Part shown: positions 1 to 64,000 of the stretch, piece after piece
How positions within the stretch are numbered: the first letter of the stretch is position 1
Layout: the number at the start of each line of letters is the position of its first letter
Assembly (NCBI RefSeq): GCF_001989615.1
Contig: NZ_CP019067.1
Span: 2,728,001-2,792,000, forward strand
DNA length: 64,000 nt
Source of the DNA: Halorientalis sp. IM1011
GTDB lineage: Archaea > Halobacteriota > Halobacteria > Halobacteriales > Haloarculaceae
Reading direction: 5' to 3'
Position numbers and translations under genes: made by a program
Notes under the pieces: generated by a model
Databases searched by the model: none
Seen by the model: the letters and a program-made list of their open reading frames with translations, nothing else
Told to the model about the DNA's origin: nothing

Positions 1-833
1 TCGGGCCACGGGGGATCATCCCGGCCAGCGTCGTGACGCTGTTCGCTCTCCAGCTCGGCGAGAGCCAGCCCGAAGCGGCGACGACGCTGGTCGGTACCGT
101 CTTTCTCGTGATCTTCGCGACCGTGGCCTTTCAAGGGGGACTGGCCCGTCACATCGCGCAGGCGCTTGACGTGATTCCGATGCGCACCATCGTCGTCGGC
201 GGCGGTCGAATCGGCCGGGCGCTGGCGGACCGGCTGGAAGACCGCGGCGAGGAGGTCACGATCGTCGAACAGGACTCCGAGACCGTCGAGTCCCTCCGCG
301 AGGCGGGCTACCGGGTCACGCACGGGGACGGAACTGACCGGGACGTACTGCTGTCGGCGGGGGCCGACAACGCGAAGGTAGTCGCGGCCGCGACCCCCGA
401 TGACGACGTGAACTTGCTGGTCGGCCAGCTTGCCCGCAACACATTCGACGTGGAGACGGTCGTCGCCCGCGTCAACCAGCCAGACAACGAGGACGCCTTT
501 CAGGACCTCGACATCGAGGCGATCTCGACCGGGATGTCGGTCGCGTGGTCGATGGACAACGTCATCGAACGGCCGGCCATCGCCCGCTGGATGACCGAAC
601 TCGACCGGACTGGCGACGTTCAGGAGATCGAGGTGACGGCAGCGGCCGCGGCGGGCCGGACGGTCGCCGACCTGGCGGACGACCTCCCCGAGGACTGTTA
701 CATCGGCCTGATCGGTCGGGACGACGAGAACCGCATTCCCCACGCCGACGACCGGATCGAACGCGACGATCACGTCACGATCATCGGCCGGACGGAAGCC
801 GTCCGCGAGGCTATCGACTACTTCACCGCGTAA
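1..833 (+). CDS. Cation/proton antiporter with C-terminal RCK module (5' truncated by window edge)
   Basis: The reading frame is open from base 3, so the gene starts upstream of the window. The first visible residues read GPRGIIPASVV, resembling the conserved last part of the CPA1/NhaP sodium/proton antiporter domain, followed by one membrane helix. A TrkA-N (RCK-N) domain then starts at about base 180 with the nucleotide-binding glycine pattern VVGGGRIGRAL and the acidic strand end VEQD. A TrkA-C-like domain follows to the stop. RCK modules sense NAD(H) or nucleotides and gate transport. The membrane part is mostly missing, so the antiporter family is inferred from a short stretch; the RCK part is clear. 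Confidence 0.8.
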   Translation, partial: GPRGIIPASVVTLFALQLGESQPEAATTLVGTVFLVIFATVAFQGGLARHIAQALDVIPMRTIVVGGGRIGRALADRLEDRGEEVTIVEQDSETVESLREAGYRVTHGDGTDRDVLLSAGADNAKVVAAATPDDDVNLLVGQLARNTFDVETVVARVNQPDNEDAFQDLDIEAISTGMSVAWSMDNVIERPAIARWMTELDRTGDVQEIEVTAAAAAGRTVADLADDLPEDCYIGLIGRDDENRIPHADDRIERDDHVTIIGRTEAVREAIDYFTA

Positions 834-914
834 CCAACCGGGACACTCTTTTTGGCCCGGACGTAACACTCTCTCAGACTCACAGGACGGCCGCGCCGTC
901 CTGCGGTACCTACC

Positions 915-2252
915 ATGACCGACAACGACACACGTGGGAGCCCCTACGCACCCCACACCGAGGCGGAGACGGCGGCCATGCTCGACGCCGTCGGCGTCGA
1001 CAGCGAGGAAGCACTGTTCGACATCCCAGCGGCCGTCCGCTTTACCGACGAGTTCGGTATCGACCCCGGGAGCGAGCGCGAGGTCCGTCGCGACGTCGAG
1101 CGCACGCTGTCGCGCAACGACGACCTGACCGAACTGCTCGGCCGCGGCCACTACGACCACTACGTCCCGTCGCTCGTCGACCACCTGGCCGACCGCTCGG
1201 AGTTTCTCACCTCCTACACGCAGTACCAGCCCGAGGTCGCGCAGGGCTTCCTGCAGGCGCTCTTCGAGTACCAGTCGATGCTCGTCGAGTTCACTGGGTT
1301 AGACGTGGCCAACTGCTCGATGTACGACGCCGCCACGGCGCTCGGCGAGGCCGCCACGCTCGCCCAGCGCGTCCGCTCTGTCTCGGGCGACCGCGTGCTC
1401 GTCCCCGCCCACATCGCACCCGGCCGGCGCGAGGTCCTCGAAAACTACGCCGAGGGCGTGGGCGTCACCGTCGAGTCCTATCCGATGGACGACGGGGCCG
1501 TCGACACAGATGCCCTCGAAGGCACGATTGGAGATGACGTGGCGATGGTCTACGCCGAGACGCCGACGGTGCGGGGCGTGATCGAGGAGTCGCTGTCGGC
1601 AGTCGGCGACCTCGCCGCGGCCCACGACGCGCTGTTCTGTCTCGGCTCGGATCCGGTGGCGCTCGCGCTGCTGGAGGAACCAGCGAGCGTCGGCGCGGAC
1701 GTGGTGATCGGCGACGCAAGCACCCTCGGTCTGGGCCGTAGCTACGGGATGGGGCTGGGGATGTTCGCGACACGGGAGGAGTACCTCCGGCAGGTCCCCG
1801 GTCGACTGGTCGGGGCGGCCGAGGACGACGGCGGTCGGCGGGCTTACACCCTGACCCTGCAGACCCGCGAACAGCACATCCGGAAGGAACGAGCCACCTC
1901 CAACATCTGTACGAACCAGGCGTGGGTGGCGCTGCGGACGGCGATCCACGCGGCGTGGCTCGGCCCGGACGGACTGGTCGATCTGGCCGAGGATTGCGTG
2001 CGCTACCCACAGGATCTGGCAGCTCGCCTCGACGAGATCGAGGGTGTACAGGCTCCCGTCCACGACCGCCACCACTTCCGGGAGTTCCTGGCCCGGACCG
2101 ATCAGCCCGCGGCGGCCATCGCGGGGGACCTCCGGGATCGGGGGTACGCCGTCCACACCGTCGGCGAACACCAGTTGCAGATCTGTGTGACCGAGCGGAC
2201 GGAGCGGGCGGTGGACGGTCTGGTAGACGCGATGGCGGAGGTGGCACCATGA
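915..2252 (+). CDS. gcvPA: Glycine dehydrogenase (decarboxylating) subunit 1, P-protein alpha
   Basis: This 445-residue protein is the N-terminal half of the glycine cleavage P-protein, which archaea and many bacteria make as two subunits. The pair decarboxylates glycine with pyridoxal phosphate and passes aminomethyl to the lipoylated H-protein. The length and the start ([15 protein letters not shown], then a conserved YDHYVP and [13 protein letters not shown] region) fit the family. This half has no PLP lysine; that lies in subunit 2. Its stop overlaps the start of gcvPB (ATGA), so the two are translationally coupled. The gcvT and gcvH genes are not in the window; the sequence immediately upstream of this gene is the antiporter. 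Confidence 0.95.
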
Positions 2253-3706
2253 GCGAGGAGACACCCGATCAATTGGGCTACCAGCAGGCCCGCTGGACCG
2301 ACTCCGAAGAGCGCTACGAACCCTTGCTCTCGGAGAAAGACACGACGGCGGTCGACGTCGGCGGCGACGACTCGCCGCTGCCGGACGACCTCACCCGCGA
2401 CTCGCTGGAACTGCCCTCGCTGTCGGAGCCCGAACTCGCCCGCCACTACACCCGCCTCTCCCAGATGAACTACGGGGTCGAGAGCGGCCCCTTCCCGCTG
2501 GGGTCCTGTACGATGAAGTACAACCCCAAGTTCACCGAGGACGTGGCTGCCCTCCCCGACGGCGCGGTCCACCCGGACCGACCCGACGGAACCGTACAGG
2601 GAACACTCGCGATCATGGCCGGTCTGCAGGACTACCTCGGCCGGATCGGCGGGATGGACGCGGTCACCCTCCAGCCGCCGGCGGGCGCGGCCGGCGAGTA
2701 CGCCGGCATCCTGCTCGCGAAGGCCTACCACGAGGCAAACGGCGAGGACAGGGACGAGATCGTCGTCCCGGACACCGCCCACGGCACCAACTTCGCGAGC
2801 GCGGCGCTAGCGGGCTACGACGTGGTCGAACTGCCCAGTGCCGAGGACGGCCGGGTCGATCTGGACGCCCTCGAAGCGGCCGTCGGCGAGGACACCGCGG
2901 CGCTGATGCTCACCAACCCCAACACGCTCGGTCTCTTCGAGCGCGATATCGAGGCGATCGCCGAGATCGTCCACGACGCGGGTGGACTGCTCTACTACGA
3001 CGGTGCGAACCTCAACGCGCTGCTCGGCCGCGCTCGCCCCGGCGACATGGGCTTCGACATCATGCACTACAACGTCCACAAGACGTTCGCGACGCCCCAC
3101 GGCGGCGGCGGGCCCGGCGCTGGTCCCGTCGGCGTCAAGTCCGAACTGGCACCGTTCCTGCCCACACCGCACGTGCGCGAGCGATCCGGTGGGACCGGGT
3201 ACGAGCGCTACGAACCAGAACAGAGTGTCGGGAAGGTCCACGGCTTCGAGGGCAACTGGCTCGTCCTGATCAAGGCCTACGCCTACATCGCTCGGCTGGG
3301 CGATCCCGGACTGAGCGACGCCAGCGCCAAGGCCGTCCTGAACGCGAACTACCTCGCCGAGCAGGTGGAATACGAGGTCCCGTTCGGACCCTTCCACCAC
3401 GAGTTCGTCGCGAGCGCGGGCGAGCAGGACGCCGCCGACGTGGCCAAACGGATGCTCGACTACGGCGTCCACCCGCCGACGACGAAGTGGCCCGAGATCG
3501 TCTCCGAGGCACTGATGACCGAACCCACCGAGATCGAGTCACAGCGGACGCTCGATCAACTCGCGGCCGCCTTCGACGCCGTCGCAGACGAGGACGACGC
3601 GACCCTCGGGGCCGCCCCCGAGGAGACCAGTGCCCGCCGGATCGACCAGGTCGCGGCGGCCCGGAACCCGCGACTCTCCTGGCAGTCGCTGGACGACGAC
3701 GTGTGA
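2249..3706 (+). CDS. gcvPB: Glycine dehydrogenase (decarboxylating) subunit 2, P-protein beta
   Basis: This 485-residue protein is the C-terminal, catalytic half of glycine decarboxylase. The PLP-binding lysine is expected in the motif NVHKTF, near residue 278, followed by the glycine-rich HGGGGPG loop. The substrate-region motif GSCTMKYNP is at about residues 85-93. The frame stays open upstream to 1922, but the start used here is the ATG at 2249. It overlaps the gcvPA stop by four bases and has the Shine-Dalgarno-like GGAGGTG at 2237-2243. With gcvPA it should form the heterotetrameric P-protein. Confidence 0.96.
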
Positions 3707-3737
3707 CGATCCCGACGCGGCCGGTGCTTGCCAATCC

Positions 3738-3744
3738 TTAATAG
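3738..3744 (+). promoter_or_regulatory. TATA box for the NikR-like gene
   Basis: TTAATAG lies about 26 bases before the ATG at 3767, in an otherwise GC-rich stretch after gcvPB. This is the normal archaeal TATA position for a leaderless transcript beginning at the ATG. Confidence 0.55.
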
Positions 3745-3766
3745 CTGAGCCGCGCTGGATTAATAT

Positions 3767-4198
3767 ATGACCGTCGTCAGCGTGTCGATGCCGGACGAAC
3801 TGCTCGAACGTATCGACGAGTTCGCGGACGGCCACGGCTACACCGGCCGCAGCGAAGTCGTCAGGGAGGCCGCGCGCAACCTGCTGGGGGAGTTCGAGGA
3901 CCGCCGCCTCGAAGATCGGGAACTGATGGGTGTGGTCACCGTGCTATTCAATTACGAGACCACGAGCGTCGAGGAGCGGATGATGCACCTGCGCCACCAG
4001 CACGAGGAACTGGTCCAGTCGAACGTCCACAACCACGTCGGTGACGCCTACTGCATGGAACTGTTCATCCTCGAGGGCTCACTGGAAGATATCTCGACCT
4101 TCGTGGGCAAGATCCGGGCGACGAAGGACACGCTGACGGTGGATTACTCGGTGATTCCGGTCGACGGGTTGAACGGAGCGCTGGGCGGCGGTAGTTGA
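3767..4198 (+). CDS. nikR: NikR-type ribbon-helix-helix metal-responsive regulator
   Basis: The protein has 143 residues. Residues 1-45 form a ribbon-helix-helix DNA-binding domain ([17 protein letters not shown], then a helix ending near GEFED). The C-terminal ACT-like metal domain keeps the full nickel-site spacing of the family: H77, H88, H90 and C96 match the 11-2-6 spacing of E. coli H76, H87, H89 and C95. It is therefore likely a metal-sensing repressor. The target is not obvious, because no nickel transporter lies in the window and the convergent neighbour is a membrane protein. The function may be general metal control rather than nickel uptake. Confidence 0.88.
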
Positions 4199-4200
4199 GA

Positions 4201-4938
4201 TCAGTCGGCCGGTTCGGGGTCGGTGGGGTCGCCGCCGGTGTCACCGGTTAGTTCGTCGACGAGGCCGTCGGCTGCGTCCCCGATGTCGACGTTCGTGACG
4301 TTGGCGAAGAGGAAGCCGGCGAAGCCGGCGCGGATCAGGAGGTTCATGTACTGCGTGAGGACGTTGGAGACGAACGTGTCGAACAGTCCGAACAGCGCGA
4401 GAACCGAGAACACGATGATCATCCCGACCAGGAACAGGAGGAGATTCCGGGACTTCCAGTGGAGGAGCCGCTGTTTGTCGGGCAGCGACTGTGCGACCGC
4501 CCAGATCCGGTTGCGGTAGAAGTAGATCAAAAAGATGTGGCCACCGATCAAAATTCCGAGCGCGAGCAACGCGACGACGCCGCCGCTGACGGTCGCGACG
4601 CTGAAGGACAGTCGCTGCAGGAGCGGAATCCCGACGGCGACGGCCAGCAGCTTGCGGGAGACGCCGGCGAGCAGTGCAGCGATTCCCCAGAGGACGGAAT
4701 AGGCGACCAGATCGCTCACCACGGTCGGTATCGTGAGCTCGGTGCCGTTCACGACGAGAATCCCGACCCGTGCCGCATCGAGGAACATCCCGACAGCGGA
4801 GACGGCGATGACCGCCAGAACCAGCTGACAGAGACGGCGGTACTGCTCGGGAATCCGCCGGAGCCAGAGGAACAGCGCCGCGAAGACGACGGTGTAGAGG
4901 ACGCCGGTCACCGCGTAGACGGTCGTCGGACTAATCAT
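4201..4938 (-). CDS. Microbial-rhodopsin-like seven-helix protein lacking the retinal lysine
   Basis: The 245-residue protein has seven predicted membrane helices and a short acidic tail. By eye its last three helices align with sensory rhodopsin II: RNL starts helix F (residues 164-166), and helix G reads [11 protein letters not shown]. In that alignment the Schiff-base lysine (K205 in N. pharaonis SRII) is R203, the counterion aspartate D201 is N199, and the transducer-contact tyrosine Y199 is kept as Y197. In helix C the usual Arg and Asp (R72, D75) become T72 and S75. Covalent retinal binding is therefore not expected. The ATG at 4938 is chosen over GTG codons at 4944 and 4947, and it overlaps the transducer stop by eight bases, as in htr-sop pairs. 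Family assignment is from visual alignment only. Confidence 0.7.
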
Positions 4939-6532
4939 CGTCACCACCCGCGTTGGCGGCGGTGGCGTTCATTCCGCTCATCCCGTGATCGGTCGCGTCG
5001 TCTACGTCGCGGGTCTCGAACGTCGCCAGTCGCCGCTGGAGATCCGCGGTCCGGCTGGCGAGTTCGTCCGCGCGTCCACGCACGTCTTGCATCGTCTCTG
5101 CGGTATCGTCGGCGGTGTCCGCCAGCGAGTGGGATCGCTCGGCCACGTCGGCGGCCGCCGACCGCACGTCGCCGACGGTCGCGGCGACCTCTTCGGTGGC
5201 GGCCGCGCCGTCCTCGGTGGCGCGGGCGATCTCGCTCATCGCGGTGTCCACGTCGGTGACGGTCTCGATCAACTCCTCGATGGTCTCACCGGTCTCGGTG
5301 ACGGTGCCGACGCTCTCGCCGATCCGGTCGCGCGTGGCCGCCATCTCGTCGGTGACGGTGTCCACGTCGGCCCGGGCGGCCGTGACGATCTCCTCGATCT
5401 CGTCGATGGAGGTCTGGGTCTCCTCGGCCAGCTGTTTGACCTCGTTCGCGACGACGGCGAACCCGTCGCCGGCCTCGCCGGAGCGGGCGGCCTCGATGTT
5501 GGCGTTCAGCGCGAGGATGTTCGTCTGCTCGGCGATCTCGTCGATGAGGTCCGTCGTCGTCGCCACCTCGTCCATCCGGTCGTCGAGTTCACCCACCTGC
5601 TCGCCAAGCCGCTGGACGGCGTCCTCGACCTCGCGGATGGCGTCGACGGCCTGCTGGGCGCGCTCGACGCCGGTCTCGCCGACTTCGCTCGCGTCCGAGG
5701 CCTGCTGTGAGACCTCGTCGGTCGTCGAGGCGACCTCCTCGATCGACGCCGAGAGGTCGTTGGCCTCGCTGACGGCCGCGTCCAGCCGTTCGGCCTGATC
5801 GCCGATGTCCTCTGCGAGCTCGCGGATGTCCGTCGCGAGCCTGGCGTTGAGGTCCTCGACCGTCGCCGCGTCGTCGGCCACCGCCTCGCTAGCCGTCTGG
5901 ACCTCGCCCGCGAACGACTGTATCTCCTCGACGGTCACCGACAGCCCGTCCGCCATCTCCTCGTACGCCACGAGGATGCGCTCTATGGCTTCGATGTCGG
6001 CGTCCTCGTCGAGCTGGCGGGTGAAGTTGCCGTCGGCGGCCGCAGTCATCGCGTCGCCGATGTCGTCGGCCCGGTCGAGCAACGTCTCGGTCATCTCCTC
6101 AGCCTCCTGTTTCGCCTGTTCGGCCTCTTGGCGAGCCTGCTCGGCCTCTTGGCGGGCCTGCTCGGAGTCGTCGAACGCGGAGTCCAGCGACAGCCGCATG
6201 TCGTCGAGCGTGGCCGCCAGTTCGCCGAACTCGTCGGGGCGGTCGGATTCGGGTGTCACGTCGAGGTCGCCGTCCTCGATGGACTCGGCGACCGCCGTCA
6301 ACTGACGGAGTTCGACGCCGACGTTCCCGCCGAGGACGAGCCCGAGGAGGCCGAGATGCAGTATGACCACGAACAGTGTCCCGGCCAGTGCCGGAACTCC
6401 AGCCCCGGTAGTCGCGGCGTGGACGGTGAAGATGCCGCCCAACACGAGCGTTGCGACCAGGGTCGTCGCCAGCGATACACCGATGCGCTGGCTGTACCGC
6501 GACGCGATACGTTCGGTAAGCGATTCGGACAT
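4931..6532 (-). CDS. Htr-like methyl-accepting transducer with two membrane helices
   Basis: Starting at the ATG at 6532 the protein has 533 residues, close to HtrII of N. pharaonis. Two helices (about 18-39 and 47-69) are joined by a very short outer loop, so there is no extracellular ligand domain, as in transducers that dock with sensory rhodopsins. A HAMP region follows (about 70-120), then a heptad-repeat coiled coil (QARQEAE units, residues 125-145) and a second HAMP-like segment. The signalling hairpin has the conserved tip [19 protein letters not shown] at about 332-350. An in-frame ATG at 6592 is possible; 6532 is preferred because a purine-rich AGAGGA precedes it. The gene overlaps the opsin-like gene downstream and probably uses it as its sensor subunit. 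Confidence 0.9.
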
Positions 6533-6908
6533 GTCCTCTATCTTTCGTACTATCGTGTTTACGGTTTTCGGCGATTTCACCGCTCGATGCATCCACGTTC
6601 CCAGTCCACACGCCCTCTCGAATCACTCGAGTCTCGAATTCCACAAGTATCGATGGTTTGATATCGCGTTATCTGATTTATGACCGTACGCTCGAATTCG
6701 AACGGTTGCAGCGAATGTACCGTTCTGGCCGACGCTAACGCTTGATTCACTCTACGCGAGGCCAGATCGAGGAGAGAATGGGCGGTAGACGGGTAACTAT
6801 CGGAGAATTCGGTCGTGCGGGCGACAGCTGGCGGTGGAGAACGCCGGTGTGTCGAGAGGGTTACAGCAGTACGGGACGAAAGCCCACGACGTTAGCTGTG
6901 GACGGCTG
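6533..6908. other. Gene-free stretch between transducer and zinc-ribbon gene
   Basis: These 376 bases hold no convincing gene. The part nearest the transducer (6540-6680) is less GC-rich and has several TATA-like patches on the minus strand, for example near 6560 and 6670, so it is the likely promoter region for the transducer/opsin-like pair. I see no tRNA or strong repeat. Confidence 0.5.
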
Positions 6909-7076
6909 TCACGCTTCCGCGCCGGTGTCGATGCCGTTGATCTTGACGAAGCCGTAGTCACAGTCCGGGCAGTGCCACTTGACCTTCTGGCCGAGGTGGA
7001 GCTCCGTGCTCGCCGCCCGGTAGAAGGTCTTTTCCTCGCCACAGTTCGGACAGGATCGGTCGAGTTCCATCGGCAT
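6909..7076 (-). CDS. Small zinc-ribbon protein
   Basis: This is a 55-residue protein with two CxxC knuckles, CPNCG and CPDCD, about 25 residues apart, forming a single zinc beta-ribbon. Between them lies the conserved-looking segment FYRAASTELHLGQKV. Such proteins are common in Halobacteria as families of unknown function. The ATG at 7076 is used; one at 7070 is equally possible, and the frame is open to 7106. A TATA-like TTTATTG lies near 7130 on the minus strand. No partner is evident. Confidence 0.8.
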   Translation of the reverse strand: MPMELDRSCPNCGEEKTFYRAASTELHLGQKVKWHCPDCDYGFVKINGIDTGAEA

Positions 7077-7142
7077 ACCAGTCGGTTTCACGGCCGAACA
7101 GTTCAACGTCCCGATTTTCGTGGGGCAATAAACGGCTGAGTG

Positions 7143-7733
7143 CTATATCGAACGGGATCGGTCGGCCCGTAGCAGGTGTGCCCGGCCGGCGAGCAACCCG
7201 ACGAACAGGCCGGTGAAGTGGGCGATCAGCGCGGCGCGGGCCGATCCGGTGGTGAGCGTGACGACGGCGGCGATCACGAGGAAGACGAGCAACTGGACGC
7301 GACCGGACAGCGAGACGCCGACGACGACGGTGTCGGTGAGGCGGTTGCCCGTCAGGAGATAGCCCATGAACGCGAAGATGGCGCCGCTCGCCCCCAGGAC
7401 GCCGGATCCGGAGCCCAGAGCGGTGCCGACGGTGATCTGTGCGAGGCCGGCGAGTGCGCCGGTCGTCACGAAGAAGGCGTGATAGCGCAGGCGGGTCGTC
7501 GCGCGTTCGAGGACGACGCCGGTGAGCAGGAGTCCGACGGAGTTGACCAGCAGGTGCTGGAGAGTCGCGTGCGCGTAGACGCTCGTCACGAGCGTCCAGG
7601 GATCGACGCTGGCCGGCGGCGTCAGGACGAACAGCGTGCCGAACAGCCCGAGCGGGAGCGCGATCCACTCCAGCAGGAAGACGACGACGAAGACGGTGAG
7701 CGTCGTGATCGTGGGACTCCGGCCGGTGACCAT
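7143..7733 (-). CDS. Rhomboid-family intramembrane serine protease
   Basis: This 196-residue protein has about six membrane helices. The catalytic serine is S116 in GASGAIF (the GxSG motif), and the partner histidine is H172 in AHFTGLFVGL. The HxxxN element (H60 and N64 in HLLVN) that shapes the oxyanion hole is also present. It should cut membrane-anchored substrates within or near the bilayer. The gene stands alone; the next gene downstream is the zinc-ribbon protein, and an unrelated gene is divergent upstream. Confidence 0.92.
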   Translation of the reverse strand: MVTGRSPTITTLTVFVVVFLLEWIALPLGLFGTLFVLTPPASVDPWTLVTSVYAHATLQHLLVNSVGLLLTGVVLERATTRLRYHAFFVTTGALAGLAQITVGTALGSGSGVLGASGAIFAFMGYLLTGNRLTDTVVVGVSLSGRVQLLVFLVIAAVVTLTTGSARAALIAHFTGLFVGLLAGRAHLLRADRSRSI

Positions 7734-7811
7734 ACAGGTGTAGCGACGGCCGAGAAGTAAACTCCGTCGCCGTCGGGGGAGCTATAAGACGCTGGCAGCC
7801 CCAGTACGAAT

Positions 7812-8348
7812 ATGAAGATCTACACCGGTCGCGGTGACGAGGGGATGACCGACCTCCGGAACATGGACCGCGTCTCCAAGGCCAGCCCGCGGATTGAGGC
7901 CTACGGAACCGTCGACGAGGTCAACGCCCTCGTGGGTGTGGTCCGTCCGACGGGCTACGACGACGTGGACGAGCAGTTGCGGTCGATCCAGAACCACCTC
8001 CACGTCGTGCAGGCGGACTTCGCCAACCCCGACCCCGACGAAGACGACCCACAGATCACCGACGAGCACGTCGACGAACTCGAATCGTGGATGGACGACT
8101 ACGACGACGAACTCGACCCGCTGGAGCGGTTCATCCTCCCCAGCGGGAGCGACCCCGGCACGAAACTCCACCAGGCACGCGCGGTCTGTCGCCGCGCCGA
8201 GCGCCGGGCGGTCTCCTTCGCGAGCGAGGAAGCCGGCGTCAACGACGCCGCCATCGTCTACCTCAACCGGCTCTCCGATTGCCTGTTCACGCTCGCGCGC
8301 GTCGTGAACAAGCGCGAGGGCGTCCGCGAGGAGAGCCCGACGTACTGA
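7812..8348 (+). CDS. pduO: Cob(I)yrinic acid a,c-diamide adenosyltransferase (PduO type)
   Basis: The 178-residue protein adds the 5'-deoxyadenosyl group from ATP to corrinoid cobalt, giving adenosylcobalamin. Family motifs are all visible: TGRGDEGMTDL near the start (ATP site), YGTVDEVNALVG, ILPSGS, the arginine-rich helix RAVCRRAERR and NRLSDCLFTLAR near the end. Length is normal for single-domain ATR. The start is the ATG at 7812, after a short AT-containing promoter region shared with the divergent rhomboid gene. No other cobalamin genes lie nearby. Confidence 0.95.
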   Translation: MKIYTGRGDEGMTDLRNMDRVSKASPRIEAYGTVDEVNALVGVVRPTGYDDVDEQLRSIQNHLHVVQADFANPDPDEDDPQITDEHVDELESWMDDYDDELDPLERFILPSGSDPGTKLHQARAVCRRAERRAVSFASEEAGVNDAAIVYLNRLSDCLFTLARVVNKREGVREESPTY

Positions 8349-8372
8349 GGCTGGAGTCGGCGCGGGGCCCGG

Positions 8373-9317
8373 TCACACCGGTTCGTAGACGAGGACGCCG
8401 CCCCGGTCCCGGCGCGTCACCTCGCCTCTGTCTTCGAGCACGTCGAGGTGTCCCACCGCCTCGCTCATGCCGGCGAACCCCTCCGTCGCCGGCAGATCGC
8501 CGAACAGTCCGTCCATCACGTCGACGGGCGTGGTCGGGCCGTCGACCAGTTCGCGAACGTCGTCAGTCCGGTCTTCGTGAGCCTCGCGGATTTCGCCGAT
8601 CCGCTCGCTCGGGGTTTCGATCACCTCGCGGTGGCCCGGGAGCAGCCGGTCGTACTCCCGGTCGCGCAGGCGGTCGAGCGATCGGTTGTAGGCGGGAAGC
8701 ACTCGCGGGCGCTCGCCGTCCTCGTCGGGCGGGAGGAGGAAGGGGTTGGGTGTGATTTCGGGGAGGACGTGGTCGCCGACGATGGCTCGGCGCTCTCCCT
8801 CGGAATCGAACGAGAGGATGCACTCCCCGTCGGCGTGGCCGAGCACTTCGTCCACGTCGAGCACGGTGTCGTGAACGACGAGTGTGTCGCCCGAGACGAT
8901 TTTCTGGTCCGTCTCTACGTCGGGCGCGTACCGGAGGAACGCTTCGGGGAGGCTGGTGACGGTCTCGGCGGTCGAGCGGGCCATCCCGCAGCGCTCGAAG
9001 AAGTCGGTGAAGAAGGCGCGCTCACGCTCGAAGCGGCCCTCGAAGTCGGCCATGATTCCGGCGGCGTCGGGCGTGGCGACGACACTCGCGCCGGCGTCGC
9101 GGAACCGACTGGCCAGTCCGAAATGATCGGGGTGGGGATGGGTGACGACGACGCGCTCGATGTCGGCATGGGAGAGACCCCGCTCTTCGAGCGCGTCGAG
9201 GAGGCGCGACCAGGCCTCCTCGCTGTTCGGGCCGGGATCGATCAGCGTCCGTCCGGCGAGGTAGGCGTCGACCGCCCCGATCTGGAACGGCGTGGGCACC
9301 GTGAGCTGTGTGAACAT
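8373..9317 (-). CDS. Metallo-beta-lactamase-fold hydrolase
   Basis: Starting at the ATG at 9317 the protein has 314 residues. The MBL metal motif HxHxDH is THPHPDHFG (H60, H62, D64, H65), with further ligands expected in VLGHADGE and LPGHREV. A helical C-terminal region of about 90 residues resembles the winged-helix tail of LACTB2-like or RNase-type MBL proteins. The substrate cannot be read from sequence: thioester, glyoxalase II-like or nuclease activity are all possible. An upstream in-frame start at 9344 is less likely because the MFTQLTVPTPFQIG start matches the first strand of the fold. It is convergent with pduO. Confidence 0.85.
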   Translation of the reverse strand: MFTQLTVPTPFQIGAVDAYLAGRTLIDPGPNSEEAWSRLLDALEERGLSHADIERVVVTHPHPDHFGLASRFRDAGASVVATPDAAGIMADFEGRFERERAFFTDFFERCGMARSTAETVTSLPEAFLRYAPDVETDQKIVSGDTLVVHDTVLDVDEVLGHADGECILSFDSEGERRAIVGDHVLPEITPNPFLLPPDEDGERPRVLPAYNRSLDRLRDREYDRLLPGHREVIETPSERIGEIREAHEDRTDDVRELVDGPTTPVDVMDGLFGDLPATEGFAGMSEAVGHLDVLEDRGEVTRRDRGGVLVYEPV

Positions 9318-9463
9318 GCACACTCGTACCCACCGGTCGACCAATAGGGTTGTGTCGAAAAACCGGCCGGCGAGACCATGCCCACGGAATTCCCGTCGGC
9401 CGGATGCATGGTGGACGCGTTGGGACAGACGCGTGGCCGACCCCGCCGCAGGGTCGCAGCCGG

Positions 9464-9481
9464 TTTTAGGTATGCCTAAAA
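9464..9481. promoter_or_regulatory. Perfect palindrome resembling a DtxR-family operator
   Basis: TTTTAGG (9464-9470), spacer TATG, then CCTAAAA (9475-9481) form a perfect 7-bp inverted repeat with a 4-base gap. This pattern resembles binding sites of haloarchaeal DtxR-family metal regulators (SirR/Idr type). It lies 128 bases before the small acidic gene at 9592 and 147 bases before the MBL gene at 9317, so the controlled gene is uncertain. Confidence 0.45.
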
Positions 9482-9562
9482 GATTGAAAAAGCTTGTGAT
9501 CGGGTGGACTGTCGATCGGATCGTGGTCCCTCCGGTGGGTCAAAACTGTAGTGGCACAAACC

Positions 9563-9569
9563 TTTTATC
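9563..9569 (+). promoter_or_regulatory. TATA box for small acidic gene
   Basis: TTTTATC is centred about 26 bases before the ATG at 9592, with an upstream purine-rich AAACC that fits a BRE. It supports leaderless transcription and the choice of 9592 over the in-frame ATG at 9472. Confidence 0.55.
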
Positions 9570-9591
9570 TGTCCTCGGCGTACCAACGGAT

Positions 9592-9855
9592 ATGAACAAA
9601 CACTTCGAAGACGCACAATACTACCTCAAACGTGCAGGCGAGACGGCGAAAAAAGGTGTCGTGGAAGAACTGGAGCCGATTCAGGAGCGGATCGAGGACG
9701 TCAGGGGTGGTGAGGACGAGGAACCGGAGCCGGGTCGGCTTGCGGAGATCCGGGCCGATCTGAAAGAGCTACAGGGGCGTGCCGAGGGTGAGGCCAAGGA
9801 GGCCATCGCCGACGCCCGGGAGAAGATCGACACCTACCGGAAGACGGAAGCCTGA
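9592..9855 (+). CDS. Small acidic helical protein of unknown function
   Basis: The protein has 87 residues, is highly charged and is predicted to be almost all helix, with heptad-like spacing in AEIRADLKELQGRAEGE. It has no cysteines, signal peptide or membrane segment. I do not recognise a characterised family, although similar small proteins occur across Halobacteria. The frame is open upstream to 9292, but the TATA box at 9563-9569 places transcription at about 9592. The tRNA-Val gene follows 42 bases downstream. Confidence 0.75.
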   Translation: MNKHFEDAQYYLKRAGETAKKGVVEELEPIQERIEDVRGGEDEEPEPGRLAEIRADLKELQGRAEGEAKEAIADAREKIDTYRKTEA

Positions 9856-9897
9856 GAGGTAACCCTTAAGTCCGGCGCAGGGGTAGCACCGAGCGCC

Positions 9898-9972
9898 GGG
9901 TTGGTGATCTAGTCCGGTTATGATATCTCCTTCACACGGAGAAAGCCGGCGGTTCAAATCCGCCCCAACCCA
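9898..9972 (+). tRNA. tRNA-Val (anticodon CAC)
   Basis: The cloverleaf folds fully. The acceptor arms are GGGTTGG (9898-9904) and CCAACCC (9965-9971), with discriminator A. The anticodon stem is TCTCC/GGAGA with loop TTCACAC, giving anticodon CAC. The T stem is GGCGG/CCGCC with loop TTCAAAT. CCA is not encoded, and there is no intron. Confidence 0.95.
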
Positions 9973-10085
9973 CTGAACTTCTCGCGGCGCTCACTCACGA
10001 GCGCCGCGAGTGAAGCGGTCGGCGGTTTGAACCCTGGAAGACGAACGAAGTGAGTCTTCCTCTGGTTCAAATCCGCCCCAACCCA
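9973..10085 (+). repeat. tRNA-Val-derived repeat and hairpin element
   Basis: Directly after the tRNA lies a perfect 11-bp hairpin (9981-9991 with 10000-10010, 8-base loop). Next comes GGCGGTTTGAACC (10021-10033), an inverted near-copy of the tRNA T arm, and a 7-bp hairpin GGAAGAC/GTCTTCC (10036-10060). It ends with an exact 22-base copy of the tRNA 3' end (10064-10085, same as 9951-9972). The inverted and direct T-arm copies can pair, so 10021-10077 may form one long hairpin. It resembles an att-site duplication but encloses only about 110 bases. Confidence 0.8.
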
Positions 10086-10209
10086 TCCGCTTCCTTCCTA
10101 CATTTGAAGGATACCGTGAGTCACGCAGATGTCGGTTCCGGTGTCAGCGTATAAACCACCGTATGCATCCGCCACCATCCTCTCACGCAACGGACTGGTA
10201 TCAACGGGT

Positions 10210-11148
10210 ATGGCAACGCAAACACGAGAGACCGGTCGATCCGGCTCCGAGAGTGGTGGCGGCGATGAGGGTCCGAGGACGGTCTCGGTCTCCGACGGGC
10301 GACGGCTCGCCTACGCGGAGTACGGTTCGCCGGACGGCACGCCGGTCGTCTTCCTCCACGGCACGCCTGGATCGCGGCGACTGGGGGAACTGTTCGACAC
10401 GGCGGCCCGGGAGCGCGGCGTCCGGATTCTGGCCCCCGACAGGCCGGGGTTCGGGGCGTCGTCGCCGTGGCGAGCGCGGTCGGTCAGTGATTGTGCGACT
10501 GTCGTGACCGCGGTGCTGGACGACGTCGGCGTCGAACGCGCCGGGCTGATCGCGTTCTCGGGTGGCTGTCCGTACGCACTCGCGACGGCAGCCACCTGTC
10601 CGGAGCGTGTCGATCGGGTCGACGTGATCTCCGGGGCGACACCACCCGACACGGGGGACGACCCTGCGATCCAGCGACTCCTGCATGGGCTAGCGACGCG
10701 GACGCCCTCGCTACTCGGCGGACTCTTTCGCGGGCAGACGTGGCTGGCCAGGCGTTTCGATCCGTCCATCGTGGTCTCTCAGTACACCGACGAGGCCGAG
10801 ACGATCCCGGATGAGATCGCCGATGTGGTCCGTTCGGATTTCGTCGAAGCGTTCGCCACACACCGGTCGGGTGCGGTCACCGAGTTCCAGCACGCGGCTT
10901 CGGGGTGGGGCATCGACTTCGACGACATCGACCTGCCGGTCCGCTTCTGTCACGGGGACGCCGACGCGAACGTCCCGATAGCGGGCGTCCGTCGACTCGC
11001 CGAGCGGATTCCTGGCGCGCAGGTGGAGACGGTCGCCGACGCCGACCATCTCCGAACGCTCCTCCGGTGCAGGGGTGACGTACTGGATCGTCACTGTTGC
11101 GGGACGACATGGGGCCGTGACGGACAGCGAGTCGATCCGGTCGATTAA
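10210..11148 (+). CDS. Alpha/beta-fold hydrolase
   Basis: Starting at the ATG at 10210 the protein has 312 residues. The oxyanion region is VVFLHGTPGSRR. The nucleophile serine is in AFSGGCPYA, the acid is D in CHGDADANVP, and the catalytic histidine is in ADADHLRTLL. The fold resembles epoxide hydrolases, haloperoxidases and esterases; the substrate is unknown. The last 25 residues (after DHLRTLL) are rich in Cys, His and Arg and look unlike a normal family tail, so a late frameshift is possible. An upstream in-frame start at 10129 exists but its extra residues are not family-like. Confidence 0.85.
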   Translation: MATQTRETGRSGSESGGGDEGPRTVSVSDGRRLAYAEYGSPDGTPVVFLHGTPGSRRLGELFDTAARERGVRILAPDRPGFGASSPWRARSVSDCATVVTAVLDDVGVERAGLIAFSGGCPYALATAATCPERVDRVDVISGATPPDTGDDPAIQRLLHGLATRTPSLLGGLFRGQTWLARRFDPSIVVSQYTDEAETIPDEIADVVRSDFVEAFATHRSGAVTEFQHAASGWGIDFDDIDLPVRFCHGDADANVPIAGVRRLAERIPGAQVETVADADHLRTLLRCRGDVLDRHCCGTTWGRDGQRVDPVD

Positions 11149-11182
11149 GACGGTGGCGGGGGAACTCGGGGTCGGACGGGGA

Positions 11183-11821
11183 ATGAAACGGATTCGGTTC
11201 TCGGTGATCTATCCGGAGCGGTTCGTCCATCCGCTACACCGGCGACTCGCCGGGGACGGCCCCCTCACCCGGGCGGAGTTGTTGATGTGGAGTCCGACAG
11301 CGGACGCGAGCGCGCTGTTCTGGTGTGACGGCGACCGGACGGCGACCGCGGAACTCGTCGACGCCATCGAGTCGGTTCGAGACAGGACGCTCGTCGGGGA
11401 CGAGGGCGGGACATATGTGATCCTCCGACAGCGCGAGTACGAGTTCTCGGGTGCAATTTTGACGACGGTCGCCGAGGCAGGGGTGATCTTCCTCCCGCCG
11501 GTGATCTTTCTCGATACTGGAGCGGTGCAGTTCGAGGCGGTCGGTGAGGCGGCGGCGGTCAGCGCGTTCCACGACGACCTCGCGACGCTCGGGGACGTCA
11601 CTATCGAACGGGTCCGCGAGTTCGAGCGCCAGCGGTCGCCGTCGACGCTAACCGACCGCCAGCGAGCCGCTCTCGAAGCGGGGCTCGCAGTGGGATACTA
11701 CGAGGTGCCGCGCGACGGGACGGTCGAGGACGTGGCGGCGATACTCGAGTGTGCACCGAGTACGGCGGGAGAACTCCTGCGGAAAGCCGAGGCGGCCGTC
11801 ATTGCGGCCACCGTGGGATAG
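11183..11821 (+). CDS. Bat-like helix-turn-helix regulator (HTH_10)
   Basis: The protein has 212 residues and begins MKRIRFSVIYPERFVHPLHR. Its C-terminal third has the haloarchaeal bacterio-opsin-activator HTH pattern: LTDRQRAALEAGLAVGYYEVPRDGTVEDVA, followed by the recognition region APSTAGELLRKAE. The N-terminal domain is of the unassigned sensor type common in this family. The ATG at 11183 is used because the frame upstream, open to 11075, overlaps the hydrolase. It may regulate the hydrolase 34 bases upstream, but its targets are unknown. It is convergent with the FAD protein. Confidence 0.88.
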   Translation: MKRIRFSVIYPERFVHPLHRRLAGDGPLTRAELLMWSPTADASALFWCDGDRTATAELVDAIESVRDRTLVGDEGGTYVILRQREYEFSGAILTTVAEAGVIFLPPVIFLDTGAVQFEAVGEAAAVSAFHDDLATLGDVTIERVREFERQRSPSTLTDRQRAALEAGLAVGYYEVPRDGTVEDVAAILECAPSTAGELLRKAEAAVIAATVG

Positions 11822-11850
11822 GCGCGACGCTCGGCGATCCGTGATCGGGT

Positions 11851-12435
11851 TCACTCCCCCGCCATCCCGCCGAAGGTTTCGTCGGCGTCGGCGGGCGTAT
11901 CGAAGTCGTGGTAGTTCTCGCCGCGTTCCTTGCTGAGGATGTTCAGCGCCGCAGCAGCGCCGTCGCCGGCGGAGATGACGGCCTGCCACTCCTCGGCGCG
12001 GACCATCGCGCCGGTGGCGTAGGCATCGTCGACGCTGGTCTCCATGTCCACGTCCACGTCGACGGTCTCGTCGTCGGTGAAGTCACAGCCCAGTGCTTCG
12101 GCGAGATCGCGGTTCGCACCGGTCGCGAGCACGAGGTAGTCGGCGTCGTACTCCCCGTCGGCCGAGGTGACGGTGAAGCCGTCGCCGGTAGACTCGACGT
12201 CGGTGACTTCCTCGCCCTGGTTGCGCTCGACGCCGAAGCTGTCGACCTGGTTCCGGAGTGTCGCCATGTAGGCCGAGCCGTCCTCGGAGCCGAGTCCCGG
12301 GTAGTTGAACAGGTGGGCCTTGTGCATCCAGGTGGCGTCGGTGTCGAAGACGGTCGCGTCGACCCCGTTTTTCTGGAGGAACAGTGCGGCACTAAGGCCG
12401 GCGGGACCGCCGCCGACGATGGCTGCGTTGGCCAT
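11851..12435 (-). CDS. Short FAD-dependent oxidoreductase, thioredoxin-reductase-like
   Basis: Starting at 12435 the protein has 194 residues. The FAD-binding Rossmann motif is at the very start (AIVGGGPAGLSAALFL), and the second FAD contact is YLVLATGAN and YATGAMVRAEEWQAVISAGDGAAAA. There is no CxxC disulphide and no separate NADPH domain, so it is about two thirds the length of thioredoxin reductase and probably not one. Short proteins of this type recur in Halobacteria with unknown partners. The electron donor is unknown. Confidence 0.88.
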   Translation of the reverse strand: MANAAIVGGGPAGLSAALFLQKNGVDATVFDTDATWMHKAHLFNYPGLGSEDGSAYMATLRNQVDSFGVERNQGEEVTDVESTGDGFTVTSADGEYDADYLVLATGANRDLAEALGCDFTDDETVDVDVDMETSVDDAYATGAMVRAEEWQAVISAGDGAAAALNILSKERGENYHDFDTPADADETFGGMAGE

Positions 12436-12614
12436 ACGCCATTCACGGCCGCGTGACGGAAGACCGTTTGGCCAGCGGCGATCCGTGACTACACGACGGC
12501 CTCTCGACGACATCGGCGGCGATCTTCCGAAGATTCCAACGTGCCAGTGTGTACGTTTATATGGGATTACACGACCACTGATAGATACAGGGGTGTCGAC
12601 GCCCCGGTCAGACA

Positions 12615-13334
12615 ATGGAGTACGACATTCGCGGCAAGAACGGATTCGCGGACGTAGAGGTCGCCCTGGATGCAAACGAGCAGATCCTCGCGGAGCCGGG
12701 AGCGATGGTCAGCTACGACCCCGGCATCGAGATGACGACGGACACGGGTAGTGGGGGCCTGCTGGACTCGGCCAAGCGGTCGATGCTTGGGGGCGAATCG
12801 GTGTTCATGAACACGTTCACGGCCCAACAGCCCGGCAGCGTCTATCTCGCGCCGCCGGCACCGGGCGACGTTCGGGCACGATTCCTCGACAACGACACGG
12901 TCTACGCCGATTCGGGGTCGTACCTGGCATCGGAACCCAACGTCGACGTGACGACCGAGTTCCAGGGCGCGTCGAAGTTCTTCACCAGCGGCGACGTGTT
13001 CCTCTTGAAGCTCACGGGGACGGGTACGGTCTTCCTCGACAGCTACGGTGCGATGGAGACCATCGAACTGGGACAGGGCGAGCAGTTCAACGTCGACACT
13101 GACCACATCGTCGCCTTCGACGCATCCGTCGAGTACTCGACGTTTCGGCCGGGCGGCGTCAAGAGTCGGGCGTTCGGCGACGAGGGGAAAGTCGCCAGGT
13201 TCTCGGGGCCGGGCAAGATCTGGATCCAGAACCGCGACTTCGAGAGCCTCGCCGAGAAGGTCGCAGAGGAGATTCCCGGCGGCGGTGGCGGCGGGGACGA
13301 CGACGGCGGGATCGGCGTCGACGACTTCCTCTAG
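12615..13334 (+). CDS. AIM24 / TIGR00266-family protein
   Basis: The 239-residue protein has the beta-rich duplicated fold of the AIM24 (tryptophan-RNA-binding-attenuator-like) family: ILAEPGAMVSYDPGIEM near the start, GQGEQFNVDTDHIVAFDASVEY in the middle and GPGKIWIQNRDFESLAEKV near the end. A glycine-rich then acidic tail, ending DDFL, follows. No signal peptide or membrane helix is visible. The biochemical role of the family is unknown. TATA-like sequences occur near 12553 and 12586; the latter fits a leaderless start. Confidence 0.9.
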   Translation: MEYDIRGKNGFADVEVALDANEQILAEPGAMVSYDPGIEMTTDTGSGGLLDSAKRSMLGGESVFMNTFTAQQPGSVYLAPPAPGDVRARFLDNDTVYADSGSYLASEPNVDVTTEFQGASKFFTSGDVFLLKLTGTGTVFLDSYGAMETIELGQGEQFNVDTDHIVAFDASVEYSTFRPGGVKSRAFGDEGKVARFSGPGKIWIQNRDFESLAEKVAEEIPGGGGGGDDDGGIGVDDFL

Positions 13335-13399
13335 ATCCGATCGCGTTCTTTCGGCCCGTGCGGACCAGGTATTTAGTGGTACAGTCCCTAGGGAACTCG

Positions 13400-14749
13400 A
13401 TGTCCCGGACGCCACCTGGTCCCAAAGGACGACCGGTTTTCGGCAGCGCCCGTCAGTACGCCCGCGACCCGTTCACGTTCGTGACGGCGCTGGAACGGGC
13501 CTACGGCGGGATCGCCCGGTTCGACATGGGACCGCTGGAGACGTACGTGGTCACCGACCCGGCGGCGATCCAGCGCATCCTCGTCTCCGACGCGGCGAAC
13601 TTCGAGAAGCCCGCGTTTCAGGACGACGCCCTCGGCGATCTGCTCGGCGAGGGACTCCTCCTCAGCGAGGGGGAGACCTGGCGGACACAGCGCGACCTGG
13701 CGAATCCGGCCTTCGAGATGTCGCGGCTGTCTGGGATGGCCGACCGGATCGTCGACCACGCCGAGTCGATGGTCGACGGCTGGGCGGCCGGCGACGTGAT
13801 CGACGCAGAGGAGGCGATGACCGGCGTCACGCTGAACGTCATCCTCGATCTGATGATGGGCGTCGAACTCGAGGAGGCACGGGTCGAACACGTCCGCGAG
13901 CAACTGGAGCCGCTGGGAAAGCGGTTCGAACCGGACCCGATCCGTTTCGCCCTCCCGGACTGGGTCCCGATGCCCGACGACGCCGAGTTCGAGGCGGCGG
14001 TCGCGGAACTGGAGACCGTGATCGACGAGATCGTGCGCCGTCGTCGCGACGACATCGGCCGCGAGGGTGACCCGGATGCGCCGATGGACTTCCTGTCGAT
14101 CCTCCTTCGTGCGAGGGGCCGCGGCGAGCAGACCGACGAGCAGATCCGCGACGAGATGATGACGATGTTGCTGGCCGGGCACGACACGACGGCGCTGACG
14201 CTGACCTACACCTGGTATCTGCTCTCGGAACACCCCGAGGTCGAGCGCCGGGTCCACGACGAACTCGACGCGGTGCTGGGCGACGGGCGACCCACGATGG
14301 CCGACGTGCGCGAGCTGGAGTACACCACCTGGACCATCGAGGAGGCGATGCGGCTCTACCCACCGGTGTACACGATGTTCCGGTCGCCGACACGGCCGAT
14401 CGAGATCGACGGTTACACCGTGCCGGCGGGGACGAGCATCATGCTCCCCCAGTGGGCCGTCCACCGCTCGGAGGAGTACTGGGAGGATCCGGAGACGTTC
14501 GATCCCGAGCGGTTCAGCCCCGAGCGCCGGACAGATCGGCCCCGGTTCGCCTACTTCCCGTTCGGCGGCGGGCCGCGCCACTGCATCGGCAAACACCTGG
14601 CGATGCTGGAGGCCCGGTCGATTCTCGCCACCGTCGCGGACCGCTACCGACTGGAGTTTCTGGGCGAGTCACCGCTCGACCTGCTCCCGACGCTGACCGC
14701 ACACCCGCGACAGGAGATGTCGATGCGGGTGGTACCCCGCGAGACGTAG
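13400..14749 (+). CDS. Cytochrome P450
   Basis: The 449-residue protein carries every P450 signature. The I-helix oxygen-binding motif is AGHDTT (259-264), and the ExxR pair is E315 and R318 in EEAMRLYPP. The heme cysteine is C395 in FPFGGGPRHCIGKHLA. It has no membrane anchor, so it is a soluble CYP resembling bacterial fatty-acid or terpenoid hydroxylases. The ATG at 13400 is supported by a TATA-like TATTTAG about 27 bases upstream. A perfect 10-bp palindrome TCCCTAGGGA lies between the TATA box and the ATG and could be an operator. No ferredoxin or reductase gene is adjacent. Confidence 0.95.
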   Translation: MSRTPPGPKGRPVFGSARQYARDPFTFVTALERAYGGIARFDMGPLETYVVTDPAAIQRILVSDAANFEKPAFQDDALGDLLGEGLLLSEGETWRTQRDLANPAFEMSRLSGMADRIVDHAESMVDGWAAGDVIDAEEAMTGVTLNVILDLMMGVELEEARVEHVREQLEPLGKRFEPDPIRFALPDWVPMPDDAEFEAAVAELETVIDEIVRRRRDDIGREGDPDAPMDFLSILLRARGRGEQTDEQIRDEMMTMLLAGHDTTALTLTYTWYLLSEHPEVERRVHDELDAVLGDGRPTMADVRELEYTTWTIEEAMRLYPPVYTMFRSPTRPIEIDGYTVPAGTSIMLPQWAVHRSEEYWEDPETFDPERFSPERRTDRPRFAYFPFGGGPRHCIGKHLAMLEARSILATVADRYRLEFLGESPLDLLPTLTAHPRQEMSMRVVPRET

Positions 14750-14750
14750 C

Positions 14751-15581
14751 TCAGGGTGGCTCGCGCTGGTCCACGTCGGTCTGGAGGGTGCCCGTGACTC
14801 CGGTCCAGTCGTCCTGCGGGCCGTCGAGGGTCACAGTAACGTCGTCGCGGTACTCGTCGGCGCTCCAGCCGAAGACCCACCACGAGTTGGTGCCGTGCAC
14901 CGTCGCCGACGCGTAGACTTCCGTGTCCGCGTCGGTGTCGTAGCTGGCGTATACCGCCGAATCGTACTCGTAACACTCGATCCGGTCGGGGCCGGGAGTA
15001 TCACACGCCGTGGGTCGACGGTCGACCTGCGGGCCGAACACGGGTTCATCGTCCCACGGCGTCGCGGTGTCGATGCTCCGGTCGACGGGAACGGTCACCT
15101 CGACGCGGACGTTTCGCGTGTCGTTGACCACCATCGAGGGGTTTCCGGGCTCGTACTCGTCCTCGGAGATCTCGACTCGTTCGCCGCGCCCGTCCCGCTC
15201 GACGAACTCGTAGTACTCAGGTGTGACCCGCAACTCGGCGGCCGAGAGCGCGAGCATCGGGCCGCGATCGGTCTCGACCACCTCGTAGGTGAGCGGGCCG
15301 GACCGATTCGTCCCGGTCTCGACGGCGGCCGCTCCGAGGTCGGTGCCGTCGGTCGCGTCCGGCACCGGCAGGTAGACCGTCGCGTTCGTGAGGGTTCCGT
15401 TGGTCGAGAGCGTCACCTCGTAGGTGTACTCGCTCTCGTAGCTGGTGCGGTAGAGGTGGCCGCTGTAGAGCCACATCGCACCGAACACGACCGCCAGCAG
15501 AACCACTAACGCGAGGACGATACCGAGTGCCACACGTCGCCAGTTGTCGACCAGTCTCGACCCAGTCGTCTCGTCGGTCAT
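14751..15581 (-). CDS. Membrane-anchored extracytoplasmic protein of unknown function
   Basis: The protein has 276 residues. One membrane helix (about residues 18-41, ALGIVLALVVLLAVVFGAMW) is followed by a beta-rich, acidic domain with several N-glycosylation sites (NGT, NAT, NRS) and two cysteines in CDTPGPDRIECYEY that could form a disulphide. The topology suggests a single-pass protein with its domain outside the cell. I do not recognise the family. The start used is the ATG at 15581; 15608 is possible. The gene is convergent with the P450, one base apart. Confidence 0.8.
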   Translation of the reverse strand: MTDETTGSRLVDNWRRVALGIVLALVVLLAVVFGAMWLYSGHLYRTSYESEYTYEVTLSTNGTLTNATVYLPVPDATDGTDLGAAAVETGTNRSGPLTYEVVETDRGPMLALSAAELRVTPEYYEFVERDGRGERVEISEDEYEPGNPSMVVNDTRNVRVEVTVPVDRSIDTATPWDDEPVFGPQVDRRPTACDTPGPDRIECYEYDSAVYASYDTDADTEVYASATVHGTNSWWVFGWSADEYRDDVTVTLDGPQDDWTGVTGTLQTDVDQREPP

Positions 15582-15620
15582 CCCCGAGTAAATGCGGTCG
15601 ACTGACAAGAAGGTTCGTCC

Positions 15621-15731
15621 TCAACTAACGATCTCGTCGATCTCGGCGTGCCCGAAACAGACGCGACTCCCGGTCATCGCGACGCGCTCACAACCGTCCT
15701 CGCCGCAGGTTTGCATGGTAGGAAAGCACAT
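15621..15731 (-). CDS. Possible microprotein with C2CH zinc-finger pattern
   Basis: This is a 36-residue reading frame (31 residues if it starts at 15716) ending IDEIVS. It has two cysteines four residues apart, CGEDGC, and a later CFGH, which together could bind one zinc ion. Haloarchaea encode many such very small zinc-finger proteins. The frame is open much further upstream, but that part overlaps the HtpX-like gene and reads as a shadow. It could instead be chance. Confidence 0.45.
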   Translation of the reverse strand: MCFPTMQTCGEDGCERVAMTGSRVCFGHAEIDEIVS

Positions 15732-15789
15732 CCTGTCACAGGGTTCGGCCACGGACGGATACCCCTGTCGGCCGGTCACTCGTCGACAC

Positions 15790-16731
15790 TCACCGGACGA
15801 TCCGCTGGTCGCTCGTCCGTGCGTGTTCGCGCAGACGCTCGATGCGTTCGTCGACGGCGGGATGAGTCGAGAGAATCTCTCCGAGCGTGCCGTCCTCGTC
15901 GCCGCGGGTGTACAGCGGCGAGAGCAGACTCCAGTTCGGGTCCTGTACCCGGTCGATCTTGGCCAGTGCACGGGCCAGCGCGAGCGGATCGCCGGTCACC
16001 GACGCGGCGCGGTCGTCGGCGGCCAGTTCCCGCCGGCGCGAGTGGGCGCGGATCAGGAGTGTGAGCACGAAAAAGAGGACGACGACGGCGTTGCCGATCA
16101 GCAGGCGAAACCGGCCGATCGACCCCTCGGCCCACCGGGTCGGACGGCCGCGGATCCAGGCCACGCCACGGGCCACCCCTGTCAGAAAGAGCAGGGCGGG
16201 CGACAGCACGACGGTGACGATTCCGACCAGCGTGCGGAGGCCGCTGTAGGCGAGCGTCTGGATCAGGCTATCGCGGTGCTCCAGGTGGGCGAACTCGTGG
16301 ACGAGGATTCCCTCCAGTTCGGCCGGCGAGAGCAGGCGAAACAGCGACCGGTCGAGGACCACCGCGCCGTCGCGCCGACTTCCGAGCGACAGGGCGTTGG
16401 GTACCGCCATGTCCGCGACGAGCAGTCGGGGCGTTTCGATGCGCATGTCGGCGGCCAGTCGATCGGCACGCCGGTACAGTTCCGGCGCGCGCTCCCGAGT
16501 GAGGGCGGTCGCGTCGACGCTCTCGAGCAACCGACTGGTGCCGTACTGGTAGCTGAGATAGCTCAGGACGAGCGTCGTGACGGCGACGACGACCACTGTC
16601 GTCCCCAGCGGCGGCCGACTCGACCAGAACCAGACCAACAGGGCGTAGACCAACCAGGCGGCGAGTCCGTACCCGACGAGCAAGGAGAGTCCGACGCCGG
16701 CCATGAGCGCGCGCAGTCCCAGCCGACCCAT
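15790..16731 (-). CDS. htpX: HtpX-like M48 family zinc metalloprotease
   Basis: The 313-residue protein has two N-terminal membrane helices (about 8-35 and 43-62) and two more after the active site. The zinc-binding HEXXH motif is HEFAH at 145-149, and the third ligand is expected in RELAADDRAA, as in M48 peptidases. A substrate-cleft segment NALSLG precedes the active site. It should degrade misfolded membrane proteins with the active site in the cytoplasm. The ATG at 16731 is chosen; 16758 is an alternative. Confidence 0.92.
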   Translation of the reverse strand: MGRLGLRALMAGVGLSLLVGYGLAAWLVYALLVWFWSSRPPLGTTVVVVAVTTLVLSYLSYQYGTSRLLESVDATALTRERAPELYRRADRLAADMRIETPRLLVADMAVPNALSLGSRRDGAVVLDRSLFRLLSPAELEGILVHEFAHLEHRDSLIQTLAYSGLRTLVGIVTVVLSPALLFLTGVARGVAWIRGRPTRWAEGSIGRFRLLIGNAVVVLFFVLTLLIRAHSRRRELAADDRAASVTGDPLALARALAKIDRVQDPNWSLLSPLYTRGDEDGTLGEILSTHPAVDERIERLREHARTSDQRIVR

Positions 16732-16826
16732 GGATTGGCTTAACCCACTCCCGCGCAAAGGCGTGTCGTCTCGAAACTGTCACCGTAGCCCAAAGATTGA
16801 AATCGAACGACGGGATAGCTACGAAC

Positions 16827-17072
16827 GTGCCGACTGTCGAAGTCTCGCTTCCACAGGACGTACACGCGCAGTTCGAACGGCTCGTCGAGGAGGAGTTCGT
16901 CACACAGGAGGAGGCCGTCGAGGAGTTGCTCTCGTCGGGACTGGACGCGTATACGCGTAATCTGTCCGGCGACGACCGGGAGGCGACGGACGTGGCCGAC
17001 GAGTTCGCCGAGGACATGTGGGACACCGCCGAGGACCCGGCCGCCGGCGGCCCCGACGACGATTATCTCTGA
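16827..17072 (+). CDS. Small ribbon-helix-helix-like protein
   Basis: The protein has 81 residues and starts with GTG at 16827. PTVEVSLPQDVHAQFERLVEEEFVTQEEAVEELLSSGL (residues 2 to about 39) matches a ribbon-helix-helix strand followed by two helices. A strongly acidic tail ends DDDYL. The in-frame TTG at 16797 is unlikely. It could be a DNA-binding regulator or an antitoxin-like protein, but no toxin gene is adjacent. It is divergent from htpX. Confidence 0.75.
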   Translation: MPTVEVSLPQDVHAQFERLVEEEFVTQEEAVEELLSSGLDAYTRNLSGDDREATDVADEFAEDMWDTAEDPAAGGPDDDYL

Positions 17073-17101
17073 ACAGCCGGGCGCCCGCCCGGACCGATTT
17101 T

Positions 17102-17455
17102 TCAGTCCGCCACGGTGACGGTGGCCTCGTCGAGAAACTCCCAGTCGTCCAGCTGCGCGGCCGTCAGCAGGTCCTCGAGCAACTGGCCGCCGGTCTCGGA
17201 CGCGCTCGCCTCGTCCTCGCTCTCGATGGCCACCGTCGCCGCTCCCTCGACGGTGATCCGATAGGGATCGAACGGGCCGGAGGGGAACTCGTACACGTCG
17301 ATGGCTTCCGCGGTGACCGACTCGAATGTCTCACCGCCGGCCTCGCGGACCGATTCCCGGACCGAGTCGGCGGCGTCGCTTTTGGCCGTCCCGGTCGTGC
17401 CGGCACTGACCGTCGCGACCGTCTCGAACCCCCGCGTCACGTGATAGGTAGTCAT
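17102..17455 (-). CDS. Conserved haloarchaeal-type protein of unknown function
   Basis: The protein has 117 residues, is acidic, and begins MTTYHVTRGFETVATVSAG. It appears to be an alternating alpha/beta protein with the repeated theme of strands rich in V and T. It has no cysteines, membrane helices or recognised motifs. The start at 17455 is chosen because the longer frame (to 17560) adds Arg/His/Cys-rich shadow sequence. It is convergent with the ribbon-helix-helix gene. No function can be assigned. Confidence 0.65.
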   Translation of the reverse strand: MTTYHVTRGFETVATVSAGTTGTAKSDAADSVRESVREAGGETFESVTAEAIDVYEFPSGPFDPYRITVEGAATVAIESEDEASASETGGQLLEDLLTAAQLDDWEFLDEATVTVAD

Positions 17456-17642
17456 GGTCACCGGTTGTCGGTCGGGCGTCTTTAGATGGCCGGTCTGGAA
17501 CGCTCGGCGGCCAGCGGCAACCTGGACCGAGTTGCCTCGGTGTCCGCATCCGGCTCTCATCGAAGCCGGGTAAACGAGATGGGGGGTTCCCGGCGGGTGA
17601 GGACGCCGCTACTGGTGACGGACGGGAGAGGAGAGGGAACCG

Positions 17643-18941
17643 TCAGACGGTGGCGTCGACCGCTTCGGCGTCGACGTCCTCGGGCAGGCGGTCGAGTGCG
17701 CGCTCGAACCGCTCGGGGTCACACGACCGGAACTCTGCGGCGACCCGCCGAGCGGCCTCGTAGTGGTCGCGGGCGCGGTCGTAGGACTCGACGGCCGTCA
17801 CTGCGTCGCCGGTCTCGCGTGCAGTCTCGCCGCGGCCCCGGGCCGTCTCCGCGACGGTCTCGTGGGCCGCGACGAGTTTCTGGGCGGCCCACTCGACCTG
17901 GAAGCGGAGCGCGTCCGGATCGCCGTCGAACACGTCCCCGCGACGGAGGCCGAGGGTGAGCGCCTCGTGACAGGCCTCTAGCGCCGTCTCCCAGCGGTCC
18001 ACGGCGGTCTCGGGGTCGTCGGTCCCGGTCGCGGCGTCGCAGGCCTCGGTGGCCTCCCTGAGCGGAGCGGAGCCGATCTCGTCGATTGCCTTCTCGACAC
18101 CGGCCACTTCCGCGGCCATGTCGTCGGTCGCGTGATACTCGACGTCCTCGGAGAGCTCCGTGGCGCGTTCGTACGCCGAGAGTGAGCGCTGGTAAATCTC
18201 GTAGGCCTCGGCGTAGTCGCCCGCGGACCGGGCGGCTTCGGCCCCGCCGGCGAGGTGTCGCGCCCGGGTCCAGTGAGTGCGGATCCGTGCCAGCGACAGC
18301 CGCGTCTCCAGTTGGGCGATCCGCCGGTGCATCGCGTGGTCGCCGTCACGGAAGTCCGCGGCCACCCGCTCGGCCTCCCCGAGCAACTCCTCGGTCCGGT
18401 TGATGGCGGTCCGTGCCGTCGCCGGTTCGCCGTCGTCGAGGTTGTCCTCGACCGTCGAGAGGTGTTCCCGCGCCTTCTCGAGTCTGCGGTCGACGGTCAC
18501 CCAGTAGGAGATCGCCTGTTCGACGTACTCCGCGACGTGGTCGAGGTCCTCGCGCCCGCCGACCCAGAAGGTGTACCGGTCGCTGGTCCGCGCGGTCAGC
18601 GTCAGGCGACTCTTGAACACGCCGCTTTTGGTCTCGACGGCCCGGATCTCGGTGTACGGCAGTGAGACGCTCCGGTTTCGCCCGCTTCCGTCGTCGTTGC
18701 CGCCCACGAGCAACAGGACTCGCTCGTCGGTCACCGCCGCCACGGCGTTGTACCCCGAGCCCGGTTTGACGACTCGCTCCCCGTCGCCGTCCTCGTGTTC
18801 GATCCCCTTCTTCTCGTTCGTCAGGACGTACCGGGGTTCTTCGGTGCCCTCGAAGTAGTCGTCTAGCGTCTCTCCGTCGAGGTAGCCGTTCCCACTGCCG
18901 TCGCTCGTTACCGCGTGCCCCGCATTAGTGCTGCCCCCCAT
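17643..18941 (-). CDS. PH-like plus helical-repeat protein, paralogue A
   Basis: The protein has 432 residues. Residues 35-145 form a beta-rich module like bacterial PH domains: YVLTNEKKGI, then AAVTDERVLLLVGG, LPYTEIRAVETKSGVFKSRL and RYTFWVGG. The rest is all helix with TPR-like pairs (GDYAEAYEIYQRSLSAYERA and DAVTAVESYDRARDHYEAA). It is a clear paralogue of the protein at 21263-22717, sharing PYTEI and the lead-in to the helical part. It lies 44 bases after the DNA methyltransferase on the same strand. No enzymatic motif is visible, so a scaffold or sensor role is likely. It contains no membrane helix. Confidence 0.85.
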   Translation of the reverse strand: MGGSTNAGHAVTSDGSGNGYLDGETLDDYFEGTEEPRYVLTNEKKGIEHEDGDGERVVKPGSGYNAVAAVTDERVLLLVGGNDDGSGRNRSVSLPYTEIRAVETKSGVFKSRLTLTARTSDRYTFWVGGREDLDHVAEYVEQAISYWVTVDRRLEKAREHLSTVEDNLDDGEPATARTAINRTEELLGEAERVAADFRDGDHAMHRRIAQLETRLSLARIRTHWTRARHLAGGAEAARSAGDYAEAYEIYQRSLSAYERATELSEDVEYHATDDMAAEVAGVEKAIDEIGSAPLREATEACDAATGTDDPETAVDRWETALEACHEALTLGLRRGDVFDGDPDALRFQVEWAAQKLVAAHETVAETARGRGETARETGDAVTAVESYDRARDHYEAARRVAAEFRSCDPERFERALDRLPEDVDAEAVDATV

Positions 18942-18985
18942 TGTGATCCCGTAACTGTTGGTGATTGTCGCTCATCCCTAATCAA

Positions 18986-21163
18986 TCACTCGCCCGGTAC
19001 CTCCGTCGAACCGACATCCCCGGCCTCGGCCAGCCACTCCTCGACGAGACGGTCGATTTCGGTCTCGATGGCCGCCAGTTCGGCGTCTTCTGCCACCTCC
19101 CCGTCGGCCGTCGCGACCCGCTCGTGTGCCTCGATAGAGAGGTCTGCCAGCCGGTCGCTGTGCGGGCAGTCGGCCGGCGCGGGGAGAGCGAGTTCGGAGA
19201 CGACCGACTTCGAGAGGCTGGCTTTCCCGTTCGAGGACAGGTCCCGCAGCGTCCGCTGGTAGGGTGCGGCGTTGAGCAGGGCACAGAGGAAGTGGGCCGC
19301 CCGGCGGTCCTCGGTCGCGACGAACATGTAGTGATCGCCGGGAATCACCTGCTTCTCGCCCAGATCCGGATCCTCGCGGGTCGAAACCACCGTGAAATCC
19401 GGTTTGAACCCCAGCCGACACCACGCCACCTTGTAGTCGGCCCAGGTGTACTCTCCGAGGCCGAACACCGAGTAGAAGGGTCCCCGGTCCAGCCACGACG
19501 AGGACCGATCGAGCAACGCCTCGCGGTGCTCGGTGAGGTAGTCGTAGGTCTCCGGGTACTCATCGCGAAGCCACGCCTCGTTGTCCTCGCCGGCCTGCTC
19601 CTGTGGGATCAACCGGAGGTCGTGGCCCGTCAACCCCCACTTCCGGACGTGTCGCGACTTGAGATACGGGTAGACGAGTCCGGGCTCCAGTCGGTCCAGA
19701 TCCCCCCGCTCCAGCCCGAACACGGCGTTGGCGTCGTCTTTCAGCCCGTGTCTTATCTCGTGTGTGCATCCCCCCAGCGCGGCCCGCTCGGCATCCGCCC
19801 GGAGCCACGGTGTCGTCGTATCGTCGGGATCCAGGGGGACGAGTTCGGTGTCCGTCGTCGCGGTACTGGCCCGGAGCGCCGTGCCGGAATCGAACTCCGC
19901 CTGTCCGTCGCCGGGCGTCCGGACCGTCGCGGACACGGGGAAGGTCGGCTCGGTGTCGGCCGCAACGCCGTAGATCGCGGCGTTCGCGCCGACCTCGGGG
20001 AACGGATCGAGTGCGGAGAGATCTTCGACTGTCTGGAGCGACAGCGGCCGGTCACCGACCTGCAACTGCCGGAGGACCGCCCCCGCCGGCCCCCGCATCA
20101 GGTCGCGTTTGAGGACGAACGCCGCCGTCCCGCCCTCCCGGAGGTAGCGGTGGATGCAGGTCCAGGCGAACGGGACCGACACATCGTCGTTGCTGTGTCC
20201 CAGTCGGGCGGAGACGCCCTCGTGAGGCTGGAGCCCGAGCGGTTCGACGTATCGCTCGCGCCACCGATCCTTGAGTCGCTCGGAGAGGCGTTCCCAGGGA
20301 ATCCACGGTGGGTTGCCTACGAGGGTATCGTACTGCAGATCGAGCGAGTCGCCGCGAAACTCGATCTCGTCGTCTCGGGTGAGCCCGAGCGCGTCGGTCA
20401 GGAAGACAGGGACGGCGATCGTCTCGCGGTCGCTGGCCGCAAGTTCGTCGAACAGCGCGGTGCAGTACGCGAGCGTGGCCGACTTGACGGCGACCGGGTT
20501 CACGTCGATGCCGACGACCGATTCGGTGGCGGCGTCGAGAAACTCCTCGGGCGAGCCCGTCCAGGCGTCGCGTTTCCGATCCAGCGCGGCGGTGAGGAAC
20601 ACGCCCGACCCACAACCGGGGTCGAGGACGCGCCGGTCGGCCACCGACGCCGGGAGCGCGTCGAGCGCCAGATCAGCCACGCCCCGAGGCGTGTAGTACT
20701 CCCCCAGCACGAGTCGGACCTCCCGGGAGACCACCTCGGCGTAGAGGCCCCTGAGCCGATCCGGCGTCAGCCGTCGCAGGGTTTCGTCATCGACGGCGGC
20801 GATCACCCGCTCCCGTCCCCGCTCCGGCGCGAGCACGCAATCGTGGAGGTCGCCGAACGCCACGTCGGACGCGCCCGTGTTCACGCCCGGCTGGCGGTTC
20901 GTGACTCTCACACCCACTTTGCCCTCGAAGGCATCGAGCAGGCAGTCGAGCAGGAAGTCGACGTAGCAGGTCTCGACGAACGCCCGGTCGACCGGATCGG
21001 GAGCGTCGAGGGCGGTGAACACGTCCCCGTGGCTGGTTCGGACGAACCTCGCCCAGCGGTCACGGGCGTCGGCCAGCGGACCGTCCTCGTCGAGTCGCTC
21101 CCGGGCGGCGGTGCAGTAGGCGTCGCGGCAGGCGTCGGCGTCGAAATCCCGGAATACGACCAT
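18986..21163 (-). CDS. Eco57I/PglX-type DNA adenine methyltransferase-like protein
   Basis: The protein has 725 residues. A helical N-terminal region (1-150) leads to LGEYYTPRGVADL. The SAM-binding motif I is RVLDPGCGSGVFL (about 178-190), and the catalytic motif IV is NPPW (284-287), typical of N6-adenine or N4-cytosine methylation. The C-terminal half carries a TaqI/Eco57I-type target-recognition region (YPYLKSRHVRKWG, then SSWLDRGPFYSVFGLGEYTW). I see no PD-(D/E)xK or HNH nuclease motif, so it is either a solitary methyltransferase or one arm of a defence system. The two PH-like paralogues on the same strand flank it closely. Confidence 0.85.
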   Translation of the reverse strand: MVVFRDFDADACRDAYCTAARERLDEDGPLADARDRWARFVRTSHGDVFTALDAPDPVDRAFVETCYVDFLLDCLLDAFEGKVGVRVTNRQPGVNTGASDVAFGDLHDCVLAPERGRERVIAAVDDETLRRLTPDRLRGLYAEVVSREVRLVLGEYYTPRGVADLALDALPASVADRRVLDPGCGSGVFLTAALDRKRDAWTGSPEEFLDAATESVVGIDVNPVAVKSATLAYCTALFDELAASDRETIAVPVFLTDALGLTRDDEIEFRGDSLDLQYDTLVGNPPWIPWERLSERLKDRWRERYVEPLGLQPHEGVSARLGHSNDDVSVPFAWTCIHRYLREGGTAAFVLKRDLMRGPAGAVLRQLQVGDRPLSLQTVEDLSALDPFPEVGANAAIYGVAADTEPTFPVSATVRTPGDGQAEFDSGTALRASTATTDTELVPLDPDDTTTPWLRADAERAALGGCTHEIRHGLKDDANAVFGLERGDLDRLEPGLVYPYLKSRHVRKWGLTGHDLRLIPQEQAGEDNEAWLRDEYPETYDYLTEHREALLDRSSSWLDRGPFYSVFGLGEYTWADYKVAWCRLGFKPDFTVVSTREDPDLGEKQVIPGDHYMFVATEDRRAAHFLCALLNAAPYQRTLRDLSSNGKASLSKSVVSELALPAPADCPHSDRLADLSIEAHERVATADGEVAEDAELAAIETEIDRLVEEWLAEAGDVGSTEVPGE

Positions 21164-21262
21164 TCCCTCGCGGCTTCGAGCGGACCTGTGAAATACCTCC
21201 CGCCCTCTATCGCTGCCGGGTCCGGCCGGTCTCGGTCGCTGGCGTGCCGAAACCGTGAGGTA

Positions 21263-22717
21263 TCAGTCGTTCGAGAGTCGCCGGGTCCGCGGGTCGCCGT
21301 CGGCCATGTCGCCGACGAACTCGAAGTCGTCGTCGGACGGTTCGAGCCCGTCGAGCAGGTCGGTAAGGGTCTCGATGGAGGCCTCGAGATCGGCGACCAG
21401 CCCCGGTTGCAGTTCTTTCGCGACGCCGAGTGCTTGCCCGATCTCGTCGAGCGCGTTCTCGTAGGCGACGGCCGCCGCCACCGACCGGTCGGCCGCATGG
21501 AGGCGGTCGCCGGCCGTCCGGTGGTACGCGGCCAGCCGCTGACGCGTGTGGACGATCTCGCCGACGACCCGCTCGATCGTCTCGCGCAACTCGTCGCTGT
21601 CGCCGGCGAAGCGCCGGTCGTCGCTACCCCAGTCGAGGACGAGCGCGGTCTGGTATCGCTCCAGTGCGACCTCGAACTGATCGGCGGTCGTGGCGAGCGT
21701 GTCCGCGTCCCGGGCGCGTTCGTAGGCCGTCTCGGCGCGCTGGAGCGGCGACTTCGAGAGGTGGTCCAGACTCTGGGTCACCGTGTCGACGTTCTCCCGG
21801 ATGTCGCTTTCGTCCGGGAAGTCGTCGTCCCGTGCGATGTCCAGCGCGCGTTCGTACTCCGTCCGCGCCTGCAGGAAGGCGTCGTAGGCCTCGTTGTACT
21901 GCTCCCGTCGCCACTCGTCGTGGGCCGCTTTCGCGTGGTCCTCAGCCCGCGAGACGTGGATGTTCATGACGCTGGCGTCGAGTCGTCGCTCGACTTCGTG
22001 GACGCGTTCCCAGACTGCGTCGTCCCGGTTGGTCGAAAGCTCCGGCGCTTTCCGCTGGGCCTCCTCCACGTGATCTCTGGCCGTGCTGGCGGCGTCACGA
22101 GCCGCGTCGTGGTCGCCGTCCGAGAGCCGTTCCTCGACGTCGGCGAGGTGTCTGCGGGCGTGTCCGAGCTGGCTCTCGACGCGCGACCAGACGACGGCGG
22201 CCCGTTCCAGATACTCCACCGCTGGATCGATGTCGACGGAACTCCGGACCGAGAACCGCCACTTGACGCCTTCCGTCGTCCAGATATCGACGCCCTTCGT
22301 CAACATCCCGCTTCGGGTCTTCACGTCCTCGATTTCCGTGTACGGGACTGCGAAGGACTCGTCGCCCGTCCCGTCGCTGTCACCGACGACGAAGAAGACA
22401 CGGGTGTCGGTGATCGCCGCGATGGCCCGGTGGCCGTCGCCCGGCGTGTACACCGTCGTGTCTTCCTCGCTCTCCCGTCTGACGCCCTTTTTCTTGTTCG
22501 ATAATAGAAACGCGACGCGTTCGGCGGCTCCCAGGTGTTCGATGAGCGGTTTGTCGGCGAGGTAGCCACTCGCGAATACACCCCCGCTACCCGTCTCCGT
22601 GAGCAACTCCTCGTCTACAATCGCGTTCTCGTCCTGGGAAGCCAACATGAGTTCGCAGGGATACAATGATGCTGGTTGATAATGAGTCATGCGCTCGATC
22701 AAACGAGCGTCAGACAT
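21263..22717 (-). CDS. PH-like plus helical-repeat protein, paralogue B
   Basis: The protein has up to 484 residues. The PH-like module runs from about 58 to 175: FLLSNKKKGV, IAAITDTRVFFVVGD, VPYTEIEDVKTRSGML and VKWRFSV. It is followed by helical repeats (EQYNEAYDAFLQARTEYERA and later pairs). It matches paralogue A across both parts. Possible starts are the ATGs at 22717, 22690 and 22648. The TATA-rich stretch just upstream (22720-22740) sits too close for 22717 to be leaderless, so 22690 or 22648 is likelier. It is probably first in an operon with the methyltransferase and paralogue A. Confidence 0.82.
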   Translation of the reverse strand: MSDARLIERMTHYQPASLYPCELMLASQDENAIVDEELLTETGSGGVFASGYLADKPLIEHLGAAERVAFLLSNKKKGVRRESEEDTTVYTPGDGHRAIAAITDTRVFFVVGDSDGTGDESFAVPYTEIEDVKTRSGMLTKGVDIWTTEGVKWRFSVRSSVDIDPAVEYLERAAVVWSRVESQLGHARRHLADVEERLSDGDHDAARDAASTARDHVEEAQRKAPELSTNRDDAVWERVHEVERRLDASVMNIHVSRAEDHAKAAHDEWRREQYNEAYDAFLQARTEYERALDIARDDDFPDESDIRENVDTVTQSLDHLSKSPLQRAETAYERARDADTLATTADQFEVALERYQTALVLDWGSDDRRFAGDSDELRETIERVVGEIVHTRQRLAAYHRTAGDRLHAADRSVAAAVAYENALDEIGQALGVAKELQPGLVADLEASIETLTDLLDGLEPSDDDFEFVGDMADGDPRTRRLSND

Positions 22718-23005
22718 TATATTTATTATATATTTGCAGAAATAAATGGCTGCCTACGCCGAATACGTCTCGTGTGCGCCACAGCGCAGACGCGTGTCTG
22801 ACTGGGGTTTAGGTGGTCTGACCGCCTCTCTGTGGGGTATGCCACGGTTGGCGCTGGATCTGCCCGACGACCTCAGGCGAGCCGAGAACAGTCGCGAGAA
22901 CGGTGAGAGACGGACCGGCGGGACCGCAGCCCGGACCCGAACGGCGACCGTGACGGGTAGCGACGATCCGAGAGTCGCCCGGTGGCACCGGTGCTGGGCC
23001 GGCGA
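22718..23005. promoter_or_regulatory. AT-rich promoter region with a possible tiny gene
   Basis: Bases 22718-22745 are almost entirely A and T, including overlapping TATATTTATTATATAT, a sharp contrast to the rest of the window and the probable promoter for paralogue B. On the plus strand an 87-88 residue frame (22746-23012), or a shorter version from 22839 (MPRLALDLPDDLRRAE), is open but runs into the actin-like gene; I regard it as unproven. The remainder holds nothing I recognise. Confidence 0.4.
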
Positions 23006-24064
23006 TCAGTAACTGTCGCTCTCGATCAGGTGGGCGGCGATGCGCTGTGCACCGACGGTCGCAGAGAGGTCGGGTCGCTCGGGCGCGGTGGCGGTGACCT
23101 CCCGGTTCAGTTCCTCGCTCAGTCGCTCCTCGAACTCGTCGACGATGCCCGGGACACAGGCCATCCCACCCGTGAGGGCGATGGGCTGGTCGAGCGCGAG
23201 CTGGTACACTTTCATGTAATCGTTGGCGAGGTCGGGCAGGAAGCTGTTGGCGATCTCGTCGACGACTTCGTCTAAGTAGTCGTTGCAGGCGTCCATCACG
23301 CTTCGTTCGATGGTGAACTCGTGTGCGCCACCGCCGGGTTGCTGGATCACGTCGGTGAAGGGCTCGAAGTCGACGAAGTCGGCGTGTTCCTCCTTGTACT
23401 CGCGGGCGGTCGTCTTGTCGATGTTGACCCGTCCCTGGGTCTCCTCCTCGACGTTGTTCGCGATCATCCGATCGACTTCGTTGCCCGTCACCGCGCCCGT
23501 CGCGAACGGCGTGAGTTGCTCGCCGCGACGGTAGGCCGAGGCCTCCAGATTGGTCGAGCCCATGTTGACCGCGGTGAAGATCTCGCTGATCGCTTCGAGG
23601 TCGTCGCCGATTGCGGGGATCGAGCCACAGAGTGACTCCGGATAGCTCTGGACGCCGGCCTGGCCGATGGCGCTCTCCTCGATCACGGATTCGAGGTTGG
23701 CGAGGCCCGCCTCGTTGTCGATGGTCGGGATGGCGTAGACGACGACGCTGTCCTCGGGAACGTCGTGTTCCTCGATCAGGGCGTCGAAGAACTTCTTGGT
23801 CAGTTCGGCCCGGTCGTCGTCCTCGGGCAGCCCCGATCGGAGCATGAACTCCGCGCGGTCGGGGTACTCCATCGCCGCCTCGTCGCCGTACAGCACCCGT
23901 TCCTCGCCGGTGAGCTGGTCCTCGTAGGTGGCCAGACAGGTCAGCGTCCGGATCGTCTCCAGTCCGCCCTCGCCGTCCGGGCGGGCGATCACAGTCCGGG
24001 TACTCCCCAGTTTGACCCCGACCGGAACTGGTCCGTCCGACGCCGTGTCTTCGTCATCGCTCAT
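23006..24064 (-). CDS. Actin/Hsp70-superfamily ATPase, possible salactin-type filament protein
   Basis: The 352-residue protein has the actin-fold layout. A phosphate-1-like start is VGVKLGSTRTVIARP, a phosphate-2-like strand is TAVNMGSTNLEASAYRRGE, and the adenosine motif is ALTGGMACVPGI near the end. Usual acidic residues of the two phosphate loops are replaced (K and N), which is unusual. Haloarchaea encode a dynamically unstable actin homologue called salactin; this may be its counterpart, but I cannot verify orthology. A TATA-like TTATATA lies about 26-32 bases upstream. An ArlD/E-domain gene precedes it on the same strand. Confidence 0.75.
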   Translation of the reverse strand: MSDDEDTASDGPVPVGVKLGSTRTVIARPDGEGGLETIRTLTCLATYEDQLTGEERVLYGDEAAMEYPDRAEFMLRSGLPEDDDRAELTKKFFDALIEEHDVPEDSVVVYAIPTIDNEAGLANLESVIEESAIGQAGVQSYPESLCGSIPAIGDDLEAISEIFTAVNMGSTNLEASAYRRGEQLTPFATGAVTGNEVDRMIANNVEEETQGRVNIDKTTAREYKEEHADFVDFEPFTDVIQQPGGGAHEFTIERSVMDACNDYLDEVVDEIANSFLPDLANDYMKVYQLALDQPIALTGGMACVPGIVDEFEERLSEELNREVTATAPERPDLSATVGAQRIAAHLIESDSY

Positions 24065-24150
24065 AATCGGCCGCGGCTACTCACGGCTCTGGTATATAAT
24101 CTCTCCCTGTACTCAAAATCGAAACACGTCGGCCCGAACGGTATCGCTCG

Positions 24151-24675
24151 CTACAGCATCGAGACGAGTCGCGCGATGTAGACCAGACTGAGTTTGTGAT
24201 CGTCGACGCTGCCGCCGCGAGGTTCCTCGTTCGGGCTCTCCAGTCCGAGCAGGTAGTCGTTCAGGGCCCCCTCCACGTCCTCGGTGAGCCAGCCGACCGA
24301 CTCGTAGTACTGGAGCGCTTCGCTGGTCCCCTGGTAGCCGAAGTTCGAGAGCAGGAACTCCAGCCACTCGAAGACGACGTACTCGGCGGCGTAGCTCTCC
24401 GGCAGGGCGTCGAGATACGGCTTCTCCAGATCGTCGACACTCGCTTCCAGGGGCAACAGTTCCCGGTAGAGTCCGTTCTCGAACTGGTCACGTGACGGCG
24501 TCTCCGAATCGAGGCCGTCCCAGCCGCCAGCATCCGGCCGCGCGCTCTCCTCGCCATCGCTCGTCGGGGGTCTCGGCGCGTTGCCGCCGTCACTGCCGGA
24601 GCGGGGTCCGTCACCCCGCTCCCGGGCCATCTTCCGGAGTTCGTCGAGATCGTAATCGCGTGGATTGATCGTCAT
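24151..24675 (-). CDS. Stand-alone archaellum accessory ArlD/E-domain protein
   Basis: The protein has 174 residues. A disordered acidic first half is followed by a complete FlaD/FlaE-type domain: KPYLDALPESYAAEYVVFEW, LEFLLSNFGYQG, EALQYYESVGWL and the end DDHKLSLVYIARL. In archaella this domain is fused in ArlCE and ArlD near the motor platform. Here it is separate from any archaellum genes and lies 86 bases before the actin-like gene on the same strand. It may have been recruited to polar or cytoskeletal organisation. A TATA-like TTTAACA lies about 30 bases upstream of the start. Confidence 0.88.
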   Translation of the reverse strand: MTINPRDYDLDELRKMARERGDGPRSGSDGGNAPRPPTSDGEESARPDAGGWDGLDSETPSRDQFENGLYRELLPLEASVDDLEKPYLDALPESYAAEYVVFEWLEFLLSNFGYQGTSEALQYYESVGWLTEDVEGALNDYLLGLESPNEEPRGGSVDDHKLSLVYIARLVSML

Positions 24676-24933
24676 GTGTTCGTTGTGAAGAGATTTCTCC
24701 CCCAGTATGTTAAACCTTACACCCGACCGAGCGCCCGCTGTGGGTTCGCTCCGCCGGAAATCGCCCGGAATCAGGGACGCGTCTGACGCGGGGCTGACGA
24801 CTGGCTGTCACGCCACGCTCGGTTCTGGGCCCGGGAACGTTTTTCATACGTCCGTGTGACTGGCCGGTATGCACGGCGTTCGGAGCCGGCGACCTGCGCC
24901 CGCCAGTCGCTCACCACGCAGGAGGCGGGTCCC

Positions 24934-25911
24934 ATGATCTCGACGGCCGTCTACGACGCCGACGGCGTGACCGAGTACGACGACCTCGCCGCCGCCGATG
25001 CCGCGACGGGGACGACCTGGGTCCGTGTCAGCGACGCGACCCCGGACGAACTCGACACCGTCGCAGAGACCTTCGGGATCCACACGCTAGTCGTCGAAGA
25101 CGTTCACAACGAGGTCCGGGCGAAGACTCAGTTCTACGACGACTACGCCTTCACCCTCGTCAAGACCGTCGAACTGGCCCGGGGCGATCAGCCCTTCGAC
25201 GAGGAGATCCGCGCCGAACCCGTCGGGATCTGCGTCGGTGCGGACTGGCTCGTCACGCTGTCGGTCGCTCCCGACGATCCCGTCGACCGGGTCTGGGAGG
25301 CGGTGCTCGGGGGCGACAGGCGCATCCTCGACCGCGGTCCAGACTTCGCTGCCTACCGGATCGTCGACGTGATCGTCGACGAGTACTTCACCGTCCTCGA
25401 CGATCTGGAGACCGATATCGAGGCCATCGAGGAGGCGGTCACGGTCTCGACCGACATCGAGACGCTCGAAGAGATCAACGCGCTCCGCCGGGATCTGCTG
25501 GCGTTCCGTAAGGTGGCCTGGCCCTGCCGGGAGGCCGTCGGCGTCCTCGCTCGCGGCGGCCCCGCCCAGATCGCGGAGGAGACCGAGAAGTACTACCGGG
25601 ACGTGTACGACCACCTCGTTCAGGTCGTCGACCTCACCGAGACCTACCGGGACCTGACCAACGGAGCCCGAGACATCTACCTCAACACGCTCTCACAGTC
25701 CACCAACGAGGTGATGAAGGTGCTGACGGTCATCGCGACGATATTCCTCCCGCTGACCTTCGTCGCTGGCGTCTACGGTATGAACTTCGCCGGGAGCCCG
25801 TACAACATGCCCGAGTTGACCTGGCGATACGGCTACCCGGCCAGCCTGATCCTGATGGGTGCCATCGCCGGTGGGATGCTCGTCTATTTCAGGCGGAAGG
25901 GATACCTCTAG
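24934..25911 (+). CDS. corA: CorA-family magnesium/cobalt transporter
   Basis: The 325-residue protein has a large cytoplasmic N-terminal alpha/beta domain and long helices (residues 150-260). Two C-terminal membrane helices follow, separated by the signature GMN in VYGMNFAG. The first of these helices (ATIFLPLTFVAG) carries the typical pattern and the protein ends FRRKGYL on the cytoplasmic side. It is a pentameric channel for Mg2+ or related divalent ions. The ATG at 24934 is used; the frame is open to 24856 but that extension is not family-like. It is convergent with the TctA-like gene and overlaps it by four bases. Confidence 0.95.
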   Translation: MISTAVYDADGVTEYDDLAAADAATGTTWVRVSDATPDELDTVAETFGIHTLVVEDVHNEVRAKTQFYDDYAFTLVKTVELARGDQPFDEEIRAEPVGICVGADWLVTLSVAPDDPVDRVWEAVLGGDRRILDRGPDFAAYRIVDVIVDEYFTVLDDLETDIEAIEEAVTVSTDIETLEEINALRRDLLAFRKVAWPCREAVGVLARGGPAQIAEETEKYYRDVYDHLVQVVDLTETYRDLTNGARDIYLNTLSQSTNEVMKVLTVIATIFLPLTFVAGVYGMNFAGSPYNMPELTWRYGYPASLILMGAIAGGMLVYFRRKGYL

Positions 25912-27158
25912 CCCCCCGCGATCAGCGGCACCAGCAACACGCCCATCAGCGTCGCACGCCGCGCGCCGAAGCGAGGCGGGATCAGACCCACGAGCGTCGC
26001 CGCCACGAAGATCGCGATTCCGATCGGGCCGGCGAGGACGAGCGAGAGGACCGCAAGCAGCGCCAATACGACCACGGAGAGCTTCCCGTAGGCGACCGAG
26101 CCGACCAGCGAGAGATAGCGGTCACCGACCGTCGGGACGAGGACGAACCCGACGGCCGACGCCAGCGCGACGCTCGCGAGCAAGAGCGGGAACGCGAGCG
26201 GCGCGCCGCTTTCCTCAAGCGCGACGAGCACGCCCGTCCGCGGGGACCCGAGCGCGCGCAAGGCCAACAGAGCGAATATCGTATTCGACGTGTTCACGCC
26301 ACTCGTGATCACCACGAACCCGCGCGCGCCGAAGCGGTACGGCACGGCGAGTAGCGCACCCGTGGCCGCGATGGCGCTGGAGACGCCCGGGATGAACCCC
26401 ACGACGGCCCCCGAGAGCGTGCCGGCAGCCGAGAGCCCGCCGACCGCCGGCTTCGAGAGCGCGAGCGTCGCGTCGTCCTGTGGCGGGACGCCACTTCCGC
26501 CGAGGGCCTCGATGAGGACCGGCGCGCCGAACAACCCTGCGAACAGCGGTGCCAGCGTTCCGCCCGCGCTCACCAGCCCGTCTGTCGGGAGATCGAGCGT
26601 TAGGTGACCGAGGACGCCGCTGGCAGCCAGCGCGATTCCGGCACCGACCTTCGCGCGATAGGTTCCCTCGGTCGTCACCAGTCCGACAGCGACGGCCGCC
26701 AGCACGGCCGAGAGGTGTGCCCGAATCGTCGGATAGAGTGCAGTCACGGCTTCTGTGACCGGAATCGCGAGCGGCACGGCCAGCGCGACCGCCAGCCCGC
26801 TTCCCAGTGCCGACAGTCGCAGGGCTTCCCGGCCACGGCCGGCCAGTACGAGTTCGTGGCCGGGGAGTGCCGTCGCGGCCATCGCCGGATCGGGGACGCC
26901 AAGCGACAGTGCGGGAACGATGTCGAGGAACGTGTGAACCGTGCCCGCCGCCAGCATCGCTGCCCCGATCAGCCGTGGCGGGCCGGGCACCGACGTTGCC
27001 CCCGCCGCGAGCAGCAACGCCATGTTGTTCGCGTGCAGGCCCGGGACGAGTCCGCTCACGACCCCGAGTGCGACACCGCCCAGGACGAACGCGAGCGCCG
27101 CGGCCGCCGCCGACGGCGCGACCGCGATCCGGACACCCAACCAGGTCGATACTGCCAT
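25908..27158 (-). CDS. TctA-like membrane permease
   Basis: The protein has 416 residues and about ten membrane helices. The two internal repeats have the family loops GLVPGLHANNMALLL near residue 34 and GFIPGVSSAIAATGALL near residue 260, typical of the tripartite tricarboxylate transporter TctA family. No TctB membrane subunit or TctC binding protein gene is adjacent, which is the usual state in Halobacteria, so the substrate and the coupling are unknown. Confidence 0.85.
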   Translation of the reverse strand: MAVSTWLGVRIAVAPSAAAAALAFVLGGVALGVVSGLVPGLHANNMALLLAAGATSVPGPPRLIGAAMLAAGTVHTFLDIVPALSLGVPDPAMAATALPGHELVLAGRGREALRLSALGSGLAVALAVPLAIPVTEAVTALYPTIRAHLSAVLAAVAVGLVTTEGTYRAKVGAGIALAASGVLGHLTLDLPTDGLVSAGGTLAPLFAGLFGAPVLIEALGGSGVPPQDDATLALSKPAVGGLSAAGTLSGAVVGFIPGVSSAIAATGALLAVPYRFGARGFVVITSGVNTSNTIFALLALRALGSPRTGVLVALEESGAPLAFPLLLASVALASAVGFVLVPTVGDRYLSLVGSVAYGKLSVVVLALLAVLSLVLAGPIGIAIFVAATLVGLIPPRFGARRATLMGVLLVPLIAGG

Positions 27159-27213
27159 CGAGAGTGGCTGGTCCCGGCTTCCGATTTAAGGGCTCGGCCG
27201 GGACGGTGTTGTG

Positions 27214-29112
27214 TCAGTCCTCGTCCACCGGTCGGTTGTCGACTTCGGCGTGCGGCGAGGGACCGGGCGAACCGTCGCGGACGTCGGCTGTTCGGAAGTC
27301 GTCGTCCGTCCGGTCGACGCCGGTGAACTCGAACCGGGCACCGCCGGTCTCGCTGTCGGTGACGGTCACGTCCCAGCCGTGGGCGCTGGCGGCGTCGGAG
27401 ACGATAGCCAGTCCGAACCCGGTCCCGTCCTCGCTGGTGGTGAATCCGTGATCGAGGACCGCTTCTTTTTGCTCGTCGGGAATCCCGGGACCGTCGTCGG
27501 CGACGAAGAAGCCGGTCGCGTCGTCGAGGTCGCCCACCGTGACGCTCACGTCCGCCCGGCCGTGTTCGACGCTGTTGCGAAAGAGGTTCTCGAAGATCGT
27601 TCGCACTCGGCCACGATCCGCCTCGATCACGGCGTCGGTCTCGACAGTCAGCGTAGCATCGGTGGTCGCGACGGTCTCCCAGGCACTCCGTGCGGTCTCG
27701 GCCAGCCCGACGGCCTTCGTCTCCGTGACCGCTTTCCCCTCCCGGGCCAACGTCAGCGCGTCTTCGATGATCGCTTCCATCCGCTCGGCGGCCTGTTTCA
27801 TCTCGTCGAGCTCCGACTCGTCGACCGCGGCGGTGTCGTCCTCGATCCGCGCGTCGATCAGTTCGAGATAGCCCGACGTAACGTTGAGCGGATTCCGCAG
27901 GTCGTGGGAGACGATCCCGGCGAACTGGTCCAGCCGCTCGTTCTGGTGTTCGAGCTGCTGTTTCCGTGCCCGGAGCGTCTCTTTTTGTTTCTCTAACTGC
28001 TCCTCCCGGCGTTTGCGGTCCGTGATATCGTGGAGCAGGATGACGTGGGCACGCGCCGCCGCTTCGTCGTCACTCAGGGCGGAGATCGTCACCTGATAAC
28101 AGCGCTCACCGTTCGGTGTCTCGACCCACACCTCGTCGTCGAGTTCGTGGACCGGTTCGTCCCCGTCGAGGACCGGCCCGATCTCGTCGCACTCCAGCAC
28201 CCACTCCGGCCGGACGACGGTGGTCAGCGGGTCGCCGATCGGTCGGTCCAGTCCGAGCATCCGCTTTGCCGTCGAGTTGACGTCGACGATCCGACCCTCC
28301 TCGTCGAGGACCATGATCCCGTTGTCGACCGCCTCGACGACGAAGTCCCGGGCCAGGGGAACGTCGTCTTCGAACCGCGACCCGACGACGGCGAAGAGTC
28401 GGTCGACCGGGAGCGCCCGAACGAACGTCACGCTGCCCGTCGCCAGCAGGAGGACCACGCCGATCCCGAGGTAAATCAACGGGACCAGCATGAAGTGCGG
28501 GAACGGGCTGAGTCCGGTGAACGAGAGTACCGTCACGACTCCGATTGCGAGCGTCGACAGGGAGACGACGGCGCTCATCTTTCGATAGACGTTTCGGGAC
28601 CGGAGTACCCGCCGGGCCAGCATAGTGTTGTACCCGATCGCGACGCCATAGGAGATGGCCCCCATCACGTACATCCCGATCCCGAATTCGTAGGTGAGCT
28701 CGTCGAACGCCCCGCTCCGATCCACCGCGACTTCGGTCAGGAACAGCCCGTGAATCCCGTCGGTCAGGGTGAGCGCGAGCGTGACCACTGGAAAGGCCAG
28801 AATTGTGACCATCCGCGGCCGCGTGAGCCAGTCCCGACGGCCCACGAAGTTGAGCGTGAACAGCCCAGTCGTGACGACGAGCATCGGGATCGTCGGGAGA
28901 AAGAGCGCGAACCAGAACCGCTTCCAGAACAGCGACACTGCCGAGACCGTCAACAGCGTGAACAGCGACCACAGCGCCAGCGACAGCTGGACTCCCATCG
29001 CCCAGAGCTCCAGACGTCCCTCTCGCTGACGCCAGGAGATCGCCGCCCCCACAGTCCCGATCACCACCGCGAGCGCGAGCGGCAGCGTGTACGGTGTCGC
29101 TTGCCACTCCAT
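27214..29112 (-). CDS. Membrane histidine kinase with seven-helix sensor and PAS domain
   Basis: Starting at the ATG at 29112 the protein has 632 residues. The first about 230 residues hold seven membrane helices, matching the haloarchaeal 7TM sensor of histidine kinases. A PAS domain follows (about 255-370, containing GIMVLDEEGRIVDVNSTAKRMLG), then a coiled-coil linker. The HisKA motif is IVSHDLRNPLN with the phospho-accepting histidine. The ATPase domain has the N box NLFRNSVEHG and G boxes DDGPGIP and GTGFGLAI. The ligand is unknown and no response regulator is adjacent. Confidence 0.93.
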   Translation of the reverse strand: MEWQATPYTLPLALAVVIGTVGAAISWRQREGRLELWAMGVQLSLALWSLFTLLTVSAVSLFWKRFWFALFLPTIPMLVVTTGLFTLNFVGRRDWLTRPRMVTILAFPVVTLALTLTDGIHGLFLTEVAVDRSGAFDELTYEFGIGMYVMGAISYGVAIGYNTMLARRVLRSRNVYRKMSAVVSLSTLAIGVVTVLSFTGLSPFPHFMLVPLIYLGIGVVLLLATGSVTFVRALPVDRLFAVVGSRFEDDVPLARDFVVEAVDNGIMVLDEEGRIVDVNSTAKRMLGLDRPIGDPLTTVVRPEWVLECDEIGPVLDGDEPVHELDDEVWVETPNGERCYQVTISALSDDEAAARAHVILLHDITDRKRREEQLEKQKETLRARKQQLEHQNERLDQFAGIVSHDLRNPLNVTSGYLELIDARIEDDTAAVDESELDEMKQAAERMEAIIEDALTLAREGKAVTETKAVGLAETARSAWETVATTDATLTVETDAVIEADRGRVRTIFENLFRNSVEHGRADVSVTVGDLDDATGFFVADDGPGIPDEQKEAVLDHGFTTSEDGTGFGLAIVSDAASAHGWDVTVTDSETGGARFEFTGVDRTDDDFRTADVRDGSPGPSPHAEVDNRPVDED

Positions 29113-29306
29113 CGTGTTCGAAAGTCGACCTTGACTCGGACTCGGTGAGTCAGATATATAAAGATACGTCCTGGAAATCACCGCTGATACGCCCGTCTCC
29201 GGGGCCCTGGTGGGCCATGCCGGGAACTAGTGTCACTGGGATCGGGCGGGTGTCGGCGTCGCCACTCCCGGGTGAAAAATAACTGGAGAAGATTGGTGGG
29301 CCGCGT

Positions 29307-29660
29307 TTAACCGAACAGCTCGCCGAGGCCTTCGCCGCCGTCGCCCTCTTCTTCGTCGTCGTCGCCGTCGTCTTCGGCTTCGGCTTCGTCGCCGCCCTCG
29401 TCGCCGCCTTCGTCGTCGCCGCCCTCTTCGAGTTCGCCGTCGGCGCTACCGCCTGCGGGGGCCGCTGCACCGCCGGCCGGGACCGCTGCGGCCTGCTCGA
29501 CGGCTTCCTCGATGTCGATGTCCTCGAGGGCTGCGACGAGGGCCTTGACGCGGGACTCCTCGACGTCGACGCCCGCCGCTTCGAGGACGCCCGTGATGTT
29601 GTCTTCGTTGATCTCTTCGCCGGTCTCGTTCAGGATGAGTGCTGCGTAAACGTATTCCAT
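29307..29660 (-). CDS. rpl12: Ribosomal protein P1 (L12 family)
   Basis: The 117-residue archaeal stalk protein has an N-terminal helical dimerisation domain ([21 protein letters not shown]), a hinge rich in Ala, Gly and Pro, and a very acidic C-terminus ending GEGLGELFG that recruits elongation factors. It is the last gene of the L1-P0-P1 operon and the spacing to P0 is 31 bases. The acidic run is longer than in non-halophiles. Confidence 0.98.
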
Positions 29661-29691
29661 GGTTGGTAGTCTGGTTGGTGGTATTTAGTTG

Positions 29692-30738
29692 TTAGCCGAA
29701 CATCGCGCCCATCGCATCGCCCGTGTCACCGTCGTCGTCGTCATCGTCGTCGGTGTCGTCGGGCTCCGCGTCGGCGTCCGCTTCGTCTTCCTCGCTGTCT
29801 TCCTCGTCACCCTCCTCGGGCTCGGCTTCGGTCTCGGGTTCGGCCGTCTCGACGTCCTGGAGCTCCTCGGGGAGCGCCTCGGGGTCGTCGATCTGGGCCG
29901 CCAGCGCACGGACCTGGCCGTCCGCCTTGCTCACGAGGTCGGGCATGAGCTCCTCGTCCTCGATGGCCGCCTGGAGGCCGACCGATTTGGCCTCGCCGGC
30001 CCCTTTGCCGAGCAGCGACCCCACGGTCTGTGCGGTCGGGTATTCGGCGTTGAGCGAGAGGTTCTGTGCGCCAGCGACGGCGGCCTCGATGTCCGTCCGG
30101 TACTCCTCGACGTCCAGTTCGAGCGCGTCGGGCTCGAAGAGGACGCCGTCGGCGAACACGGCCTGCAGGTCGAGCCCGACTTCCTTGGGCTCGATGCCGA
30201 GTTCGCTGAGGACGTTCGCGAGCTGGCTGTCGACCGTCTCGCCCGCTTCCAGCACTGTGGAGTCGGCCATGACCTGGATCGACCCCTCCTGGATACGGGC
30301 CTCGGCCCCGACGGCCTGGAGTTCACCGACGAACTGGCCCGGGTCCATCCCGGTGTCGCCCTCCGGAATCACGATGTCGTTGGGGGCGACCTCGCCGTCG
30401 TTGATCGGCGCGGAGGTCTTGGAAGCCTCCAGCTGCTGGTACAGCGTGAACGGGTTGTCGTTCGTACAGATGAGGCCGACCTGCCCACCGATGTACTCGG
30501 TGAGGTCCTCCAGCCCCTCGTCGACTTCGTCGAGGGCCCGCGCCATCAGCGTGTTTCGGCTGACGCGGAGTTCGGCGGTGCCGTGGAGATTGCGCCGCAT
30601 GTCCTGGAGCTGACGGCTCGGAATGCCGGCGATGTTGACGATGCCGACCGAGTCGTAGCTCTCCAGCGTGGCGACGAGGTCGTCGACCTCCTCCTTTTTC
30701 CACTGCGGGATGGTCTCTGTCTTGCGTTCTGCGCTCAT
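29692..30738 (-). CDS. rpl10: Ribosomal protein P0 (uL10)
   Basis: The 348-residue protein is the stalk base. It binds 23S rRNA with its N-terminal domain ([19 protein letters not shown] and [13 protein letters not shown]) and anchors P1 dimers through C-terminal helices. The tail is extremely acidic and ends AMGAMFG, resembling the P1 tail. A GAGGTG ribosome-binding site lies inside the end of the L1 gene, one base away, so the two are coupled. Confidence 0.98.
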
Positions 30739-30739
30739 G

Positions 30740-31378
30740 TTAGGCCACCTCGACGGCCGGGCCCATCGTGGTCTTGACGAACACCGAGTCGATGTTCAGC
30801 GGGCCCTTCTCGAGCTCGGCGTGCAGGCGCCGGAGGATGACGTCGATGTTGTCCGCGATGTTCTCGGCGTCCATGTCCTCCGCGCCGACGCGCGTGTGGA
30901 AGGTCCGCCGGTCGCGACTCCGGAGCTGCACCGTGTTTTTCATTCGGTTGACGACCTCGACGACGTCGTCGTCGGGGTCGAGCGGTTCGGGCATCTTCCC
31001 GCGCGGGCCGAGGACGGTACCGAGATAGCGACCGATGTCCTGCATCATGTCCTGCTCCGCGATGAAGAAGTCGGTCTCGTCGGCGAGGTCCTTGGCCTCG
31101 TCGTCGTCGTCGCCTAGCTCTTCGAGGTCGTCCCCGTCGAGCACGTCGTCGGCGGCGTCTTCGGCACGCAGGGCGGTCTCGCCCTCCGCGAAGACGACGA
31201 TACTTGTCTCCTGGCCCGTCCCCTCGGGGAGGACGACGCCAGTGTCGACGCGGTTCGACGGGTCGTCGAGGTCTAGGTCGCGCAGGTTGATCGCGAGGTC
31301 GACCGTCTCGCGGAAGTTCCGCGGCGGTGCCTCCTCAAGTGCGCTAGATACTGCTTGCTCTATGTCCTGATCTGCCAT
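30740..31378 (-). CDS. rpl1: Ribosomal protein L1 (uL1)
   Basis: The 212-residue protein forms the mobile L1 stalk at the E site and also represses its own mRNA in archaea. Family features include [18 protein letters not shown] near the start, [11 protein letters not shown] in the middle and the end GPAVEVA. An acidic insert ([14 protein letters not shown]) fits a halophile. A strong GGAGGTGA Shine-Dalgarno lies about five bases before the ATG, unusual among the mostly leaderless genes here. Confidence 0.98.
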
Positions 31379-31446
31379 CGTTCACCTCCGTAGTACGCGT
31401 AACGCTCCTACGGGTCAGTGAAACAGGCGAAGCCTGTCTCACCCGG
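31379..31446 (-). promoter_or_regulatory. Structured L1 mRNA leader, candidate L1 autoregulatory site
   Basis: On the transcript the leader folds into a 10-bp hairpin: GTGAGACAGG (31442-31433) pairs with CCTGTTTCAC (31427-31418) around the loop CTTCG, with one G-U pair. A short outer CGG/CCG helix is separated from it by a four-base bulge. L1 in archaea represses its mRNA by binding a mimic of its 23S site, and a bulged two-helix shape like this is what is expected. The Shine-Dalgarno lies just downstream. Confidence 0.55.
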
Positions 31447-31559
31447 AACGACGCCAATGTGAAACTTAAACCCGTCGAACCGGCCCCGTCAGAACCCCGC
31501 TCCGAGCGCTACACCGGTCACTGACGGGGACGAATACCGCCGAAAAGTTGCCGCCGAAA

Positions 31560-32042
31560 TCAGGCTTCGGCCGCAAATTGGTCGTCGTACTCGCCCTCGT
31601 CGATGCGCTCTTTGAACTCGCGGGGGTTGTTGCCCTCGATGGTGACGCCCAGCGAGGTGCAGGTACCGACGACTTCCTTGGCGGCGTTTTTCAGGTCGTA
31701 GGCCAGCAGGTCGGGGTGTTTCTGCTCGGCGATCTGTTTGACCTGATCGACCGAGAGATCGGCGACGAAGTTCTCCTGGGGTTCGCCGCTGCCCGTCTCG
31801 AAGCCGGCCTCGTCCTTGACGAGTTCGGCCGTCGGCGGGACGCCGACCTCGATCTCGAAGGAGCCGTCGTCGTCGTACTCGACGGTGACCGGGACTTCGG
31901 TTCCGTCGAAGGCCGCGGTCTGGTCGTTGATATCCTGCACGACTGCCTGCACGTCGACCGGGGTCGGGCCGAGTTCCGGACCGAGCGGCGGTCCGGGGTT
32001 GGCCTCCCCGCCGGGGACGAGTACTTCGATGGTTCCAGCCAT
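31560..32042 (-). CDS. rpl11: Ribosomal protein L11 (uL11)
   Basis: The 160-residue protein has the family start AGTIEVLVPGGEANPGPPLGPELGP, with the proline-rich hinge helix that binds the GTPase-associated centre. The C-terminal RNA-binding domain follows (KNAAKEVVGTCTSLGVTIEG). It is transcribed in the same direction as L1 but separated by about 180 bases that include the L1 leader, so it probably has its own promoter. The start at 32042 excludes an unrelated upstream extension. Confidence 0.98.
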   Translation of the reverse strand: MAGTIEVLVPGGEANPGPPLGPELGPTPVDVQAVVQDINDQTAAFDGTEVPVTVEYDDDGSFEIEVGVPPTAELVKDEAGFETGSGEPQENFVADLSVDQVKQIAEQKHPDLLAYDLKNAAKEVVGTCTSLGVTIEGNNPREFKERIDEGEYDDQFAAEA

Positions 32043-32165
32043 ATCGGATCTATCGTGGCGGCGCGCTTTTAACGGTTGCTTTCCGCGGCGAGGGTGTCGA
32101 CGGGACACACGCCGGTCACGAGGGGGTCGACGACCAGAAAGGGGGACCGGGCGAACTGCGCCCGA

Positions 32166-32366
32166 CTACTGGATCGAGACGCCGTTTCGAGAGAGGTAGG
32201 CGCTCGCTTCCTTGATCTCGACGGGACTGCCGACGATACGCACCCCCTCTTCCTCGGAGCGGATCGTTAGCGTGAACCGGTGCTCCAGTTCCTCCCGGAG
32301 CCCGTCGAGGGCCTCCTCCGGAAGCAGGATCTGTGTACTGTCGCGCAGCAGAGCTGCGTCGGGCAT
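32166..32366 (-). CDS. Small conserved haloarchaeal protein next to L11
   Basis: The protein has 66 residues (70 if it starts at 32378). It is an alpha/beta protein (PEEALDGLREELEHRFTLTIRSEEEGVRIVGSPVEIKEASAYLSRNGV spans most of it in consecutive segments). It may have a KH-like or ferredoxin-like fold, but this is not certain. The gene lies upstream of L11 in the same direction. I believe this neighbourhood is conserved in Halobacterium relatives, which would hint at a translation-linked role; this is from memory. Confidence 0.65.
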   Translation of the reverse strand: MPDAALLRDSTQILLPEEALDGLREELEHRFTLTIRSEEEGVRIVGSPVEIKEASAYLSRNGVSIQ

Positions 32367-32481
32367 CACCCGGATCAAAGCTATCTCTCCGTATAGGTGT
32401 ATCGAAACGATCCCCGGTGAACGACGCCTGTGACGCCGTCACCGCACTGGATTTATCCCGGTTCACCTCCGTTGTCCGGGC

Positions 32482-32979
32482 ATGACCGTCTACGAGACCG
32501 ACGTACCCGGCGTCGGCAAGAAGTTCGAACTCGAGACCGGCGGCGACGAACGGCTGGTCGTCCTCATCCATCACGACGGCAAACGCGAGGTGTACCGGCG
32601 GCCGGACCCGGACGCCGACAGCGAGAAGCTGTTCACGGTGAGCGGCGAGACGGCCCGCAAACTCGGGTCGATCCTCGAAGGGGCGTACTTCCAGCCCGTC
32701 GAGACCGACGAGGTGCAGGTGCCGCTGGGCGACGCCTTCATCGAGTGGCTCGATCTGGAGCCGAGTTCGGAACTGGCCGGACAGACACTCGGCGAGGCCG
32801 ACCTCCGCCAGGAGACCGGCGTCTCCGTGCTGGCGGTCCAGCGTGATTCGGATACCTACCCCAATCCCGACTCCTCGTTCGAACTCGCCGCCGGGGACGT
32901 GTTGGTCACGCTCGGGACCAGCGACGAACAGGACGAACTGGAAACGATGCTCGGTGAGGACGACGCGTCCAGCGAGTAG
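32482..32979 (+). CDS. TrkA-C-domain regulatory subunit of a cation/proton antiporter (KhtT-like)
   Basis: The protein has 165 residues. An N-terminal domain (TDVPGVGKKFELETGGDERLVV in consecutive segments) is followed by an RCK_C domain from about residue 90 (SELAGQTLGEADLRQETGVSVLAV, then AAGDVLVTLGT). This is the KhtT arrangement, a soluble regulator of the K+/H+ antiporter KhtU. Its stop (TAG at 32977-32979) directly abuts the antiporter ATG, so the two are coupled. The ATG at 32482 follows a TATA-like stretch near 32455. Confidence 0.9.
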   Translation: MTVYETDVPGVGKKFELETGGDERLVVLIHHDGKREVYRRPDPDADSEKLFTVSGETARKLGSILEGAYFQPVETDEVQVPLGDAFIEWLDLEPSSELAGQTLGEADLRQETGVSVLAVQRDSDTYPNPDSSFELAAGDVLVTLGTSDEQDELETMLGEDDASSE

Positions 32980-34215
32980 ATGGCGGTCGCACTCTACGAA
33001 CTCGGGATCGCGATCACCGCGCTCGCGATCGCGGGGTCCGTCGTCTACCGCTACGGCCTGTCGGTCATCCCCGCGTACATCGTGATCGGCATCTTCGTCG
33101 GCCCGAACTTCCCGACCACCGTCGGTGACCTCTCGCCCGTCGCGCTCGGTGCGGTCGGCGACGTGTCCCTGCGACTGGTCTCCGATAGCGACCTCGTCGC
33201 CGGACTGGCCGAACTCGGGATCGTCCTCCTCCTCTTTTTCCTCGGGCTGGAGTTCAGCGTCTCCCAGCTGCTCGACGATCGGCGTCGGATCGCCACCATC
33301 GGCGTGATCGATCTGGTCGTGAACTTCGGGATCGGGCTGGCGCTCGGGTTCGCCTTCGGTTTCGGCCCCGTCGAGACGCTGTTTCTCGCGGGCATCGTCT
33401 ACATCTCGTCCTCGGCCGTGATCACCAAATCCCTCATCGACGAGGGGTGGGTGGCCAACGCCGAGAGCGGGCCGATCCTCGGGACGCTCGTCTTCGAGGA
33501 CATCTTCATCGCCGTCTATCTCGCAGTCCTCTCGGCGGTGGCGCTGGGCGGTGGCTCGCTCGCCGACGCCGCCACCTCGGTCGGTATCGCCTTCGCCTTC
33601 CTGGGCGTGCTGTTCGGGGCCGCGTGGTACGGCTCGGGCGTTGTCGAACGCCTGTTCGGGACCGACTCCGACGAGTTGTTCCTCTTGCGTGTGCTCGGGG
33701 TCACGACACTGGTCGCCGGCGTTGCGCTCGCGATGGGTGTCAGCGAGGCCGTCGCGGCCTTCTTCGTCGGGACGGCGTTCAGCGGCACCGACCACACCGA
33801 ACGCATCGAGCACGTGATCGCGCCCTCCCGGGACTTCTTCGCCGCCGTCTTCTTCTTCTCGATCGGGCTGACGACCGACGTGACGCTGCTGGCCGACGTG
33901 GCACTGTTGCTGGCGGCCGCGGTGGTCCTGACCACCGCGAGCAAGCTCCTGAGCGGGACGGTCTCCGGTCGCGTGTACGATCTGGACCCGCGGCGATCGC
34001 TGCGAGTCGGGCTCGGGATGGTTCCTCGCGGTGAGTTCTCGCTGATCCTCGCGACGCTGGCGGCGACCGCCGGCGGGTCGGCGGGGACGCTGGGTGAGGT
34101 CGTGCCGGCCTTTGCGGTCGGCTACGTCCTGATCATGAGCATCGTCGGGACGCTGTTGATCCAGAACGCGAGCGCGATCGAGGGGCTCAGGGAGCGGGCG
34201 GTGGGGGAGTCCTAA
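32980..34215 (+). CDS. CPA2-family cation/proton antiporter (KhtU/KefB-like)
   Basis: The 411-residue protein has about twelve membrane helices. Family features include GPNFP near residue 46, LGLEFSVSQLLDD, SSSAVITKSLIDEG, LVFEDIF and a final MVPRGEFSLIL. It lacks its own RCK domain, which is supplied by the preceding gene. Together they probably export K+ or Na+ in exchange for protons in response to a nucleotide or pH signal. It is convergent with trkA and overlaps its end by three bases. Confidence 0.93.
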   Translation: MAVALYELGIAITALAIAGSVVYRYGLSVIPAYIVIGIFVGPNFPTTVGDLSPVALGAVGDVSLRLVSDSDLVAGLAELGIVLLLFFLGLEFSVSQLLDDRRRIATIGVIDLVVNFGIGLALGFAFGFGPVETLFLAGIVYISSSAVITKSLIDEGWVANAESGPILGTLVFEDIFIAVYLAVLSAVALGGGSLADAATSVGIAFAFLGVLFGAAWYGSGVVERLFGTDSDELFLLRVLGVTTLVAGVALAMGVSEAVAAFFVGTAFSGTDHTERIEHVIAPSRDFFAAVFFFSIGLTTDVTLLADVALLLAAAVVLTTASKLLSGTVSGRVYDLDPRRSLRVGLGMVPRGEFSLILATLAATAGGSAGTLGEVVPAFAVGYVLIMSIVGTLLIQNASAIEGLRERAVGES

Positions 34216-34868
34216 CCGCGAAGCAGGTTCATGACTTCGTCGGCCACGTCAGGCTCGACGGCGACCACGTAGCGTTTCCCCGGATCGAGCGTCGTCTCCG
34301 GACCGGCGATGCGCTCGCCGTCGTCGTCGGAGACGACGAGCGTCCCCGTCGGGAAGTTCACGTCCGCCAGTCGCTTGCCCGCCGCCGGCGCGCCGTCGGC
34401 CACCCGGACCTGCATGATGTCCAGTGTCTCGGTCACGTCGCTGATGCTCTCCACGTCGCCGCCGACGATCTCGTTTGCGGCCATGCGTGCGCCCGCGCGT
34501 TCTGGAAACACTACGTCGTCGACGAACCGCGTGTACTCCTCGCCGCCCAGGCGCTCGACGCGGGCGATGGTTCGGATACCGCCACCGTTCATCTCCTTTG
34601 CTTCGAGACAGACGGCGAGGTTCACGCCGGTCGAGGCGGTCAGCCCCGCGATCACGTCGGCGCGTTCCACGTCGGCCTGTTCGAGGATCGCCGGATCCGT
34701 CGCGTCGCCCTGGATGATCGTCGCGACGTACTCGTCGGCGATCGCGTCACACACTTCCGGGTCGCGCTCGACGACGGTGATGTCGTGGCCCCTGTCCGCG
34801 AGGATGGCCGTTGTCTGGAAACCGACGCGTCCACCGCCAACGATGATGACGTTCAGGTCCTGAGTCAT
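34212..34868 (-). CDS. trkA: TrkA-family NAD-binding regulatory protein
   Basis: The 218-residue protein has an RCK-N domain (VIIVGGGRVGFQTTAIL, then VVERDPE) and a C-terminal RCK-C domain (GAPAAGKRLADVNFPTGTLVV). Proteins of this size usually gate K+ transporters of the Trk type. Here the partner appears to be the APC transporter directly upstream, one base away on the same strand, which suggests a K+-importing or otherwise RCK-controlled APC carrier. No TrkH gene is present in the window. Confidence 0.92.
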   Translation of the reverse strand: MTQDLNVIIVGGGRVGFQTTAILADRGHDITVVERDPEVCDAIADEYVATIIQGDATDPAILEQADVERADVIAGLTASTGVNLAVCLEAKEMNGGGIRTIARVERLGGEEYTRFVDDVVFPERAGARMAANEIVGGDVESISDVTETLDIMQVRVADGAPAAGKRLADVNFPTGTLVVSDDDGERIAGPETTLDPGKRYVVAVEPDVADEVMNLLRG

Positions 34869-34869
34869 G

Positions 34870-36351
34870 TCAGTCGTCCTCCCCTGGAACGGGTTCGGCA
34901 GTCGTTTCTGATGCGCCCGGGTCCGCTAGCGATCCGCTGGCCTCCCCGGACGACCGATACCGGTTCAACCCGACGTACGCCAGTCCGCCAAGGAGTATCC
35001 AGCCGACGCTGAGAACGAGCGCCAGCGGGTCCGTCTGTACCAGGTACCAGATCAGTACGCTCGTCAGCACCAGGTTCAACAGGATTCCCAGCACTGGCGG
35101 TGCCGGGTAGTACGGCATCTCGTAGGGCCGTTTCATGTCGGGTCGCTCGCGGCGCAGGCGGATGACCGCGCCGTTGACGACGATGAAAGAGAGCAGGAAA
35201 AACAGGCTGGACATGTTCCCCGCGCTCTTGGTCGGCAGAGCAACTGAGGCGAGCATAACCACCGCGCTCGCCAGAATCGCGACGAACGGCGTCCCGAACC
35301 GGTGGTGTAACTGGCCGATCGAGGGGAGCAACTGCCCTTCCCGCCCCATCGAGAACGCGACCCGTGACGAGGCGATGACGACGGCGTTCAGCGCGGTCAG
35401 CGTCGAGAACACCGCGCCGAAGACGATGATCGCACCCCCGTTCTGGATCACCGGCAGGCCAGTCGGCATGAACTCGGTCGCCGCCTGTGCGATCCCGGCC
35501 TCGCCGGCCTCGGCCAGCCCCTGTGCCCCGAGGGTCCCGACGGCGACCGTGACGACCGCGAGGTAGACCACGACGGTCACCGCGAGGCTCAGGAAGATGG
35601 CCTTCGGGATGTTCTCCCGCGGGTTCTTCACTTCCTCCGTCACCGTCGTGATGAGGTCGTACCCCTCGAAGGCGATGAAGGTCAGTCCCATCGCGGGGAT
35701 GATCGCGAAGGCCGAGCCGTCCACGGGGAACAGCGGCTGGAACTCGGCGGTCGAGAACATCGGGGACAGCGCACCGAAGGCGACGAAGACGACGAGAATG
35801 GCGACCTTCACGAGCGTGAAGATGGTCTCGACGCTCCCGCTCGCGGCCGTGGAGGCGGCGTTCAGCGCCACCAGCAACAGGACCGCGGTGAAGGCCAGGC
35901 CGACGCTGACCGGGACGGCAGCCTCGACCACCGGGAGCGTGATTGCGCCCACCTGACCGGGGGCTGGAGCGAGGCCGTAGACGTGGAGCAGCTCGAGGAA
36001 GTTCGGGGCGAAGCCCAGGGCGTACAGTGCACCGGCGATCATGTACGCGAACCAGAGCATCCAGCCCATCAGGAACGAACTCAGGTCGTCGAACACCTCG
36101 CGCACGAAGGCGTATCCGCCACCGCTTTTGGGAATCGCCGAGGCGAGCTCGGCGTAGGAGAGGCCGGTGAAGGCCGTGACGACGCCGTTCAACGCGAAGA
36201 CGGCGATCGCGGCAGGGCCGGCGATCTCGGTGGCCAGTCCGGTCAACACGAAGATGCCCGCGCCGATCATCGCGCCCATGCCGATCATGGTGGCGTCGAG
36301 CAGGCCGAGTTCGGCCTCGGGCTTGCGTTCGCCGTGGCTCCCGCTACTCAT
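34870..36351 (-). CDS. APC-superfamily amino acid or cation permease
   Basis: The 493-residue protein has twelve predicted membrane helices. It begins with the APC substrate-site loop GMGAMIGAGIFVLTG and contains FSFMGREGQ-like conserved loops (AFSMGREGQLLPS). The acidic tail ends PGEDD. It is probably co-transcribed with the TrkA-family gene. Cytosolic RCK control of an APC carrier suggests either a regulated amino acid permease or a K+ importer related to KimA; sequence alone does not decide. Confidence 0.9.
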   Translation of the reverse strand: MSSGSHGERKPEAELGLLDATMIGMGAMIGAGIFVLTGLATEIAGPAAIAVFALNGVVTAFTGLSYAELASAIPKSGGGYAFVREVFDDLSSFLMGWMLWFAYMIAGALYALGFAPNFLELLHVYGLAPAPGQVGAITLPVVEAAVPVSVGLAFTAVLLLVALNAASTAASGSVETIFTLVKVAILVVFVAFGALSPMFSTAEFQPLFPVDGSAFAIIPAMGLTFIAFEGYDLITTVTEEVKNPRENIPKAIFLSLAVTVVVYLAVVTVAVGTLGAQGLAEAGEAGIAQAATEFMPTGLPVIQNGGAIIVFGAVFSTLTALNAVVIASSRVAFSMGREGQLLPSIGQLHHRFGTPFVAILASAVVMLASVALPTKSAGNMSSLFFLLSFIVVNGAVIRLRRERPDMKRPYEMPYYPAPPVLGILLNLVLTSVLIWYLVQTDPLALVLSVGWILLGGLAYVGLNRYRSSGEASGSLADPGASETTAEPVPGEDD

Positions 36352-36540
36352 CGCTTCCCTCCCAGTACGAGTGGTCTTTCATCGGAGCGACAGGCCGGCC
36401 GGTTCCGGAGTGCATCCGTCGAAGCCCTCTCACCCGTGGCTCATAATTCCTCGGCGCGATTCCCGGTCCGTGGGGGCGACGGCCGGTGTGACGAGACCCA
36501 ACGAAAGCGCTTTTGAGTCGCGGTTGCCGACTGTCCCCTA

Positions 36541-37653
36541 ATGGGCCTGGAGGAGGAGATCGAGGAGATCGAGGAGGAGATAGCCGAGACTCCCTACAAC
36601 AAGTCGACTGAGGCCCACATCGGCCGGCTGAAGTCCAAACTCGCACAGAAAAAGGAGCAACTCGAGAAACAGCAGTCTGGCTCGGGCGGTGGTGGCGGCT
36701 ACGCCGTCGAGAAACACGGCGACGCCACCGTCGCCCTCGTGGGCTTCCCCAGCGTCGGCAAGTCGACGCTGTTGAACGCCCTGACCAACGCCGACAGCGA
36801 AGTCGGGGAGTACGAGTTCACCACGCTCGACGTCAACCCCGGCATGCTCCAGTACAACGGCGCGAACATCCAGATGCTGGACGTGCCCGGCCTCATCGAG
36901 GGCGCTGCCGAGGGCCGCGGTGACGGCCAGGCGGTCCTCTCGGTCGTCCGGACGGCCGATCTCGTGGTCTTCGTGATGGACGTGTTCGAGATAGACCAGT
37001 ACGCGCGCCTGCGCGAAGAACTATACAAGAACGACGTCCGGGTCGACACCGAACCCCCGCGGGTGACCATCCGTCGGAAGGGGAAAGGCGGTATCGACGT
37101 GAACGCGAGTTCGGACCTCGAACTCGACGAGGAGACCATCAAGCAGGTCCTCCGCGACCAGGGGTTCGTCAACGCCGACGTGACCGTCGGCGAGGATGTC
37201 GACATCGACCGCCTCATCGACGGCGTGATGGACAACCGCGTCTACCTCCCCTCGATCGAGGTCGTCAACAAGGCCGATCTGATCGACCCGGACTACCTGC
37301 CGACCGTCGAGGAGAACCTCCGGGACCACGACATCGACCCCGACGAGGCGGTGTTCATCAGCGCCGAGGAGGGAAAGGGTCTGGACGCGCTGAAAGAGAA
37401 GATCTGGGACGCCCTCGGCCTGATCCGGATCTACATGGACAAACCGGGACGGGGCGTCGACTACGACGAACCCCTCGTCCTGCGGTCGGGTGACACCGTC
37501 GAGGACGCCTGCGAGAAACTCGGCGGCGAGTTCGAGGAACGGTTCCGCTTCGCCCGTGTCTCCGGCCCCAGCGCCAAACACGACGAGCAACAGGTCGGCC
37601 AGGACCACGAACTCGAAGACGAGGACGTGCTCCGACTCGTGACCCGGAAGTGA
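36541..37653 (+). CDS. drg: DRG-type (developmentally regulated GTP-binding) GTPase
   Basis: The 370-residue protein has an N-terminal helix rich in Glu, then the GTPase domain. The P-loop is GFPSVGKST (68-76), switch II contains DVPGLIEGA, and the base-recognition motif is NKAD. A C-terminal TGS domain begins near MDKPGRGVDYDEPLVL. DRGs bind ribosomes and are universal in archaea and eukaryotes. The TGA stop shares its last base with the ATG of the next gene. The start is the ATG at 36541. Confidence 0.97.
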   Translation: MGLEEEIEEIEEEIAETPYNKSTEAHIGRLKSKLAQKKEQLEKQQSGSGGGGGYAVEKHGDATVALVGFPSVGKSTLLNALTNADSEVGEYEFTTLDVNPGMLQYNGANIQMLDVPGLIEGAAEGRGDGQAVLSVVRTADLVVFVMDVFEIDQYARLREELYKNDVRVDTEPPRVTIRRKGKGGIDVNASSDLELDEETIKQVLRDQGFVNADVTVGEDVDIDRLIDGVMDNRVYLPSIEVVNKADLIDPDYLPTVEENLRDHDIDPDEAVFISAEEGKGLDALKEKIWDALGLIRIYMDKPGRGVDYDEPLVLRSGDTVEDACEKLGGEFEERFRFARVSGPSAKHDEQQVGQDHELEDEDVLRLVTRK

Positions 37654-38162
37654 TGGACGGCCGATCCGAACCCGACGAGGACGGGGGCGATTCGGACGCC
37701 CGACCGCCCTCCCGTCGCGTTCTCGCCGCCATCGCCGTTGGCCTTCTGCCGTGGACCGTCCTGTTCAGACGGCAGTACCTCGACCTGTTTTTCTCGTTCG
37801 GCCTCGTTCCGGTCGGTCCGTCGGGAGTGACGACGGTCACCGACTTCTACTTCCGGCACACGGCCGGGCTCCCCGAGTACCTGAACGCGTGGGGCCTGGG
37901 CGTGTTACTGTTCGCGGTCGGACTGGCGAACGCGCTGTTCGGACTGGTGAGCGAGCGGTTCGGCCTCGCCCTGCGGGAGGACCCACGGATCACGGCGGCG
38001 ATGTACGTCTTCGCCGGCTTCGGACAGCTGGTGTTCGTGCTCGGGTTCCTCCGGCGGCCGTCCGGGTACGTCGCCGTCCCGCTCGGCACCCTCCTCCTGT
38101 GGGGGCTCGTCTGGCGGTACTACCGGCGCGATCTGGCCTCGATGTTCCGGTACGGTGACTGA
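37653..38162 (+). CDS. Small polytopic membrane protein of unknown function
   Basis: The protein has 169 residues. After an acidic leader come four membrane helices (near RRVLAAIAVGLLPWTVLF, WGLGVLLFAVGLANALFGLV, AAMYVFAGFGQLVFVLGF and VPLGTLLLWGLV). It ends with a positive cytoplasmic patch. Its ATG overlaps the drg stop (TGATG), so it is co-translated with the GTPase, but a functional link is not established. Similar proteins occur throughout Halobacteria. Confidence 0.8.
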   Translation: MDGRSEPDEDGGDSDARPPSRRVLAAIAVGLLPWTVLFRRQYLDLFFSFGLVPVGPSGVTTVTDFYFRHTAGLPEYLNAWGLGVLLFAVGLANALFGLVSERFGLALREDPRITAAMYVFAGFGQLVFVLGFLRRPSGYVAVPLGTLLLWGLVWRYYRRDLASMFRYGD

Positions 38163-38216
38163 CACGCGATCTGGCCGTCGATATCCTTTTCGGCGTTCCA
38201 CCCCAGCCTATCGGAC

Positions 38217-38972
38217 ATGCACGCGACGCTCGATCACACGATGATGCGCGTCGAGGACCTCGAGGAGTCCCTCGACTGGTACCGGACCCACTTCGACTAC
38301 GAGGAGTACGGCCGCTGGGAGGCCGACACCTTCACCAACGTCTTCCTCGGCCCCGCGGACAAACACGAGGACGGTGCGCTGCTGGAACTCACCTACAACC
38401 ACGACGACCGGACCTACGACTTCGGCGACGCGTGGGGGCACGTTGCGGTGCGCTGTGAGGACGTGTACGAGGCCTACGACGAACTGATGGACGAGGGCGT
38501 CGAGGACTACCGCGATCCCGACTCCTGTGGCGGGCAGTACGCGTTCGTGACGGATCCGGACGGCCACGAGATCGAGATCGTCGAGCGAGACCACGGCGCG
38601 AAGTGGAGCCTCGACCACACCATGCTGCGCGTCGAGGACGCCGACGAAGCCATCGGCTGGTTCACCCGGAAACTCGACTATCGACTGTTCCGCCGCGAGG
38701 AGTTCGACGATTTCGCACTCTACTTCCTCAAGCCCGAGGACGCCGCCCCCGAGGAGATGTCCGTCGAACTCACGTACAACTACGACGGGCGCACGTACGA
38801 CGTGGGCGACGCGTGGGGCCACGTCGCGGTGCAGGCCGACGACCTCCAGAAGTTCTGGGACACGCTGCTGACTCGCCACGCCGAGGATTACCGCGACCCA
38901 GAGAGCTGTGACGACCGCTACGCGTTCACGAAGACGATGGACGGCCACGAAGTCGAGGTCGTGACGAACTGA
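38217..38972 (+). CDS. Two-domain VOC-family (glyoxalase I-like) protein
   Basis: The 251-residue protein consists of two consecutive VOC modules, residues about 4-125 and 130-250. Each has a histidine near its start (LDHTMMRV and LDHTMLRV), a central glutamate (LLELTYN and SVELTYN), the helix end WGHVAV and a final glutamate (GHEIEIVE and GHEVEVVT). Metal ligands are therefore mostly conserved in both halves. It probably removes methylglyoxal as a lactoylglutathione lyase-like enzyme with another thiol, or cleaves a related substrate. Fusion of two modules is typical for the haloarchaeal type. Confidence 0.88.
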   Translation: MHATLDHTMMRVEDLEESLDWYRTHFDYEEYGRWEADTFTNVFLGPADKHEDGALLELTYNHDDRTYDFGDAWGHVAVRCEDVYEAYDELMDEGVEDYRDPDSCGGQYAFVTDPDGHEIEIVERDHGAKWSLDHTMLRVEDADEAIGWFTRKLDYRLFRREEFDDFALYFLKPEDAAPEEMSVELTYNYDGRTYDVGDAWGHVAVQADDLQKFWDTLLTRHAEDYRDPESCDDRYAFTKTMDGHEVEVVTN

Positions 38973-39421
38973 GCGTCGTTCGCGGTTCCTCGACAGGTTA
39001 GTCTCAGTACTCGTTTTTCGCTGCCTATCGGTTACCGCGAGCGATCGTTCCATCCAAAGGCTGGTGATCGATACCGCTCCGGAAGCCGGCATCTACCGTC
39101 CCGGCTGCGTGCCAGATCGAGACGGCTGTTACCCGGCCGCTCGTGTCAGACGCCTGTTAGCCGTTCGACTGACGCCCTCACATCTGAGGCTAAATTCCGG
39201 AATCAGGGCCTCGAAACCCCGAAATCTGGGTGTGTGGGATGATGTCAACCCGCGAATTTGACCACAAAGCATTTATTATGAGGGCCAGTTGTTCTGACCG
39301 TACCCCTACCCATGGTGACAGTATCGAGTACGGTTTGGCAGTCTCCCCGCGGCGGTCGTGTGGGCCGCGGCTGTCCGACGGGAAAGTTGCTGGCACCGCC
39401 CGAAACGCACAAACACAAACT
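38973..39421 (+). promoter_or_regulatory. S-layer promoter and long mRNA leader
   Basis: These 449 bases carry no gene I can support. A strong TATA-like TTTATTAT is at 39269-39276, which puts transcription near 39300 and gives a leader of about 120 bases. Haloarchaeal S-layer genes are known to have leaders of over 100 bases, in contrast to most other haloarchaeal mRNAs. There is no clear Shine-Dalgarno before the ATG at 39422. The part before 39250 is unassigned. Confidence 0.6.
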
Positions 39422-42271
39422 ATGACAGGAACTAAAAAGAAGGTTCGCAGCCTGTTCCTCGCGACGCTGATGGTGCTGTCGGTAGTTGCACCGATGGTCG
39501 CGTTCTCAGGAGCAGCCGTTGCGAATGACAGCGTGATCGACGAATACGATCGCGATAATGATCCGACAGAACGGCAGAGTAATGCATATGACGAGCGTCT
39601 GACCTCCAGCGGCGGTCCGTACTGGCAGGGTCAGCGTCTCGTGATCAACGTTGATTCGAGTATCGACACGGACGTCGTTCAGGTCCGTGAGGCTGAGAGC
39701 CGCGACGGCGGCGGTCAGCGCGTTGGCTCACTGACGACAGAAGTCTCACTGAACGACGGCGAAGCTATCATCAACACGGAGAACTTCGAGGGTTCCTACG
39801 TCCTTTCGACGGGGGCCAGCGAGACGTCCGTGATCAACTTCGAGAATGGTCTCTCGGACGGAACTGGTCACGCTAACTTCGCCGCTAACGGTAGCTACAA
39901 TGGCGGCACTACTGACGGTGCTCAGTATGCTGGTGTTTCCACGGCTTCCTTCGAGATCACCCCGCAGAACGTGAACGTCGGCTTCCAGTCCGACGAATCT
40001 GCGCAGGAGGAGATCTACCTCGAGGCCGACTCCGCCCGGACCGGCTACAACATGACGGTCGAGGCTGACGGCCTGGACGATGGCGAAGTCGTCGAAATCT
40101 TCGAAGACGAACTCGAGGAAGACGATAACTCGCTCGGTGATGTCTACGACATCAGCAGTGACACGGAGTACTCCGGTGACGGTGTCCTCCTCGAGGATGT
40201 CAGCAGTGACGCCAACATCACATCCAACTTCTCCGCAGTCGACATCGGAGACTACGAGTTCTCGTTCGAGGTCACGGACACGGGCGTTACGGACACCTCG
40301 TCCGTCTCGGTGACTGAAGAGGACGACGTCGACGCAACGATCCTCCGCGGCGGTGTCGCCACGGCAGCACAGGGTGACTTCGCGGTCATCCCGATCCAGC
40401 TTGAAGAGACGGACGAAGCCAAGGTCAACGTCGGCTTCAACAACGTCAACTTCAACGCGACCTTCCGTGTTGAAGACGGTAACGACGACGGCGTCGTTAC
40501 GGTCAACATGAACACGTTCATCGCCGGTCGGTACGACGGCGACCTCCCGGCCTACGTTCAGGGTCAGGTTGACAGTTGGACGCCCGACGACGAAAATCGG
40601 ACGCTCGCACAGAGCAACGATATCGCAAACGACACGCTTGACCTCGCTCTCTCGGCTGACGACAACGAGGACACTGTGAGTCTCGCTGGTACCAGCGACA
40701 TCAACGGCGACGAACTCGGTATGGTCGCCGGTGCGGCTGACAATCTCAGTGAACCGACGGCTAACGTTGGTATCTCCGGTCCGATGGAACCTGACCAGTA
40801 CGACGTCAACGTCACCCACAACGGTGACGAACTCGACGTCGGTACGGTCCAGGTCGTCGAACCGCAGGTCACGGACATCAAGAGCTGGACGATGCCCGGT
40901 GACGTCTTCTCCGACGTGGAAGAAGACGAGACCGCGGAACTCTACGAGTTCGCCAACGAGGGCGAACTGACCCGGGACAACTCCGTCGCGGAGGGCGACG
41001 TCCTGGTCTACCAGGTCCAGTCCACTAGCATGTTCGGCGCGCTAAAGTTCGTGGAAGAAGGCACGAACGACTACGCCGAAGCGCTGAACACGATCACCCG
41101 CTACGACGACAACGGGAACTTCAAGTTCAGTGTCGAGCAGACCGAAGAGAGCACGGCAGCGAACCAGCAGGAGAAAGAGCTGGTCCTGTCGTCGAGCAAC
41201 AACAACGGTATCAAGGTCGTGCCGGACGAGCGCAACTCTTCCCTCTTCGTCGTGATGAAGGAAGACAACCTGCAGCTCACCCGGTCGGACCTTGAAGACT
41301 CTGCAAATCAGCAGGGTAACTTCGGCGGCAACGCCAACCTCGGCATGGAGGACGGTGAGGAGTACGTCGCCAACTGGACCACGTTCGAGGATTCGGACAT
41401 CGGTGACGAGACGCAGACGGTCACCGACCGCGCGTCCATCGTCGAGCAGTCCATCGACTTCGACACGGACGCCGGTGACGTCATCCGCGTCGCCGCCTCT
41501 GCGGGCCAGACCATCTCTGGCTCCACGAGCGTCGCCCCCGGTACGGAGCTGAACATCCGGCTCCGCTCCACGGGCGAGAGTCCGTTCCTCGAGGACCCCG
41601 AAGCAGTCGTTAGCGAGAACGGCACGTTCAGCGCCACGGTCGATCTCTCCGACCGCGCGCAGAACGCGACGTTCGTCGCCAACGCGCAGGGCTTCGACGA
41701 CGACTACGACACGCAGGGCGTCATCGGTGACGCACCGACCGCCGACATCACCTTCGACGACCAGACGGTCGAAGAGGGTGCTGTGAGTGTCGACGCGACC
41801 CTCTCGGACGGAGGCTTCGTCTCCATCCGTAGTGGCTCCGCCGACGGCGAAATCGTGGGCACGTCGAGTTACCTCGACTCCGGCACCACGACGGCTGACA
41901 TCGACGTCAGCCCGCTGTCCAACGAGACCACGCTCTACGCGGTCGCGCACATGGACACGAACGACAACCAGGCCCTCGACTTCGAGCCTGGTGGCGACAC
42001 CGACACGGCCTACATGCTGAACGGCTCCGCCGTCAGCGACTCGGCCACGGTCTCGCCCGCTTCCGAGGAACCTGTCGACAACACCACGGAAGATCCGTCC
42101 GACACGACGGACGAGCCTGTCGACACCACGGAAGAACCGGCTGACACCACCGAAGCGCCGGCTGACACCGACGAGCAGACGACCACCGAAGGCGGGCCCG
42201 GCTTCACGGCCGTCCTCGCCCTCGTCGCGCTGGTCGCCGCTGCCCTGCTGGCTGTCCGCCGCCGCGACTAA
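39422..42271 (+). CDS. csg: S-layer glycoprotein (PGF-CTERM)
   Basis: The 949-residue surface-layer protein has a signal peptide (KKKVRSLFLATLMVLSVV, cleavage likely after AAVA). A long beta-rich ectodomain follows, with many N-glycosylation sites (for example NGS, NMT, NFS, NET). A Thr/Glu/Pro-rich O-glycosylation stretch precedes the tail GGPGF, a membrane helix and RRRD. PGF-CTERM is the signal cut by archaeosortase A and replaced by a lipid anchor; the archaeosortase gene is the next one. Third-base G/C bias is weaker in the first 500 bases. The frame is open from 39230, but the signal peptide fixes the start. Confidence 0.97.
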   Translation: MTGTKKKVRSLFLATLMVLSVVAPMVAFSGAAVANDSVIDEYDRDNDPTERQSNAYDERLTSSGGPYWQGQRLVINVDSSIDTDVVQVREAESRDGGGQRVGSLTTEVSLNDGEAIINTENFEGSYVLSTGASETSVINFENGLSDGTGHANFAANGSYNGGTTDGAQYAGVSTASFEITPQNVNVGFQSDESAQEEIYLEADSARTGYNMTVEADGLDDGEVVEIFEDELEEDDNSLGDVYDISSDTEYSGDGVLLEDVSSDANITSNFSAVDIGDYEFSFEVTDTGVTDTSSVSVTEEDDVDATILRGGVATAAQGDFAVIPIQLEETDEAKVNVGFNNVNFNATFRVEDGNDDGVVTVNMNTFIAGRYDGDLPAYVQGQVDSWTPDDENRTLAQSNDIANDTLDLALSADDNEDTVSLAGTSDINGDELGMVAGAADNLSEPTANVGISGPMEPDQYDVNVTHNGDELDVGTVQVVEPQVTDIKSWTMPGDVFSDVEEDETAELYEFANEGELTRDNSVAEGDVLVYQVQSTSMFGALKFVEEGTNDYAEALNTITRYDDNGNFKFSVEQTEESTAANQQEKELVLSSSNNNGIKVVPDERNSSLFVVMKEDNLQLTRSDLEDSANQQGNFGGNANLGMEDGEEYVANWTTFEDSDIGDETQTVTDRASIVEQSIDFDTDAGDVIRVAASAGQTISGSTSVAPGTELNIRLRSTGESPFLEDPEAVVSENGTFSATVDLSDRAQNATFVANAQGFDDDYDTQGVIGDAPTADITFDDQTVEEGAVSVDATLSDGGFVSIRSGSADGEIVGTSSYLDSGTTTADIDVSPLSNETTLYAVAHMDTNDNQALDFEPGGDTDTAYMLNGSAVSDSATVSPASEEPVDNTTEDPSDTTDEPVDTTEEPADTTEAPADTDEQTTTEGGPGFTAVLALVALVAAALLAVRRRD

Positions 42272-42274
42272 CTA

Positions 42275-42310
42275 CCGGACTTCCGTCCGGCCCTAACTGA
42301 CGCTTTTCTT
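42275..42310 (+). terminator. Hairpin plus T-rich terminator after the S-layer gene
   Basis: CCGGAC/GTCCGG (42275-42290) forms a perfect 6-bp stem with loop TTCC. It is followed after 11 bases by the T-rich CTTTTCTTT (42302-42310). This is a plausible end for the strongly transcribed S-layer mRNA, separating it from artA. Confidence 0.6.
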
Positions 42311-42423
42311 TCGGACGCTACACCGGACAGCGACAGCGCTGTTCTGCGGGTGCGTCACCACGCGCGGTGGCGTACGGACCTAACGACAAGACATATGCCT
42401 GCCTTGGCCGTACGCACGCGTGA

Positions 42424-43392
42424 ATGATCGAGACGGTGCTGGGTGCGCTGGCGTGGCTCAACCAGTGGTCGGATCCGCTGGCGTGGCTGGTGGTCGCGGC
42501 GTTCGTCGCCGGAGCACTGCTGGACTGGTACGATCCGGACAGCGATATCGCCCGTCCCGTCACCGTCGGTGCGTGGGTGCTGTTCGCCGTCTTCTGGTTC
42601 ACGCTGATCTATCACTTCGCGTTCGTCCAGAAGAGCATCGTCGAGGGGATCGGGACGCTGATCGCGGTCCCTGGCTGTCTGTACGTCGCGGTCTTGCTCC
42701 GGCGGGGACGGGACACGCTGTTCGTCCTCTCGCGGGCCGTCGCGGTGATGGGGGCGGTCTACCTGCCCTTCGAGGCGATCCTCGTCCTGCAGGAGGTCCT
42801 CATCGAGATGGTCGTCCGCCACACCGAGTTCCTGATGGGGCTGCTCGGTTACCATCCCGAGATTATCCAGGGGAGTGCGGTCAATCCGGACTACGAGTCG
42901 TTCCGGAACACGTTCACGTTCCAGCACGGACCGGACTACCGGGTCGCGTACACGATCGTCATCGCCTGTACCGGCATCGGGAGCATGGCCATCATGCTGG
43001 GGCTGATCGCGGCCGTCCGTGCGCCCATGCGGCGGAAACTCCGCGCCGTGGCCGTCTCGATTCCCGTCATCTACGCGCTCAATCTCGTCCGGAACGTGTT
43101 CATCGGGCTCTCCTTCGGGAACATGAAGATGCAGTGGTTCCCGGAGCTAACTGCGAGCGTGTTCGCCTTCTCGCTGGCCCAGGATCCGGCGCGAGTGTCG
43201 TACTACTGGGCCGACCGGATCATCGCGCAGAGCGCGTCGGTCGTCGCGCTGGTCGTGATCACGTGGCTGGTGGTGCGTGAACTCCCAGAGGTGCTGATCA
43301 TCATCGAGGATCTGCTGTACATGGCGACCGGGAGCGAGTACGATCTGCGGGGCGCGCTGGACGTCAAGCCGGTGCGGGCCGACGGCGAGTAA
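42424..43392 (+). CDS. artA: Archaeosortase A
   Basis: The 322-residue protein has about eight membrane helices. The catalytic residues match the ArtA pattern: C182 in ACTGIGSMA, R223 in NLVRNVFIG and R265 in WADRIIAQ, with spacing close to the Haloferax enzyme (C173, R214, R253). It should cleave PGF-CTERM proteins, above all the S-layer glycoprotein encoded just before it, and enable C-terminal lipid attachment. It begins about 150 bases after the S-layer stop with its own AT-rich upstream region. Substrate and enzyme side by side is worth noting. Confidence 0.95.
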   Translation: MIETVLGALAWLNQWSDPLAWLVVAAFVAGALLDWYDPDSDIARPVTVGAWVLFAVFWFTLIYHFAFVQKSIVEGIGTLIAVPGCLYVAVLLRRGRDTLFVLSRAVAVMGAVYLPFEAILVLQEVLIEMVVRHTEFLMGLLGYHPEIIQGSAVNPDYESFRNTFTFQHGPDYRVAYTIVIACTGIGSMAIMLGLIAAVRAPMRRKLRAVAVSIPVIYALNLVRNVFIGLSFGNMKMQWFPELTASVFAFSLAQDPARVSYYWADRIIAQSASVVALVVITWLVVRELPEVLIIIEDLLYMATGSEYDLRGALDVKPVRADGE

Positions 43393-43395
43393 GAG

Positions 43396-44175
43396 TTAGA
43401 CCGTCCAGTTTTCGACGAGGTCCACGGGTGCATCAGCGAGTTCGACCAGTGCGTCCCGTTCGAGCAGGTGGAGGTCGCCGGGGAGGACGAGCAGATGCAG
43501 CGGGGCTCCGAACTCCCGATCGGCCAGTGCCGAGAGATCGTCGGCGACGACGGTGGGATCGGAGCTGCCGGCCTGGCAGACGGCGACGGCCAACCGTTCG
43601 TCGTATTCGTCGGCGAGCAAGTCGGCGGCCGTGTCGGCGGTCATGTACTCGTCGTCGGCGGCTTTGATGTCGAGGTAGACGAGCGTGTGGAGGCCTCGGT
43701 CGGCGTTGTCGGCGACTGTCTCGACGACGCTGTCGGGGACCCCCGAGCCACCGTGAGCGCGCTCGAAGGGGAGGGTGGTCGCTTTCCCGAACCGGTAGTT
43801 CTGGAGGCCGGTGAGCGAACTCGCGGCGGTCTGTGCGGTCGTGCCGTGGACGACGCGAGTGTCGATGCCCCGATCGTGGGCGCGCAGACGAAGGTCGACG
43901 TGGGTGGTCGAGATCATCGGGTCCCCGGCGGTCAGGAAGACGGCGTCGCCGTCGGCGGCGGCGTCGAGGATGGGGTCGGGGTCCTGCTCGACGCCCGCTC
44001 GGTCGCGGACCTCTATGTCGACGCCGTGGTGAGCTTCCAGGTCCGGGACGGAGGTGCCGACGAGTCTGGAGGTGTAGAACTCGGCGAACGCTCGGTCGGC
44101 TTCGCGGAGCCGGTCCCGGCCCGCGACGGTGATCGAGCGCTCGTCGTACAGTCCGAGGCCGACGAACGTGAGCAT
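43396..44175 (-). CDS. dphB: Diphthine synthase
   Basis: The 259-residue protein is the Dph5 methyltransferase that builds diphthine on the elongation factor 2 histidine. Features are MLTFVGLGLYDERSITVAGRDRL (start segments), FLTAGDPMISTTH, a TLPFERAHGG loop and the SAM-binding residues of the tetrapyrrole-methylase fold. Length is normal. It is convergent with artA (three bases apart) and divergent from trm5, sharing an 81-base promoter gap. Transcription is likely leaderless. Confidence 0.96.
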   Translation of the reverse strand: MLTFVGLGLYDERSITVAGRDRLREADRAFAEFYTSRLVGTSVPDLEAHHGVDIEVRDRAGVEQDPDPILDAAADGDAVFLTAGDPMISTTHVDLRLRAHDRGIDTRVVHGTTAQTAASSLTGLQNYRFGKATTLPFERAHGGSGVPDSVVETVADNADRGLHTLVYLDIKAADDEYMTADTAADLLADEYDERLAVAVCQAGSSDPTVVADDLSALADREFGAPLHLLVLPGDLHLLERDALVELADAPVDLVENWTV

Positions 44176-44256
44176 ACACTCGCTCGGTCGGCGGGGCGGT
44201 TAAACGGCCCGACACGGAACCGAAGGCTTACCGCCCGCGGCCGCCGAGTCCGGAAC

Positions 44257-45294
44257 ATGTCGGTGCCATGCGTGCGTGTCGCCCGCGAGGATGGCGAGCG
44301 CGCCCGTCAGGACCTCGCGGCCGCCGAGCTGATCGACGACACCCACCAGATCGAACACGCCGACGGCTGGCTGTACATCCCCGTCGTCGATCCCGAGGCG
44401 GTCCCAGACGACTTCGAGGTAATCGATCACGACGCACCCGCACGCGAGACACAGACGATGCCGTCCGATCTCGTCGACTTCGACGCCGCCTACGAGCGGA
44501 TCGGCGACGTTGCGATCGTCGACGAGGACGATAGCGAGCGCGCCCAGGATCTGGCCGACGCCATCGTCGCGTCCGCGTTGCCGGTCGAGACGGTCCTGAA
44601 CCGCACCTCGAAGGTCAAGGGGGACCTCCGGGTCAGAGACTGGGCGGTGCTGGCCGGCGACGGGAACGCCACGGAGACCGTCCACCGCGAGTACGGCTGT
44701 GAGTTCGCGGTCGATCTCGCCGAGATGTACTTCTCGCCGCGGCTGGCGACCGAACGCCACCGCGTGGCCGAGCAGGTTCGAGAGGGCGAACGCGCCTTCG
44801 ACATGTTCGCGGGCGTCGGTCCGTTCGTGATCCCCTTCGCCGAGCGCGGGGCCGAAGCCGTCGGCGTCGACCTCAACGGGGCGGCCATCGAGTACCTGCG
44901 GGAGAACGCCCGCCGAAACGGCGTCGAGGACCGTGTGACCGCGATCGAGGGGGACGTCCGAGACGTAGTCTCGGGCTCGTCACGAGTACAGCGAAGTGAC
45001 GGTGTGCGCGACGTGGCCGGCGACTACGAGGGCTGGGCCGATCGGATCGTGATGAACTTGCCCCACAGCGCCGACGAGTTTCTGGACACGGCGGTCGCGC
45101 TGGCGAGCGACGAGGCGGTGATTCACTATTACGATATCCAGCACGAGGACGATCCCTTCGGACCTGGAGAGCGGGCGATCCGGGCCGCGGCGGAACCGGA
45201 GTACGACGTCACAGTGGAGACGCGCCACACCGTCCGGTCGTACGCGCCCCACGAACTCAACGTGGTGCTGGACGTACGGTTGTCGAGGGTGTGA
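44257..45294 (+). CDS. trm5: tRNA (guanine37-N1)-methyltransferase Trm5
   Basis: The 345-residue class I SAM methyltransferase methylates G37 next to the anticodon. The N-terminal region includes KVKGDLRVRDWAVLAG and YGCEFAVDLAEMYFSPRLATERHRV in consecutive segments. SAM motif I is FDMFAGVGPFVIP, the next acidic end is GVDLNG, and the catalytic motif is MNLPHSADEF (NLPH in place of the usual NPP). The ATG at 44257 is used; a much longer open frame upstream is an artefact over dphB. It shares a divergent promoter region with dphB. Confidence 0.95.
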   Translation: MSVPCVRVAREDGERARQDLAAAELIDDTHQIEHADGWLYIPVVDPEAVPDDFEVIDHDAPARETQTMPSDLVDFDAAYERIGDVAIVDEDDSERAQDLADAIVASALPVETVLNRTSKVKGDLRVRDWAVLAGDGNATETVHREYGCEFAVDLAEMYFSPRLATERHRVAEQVREGERAFDMFAGVGPFVIPFAERGAEAVGVDLNGAAIEYLRENARRNGVEDRVTAIEGDVRDVVSGSSRVQRSDGVRDVAGDYEGWADRIVMNLPHSADEFLDTAVALASDEAVIHYYDIQHEDDPFGPGERAIRAAAEPEYDVTVETRHTVRSYAPHELNVVLDVRLSRV

Positions 45295-45435
45295 GGGGCG
45301 GTGGCGTCCCTGTGGGACGATCCGATCCGCAACCCTTATTGCGGTTATGCGCCGACAAAGGAATGTAATCATCGGAGCGTCGGTGTCCTGCGGAGCAAGG
45401 CGACGCAGGGCTCGGGACGCGAACGAAGTGAGCGT

Positions 45436-45509
45436 GCCGGTGTAGCTCAGACTGGCAGAGCGATTCCTTCGTAAGGAATAGGCCGAGGGTTCAAATCCCT
45501 CCACCGGCT
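45436..45509 (+). tRNA. tRNA-Thr (anticodon CGT)
   Basis: Acceptor arms GCCGGTG (45436-45442) and CACCGGC (45502-45508) pair fully, with discriminator T. The D arm is GCTC/GAGC. The anticodon stem is ATTCC/GGAAT with loop TTCGTAA, giving anticodon CGT. The T stem is GAGGG/CCCTC with loop TTCAAAT. CCA is not encoded. The ~100 bases upstream contain a TATA-like TTATT near 45334 and small inverted repeats, including the motif GAACGAAGTGAG that is also found in the tRNA-Val repeat element. Confidence 0.94.
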
Positions 45510-45608
45510 TTCTGCGACGAACGAACGTGCGGAGCGAATGCCACAGAGGGATTTGAATCAGGGAGGAGCTTTGCTCCGACCGTGGTTCACAATCCCCTCC
45601 ACCGGCTT
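45510..45608 (+). repeat. tRNA-Thr-derived repeat and hairpin element
   Basis: The element has the same plan as the one behind tRNA-Val. GAGGGATTTGAA (45546-45557) is an exact inverted copy of 12 bases of the tRNA T arm. A hairpin GGAGC-TTT-GCTCC follows (45565-45577). The end is a direct copy of the tRNA 3' end, identical over 14 bases (45595-45608, same as 45497-45510), preceded by a degraded T-arm copy. Outer arms can pair imperfectly. It ends 21 bases before the sulfatase gene. Confidence 0.75.
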
Positions 45609-45629
45609 GCTGAATTTTCCCGATCGGCT

Positions 45630-46928
45630 CTACGCGTACCCCCGTTCCTCCAGTCGTTCACGGACGGAATCCGAGACGGATCGCTCGTCGTCCGCCACGG
45701 TCCGGATATCCAGATCGGTACGGAGTTCGTCCAGCCGTGCCCGCGGGTCGTCGTCGAACTCGCCCACGGTCTGGAATCCCTCGGTGTGGGTTTCGTAGGC
45801 GTAGGAGCCATCGGCGGCGACGAACCCGTAGAGGGGTGACTGCCGGCGTTCGAGCGCTTCGCGAGGGGCATCCCTGCGCTCGAACTGATCCTCCTGATCG
45901 GGGAGCGGACCGTGGTACTCGACGAGGCGGTCGACGGGCCGGGGGTCGTCGAGCAGGTTCTGGCCGCGTCCGTCGGCGTCGATCCCGGCGAGATCGGCGA
46001 CGGTCCGGTGGACGTCGAGCAGGCTGACGACGCGGTTCTCTCGTCCCTCCAGTCCGGGGCCGCTGACGACCAGGGGGACTCGCGTCAACTCTGGGTGGAG
46101 GCCGAAGGAGTGCTCGACCATGCCGTACTCGCCGAACAGTTCCCCGTGGTCCGAGAGCGTGATGACGTAGTCGAAGGTCTCCCGGAGGTCGGCGAAGATC
46201 TCGCGGTAGATCTCCGAGAGCACCGCGACCGACCGCCGGTACGCCGAGCGAGCGCGGTCGAGGTCGACGGGGTCGTCGGAGAAGGCGTCGGCGGCAACCA
46301 TCGTCACGGGGTCTTCACCGGGGGATGGTGGGTAGTACGGTGACTGGGCCTCCATCAGGTTTAGAAGGCAGAACTCCCGGTCGCCGAAGTCGGTCGCGCG
46401 CACGCGGTCGCGGACGGACGACGCGCCGCCGTCGGCCGGCGAGCGGGCGAAGAGGTCGTACCCCTCGCGGAGCGATCGGCGGGTGTCACAGTCCGCTCGC
46501 AGGCATTGCCAGACGGCGTCGAGATAGCGTCGGCGGCCCGTCGCGGAACCGTTCTCGACGGCCTGACCCCAGTCGAACGAGTCGGGGTGGTAGGCGTCGA
46601 GACTGGCGTAACCGACGAACTCGTCGAAGCCCCGGTCCCAGCCGTCGTACCGGTACAGGTCCGGGTTCGCGGTGAACGCACGCGTCCGGTAGCCCGCGGC
46701 CGAGAGTCGTTCGGCGAGTGTCGACTCCGGGCAACCGAGTTCGGGGGCGCGACTGTGGACGCCGATCTCCCCGGCGTAGCGGCCGGTCAACAGGCCGGCG
46801 TGCACCGGGACGGTCCAGTGAGAGGGTGCGAACGCGCTGGTGAACCGTCGGCCCGGGAGCCAGTCGAACGCCGTGGTGAACTCGTCGTACCGAAGCGATC
46901 CGAGAACGACGACGGCGACGTTGTCCAT
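45630..46928 (-). CDS. Sulfatase/alkaline-phosphatase-superfamily protein with altered metal site
   Basis: The 432-residue protein has the sulfatase-like fold: MDNVAVVVLGSLRYD at the start, HWTVPVHAGLLTG (37-49) and TLSDHGELFGEYG in the second half. The usual first metal-binding aspartate (VVDSLR in relatives) is a glycine here (residue 10), and the nucleophile segment has no CxPxR or SxPxR formylglycine motif, so ordinary sulfatase activity is doubtful. The DH pair in SDHGE is kept. It may act on phospho-glycans or be inactive. A TATA-like GTATAACC lies about 27 bases upstream. Confidence 0.85.
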   Translation of the reverse strand: MDNVAVVVLGSLRYDEFTTAFDWLPGRRFTSAFAPSHWTVPVHAGLLTGRYAGEIGVHSRAPELGCPESTLAERLSAAGYRTRAFTANPDLYRYDGWDRGFDEFVGYASLDAYHPDSFDWGQAVENGSATGRRRYLDAVWQCLRADCDTRRSLREGYDLFARSPADGGASSVRDRVRATDFGDREFCLLNLMEAQSPYYPPSPGEDPVTMVAADAFSDDPVDLDRARSAYRRSVAVLSEIYREIFADLRETFDYVITLSDHGELFGEYGMVEHSFGLHPELTRVPLVVSGPGLEGRENRVVSLLDVHRTVADLAGIDADGRGQNLLDDPRPVDRLVEYHGPLPDQEDQFERRDAPREALERRQSPLYGFVAADGSYAYETHTEGFQTVGEFDDDPRARLDELRTDLDIRTVADDERSVSDSVRERLEERGYA

Positions 46929-47252
46929 ATCCCCGCGTCCCGGCGACGGCGTTTGGTTATACGTTCACTTCCGACCGACGGGAGGGTGGCGGTAGCCGGC
47001 CCGTACGGGGAGTCACCCGCGTGACGCTCGCTCGATGGGCCGAACTCGCGGGGCCACAACGGTGGCTTACCGTGGTCGTAGGGACTCGCTGTGGGTGGGT
47101 CGCTGTCAGGAACTCAGCGACTGGGGGAGTCGGTCGACGAGTGAGGAACCGGCCACCGCGGTGACAGGGTGGGTCCGTCCTGGCGGCCGGGACCGACGTT
47201 GTTCACCGAAACGCCCTCAACCCTTAACAGGACACTTATCCAAACAGTTGCT
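46929..47252. other. Divergent promoter region
   Basis: These 324 bases separate the sulfatase-like gene from the divergent REC-PAS kinase. The minus-strand TATA (46953-46960) and a plus-strand TATA-like CCTTAACA at about 47222-47229 are the probable promoters. In between I see GC-rich sequence without a convincing gene or repeat. Confidence 0.5.
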
Positions 47253-48710
47253 ATGAGTGACGCCGACGTCGATCGGGTTCGGGTGCTACACGTCGACGAC
47301 GACCCGGAAATCGTCGACCTGGCCGCGACTTTTCTCCGTCGAGAGGACGACCGCCTCGACGTGACGTCCGCGGAGACGGCCGACGAAGCACTCGAAAGCG
47401 TCCGGGCTGGCGACGTTCACTGTCTCGTCAGCGACTACCACCTCCCGGACATGGACTGCGACGAGTTCGTGGATGCCGTCCACGACGCCGATCCCGACCT
47501 GCCCTTTATCCTGTTCACCGGCCGGGACCGCGCGCGCATCGACGGTGCGATCGAATCCGCCATCACGGGCTACCTCCAGAAGGGATCGGGGACCGAGCGG
47601 TACGAGACCCTCGCCGACGAAATCCTCACGGCTGTCGGTCAGGGCGACCGTATCGACACCGACGGTGGATCGGAACCGTCGCGGCGATCCGAACTGGCCG
47701 ACTTCGATCCGGGAGGACAGGGGACCGTCCTCGCGAACGCCCTCGACACCGTACGGGACGGCTTTTTCGTCCTCGACCGCGACCGGACCGTGGTCTACTG
47801 GAACGAGTCGATCCCCGGCGTGACCGGGTACGAGGACGCCGAACTCGACGGGATGGCCCCGACTGCCTTCTTCGCGCCCGGGGACCGCGAGCGGATCTCC
47901 GACGCCATCGACGAGGCCTTCGAGACCGGGCAGGCGACGATCGAGGCCGCCGTGCAGCGCCGGGACGGCGGCGAGGTCCCGGTCGAGTTCCGGGGCTCTC
48001 GGTTGACCGACGATACCGGCGAGACCGTCGGCGTCGCCGGTGTCGCCCGGGACATCTCCGATCGGATCGCCTACGAGCGCGAACTCGAACGGCAGAACGA
48101 ACGCCTCGAAGAGCTGATCAGCGCGGTGTCACACGACCTTCGCAACCCCCTGAACGTCATCGCGGGACGCCTCCAGCTGGCTCGCGAGATGGACGACGCC
48201 GAGGAGCACTTCGACGCGGTCAGCCGCTCGACCGACCGCATGGAGACGCTGATCGACGATCTCGTCACGCTGGCCCGGAAAGGCAAGCCCGTCGAACGGA
48301 CCGAATCCGTGGCGCTCCCGGACCTCGTCGCCCTCGTGTGGGAGGACCGCGACGCACCTGGAGCGACGATCAGCGTCGAGACCGACCGCCAGCTCCTGGC
48401 CGACCGTGACCGACTCCGCCGACTGCTCGAACAGGTGCTGGACAACGCGGTGACACACGGCGGTGACGACGTGACCGTCACCGTCGGCGACCTGGCCGAC
48501 GGCTTCTACGTCGAGGACGACGGGCCGGGGATTCCAGAGGAGGACCGCGACCGCCTGCTCGAATACGGTGAGACGACCGACCACGAGGCCTCGGGGCTCG
48601 GGCTGGCGCTGACCCGTCGCGTCGCCGAGGCCCACGGCTGGTCGTTTCGGCTCGTAGCGGGTACGGACGGCGGGGCCCGCGTGGAGATAACTGGCGTCGG
48701 GGGCGAGTGA
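47253..48710 (+). CDS. Hybrid REC-PAS-histidine kinase
   Basis: The protein has 485 residues. A receiver domain comes first (about 8-125; phospho-aspartate in VSDYHLPDM, lysine in YLQKGSG). A PAS domain follows (about 165-275; GFFVLDRDRTVVYWNESIPGV). HisKA has AVSHDLRNPLNVI, and the ATPase domain has NAVTHG, DDGPGIP and SGLGLAL. There is no membrane segment, so it works in the cytosol. Haloarchaea have many such one-protein relays. It is convergent with the PAS-only protein, with one base between them. Confidence 0.94.
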   Translation: MSDADVDRVRVLHVDDDPEIVDLAATFLRREDDRLDVTSAETADEALESVRAGDVHCLVSDYHLPDMDCDEFVDAVHDADPDLPFILFTGRDRARIDGAIESAITGYLQKGSGTERYETLADEILTAVGQGDRIDTDGGSEPSRRSELADFDPGGQGTVLANALDTVRDGFFVLDRDRTVVYWNESIPGVTGYEDAELDGMAPTAFFAPGDRERISDAIDEAFETGQATIEAAVQRRDGGEVPVEFRGSRLTDDTGETVGVAGVARDISDRIAYERELERQNERLEELISAVSHDLRNPLNVIAGRLQLAREMDDAEEHFDAVSRSTDRMETLIDDLVTLARKGKPVERTESVALPDLVALVWEDRDAPGATISVETDRQLLADRDRLRRLLEQVLDNAVTHGGDDVTVTVGDLADGFYVEDDGPGIPEEDRDRLLEYGETTDHEASGLGLALTRRVAEAHGWSFRLVAGTDGGARVEITGVGGE

Positions 48711-48711
48711 C

Positions 48712-49902
48712 TCACTCCCGGTCGGTCACGTCCCGGAGGACGCCGACGGACCCCTGGAACTCGTCGTCGTCGGTGATGACGGCGAGATTAACCTCGTAAC
48801 AGCGAACGTCGTCGTCGATGGTCTGTGTGGCGAACTCGAAGACGCCCCAGCGGCGGTCGCGGTCGTCGAGCAGGTCGGCGACCAGGTCCCGCCCTCGCTC
48901 CAGGTCGTCTTCGCGCATGAATCGGGAGACGTGGGCTCCCTCGACGAACTCCCGGTCGTACCCGGTGTGTTCGAGGAACGCCTCGTTGACCCAGGTGAGT
49001 CGCTCCTCGGGGTCGAGCAAGAACACGGGATCGCCGACGTTCTCGACGACGCGCCGGTACCCTTCGAGGTCCTGCTCGCGGCGCTTGCGGTCGTCGATGG
49101 CCCGGGTCGTGACGGCGAACCCGTTGACCAGCGGATCGTCGAGCAGGTTTCGACCGCGGGCCTCGACCCAGCGCCAGTCGCCGTCGGCGTCCTCGATACG
49201 GAACTCGGCGCGGGGCGGTCGGTCACCGTCGATGACACCGTCGTAGAACTCCTCGCGGAGCCGCCGCCAGTCGTCGGGATGGATCCGATCGTACGGGACA
49301 CTGCCTGTCAGGTCCTCGGCTGTGTGTCCCAGGACCTCCTCCACAGTCTCGTTCTGGTAGGTGATCGCTGCCCCCGGGCGGACGACGCTGACCATGTCCG
49401 GGTTGGCTTCCAGCAGGCGCTGGGCCTGTCTGCCGCGGCGCTTCTCGTCCAGCGCCTCCCGGTACTCCAGACACTGCGTGACGACGTGGTCCGCGAGCGT
49501 TCCGGTCGGGTCCTCACCGTCGGTCGTCACGTAGTCGTCGATCCCCGCTGAGATGGCGTCGCTGGCCAGCGACTCGTCACCGTCCGCGGCGAAGAGCACG
49601 ATCGGCAGATCCTCGTGTTTGGTGCGGACTGCATCGACGAACGCCACTGGATCGTAGTCGGCGTCGTCCGTGGGGACGACGCAGTCGAACGGCTCCTCCG
49701 TGTCGGCCAGCGGACTCCGCATCCGGGGATCGAGACGCTGCTCGGCCTCGGCGATCCGTTCCAGCCCGTCCTCGAACCCCGTCTCGACGACCACCTCCAC
49801 CTCCCGATCGACGCGTTCGAATCCGGCCAGGATCCAGTCCGCCACCTCCTCGGTACCGCCGACGTAACACACTCTGAGCGGACCCCGTCCGACCTGTACC
49901 AT
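48712..49902 (-). CDS. Receiver-like plus two PAS domains, no output domain
   Basis: The protein has 396 residues. A degenerate receiver-like domain (CVVPTDDADYDPVAF, and YVTTDGEDPTG where a lysine is expected) occupies about 8-140. PAS 1 (about 165-280; MVSVVRPGAAITYQNETVEEVLG) and PAS 2 (about 285-396; PVFLLDPEERLTWVNEAFLEHTG) follow, and the protein stops right after PAS 2 with no kinase, HTH or cyclase domain. It may be a sensory partner for a separate kinase, plausibly the convergent one. A TATA-like element (CTTATCA, minus strand, near 49928) supports the ATG at 49902. Confidence 0.88.
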   Translation of the reverse strand: MVQVGRGPLRVCYVGGTEEVADWILAGFERVDREVEVVVETGFEDGLERIAEAEQRLDPRMRSPLADTEEPFDCVVPTDDADYDPVAFVDAVRTKHEDLPIVLFAADGDESLASDAISAGIDDYVTTDGEDPTGTLADHVVTQCLEYREALDEKRRGRQAQRLLEANPDMVSVVRPGAAITYQNETVEEVLGHTAEDLTGSVPYDRIHPDDWRRLREEFYDGVIDGDRPPRAEFRIEDADGDWRWVEARGRNLLDDPLVNGFAVTTRAIDDRKRREQDLEGYRRVVENVGDPVFLLDPEERLTWVNEAFLEHTGYDREFVEGAHVSRFMREDDLERGRDLVADLLDDRDRRWGVFEFATQTIDDDVRCYEVNLAVITDDDEFQGSVGVLRDVTDRE

Positions 49903-49932
49903 TGATCGTCAACTGCGCACGTTTCGTGATAA

Positions 49933-49972
49933 GTGTTGGCAACACATCGAACTCCACTCGTAGTTTAAACTA
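49933..49972. promoter_or_regulatory. Two palindromes upstream of the PAS-protein gene
   Basis: GTGTTGGCAACAC (49933-49945) is a 13-base palindrome and TAGTTTAAACTA (49961-49972) a perfect 12-base palindrome. The first lies just upstream of the TATA-like element of the gene at 48712-49902, where a regulator could block or recruit TFB. These are possible operators; the regulator is unknown. Confidence 0.4.
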
Positions 49973-50118
49973 TCTATCTTTCACTCGTGGTTGTAATCCA
50001 CACAGTCCGGGCTAGGGTGACGTGAGTGAATGGCGGGCAACAGGGTACGGACGAATTGCCGTCGGATAGCCGTTGCTTCGCTCCGTGCGCTCGTTCCGAA
50101 AAAACGAGAGCCGCTGTC

Positions 50119-50988
50119 TCAGACGCCGAACTCCGCGCCGACGTAGAGGACGACGACGAGGAAGACCCACACGACGTCGACGAAGTGCCAGTACATCGAG
50201 ACCGTACTGACGGAGGTGTGGCGTTCCGCGGAGTACTGCCCCAGCAGCGCGCGGATGAACACGATGGACAACAGGATCGCACCCAGCGTCACGTGCAGGC
50301 CGTGCAGGCCGGTCAGTCCGAAGAAGGCACTGCCGAACACTGCACCCTGGAACTCCAGGCCGCGGTGGACGATGAACTCGTAGTACTCGAAGGCCTGGCC
50401 GCCGATGAAGATGATCCCGAGCAGCAGGGTCACACCCAACAGCCCGACGAACTGTTTGCGGTTGTCCTTCAGCAGGCCGGTGTGGGCGAAGTGCAGCGTG
50501 AAACTGCTCGCGATCAGGATCAGGGTGTTGGCGATCACCAGCGTCCCGAACAGCTCGGGGAGTTCACCCGGGGGCCACGTGCCGGCCCGGATGAAGAAGT
50601 AGTAGACGAAGCCGGCCCCGAAGGTGGCGATCTCCGTGCCGAGGAACAACAGCATCGCGAGCCGTAACGTGGAGTCGTCGTGTTCTTCCGTCCCGTGCTC
50701 CCAGAAGTTGACCACGAAGGCGTGGTAGAGCCAGCCGTACAGGCCACCGAGGAACATCACCGCGCTCGCGATGAAGACCCCGGGCCCGACCATCGAGCCG
50801 ACGATCGGTTCCTCGGCCCGGCCCAGCACGTACAGCGCTGCGCCGATGTAGAACCCGCTCGCACCGAGGGCCGTGATGAACGGCCACCAGCTGGCTTCAC
50901 CGAACCCGCGCGGCCAGTCCTCGACCGCTGGCAGGTGGTGACCGCCGTGGCCACCGTGGTCGTCCGAAGTTTCGTCTGCGACGCCCAT
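50119..50988 (-). CDS. coxC: Heme-copper oxidase subunit III
   Basis: The 289-residue protein has about seven membrane helices and a His-rich cytoplasmic start (DDHGGHGGHH). The subunit III signatures are visible: NFWEHGTEEHD, FFIRAGTWPPGE, GGQAFEYYEF, LTGLHGLHVTLG and the C-terminal YWHFVDVVWVFLF-type motif (WHFVDVVWVF). It belongs to a terminal oxidase of the aa3/ba3 class, whose subunits I and II are not in this window. A TATA-like TTTTTATC lies about 30 bases upstream on the minus strand. The ATG at 50988 is used; a longer frame to 51198 overlaps the neighbouring gene and is rejected. Confidence 0.95.
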   Translation of the reverse strand: MGVADETSDDHGGHGGHHLPAVEDWPRGFGEASWWPFITALGASGFYIGAALYVLGRAEEPIVGSMVGPGVFIASAVMFLGGLYGWLYHAFVVNFWEHGTEEHDDSTLRLAMLLFLGTEIATFGAGFVYYFFIRAGTWPPGELPELFGTLVIANTLILIASSFTLHFAHTGLLKDNRKQFVGLLGVTLLLGIIFIGGQAFEYYEFIVHRGLEFQGAVFGSAFFGLTGLHGLHVTLGAILLSIVFIRALLGQYSAERHTSVSTVSMYWHFVDVVWVFLVVVLYVGAEFGV

Positions 50989-51136
50989 ATGTGAATGAGC
51001 GTTACGAGTCGACCGATAAAAACCTGCCCAACTCGTCGCCGCTGGATCCCACTCCCGTCGGTCGCTCGCCGCTCCGCGGCCCCGGACCCGTCCGATTCCG
51101 GAAGCTACTCCACCGGTCCATCCCAAGCGTCGACAG

Positions 51137-52534
51137 ATGGTGAGTACGTCACTCCGTCGCCGCAGTGGGCACCTCCTCCTTGCGGTGCTGGCCGGCACCC
51201 TCTTCGTGGGGACGGCCGCGGCTCACGGTGGGAGCCTCGGGGCGGGCGGCCGGGAGTCGATTCAGGTTCCGACCTGGCTGTTCCTGCTCACCGGGGGCGG
51301 TGCGGTCGGTGCCTCCTTCCTGCTCGCCTCCTTCGTCACCGACCGGCTGTTCATCCGGGAGCTCCACGGCTGGGGTCGGGACGCCGTCGTTCCCGGTCGC
51401 CGGCTCCTCGTCGCTCTCGGTAAAATCGCCGGCCTCGCCGGCCTCGCGGCCGTCCTCGGAATCGGCTTTCTGGGTCCGGACGCCGCGCTGGCCAACCTCG
51501 GCCTGTTGCTGGTCTGGGTCGGCTGGTGGGCCGGATTCACCATGACCACCTACCTCGTCGGCAACACCTGGCCGATCCTCGATCCCTTCCGCACGCTGTC
51601 GAGTGCGCTCCCGACGCTCGACCGCGACTACCCCGAGCGATTCGGGGCCTGGCCAAGCGTCGTCGGCCTGCTCGCGCTGATCTGGCTCGAAGTCGTCAGT
51701 CCGCTGGCCGACGACCCCGGGCTGCTCGCGACGACCATCGTCGGCTACGGCGTCGTGACGCTGGCGGGCGCGTTCGTCTTCGGTCCCGACCGGTGGTTCA
51801 CGACGGTCGACCCCGTGGCGCGCGTCTTCCGGTACTACGGCCGGGTCGCACCGCTGACTCGCGACGACGAGACCGGCACCCTCCGGCTCCGACTGCCCGG
51901 GAGCGCGCTCACGGACGCCCGCCTCGTCGACGGGCTCGACGAGGTCGGCTTCGTCGTCGCCCTCGTGTGGGTCACCACCTACGACGGACTGGTCGCGACA
52001 CCGCTGTGGGCGGACTTCGCACCCGCCGTCGTCGATCTGGGTGTCCCGCCTGCGGTACTGTACCCCCTCGCTCTGGTCGTCGGCTACCTGGTCTTCTTCG
52101 GAGCCTACTGGCTGGCGGCCCGCGGTGCGCGCCGGCTGGCCGACTCCTACGTCACCCCGGCCGTGCTGGCCCGTCGGTTCGCGCCGCCGCTTCTGGCCAT
52201 CGCCGCCGGCTACCACCTCGCGCACTACCTGGAGTATTTCCTCTCCCTGTTCCCGGCCGCCCTCGCCGTCGCGCCGACGCCACTCGCCGGGCCTGCCGCG
52301 GGGGAAGTCCCCATCGCGGTGATCCCGGGCTGGTTCGGCGCACTCAACCTCACCTTCGTCCTGCTGGGGCACCTGCTGGCGATCTGGGTCGCCCACGCCG
52401 CGGCCTTCGACCGCTTCCCCGGGCGACTCCAGGCCATCCGCAGCCAGTACACGTTCACCCTGGTGATGGTCTGTTACACCATGGTCAGTCTCTGGATCGT
52501 CTCACAACCGAGCGTCACTCCCCCGTTCCTATGA
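51137..52534 (+). CDS. Polytopic membrane protein associated with respiratory genes
   Basis: The 465-residue protein has an N-terminal signal-like helix ending GTAAAHGG and about eleven further membrane helices. Scattered conserved histidines and tryptophans (GYHLAHYLEYF, LLGHLLAIWVAHAAAF) could bind heme or copper. I do not recognise a named family. It is divergent from coxC and its stop overlaps the start of the next gene (ATGA), so they are co-translated. The location suggests a role in oxidase assembly or function, which is inference only. Confidence 0.8.
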   Translation: MVSTSLRRRSGHLLLAVLAGTLFVGTAAAHGGSLGAGGRESIQVPTWLFLLTGGGAVGASFLLASFVTDRLFIRELHGWGRDAVVPGRRLLVALGKIAGLAGLAAVLGIGFLGPDAALANLGLLLVWVGWWAGFTMTTYLVGNTWPILDPFRTLSSALPTLDRDYPERFGAWPSVVGLLALIWLEVVSPLADDPGLLATTIVGYGVVTLAGAFVFGPDRWFTTVDPVARVFRYYGRVAPLTRDDETGTLRLRLPGSALTDARLVDGLDEVGFVVALVWVTTYDGLVATPLWADFAPAVVDLGVPPAVLYPLALVVGYLVFFGAYWLAARGARRLADSYVTPAVLARRFAPPLLAIAAGYHLAHYLEYFLSLFPAALAVAPTPLAGPAAGEVPIAVIPGWFGALNLTFVLLGHLLAIWVAHAAAFDRFPGRLQAIRSQYTFTLVMVCYTMVSLWIVSQPSVTPPFL

Positions 52535-52848
52535 CGACCGACAGCCAACGCCGACGAGCGAGCACCGCCGCCGAAACCGACCGGGACATCCCCGCGGAGT
52601 ACGACCTGCCGCCAGACGCCGAGCCGGTGGTCTGTGCCCACTGCGGTGCGCCCTTCGCCGACGCCGAACTGCTGGCGCTCCACCGCGGTATCGACCACGC
52701 CGACGCCCTCGACGAGTCCGAACGCGACGCCTTCGAGGAGGCGTACGAGAGCGAAGAAAAGCGACTGCGAGTGTTCCGGCTGAAAGCCCTCGGCGCGCTC
52801 GTGCTCCTGTATTTCGGATTGGTGATGACCTACTCCGTGTTCGCCTAG
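52531..52848 (+). CDS. Small membrane-anchored zinc-finger protein
   Basis: The protein has 105 residues. A C2H2-type finger (VCAHCGAPFADAELLALHRGIDH, spread over residues 34-56) is followed by an acidic helix and a C-terminal membrane helix (ALGALVLLYFGLVMTYSVF). It overlaps the preceding membrane-protein gene by four bases and is thus part of the same operon. It may be an assembly factor for metal insertion into the oxidase; this is speculation from context. Confidence 0.78.
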   Translation: MTTDSQRRRASTAAETDRDIPAEYDLPPDAEPVVCAHCGAPFADAELLALHRGIDHADALDESERDAFEEAYESEEKRLRVFRLKALGALVLLYFGLVMTYSVFA

Positions 52849-53909
52849 TCGTCCCGCTCGACGACGAAGCGAGTGAACTCCGCGAGCTGTGTTTTCGGTT
52901 CGGGTTCCAGATCCAGTCCGTCGAGGGTGGCTCGGGCCCGGTCCGAGAGGGACAGGGCTCGCTCGCGGGCGTACTCGACGGCTCCAGTCGACTCGTAGAG
53001 CTCCAGTACCCACTCGATCTCCTCGTCGGTATTGTCGTCGGCCCAGAGGATCTCCTCGAGTCTGGCGGCGTCTTCGGGATCGGCGTTCTCGACCGCGTGG
53101 ATGGCCATGAGCGTCTTCTTGCCCTCCCGGATGTCGTTGCCGAAGGCCTTGCCGAAGTCGCCCGCTCGATCCAGGGAGTGCTCGACATCGAGGATGTCGT
53201 CGCCGATCTGGAAGGCGATCGACATCCGCTCGGCGTAGTCGGCGACGGCGTCCTCGATTGCCCCGGGCTGGCCGGTGACGATGGCCGCCAGCCGCGCCAC
53301 GATCCGCCCCAGACAGCCGGTCTTGCAGGCACACATCTCCAGATACTGCTGTTCGGTGATGTCGATCTCCCGCTGGTTGTGCCAGGTGATGTCCATCCCC
53401 TGTCCGAGATGCGTGCGATTGAGTTCGTACATCAACATCTCGTAGGCCGCAAGCCGCGTCTCGGCGTCGAGATCGCCAGGATCGTGGGTGATGACCTTCA
53501 GCGGGAGGAAGTACATCGCGTTGCCGGCGTTCAGCGCGATGTCGGTCCCGAACTCGCGGTGGATCGCCGGCTCGCCACGCCGCATCGATGCCCCGTCTTC
53601 CACGTCGTCGACGATGATCGTCCCGTTGTGGAGGATCTCGGGGATACAGGCGTAGGGCAGGTACTCTTCGGGTTCCTCGTCGAAGGCCTCGACCAGCAGC
53701 AAGAACACGACCGCTCGCCACCGCTTGCCGCCCCTGTCCAGCAACTCCCAGATCGGATCGGCCAGTGCCAGCTGGATCGCGTCCGGATCGTAGGCGTGGG
53801 TCGCCGGCCCGAAAAACTCCGAGAGATACGCCTCGTCGACGACTCGCGGGAGCAACTCCTCGATGGCCTCGTCGACCACCGGTCGCCACTCCCTGAGCAC
53901 GTCTCGCAT
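52845..53909 (-). CDS. Polyprenyl (geranylgeranyl/farnesyl-type) diphosphate synthase
   Basis: The 354-residue protein has the trans-isoprenyl diphosphate synthase fold. The first aspartate-rich motif is DDVED in IIVDDVEDGASMRRGEPAIH (split segments) and the second is GDDILD. Arginines follow the first motif in SMRRG. It builds longer isoprenoid diphosphates for lipids or quinones; chain length cannot be read reliably. It is convergent with the zinc-finger gene and overlaps its end by four bases. The divergent NAD-kinase-like gene lies upstream. Confidence 0.93.
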   Translation of the reverse strand: MRDVLREWRPVVDEAIEELLPRVVDEAYLSEFFGPATHAYDPDAIQLALADPIWELLDRGGKRWRAVVFLLLVEAFDEEPEEYLPYACIPEILHNGTIIVDDVEDGASMRRGEPAIHREFGTDIALNAGNAMYFLPLKVITHDPGDLDAETRLAAYEMLMYELNRTHLGQGMDITWHNQREIDITEQQYLEMCACKTGCLGRIVARLAAIVTGQPGAIEDAVADYAERMSIAFQIGDDILDVEHSLDRAGDFGKAFGNDIREGKKTLMAIHAVENADPEDAARLEEILWADDNTDEEIEWVLELYESTGAVEYARERALSLSDRARATLDGLDLEPEPKTQLAEFTRFVVERDD

Positions 53910-54030
53910 GACCGAGTTGTCGCGCCCGCACGTGAAAAGTGTTCAGAAACGCGCCCTGCATGGTCTCTTCACCATCGATCCCTCCGCCGAGACCGCACCC
54001 TTTTGCATGCCGGGGTCCCACGGGACACCG

Positions 54031-54795
54031 ATGAGCGATTCTGTCGAGCGCGCGGCCGTCGGCGTCGTCGGCGAATCCGTCGAACGCGTCGCCGCCGCCG
54101 TCGAGGACGCCGGCGGAACCCCCGCGACCGGCGACCTCGACGCCGTCCTCGCGGCCGAACCCGACGCCCTCGTCACCGTCGGCGAGGACGCACTCCTCTC
54201 TCTCACCGCACGGCCGGATCTGCCCGGCAGTCCAGTTCTGCCCGTCGACGGGGGCCGTGGCGTCCGGTCGGTCCCGTTGTCGACCGTCGACGACGCGATG
54301 GAGGCACTCGTCACCGGCACGGGCGAAATCCATCGGTACCCCGTCGTCGGCGTCTACGTCGGTGACGACGTTCGGGCCCGCGCGCTCACGGACGTAACGC
54401 TTCTCACCGCCGAACCGGCTCGAATCTCCGAGTACGCCGTCGTGACCGACGGGACTACCGTCGCACGGTTTCGAGCCGACGGCGTGGTCGTCGCTACGCC
54501 CGCCGGTTCACACGGGTACGCACGCCGCGTCGACGCACCCGTCGTCGCCTACGGTACCGGCGTCGGGGCCGTCGCACCGATCGCGCCGTTCGCGACCAAC
54601 GCCGACCACTGGGTCCTGGACCTCGATAGCATCTCTCTGCGGGTCGAACGCGACGAAGTCCCCGTGGAGTTGCTGGCCGACGACCGCCGAGTCGACGGTA
54701 TCGAACCCGGCGTGTCGGTTTCGGTCTCCGTCGTCGACACGCTCCCCGTCCTCTCGGTGCCGGCGAGCAGCCACCCGTATACCGGGTCACCGTGA
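54031..54795 (+). CDS. Degenerate NAD-kinase-like protein
   Basis: The protein has 254 residues. The C-terminal NAD-kinase-type domain is recognisable from ADGVVVATPAGSHGYARR, followed by FATNADHWVLDLD-type strands. However, the phosphate-binding and catalytic GGDGT of real NAD kinases is VGEDA here (residues 50-54), so the catalytic aspartate region is altered and activity is doubtful. It could be a regulatory paralogue. The ATG at 54031 is used; an open frame from 53863 crosses the start region of the divergent synthase gene. Confidence 0.8.
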   Translation: MSDSVERAAVGVVGESVERVAAAVEDAGGTPATGDLDAVLAAEPDALVTVGEDALLSLTARPDLPGSPVLPVDGGRGVRSVPLSTVDDAMEALVTGTGEIHRYPVVGVYVGDDVRARALTDVTLLTAEPARISEYAVVTDGTTVARFRADGVVVATPAGSHGYARRVDAPVVAYGTGVGAVAPIAPFATNADHWVLDLDSISLRVERDEVPVELLADDRRVDGIEPGVSVSVSVVDTLPVLSVPASSHPYTGSP

Positions 54796-54851
54796 CCTGC
54801 TCGGGCGAGCGATTGGAAAAACACTAAAGCATCACGGACGCAGTTCCGGAT

Positions 54852-55292
54852 ATGCAACCTTCGGTAACGCTGTTTGGCCCGCTGGATACGATCCTGGGCC
54901 CCCACATGGAGTACGTGCTGCTGGCGCTGGCCGTGATCAACATCGGGACTCGCGCGTTCACCTACCGCAGGCACGTCAAACAGGCCGAGGACGGCGGTGC
55001 GGAGGCTGTCAGTCGAAACCCGATCCACGCGGCCAGTAACGTCCTGTTCGTGCTCGCGGCGTTCTACTACACGACGCTGCACCAGCACTCGGGCATCGTC
55101 GCCTCCGCGCTCGTCGTCGGCGTGTTCATCACCGACTTCTTCGAGTTCGAGGCCCGCAAGGTCGAGGCCCGCCGCGGCATCGACATCGAGCGACCCAAAG
55201 GGGCCATCGCCGCGTCCCTGCTCGCACTCGCCTACATCGCGTATCTCAGCCTCTTCTTCCTCGTCGAAGGCCTCGTCGGACGGGTCATCTGA
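54852..55292 (+). CDS. Four-helix membrane protein of unknown function
   Basis: The protein has 146 residues with membrane helices at about 16-36, 55-76, 82-100 and 120-142. A conserved-looking loop TYRRHVKQAEDGGAEAVSRNP faces the cytoplasm. I do not recognise a named function. It lies next to the bc-complex cluster and such genes travel with it in other Halobacteria, to my recollection, so it may be an accessory of that complex. Confidence 0.78.
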   Translation: MQPSVTLFGPLDTILGPHMEYVLLALAVINIGTRAFTYRRHVKQAEDGGAEAVSRNPIHAASNVLFVLAAFYYTTLHQHSGIVASALVVGVFITDFFEFEARKVEARRGIDIERPKGAIAASLLALAYIAYLSLFFLVEGLVGRVI

Positions 55293-55315
55293 TCGCGGCC
55301 CGACGGCTTCTTCTC

Positions 55316-55546
55316 TCAGGTCGCCTCGTCGACAGCGGCGACATCGCCGTATCTCCCGATCGGTGCTCCGGTGAAGCCGACAACTACTCCGTCTGCGCTT
55401 TCGAGGCGTAGATCCCGCTCTCCTGTCCTGTCGACAGTCGTCACGCGCTGACGGTCAGGCCACGCTGTGTCGGCGACCGTCGGAGGCACCTCACGCCGCC
55501 CCGAAAGCTCGCGGTACTCGGTAGCGATGTCGGACGAATCCGTCAC
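55316..55546 (-). CDS. Possible small soluble protein
   Basis: This is a 76-residue reading frame, polar and rich in Asp, Arg and Val (TDSSDIATEYRELSG start). Its composition fits haloarchaeal proteins, but it has no motif and no homologue I recognise. It lies between two membrane-protein genes. It could equally be an open frame by chance. Confidence 0.4.
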   Translation of the reverse strand: MTDSSDIATEYRELSGRREVPPTVADTAWPDRQRVTTVDRTGERDLRLESADGVVVGFTGAPIGRYGDVAAVDEAT

Positions 55547-55617
55547 GGGCCAGAATGAAGACGCGAGCGGCGACCGTGTCGAGCACGGTGGGCGGCCGAA
55601 AACGAAGCGACCGTTTG

Positions 55618-55884
55618 TCAGTTACTGCGCTCGGCCCACGCGTCGCGTGCCTGGTCGAGCAGCGGGATGACGACCCAGAACGTCAGCGCGCCCAGGATCG
55701 CGAACCAGAACAGCGCGTCTTTCAGGAACAGCGCGATGCTACCGTAGACGTCAGGGTCCGACGGCGGTGCGGCCAGCAGCTGCCCCTCCTCGAAGCTTGC
55801 CGTGGTGTACCAGCCCGCGAGCACCATCCAGGCCAGTCCCGCCGTGGTGAAGATACCGAGACCCTTGGCGAATTCGTCAGCCAT
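55618..55884 (-). CDS. Small two-helix membrane protein, last gene of the bc cluster
   Basis: The protein has 88 residues with two membrane helices (GLGIFTTAGLAWMVLAGWY and LFWFAILGALTFWVVIPLL). The start at 55884 overlaps the end of the previous gene by eight bases, so they are co-translated. It closes the halocyanin/Rieske/cytochrome b operon. The role is unknown; small subunits of this type may stabilise the complex. Confidence 0.82.
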   Translation of the reverse strand: MADEFAKGLGIFTTAGLAWMVLAGWYTTASFEEGQLLAAPPSDPDVYGSIALFLKDALFWFAILGALTFWVVIPLLDQARDAWAERSN

Positions 55885-56281
55885 TATCCGACTGTTCGTC
55901 GGTGTCGTCTTTAGACTTTCCCATTCCCTCCGCACGGAATCGGGTCGAGAACGCGTAAGCGGCGGCTCCCGCCAGTATGAGCCCGATACCGGCCAGCGCC
56001 GCGAGCGGCTGGATCTCCGAGAGCGAGGCCGTCGCCCGGTTGGTCGCCGAGTCGAGCACCACGAACCCGCCGACGACCGTCACGATGGCGAACAGCGTCG
56101 TGAACACCGTGATCGCTTTGTACACCCGCATCGGAACCTCGACGTCGCGGTCCGCGCTTTCGTCTTCCGAACTCTGGTGGTCCACGCCTCGGTCGGCGGG
56201 TCCGTCCGACCCGTCCGCCGGATCGTCGGGCGCTGTCTCTGTCGGCGTCTCGGACGGATCGAGCTGATCGTCTGATGTCAT
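55877..56281 (-). CDS. Membrane protein of the bc cluster with acidic N-terminus
   Basis: The protein has 134 residues. The first 50 are disordered and very acidic (DDQLDPSETPTETAPDD). Two membrane helices follow (about 55-75 and 92-112), and the C-terminus is cytoplasmic with a charged end. It is encoded between cytochrome b and the last small subunit. No known domain is seen. Confidence 0.82.
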   Translation of the reverse strand: MTSDDQLDPSETPTETAPDDPADGSDGPADRGVDHQSSEDESADRDVEVPMRVYKAITVFTTLFAIVTVVGGFVVLDSATNRATASLSEIQPLAALAGIGLILAGAAAYAFSTRFRAEGMGKSKDDTDEQSDNG

Positions 56282-56324
56282 AAAACGAGTGGAACAGGCG
56301 GTCGGACGGGACCTCCGGGTCCCG

Positions 56325-57080
56325 TTACTTCGGCGGCCGCAGCCGGTAGTACCGGCGGTTGAGGGTGAACATGTACCCCTCGCGCATCGACTTGAGGATT
56401 CCGTAGCTGATGAACCCTGCCACGAACGGGAGCAGGAAGGTCAGGTCGAACAGGAGCTTCGACCCCATCGGGACCAGGTTCTTGACCGACAGCACGGCGA
56501 TGGTGAAGGCGAACACGACGCCGAAGACGCCGACCGACGCCCAGAAGGGCTGTTCGACCGGTCGCCGGGCCGCGCCCTTGTTCAGGAACGGGACGATGGT
56601 GATCACACCCACGACGACCAGGTTCGCCAGGACGCCGTAGGTCCGGTCGGCCATCAGCTTCTGCCCGCCCAGCAGCGCCAGCTCGGGGTTGAGCGGGCCG
56701 AGCTTGAGCAGGCCGAACGACCAGTACAGGTACCAGTCCGGCAGGATGACTGCAGGCGTACTCGAGGAGTTCGCCGGCGGCATCATCTCCGGGGGAAGCG
56801 TCGCCGAGAGGAACACGATCATGCCGACGAAGAAACTCGTCAGCGCGAGGTTCCGGATCATCTCGTGGGGCCAGGCCGGGAAGCCCAGCACGTCACGCTC
56901 GACGTAACTGGACTCCTGGCGCAGGTCCTGGTCCTCGCGGCGTGCCCGCTCGAAGTACTCGTAGGTCAGCCGGGAGAGCCCCTGCGTGCGCTCCTTGCGC
57001 TCGCTCCACGTGGGGGTCTCGTCGTCCGGCGGGACGATGCCCGTGCCTCCGTCCGTTTCGGGAGTGTCGTTGTCGCTCAT
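56325..57080 (-). CDS. Cytochrome b, C-terminal half (subunit IV-like)
   Basis: The 251-residue protein has an acidic start and three to four helices of the C-terminal cytochrome b domain. The quinol-oxidation motif normally PEWY is PDWYLYWSFGLLK here. Splitting cytochrome b into two proteins resembles b6f. It works with the N-terminal half encoded just upstream, four bases away. Confidence 0.93.
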   Translation of the reverse strand: MSDNDTPETDGGTGIVPPDDETPTWSERKERTQGLSRLTYEYFERARREDQDLRQESSYVERDVLGFPAWPHEMIRNLALTSFFVGMIVFLSATLPPEMMPPANSSSTPAVILPDWYLYWSFGLLKLGPLNPELALLGGQKLMADRTYGVLANLVVVGVITIVPFLNKGAARRPVEQPFWASVGVFGVVFAFTIAVLSVKNLVPMGSKLLFDLTFLLPFVAGFISYGILKSMREGYMFTLNRRYYRLRPPK

Positions 57081-57084
57081 TGTA

Positions 57085-57888
57085 TTAGTGTGGTTCCGCG
57101 ATGCCCTGCATCCAGACGATGCCGATGTGGACCGCGATCAGCCCCGTCACGAGGAACGGCAGGAAGAACACGTGCAGGATGTACATCCGTTGCAACGTGG
57201 CCTGCGTCAGCGTGAAACCACCGAACAGGAGCTGGGCCGTCCACTCACCCGCGAGCGGAATCGACAGCGCCATCTCGACGCCGATCTGTCCCGCCCAGTA
57301 GCTCAGCTGGTTCCACGGGAGCAGGTATCCGGAGTACCCGAACACCATCGTCATCGAAATCAGGACGATGCCGATGATCCAGTTGAGCTCGCGGGGTTCC
57401 TTGTACGCACCCGTAAAGTAGACGCGCAGCATGTGCAGGAAGACGGCCGCGGTCATCACCTGCGCGGCCCAGCGGTGGATCGACCGGAGCATGTACCCGA
57501 AGTTCAGGTCCTGCATGATGTACCGCAGCGACTCGTAGGCGACAGTCGGATCGCCCGTCGCGCCGGCTGCCGCCGGCGCGTAGTAGAACCCGAGCAAGGC
57601 CCCGGACACCGCCGCGACCAGATATGCCAGCGTCGAGAACGACCCCAGCGCGTACAACGGGTACCAGTACCAGAACTTGTTGTCGAGCCCGTACTGCTCG
57701 GTGTGGCTCTTCGGCATCTGCAGGTTGACCTTGTAGTAGAGGTCCTCCAGCAGCTCCAGATAGTCGACCAGGCGGAGCCGCTTGTCGAGCCACATCAACA
57801 GGGTGAGATAGCGCTCCTCGAGCGCCGTGAGGTCGCGCTCCTCCATCCAGCCTTTGTGATCGTGTTCGTCTTTTTTCTCGAGACTCAT
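57085..57888 (-). CDS. Cytochrome b, N-terminal half
   Basis: The 267-residue protein has about four membrane helices. Heme-binding histidines are expected in MLRSIHRWAAQ and FLHMLRVY on one helix and in YILHVFFLPF and IAVHIGIV on another, which is the two-heme b pattern. The quinone site segment GYSGYLLPWNQL is also present. With the C-terminal half it moves electrons across the membrane from menaquinol. Confidence 0.95.
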   Translation of the reverse strand: MSLEKKDEHDHKGWMEERDLTALEERYLTLLMWLDKRLRLVDYLELLEDLYYKVNLQMPKSHTEQYGLDNKFWYWYPLYALGSFSTLAYLVAAVSGALLGFYYAPAAAGATGDPTVAYESLRYIMQDLNFGYMLRSIHRWAAQVMTAAVFLHMLRVYFTGAYKEPRELNWIIGIVLISMTMVFGYSGYLLPWNQLSYWAGQIGVEMALSIPLAGEWTAQLLFGGFTLTQATLQRMYILHVFFLPFLVTGLIAVHIGIVWMQGIAEPH

Positions 57889-57890
57889 CG

Positions 57891-58766
57891 TTATTCACCC
57901 GGGCGTGGCAGGGCCACGAAGGACTTGCTGACCGGACTGAACGGGTCGTACACCGACTGGTGGCACTGGCAGTACACCTCGTTCTCGGCGTCGAACTTCG
58001 CGCTGCCCTCGTAGGTCTTGAAGCCCGGGACACAGCAGAAGTGGGTGCACTTGTTCAGCCAGGCCATGAAGTTCTGTTCCGTGGCGGCCCCGATGAAGCT
58101 CTGGACCTCGCCGGGGAGCTCGCTGTACGGCCCTTCGCCGTTCGCCATCTTCGAGACCTCGGGACTCCGGAGCACCTGCACCGGAACGGTCTGGACGTCA
58201 CCGTCGGAGCGCCAGGCGGCCTCGGCGGGCTTTCCCAGCCCGCTCTGGCCGATGCCGTTGCCCCAGCTCTCGTAATCGGAGAAGTCGTCGACGAACAGCT
58301 TCTCGCCGGACTCCTTGGCCTCGGACTGCCAGGACAGCGACGGCCCGGACGACGACCGGAAGAAGTTGTCCTGGTCGGCCTCGGGGTCGAGCCCCTCGGC
58401 GGTCTGGATCCCGCAATACTGGAACCAGGCCGACGAGTACGTCGTCCCGCCGAGTTCCGTCTCCGCGATGGTGACTTCCTGACCCTGTACGGTCTCGGTC
58501 TTGACGTCCGGCCAGACGCCTTTCAGCGCACCTTCCGAGTCGACCGTCAGCGGGATGATCGGCATCCCGCGCGGTGCCGGGCCGTCCGTGTTCTCGATAC
58601 CCATGAACTGCGTGATCCCACCGCCGGTACCGGTCGGCGACGTCGCCGTGTCGAGGGCGACTGCGCCGCCGACGCCGACGCTCGATAACGCAGCACTGCC
58701 GACGACGCCTTTCACGAAGCGTCGTCGACCCGTCTCGCTCGGATATTTGTCTTCGTCGAGTGGCAT
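57891..58766 (-). CDS. Rieske iron-sulfur protein
   Basis: The 291-residue protein carries a Tat-like RRRFVKGVVGSAA signal anchor and the 2Fe-2S motifs CTHFCCVPG and CQCHQSVYDP near the end. A large insert lies between the anchor and the cluster domain. It delivers quinol electrons to halocyanin or a cytochrome. It lies three bases before the cytochrome b gene, in an operon order of Rieske then b subunits. Confidence 0.95.
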   Translation of the reverse strand: MPLDEDKYPSETGRRRFVKGVVGSAALSSVGVGGAVALDTATSPTGTGGGITQFMGIENTDGPAPRGMPIIPLTVDSEGALKGVWPDVKTETVQGQEVTIAETELGGTTYSSAWFQYCGIQTAEGLDPEADQDNFFRSSSGPSLSWQSEAKESGEKLFVDDFSDYESWGNGIGQSGLGKPAEAAWRSDGDVQTVPVQVLRSPEVSKMANGEGPYSELPGEVQSFIGAATEQNFMAWLNKCTHFCCVPGFKTYEGSAKFDAENEVYCQCHQSVYDPFSPVSKSFVALPRPGE

Positions 58767-58768
58767 AG

Positions 58769-59158
58769 TTATCGCTTGTAGTAGGGGTATAGCGCCCGCT
58801 TGACTCCTTCCCAGGGACTCTCATCGGTGAGCGACTCGCCGTCGACGTCGTCCTCGCGGACGTACAGATCCTCCCACTTGCGCCGACGCTTCTTCACGAT
58901 CATCACGTCGGGCAGGAACTCCTTTCGGTACAGCATGAGGATGAAGGCGAGATCGATGAAGATCGCCGCGAGGAGGCCGCCGAGGAACATGTTCCCCATC
59001 TCCGAGAAGCCCCAGCCGCCGATCAGACCGTACGTGAACAGGGCGACGAAGATGATCTCGACGACCGTCAACAGGACGATGGCGAGCGCCGCGGCCGTGC
59101 TCTCTCGCGGCGGCTCGTACCGGTGGATGTCACCGTAACTGCTGCCTTCAGAGGACAT
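58769..59158 (-). CDS. Small membrane protein between halocyanin and Rieske genes
   Basis: The protein has 129 residues with two membrane helices (about 24-46 and 56-75), followed by a basic-then-acidic cytoplasmic tail ending KRALYPYYKR. Its ATG overlaps the halocyanin stop by one base (TGATG), so translation is coupled. No family function is known to me; position suggests a bc-complex accessory subunit. Confidence 0.85.
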   Translation of the reverse strand: MSSEGSSYGDIHRYEPPRESTAAALAIVLLTVVEIIFVALFTYGLIGGWGFSEMGNMFLGGLLAAIFIDLAFILMLYRKEFLPDVMIVKKRRRKWEDLYVREDDVDGESLTDESPWEGVKRALYPYYKR

Positions 59159-59808
59159 CAGTCGTTCCCTCCTTTGGTGTGTGGCGATTCACCGTACTTC
59201 AGCAGGAAGAAGGTGAACACCAGCGACACGATCACCATCAGGATGGTCGCCAGACCGACGTAATGGGCCTGGAACGGCACGCCCATCTCGTGGAGGCTCT
59301 TCTCGCCGCCGCCGGTTTCCATCTGTACCGTCGGGTAGTCCGATCCGACGACGATCGAACCCTTCATTCCCATTCCTTCGTGGGGGACACAGTGGTAATT
59401 GTAGATGCCACCCTCCTCGAAGGTGTACTCGAAGGTGACGCCGGAACCGCTCTCGGCAGCGCCCGAGTCGAAAACCTCGTCGTTGCTAACCACGTTGTGG
59501 GCTCCGCCTTCACCGGTCCATTCCCACACGACCGTCGTTCCCGTGTCCACGTGGACCGCTGGCGGACTGAAGCCGTAACCTTGGCTTCCGGTCCCGACCT
59601 GAACGGTCACCTCGTCGTTACCGGTCTGGTCGGCCGGTTGGCCGCCACCGTAACCGTTTGCGTCGTCCAGATAGCCGCCGAAGTCCGGGCGCGTCGCGCC
59701 GCCATCGCCGCCTTCGGAGGACGCGGCGGCTGTGCCCGCTCCCGCAGACACGGCGGCGGTCGCGCCGGCAGCCCCGCCGGCTGTCCGGATAAAGTCCCGC
59801 CTGTTCAT
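59158..59808 (-). CDS. Halocyanin with C-terminal membrane anchor
   Basis: The 216-residue blue copper protein has a Tat signal (MNRRDFIRTAGGAAG) but no lipobox cysteine. The copper ligands are H104 in GAHNVV, C140 and H143 in HCVPHEG, and M148 (or M146). A membrane helix near residues 182-205 anchors the C-terminus. It is first in the bc operon and is therefore the likely electron acceptor of the Rieske protein, replacing soluble cytochrome c. A frame open to 59877 is not used; TATA at 59834-59840 supports 59808. Confidence 0.95.
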   Translation of the reverse strand: MNRRDFIRTAGGAAGATAAVSAGAGTAAASSEGGDGGATRPDFGGYLDDANGYGGGQPADQTGNDEVTVQVGTGSQGYGFSPPAVHVDTGTTVVWEWTGEGGAHNVVSNDEVFDSGAAESGSGVTFEYTFEEGGIYNYHCVPHEGMGMKGSIVVGSDYPTVQMETGGGEKSLHEMGVPFQAHYVGLATILMVIVSLVFTFFLLKYGESPHTKGGND

Positions 59809-59833
59809 ATACACAACTGACTCAGAACTGGCT

Positions 59834-59840
59834 TTGTATA
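59834..59840 (-). promoter_or_regulatory. TATA box of the halocyanin/bc operon
   Basis: On the minus strand TTTATAC lies about 26-32 bases before the halocyanin ATG, the standard archaeal position for a leaderless transcript. Confidence 0.6.
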
Positions 59841-59877
59841 AACCCACCGAATACGGGCCCGAGACGGGGGTTGACAC

Positions 59878-60765
59878 TCAGGAAACTGATCCGGAATCAC
59901 GCCCCTCGTCGTCGCGCTCGTCGGCTGCTGTGGACGATCCCAGTTCAGCCGCTGACGCCGCACCCGGCCCGCCCTCGTCGCGCCACTCCTCGTCCTCGAT
60001 CGGGAGGAAGTCCGGTCGCTCGCCGTCTTCGATCCCGATGGCACGCAACCGTGTGCGGTACTCCTCGGCGCGGAACCGGTCCGAGAGCCGCGCGTTCGCC
60101 ACGGTGAAAAACAGGGCGACCCCGATCAACAGGAAGGCGAACCCGGCGACGACGGCGACGACGTTCAGACCGAAGACGATCCAGGCCCCGAGCAGGCCGA
60201 TCCCGGCGAGCACCTGCATCCCGCCGACGAGCTGGAGCATCAGATTCCCCAGTTCGCCGCTCCCCTCCGGAACCTCCGTCGGCTTCGGGAGGACCTCACC
60301 GTCGGGCATCTCGGGGACGTCGTACTCCTCCATCGAACAGAGTGCGACCACGGGCTTTACGTCTCGCAGGACGGTGCCGAACCCCTCGACCGTTCCGTCC
60401 GGGTAGACGGTGGCGTACCCCTCGTCGGAGTAGGCGACGACCCGGCCGTCCTTCAGCCGCTCCACGCGTGCGAACACGTCACGAACCACGACCCGATTCT
60501 TGAGGTCCGCCTCGACCCGGTCGAGCAACTCCTGCCCGGTGATCCACGTGTCGGGGTCGAAAGCCGCATCCCACTCCTCGGCGCTCATCTCGGCCATCTG
60601 GTCCGGGCCGAAGTCGTCGAAGTCGTACTGGGACTCGACCTGCTCACGTAACTCCTCGGTCGACACCGCCTCGGCATCGTCCGGACGCTCGCTCGCTGGT
60701 GCGCCCGTTTCGGTCTCGTCTGGACCGTCCTCGTCGCCGGCGGAGGTCGACTCTGGATCGGCCAT
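59878..60765 (-). CDS. Membrane protein linked to the bc cluster
   Basis: The 295-residue protein has a long acidic N-terminal domain (about 170 residues with RDVFARVERLKDGRVVAYSDEGYAT in segments). Two membrane helices follow (around 183-225) and then an acidic tail. It lies upstream of the halocyanin operon in the same direction, with its own stop 69 bases before it. It is a conserved-looking protein with no known domain. Confidence 0.8.
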   Translation of the reverse strand: MADPESTSAGDEDGPDETETGAPASERPDDAEAVSTEELREQVESQYDFDDFGPDQMAEMSAEEWDAAFDPDTWITGQELLDRVEADLKNRVVVRDVFARVERLKDGRVVAYSDEGYATVYPDGTVEGFGTVLRDVKPVVALCSMEEYDVPEMPDGEVLPKPTEVPEGSGELGNLMLQLVGGMQVLAGIGLLGAWIVFGLNVVAVVAGFAFLLIGVALFFTVANARLSDRFRAEEYRTRLRAIGIEDGERPDFLPIEDEEWRDEGGPGAASAAELGSSTAADERDDEGRDSGSVS

Positions 60766-60858
60766 TTGGCGGCGATACGGGGGGAAGCCGTATACGCTTT
60801 CCGACCCGCGTTCCCCCGGTTTCGGCACGTTTTAGCGGCCCCTGTCCCTAGGCCGGCC

Positions 60859-61344
60859 ATGGTCGCCCTGTCGGACGCGACGATCGCGACGCTCGTCCTC
60901 CTCGCGGTCTCGTCCAGTTTCCCCTGCTTCCTCTATGGAGCCTGGATCATGATCGACACCGAGCAGGTCACCTGGGGCGTGCTGACTTACCATCTCAAGT
61001 TCATCGGGACTGGACTGACGCTGACCACTGTCCCGATGCTGTTGTGGATGGTGCCGCGACTGGCCGACCAGCTCGGCGGCCCGGCTGCCATCCACGCGTT
61101 TCTCGGTCTCCAGGCATACGCGATGCTCGCGTTCGGCTTCACGGGTATCGTGCGAGTCTTCCGGGCCAAGTGGGAACACGACCTCTATCACGACTACGAC
61201 GAGGACGTGTTGCTCGACGAGATCGGCTCCGACCGGTTGCAGTTCTACCGGCGCCGCATCCGGATCGGGGTGTTCGGCTACACGTTCTTCTGGCTTCTGG
61301 CCTACGTCGTCGGCATCTCACGCTACGCCGTCATGTACCTGTAG
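60859..61344 (+). CDS. Four-helix membrane protein of unknown function
   Basis: The 161-residue protein has helices at about 8-30, 42-65, 75-97 and 135-158 and a positively charged loop containing FRAKWEHDLYHDYDED. It is divergent from the bc-cluster protein, with which it shares the promoter region. Some Halobacteria carry similar genes beside bc genes, to my recollection. Function is unknown. Confidence 0.78.
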   Translation: MVALSDATIATLVLLAVSSSFPCFLYGAWIMIDTEQVTWGVLTYHLKFIGTGLTLTTVPMLLWMVPRLADQLGGPAAIHAFLGLQAYAMLAFGFTGIVRVFRAKWEHDLYHDYDEDVLLDEIGSDRLQFYRRRIRIGVFGYTFFWLLAYVVGISRYAVMYL

Positions 61345-61906
61345 AAGCGTGTGGCCGGAGAGCCGGCCGAAAATGACAGGGTGATGCCCGGGACGATCGC
61401 AGAGGGGGTCGAAGATGGGTGTCGATTCGGGTGGGTGCGTGCCGATCGACGCCCGTGTAGTGGGTGGCAGTGGTGGGTAGGGGGGAGGGTATCGCGCGAA
61501 GACGACGTGTCCGTCGCGTTCCGACGGGCCGACGCGGATCGCATCGAGCGACTGATCGTCAGTGACGCCGTGTTTGCCCGAGAGTGCGGCGTCGCGGCGT
61601 GGCGTCGGCCAGGTCTCGTCTCCGTAGGGTCTTCCTATCGACCCTACGTCTCAGTAAGGGGGCGATAGACGTATAACCGTTTTTTCAGCCTATTCTGGCT
61701 TGCAGGCCGTCTCTTCAGCTATCAGTGCTGATTGGTCTCGGATGCTTGCGACTCGGGCGTCACTCGCTGTAACGCTGGCGGCCAGGTCGTCACTGTGAGC
61801 GCTGGCCCGTCGTGTCGCCGGTAGGCTGTGCTGAACGCCACTCACGATCAGATAGAGAACTGGTGGCTCGGGGATCTCAGTCGAGATTTCGGCAGTAAGC
61901 GACCCT
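61345..61906. other. Gene-free region with a perfect inverted repeat
   Basis: The 562 bases contain no frame I can support as a gene. A perfect 9-bp inverted repeat CGTAGGGTC/GACCCTACG with an 8-base gap lies at 61623-61648. About 25 bases later come GTATAACC (61671-61678) and a run of six T (61679-61684), so this could be a terminator for the upstream gene or an operator next to a promoter. No RNA gene is recognised. Confidence 0.5.
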
Positions 61907-62590
61907 TTACCAGGGTTCGCCGCTGGCGAGATCCACGTCAGCGTCGACTTTCGATGACGGACAGATGTCTTCGAGGATACAGTCCGCACAGTCCGGGTTC
62001 CGTGCCGTACAGGTCGCCCGGCCGTGACTGATCAGCAGGTGAGTGTAGTCCTGCCACTCCGATTCGGGAACGACCGGCATGAGGTCCTGTTCGATCGCTT
62101 CCGGACGCTCCTCTTCGGTGATCCCGAGTCGGCGGCTCAGCCGCTGGACGTGCGTGTCGACGACGATTCCCTCCACGACCTCGTGGCCGTGCTGGAGCAC
62201 CACGTTGGCCGTCTTCCGGCCGACCCCCTGGAGGTCGGTCAACTCGGACATCGTGTCGGGAACCTCTTCGTCGTGTTCCTCGACGATAGTCTGGCAGGCG
62301 CTCGTGATGTACCCCGCCTTGTTGTTGTAGTAGGTGATCGAGTTCAGGTCCTCGGCGAGCTCCGCCTCGTCGACCTCGGCGTAGTCCTCGGCGGACTCGT
62401 ACTTCTCGAAGAGGTGTTCGGTCTCCTTGTTGACCCGCTCGTCGGTGCACTGCGCCGAGAGGATCACGGCGATCAGTAGTTCCAGCCGGTTCGAGAAGTT
62501 CAGCGAGATGGTCGTGTCGGGGAACTCCCCGTGGAGGCGGTCGATGACTTCCTGTGTCTGTTCCTCGCGCGAGGAAAGCGGCGTGCCCAT
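61907..62590 (-). CDS. nth: Endonuclease III
   Basis: The 227-residue DNA glycosylase/AP lyase removes oxidised pyrimidines. The helix-hairpin-helix is LQGVGRKTANVV, containing the catalytic lysine, and the catalytic aspartate is in VVDTHVQRLSRRLG. A 4Fe-4S cluster near the end has cysteines in CTARNPDCADCILEDIC (spacing 6-2-5). Length and start are normal. A long plus-strand frame over it is an artefact. Confidence 0.97.
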   Translation of the reverse strand: MGTPLSSREEQTQEVIDRLHGEFPDTTISLNFSNRLELLIAVILSAQCTDERVNKETEHLFEKYESAEDYAEVDEAELAEDLNSITYYNNKAGYITSACQTIVEEHDEEVPDTMSELTDLQGVGRKTANVVLQHGHEVVEGIVVDTHVQRLSRRLGITEEERPEAIEQDLMPVVPESEWQDYTHLLISHGRATCTARNPDCADCILEDICPSSKVDADVDLASGEPW

Positions 62591-62830
62591 ATCGAGGCCA
62601 GCGGACTCCGCGGACTTTGCCGTTCCGTTTGGGGCGAACAGGCGACACGCGACCGTGGTATTCGCGAAGCGATGTGTCGCGCTCCCGCGGGACGCTCCGC
62701 GTCGGTTCGTCAGGTCACGGCCCGCGGTGGTCCCGTTTCGGTACGAAAGGGTACGGGCGAAAAAGCGCTCGCCGGTAGGGCCGAACCGCCGGCCGAAAGG
62801 CTATACCTGTGGCCCCACTCGGTTCGGTCG

Positions 62831-63628
62831 ATGGCGATCCGTCGACTGCTCAGAGGGGATCTCTCGGATGCGGCAGTCGAATCGGTCGTCGAGGCGGTCG
62901 CCGAACGGTACGGGTTACCGGCCGACCGCGTGACCTTTCTGGAGGCCGACAACTGGCTGTCGACCCCGCTGGTGATCGACGACGAGGTGTTCGTGAAGGT
63001 CATCACCGACCGGCACACGCTCGTCCACGCACTCCTGACGGCGGGGCGGAACCTCGGCGCGTTCTCCAGCGGTACCGAGGGGTTTTTCGGTCACTTCGAC
63101 TCGCCGGTCGAGATGGCCGAACACGAACTCGCCGCGACCCGACGGATTCGCGAACTCGGGCTCGACGCCCCGGAACCCATCGAGGCGTTCGAGGTCGACG
63201 GGCTCGGCGTCCTCGTCCTGGAGTATCTGCCCGAGTTTCGAACGCTCGACGTACTGGATGCCGCGGCCGTCCGGGACCACGCCCCGGGGCTGTTCGGGGC
63301 GCTGTCGACCATGCACGCCGACGGGCTGGTCCACGGCGACCTCCGTGCCGAGAACGTCCTCGTGGCCGACGGTGACCTCTACTTCATCGACGCGACGAAC
63401 GTCCGCGGGGACGGCCTCGACGACGCGCAGGCCTACGACGTGGCCTGTGCCCTGGGGGCGCTGGCTCCCGAGATCGGAGCACAGGCGACGGTCACGGCGG
63501 CGCTGACCGCGTACTCGCCCGCGGAACTGCTCGACGCGCGGGCGTTTCTGGACTTCGTCAACATCCGTCCGGATCACAGTTTCGACGCGGCAGCGGTCAA
63601 AGGTGAGATCGAGAAAGTGGCGACTTGA
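62831..63628 (+). CDS. RIO/Bud32-like protein kinase
   Basis: The 265-residue protein has a kinase core. The ATP lysine is K56 in VFVKVI. The catalytic loop is HGDLRAENVL (D170, N175), and the metal aspartate is D187 in FIDATN, as in RIO and Bud32 kinases. The N-terminal 50 residues have helix-rich segments like winged-helix RIO domains. The substrate is unknown. It stands alone, with the divergent nth gene upstream. The ATG at 62831 is used; the longer frame is an artefact. Confidence 0.88.
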   Translation: MAIRRLLRGDLSDAAVESVVEAVAERYGLPADRVTFLEADNWLSTPLVIDDEVFVKVITDRHTLVHALLTAGRNLGAFSSGTEGFFGHFDSPVEMAEHELAATRRIRELGLDAPEPIEAFEVDGLGVLVLEYLPEFRTLDVLDAAAVRDHAPGLFGALSTMHADGLVHGDLRAENVLVADGDLYFIDATNVRGDGLDDAQAYDVACALGALAPEIGAQATVTAALTAYSPAELLDARAFLDFVNIRPDHSFDAAAVKGEIEKVAT

Positions 63629-63720
63629 CGGCTCTCGACACTGTTTCATCCAGTTCGACCATGTTACAATCGTTAAGCGGCGGATAGCTATCACCGTGGC
63701 ATCGATAGGTGAGACTGCCG

Positions 63721-64000
63721 ATGACTCGACTCACTCGAAGACGACTTTTGGGCGCGACAGCTTCGGCTACAGCCGCGGTCGCACTCGCTGGCTGTGCCGG
63801 TCCTGAAGGAGACAACGAGACCAGTCCCGAGGGCGAAGGGGGCGAATCACCCGGCGGTGGGGGCCTCGGCGGCACGCCCGAGGAAGATGGCGGTACCTCG
63901 CCCGAGGATGGCGGTCTCGGCGGCACGCCCGAGGAAGATGGCGGTACTTCACCCGAGGATGGCGGTCTCGGCGGTACGGTCGAGGACGAGGGCGGCACCT
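63721..64000 (+). CDS. Tat lipoprotein with tandem 17-residue repeats (3' truncated by window edge)
   Basis: The protein starts MTRLTRRRLLGATASA, a Tat signal with the lipobox LAGC; the cysteine would be lipid-modified, placing the protein outside the membrane. From base 63859 it has a perfect-register repeat of 17 residues (51 bases), with units starting at 63859, 63910 and 63961 and reading GGLGGTPEEDGGTSPED, then a third, diverging copy. The acidic Gly/Glu/Asp/Thr repeat is probably a flexible linker to a domain beyond the window. The gene runs past base 64000. Confidence 0.85.
   Translation, partial: MTRLTRRRLLGATASATAAVALAGCAGPEGDNETSPEGEGGESPGGGGLGGTPEEDGGTSPEDGGLGGTPEEDGGTSPEDGGLGGTVEDEGGT

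Follow-up and report, generated by a model that had tools for sequence, protein, structure and literature searches.

The closest described relatives of the locus analysed here are the haloarchaeal "opsin-related proteins" (ORPs), 48 of which were reported by Becker et al. in 2016 (PMC4915679). In ORP group A, the Schiff-base lysine is changed to arginine, the retinal pocket is lost, a tyrosine is kept and a HAMP/MCP gene lies adjacent, while group B carries hydrophobic residues at the lysine site (PMC4915679). Eight of nine tested ORPs were transcribed, and two purified ORPs, belonging to groups A and B, formed no pigment with retinal and gave no 480-580 nm band; the proteins were hypothesised to act as a non-light taxis receptor (PMC4915679). 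Eight species have ORPs but lack canonical opsins, crtY and brp (PMC4915679). Two other systems offer a comparison: the sensory rhodopsin II-transducer pair (SRII-HtrII) of N. pharaonis and the fungal opsin-related proteins, which share the rhodopsin fold without the lysine but have no transducer partner and represent separate losses elsewhere in the tree (PMC4915679). No paper later than the 2016 description that names an ORP stimulus was found in the open-access literature.

The window (the whole 64,000-nucleotide stretch of the Halorientalis sp. IM1011 genome that was analysed) contains a pair of genes of this kind on its minus strand, with the transducer gene immediately 5' of the orp gene (Table 1). 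Both open reading frames lie where the sequence-only reading had placed them, and the downstream gene overlaps the transducer stop, as it had noted for htr-sop pairs. A loop of about 10 residues joins the two hydrophobic helices of the transducer, whose TM2-HAMP part matched HtrII of N. pharaonis (NpHtrII) with an E value of 8.6e-19; this bore out the proposed short-loop two-helix Htr form. NpHtrII Asn74 is replaced by His in the window transducer, and relatives in which the motif could be located have either Asn or His at this site. An HtrII-type HAMP/MCP transducer gene, co-directional with and adjacent to the opsin gene, is the arrangement by which sensory rhodopsin-transducer pairs are recognised. 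The window pair resembles N. pharaonis SRII-HtrII in the fold of the opsin subunit, the upstream overlapping transducer gene, the Tyr199 contact and the short-loop two-helix transducer with HAMP. A gene for a NikR-like regulator (RHH and NikR_C, E 5e-21) is located at 3767-4198 (+) of the window, convergent with the orp gene.

Table 1. Features of the orp-htr gene pair (window coordinates) and loci assigned to ORP clade C.
Feature	Position or locus	Strand	Evidence
orp gene, opsin-related protein clade (group) A, seven-helix, 245 aa	4201..4938	-	ORF, SRII profile match, AlphaFold, Foldseek, tree
htr gene, HtrII-like transducer, 533 aa, two TM + HAMP + MCP signalling domain	4931..6532	-	Pfam and NpHtrII alignment
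8-nt overlap between the transducer stop codon (TAG) and the orp start codon (ATG), ATGATTAG	4931..4938	-	sequence
Arg203 codon CGC, SRII Lys205 (Schiff base) position	4330..4332	-	alignment
Asn199 codon, SRII Asp201 (BR Asp212) position	4342..4344	-	alignment
Tyr197 codon, SRII Tyr199 (transducer contact) position	4348..4350	-	alignment
Asp76 codon, helix C, SRII Trp76 position; candidate salt-bridge partner of Arg203	4711..4713	-	alignment
Transducer TM1, residues about 17-38	6419..6484	-	sequence hydrophobicity; compared with L003, L007
Transducer TM2, residues about 48-70	6323..6391	-	alignment to NpHtrII
Transducer His59 codon, NpHtrII Asn74 position	6356-6358	-	alignment to NpHtrII
HAMP domain, transducer residues 75-116	6185..6310	-	Pfam PF00672, E 2e-10
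MCP signalling domain, transducer residues 291-457	5162..5662	-	Pfam PF00015 (MCPsignal), E 5.6e-38
Clade C loci	L131, L116, L130, L120, L126, L140, L137, L136, L138, L118		
Clade C loci, continued	L125, L147, L043, L042, L046, L028, L029, L148, L122		

Searches of Pfam, NCBIfam and PDB with the single 245-aa sequence gave no match, and the scan of genome contigs with the single orp protein returned one relative only (L003). Profile methods were therefore needed, and the lack of a single-sequence match is probably also the reason why orp-type genes can be missed in annotation. When a profile built exclusively from 51 lysine-less relatives was searched against the PDB, SRII chains ranked first (E 3.4e-21), profile-profile comparison with canonical lysine-bearing opsins gave a probability of 99.6% (E 1.9e-24), and an iterated profile started from the window protein and run over the fetched loci drew in canonical opsins. 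PF01036 was matched by 51 of the 94 members of set A1, which includes one canonical SRII, and a paralogue from the same genome with 24% identity to the orp protein passed the Bac_rhodopsin cut-off. AlphaFold modelling without templates, with one SRII sequence in the input alignment, predicted seven helices and a B-C hairpin with a pLDDT of 93.5, and the top Foldseek matches of this model were SRII and SRII/HtrII structures (1h2s, 3qap; TM-score up to 0.9 by target). The window protein is a member of the microbial-rhodopsin superfamily (PF01036) with SRII as the closest solved relative, and the family search and structure prediction that had been proposed as a check both led to this result. A chance resemblance of some other membrane protein to opsins, a reading which the empty single-sequence searches could favour, has a probability close to nil, as the profile, profile-profile and fold comparisons all point to opsins; an unrelated membrane protein was ruled out on these grounds. 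The PDB chain 9wxr_A, described as "Rhodopsin,Chemotaxis protein" (370 aa), matched the ORP profile as well as the window transducer, and this structure of a rhodopsin-transducer fusion could serve as a template for the complex.

The residues were compared in a multiple alignment with SRII numbering anchored on a sequence that agrees with the solved N. pharaonis protein at every residue. In this numbering, positions 199, 201 and 205 of the window protein are Tyr, Asn and Arg, positions 72, 75 and 76 are Thr, Ser and Asp, and pocket sites 171, 174 and 178 are Val, Ile and Ser. The helix G Schiff-base lysine is missing, with Arg203 at the place of SRII K205, as had been read from the sequence by eye. 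Six residues invariant in 81 lysine-bearing sequences (W76, T80, W171, Y174, P175 and W178) are all lost, and the aromatic retinal pocket W76/W171/Y174/W178 is changed to D/V/I/S. Unlike SRII, to which it is about 17-19% identical, the window protein has no Lys205, Arg72, Asp75 or Asp201 and no retinal pocket. The loss of Lys and counterion might indicate a sensory rhodopsin that is decaying or carries an isolated mutation, but Arg203 is invariant in 51 relatives of several families, reading frame and operon remain intact and the ORPs group together on a well-supported side of the tree described below, which makes such an origin highly improbable. Isolated mutation was ruled out by the orthologues, in which Arg is invariant and no lysine was seen at the R203 position.

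Tyr197, like Arg203, was invariant among all 51 aligned clade A sequences, and the SRII Tyr199 position was Tyr in 104 of 104 ORPs vs 22 of 81 lysine-bearing opsins, in agreement with the claim that the transducer-contact tyrosine is kept. Two other claims of the sequence-only reading stood in part. Asn199 does align with the counterion Asp (SRII D201), but the position is not conserved, being D, G, S, A or N in orthologues. Helix C was said to lack Arg/Asp, and Arg72 and Asp75 are indeed replaced by Thr and Ser, but D76 follows one residue on and is typical of orthologues (Asp in 46 of 53 clade A sequences). Within clade A, the former-pocket residues Arg203, Asp76 and Tyr80 show strong conservation. 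Among ORPs with Arg at 205, 64 of 65 have an acid at 75 or 76, vs 3 of 39 other ORPs, a difference reflecting only 2-3 independent changes. The alignment suggests that a buried ion pair of Arg203 (helix G) and Asp76 (helix C) may replace the Schiff base-counterion pair.

The features of published group A recur in the window pair: Lys205-to-Arg, Trp76-to-Asp, loss of Y174, W178 and the pocket, retention of Tyr199 (Y197) and Asp189 (D187) and an adjacent HAMP/MCP gene (PMC4915679). At sites 108, 127, 174 and 178 the window protein has Gln, Leu, Ile and Ser, whereas group A has mostly Met, Thr/Ser, Leu and Ala (PMC4915679); clade A as sampled here was mixed at these sites in the multiple alignment. 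The window protein belongs to a different lineage, its nearest relative, from Halorientalis persicus (L003) and congeners, being 60-61% identical. Judged by these features, the window pair fits group A and is most likely an added member of this already described group. The novelty implied by the sequence-only reading did not hold, since lysine-less haloarchaeal opsins beside HAMP/MCP transducers, including Lys-to-Arg cases, had been published in 2016 (PMC4915679).

Of the 392 genomes of the order, 111 contained relatives at E 0.001 or better; lysine-bearing sensory opsins were among the weakest of these matches. In a tree from which three long-branched rows, L196 among them, were left out, one branch with 100/99 support split the lysine-less from the lysine-bearing sequences. 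Clade A, with Arg and Asp76 (support 100/100), includes the window protein and N. pharaonis copies; clade B has Leu/Phe/Met and others at the lysine site with Gly75 and Tyr76 (100/99), and clade C has Arg/His/Thr/Val at the lysine site with Arg72 and Tyr76 (97/87). The L196 opsin (L196:1417-2193 (+), same genus) has Met for Lys, keeps Arg72 and Trp76 and was placed in the first tree on a long branch among lysine-bearing opsins, representing a separate lysine loss.

The transducer gene was directly upstream in 49 of 52 clade A relatives, with an overlap of 8 nt as in the window in 35 of the 52 and of 4 nt in 10. Short-loop transducers characterise clade A and most of clade B. CheA was present in 49 of 50 clade A genomes vs 251 of 342 other genomes. 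Two clade A ORPs were carried by one genome (G122; L024/L039, L040) in which no match to Brp/Blh or to the CheA dimerisation domain was found. The strict gene pairing with overlap and the invariant contact-site Tyr could also be expected if the opsin subunit itself sensed nothing and served to assemble or tune the transducer, with the transducer sensing, e.g., cytoplasmic or membrane signals; many group B members have no adjacent transducer, so roles may vary. Such an accessory role is nevertheless considered unlikely, as the strong conservation of Arg203, Asp76 and Tyr80 would be needless for a pure scaffold.

The window genome, which is 99.99% complete, gave no match for a canonical opsin, Brp/Blh (PF15461) or lycopene cyclase (TIGR03462), whereas PF15461 was found in 7 of 7 congeners searched, all seven with strong Bac_rhodopsin matches. 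Retinal use by the window organism is unlikely, and the chromophore-free sensor put forward in the sequence-only reading stayed the most likely interpretation. The genome is a further case of ORPs without canonical opsins and retinal genes. Brp/Blh was missing from seven clade A genomes of four families (the window genome and six more). In raw counts uncorrected for kinship, clade A was nonetheless present in 43 of 228 genomes with Brp/Blh vs 7 of 164 without, and, with the same reservation, in 43 of 194 vs 6 of 106 when only CheA-bearing genomes were counted. This enrichment runs against complete retinal independence, which does not predict it; shared habitat may possibly account for the association. 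The co-occurrence beyond expectation and the SRII fold could be taken to mean that the window ORP still senses light by means of retinal or some other chromophore bound non-covalently. This is regarded as improbable: every aromatic pocket residue is replaced, the window genome and the other six clade A genomes are without the genes named above and Brp/Blh, respectively, and published ORPs supplied with retinal showed no absorption band (PMC4915679).

A second lysine-less opsin is encoded outside the window in the same genome (L035:5877-6629 (-); G000:C1 about 2143876-2144628). It has His at the Schiff-base position (YLDLFSHVALAG), matched PF01036 with 41.5 bits and falls in clade C; the gene directly downstream encodes an MCP of 741 aa, about 215-240 residues of which are extracellular. 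Members of clade C (Table 1) resemble the window ORP in being lysine-less, in the adjacent MCP transducer and in their side of the tree, but differ in having Arg72 and Tyr76 and Arg/His/Thr/Val at 205. A large extracellular domain (about 230-260 residues) distinguishes their transducers from that of the window pair; the Pfam scan detected no named domain in it. In some clade C members, those bearing His, the opsin gene precedes the transducer gene. The text of the 2016 paper describes neither clade C nor a group bearing His, nor does it mention extracellular domains in transducers (PMC4915679).

Taken together, the SRII profile and fold match, the loss of the pocket, the conservation of Tyr, the pairing with a transducer and the co-occurrence with CheA, along with the lack of retinal genes in the organism's own genome and the pigment-free published ORPs (PMC4915679), make it probable that the group A ORP and its two-helix transducer form a retinal-free complex that resembles a chemoreceptor and follows the sensory rhodopsin-Htr plan. 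In such a complex, the ORP would lie next to the transducer in the membrane, and Arg203 and Asp76 would form a charge pair substituting for that of the protonated Schiff base and Asp75. A ligand or a change in ions or voltage disturbing this buried charge pair may trigger the output, with a conformational change presumably passing through ORP helices F/G and Tyr197 to TM2 and HAMP of the transducer. From HAMP the signal would act on CheA activity and hence on swimming; signalling to CheA is suggested by the kept transducer contact, the strict operon and the HtrII-like partner.

The window genome offers a clean case, as its only two opsin-fold proteins are both lysine-less and both encoded beside MCP transducers. 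With no match for the retinal pathway or a canonical opsin in the genome, a taxis phenotype of a deletion would not be attributable to light sensing by a canonical rhodopsin. More tentatively, and with somewhat less than even confidence, ORPs may make up a wide class of seven-helix chemoreceptor subunits that work without retinal, comprising at least three clades, with clade C undescribed so far; in this class, a pair of an acid (helix C) and Arg (helix G) would replace the Schiff base switch; the window organism, with two pairs and no retinal system, would then rely on ORPs for a non-light stimulus. A defined ORP stimulus would show the rhodopsin fold to be a general receptor, like the GPCR fold.
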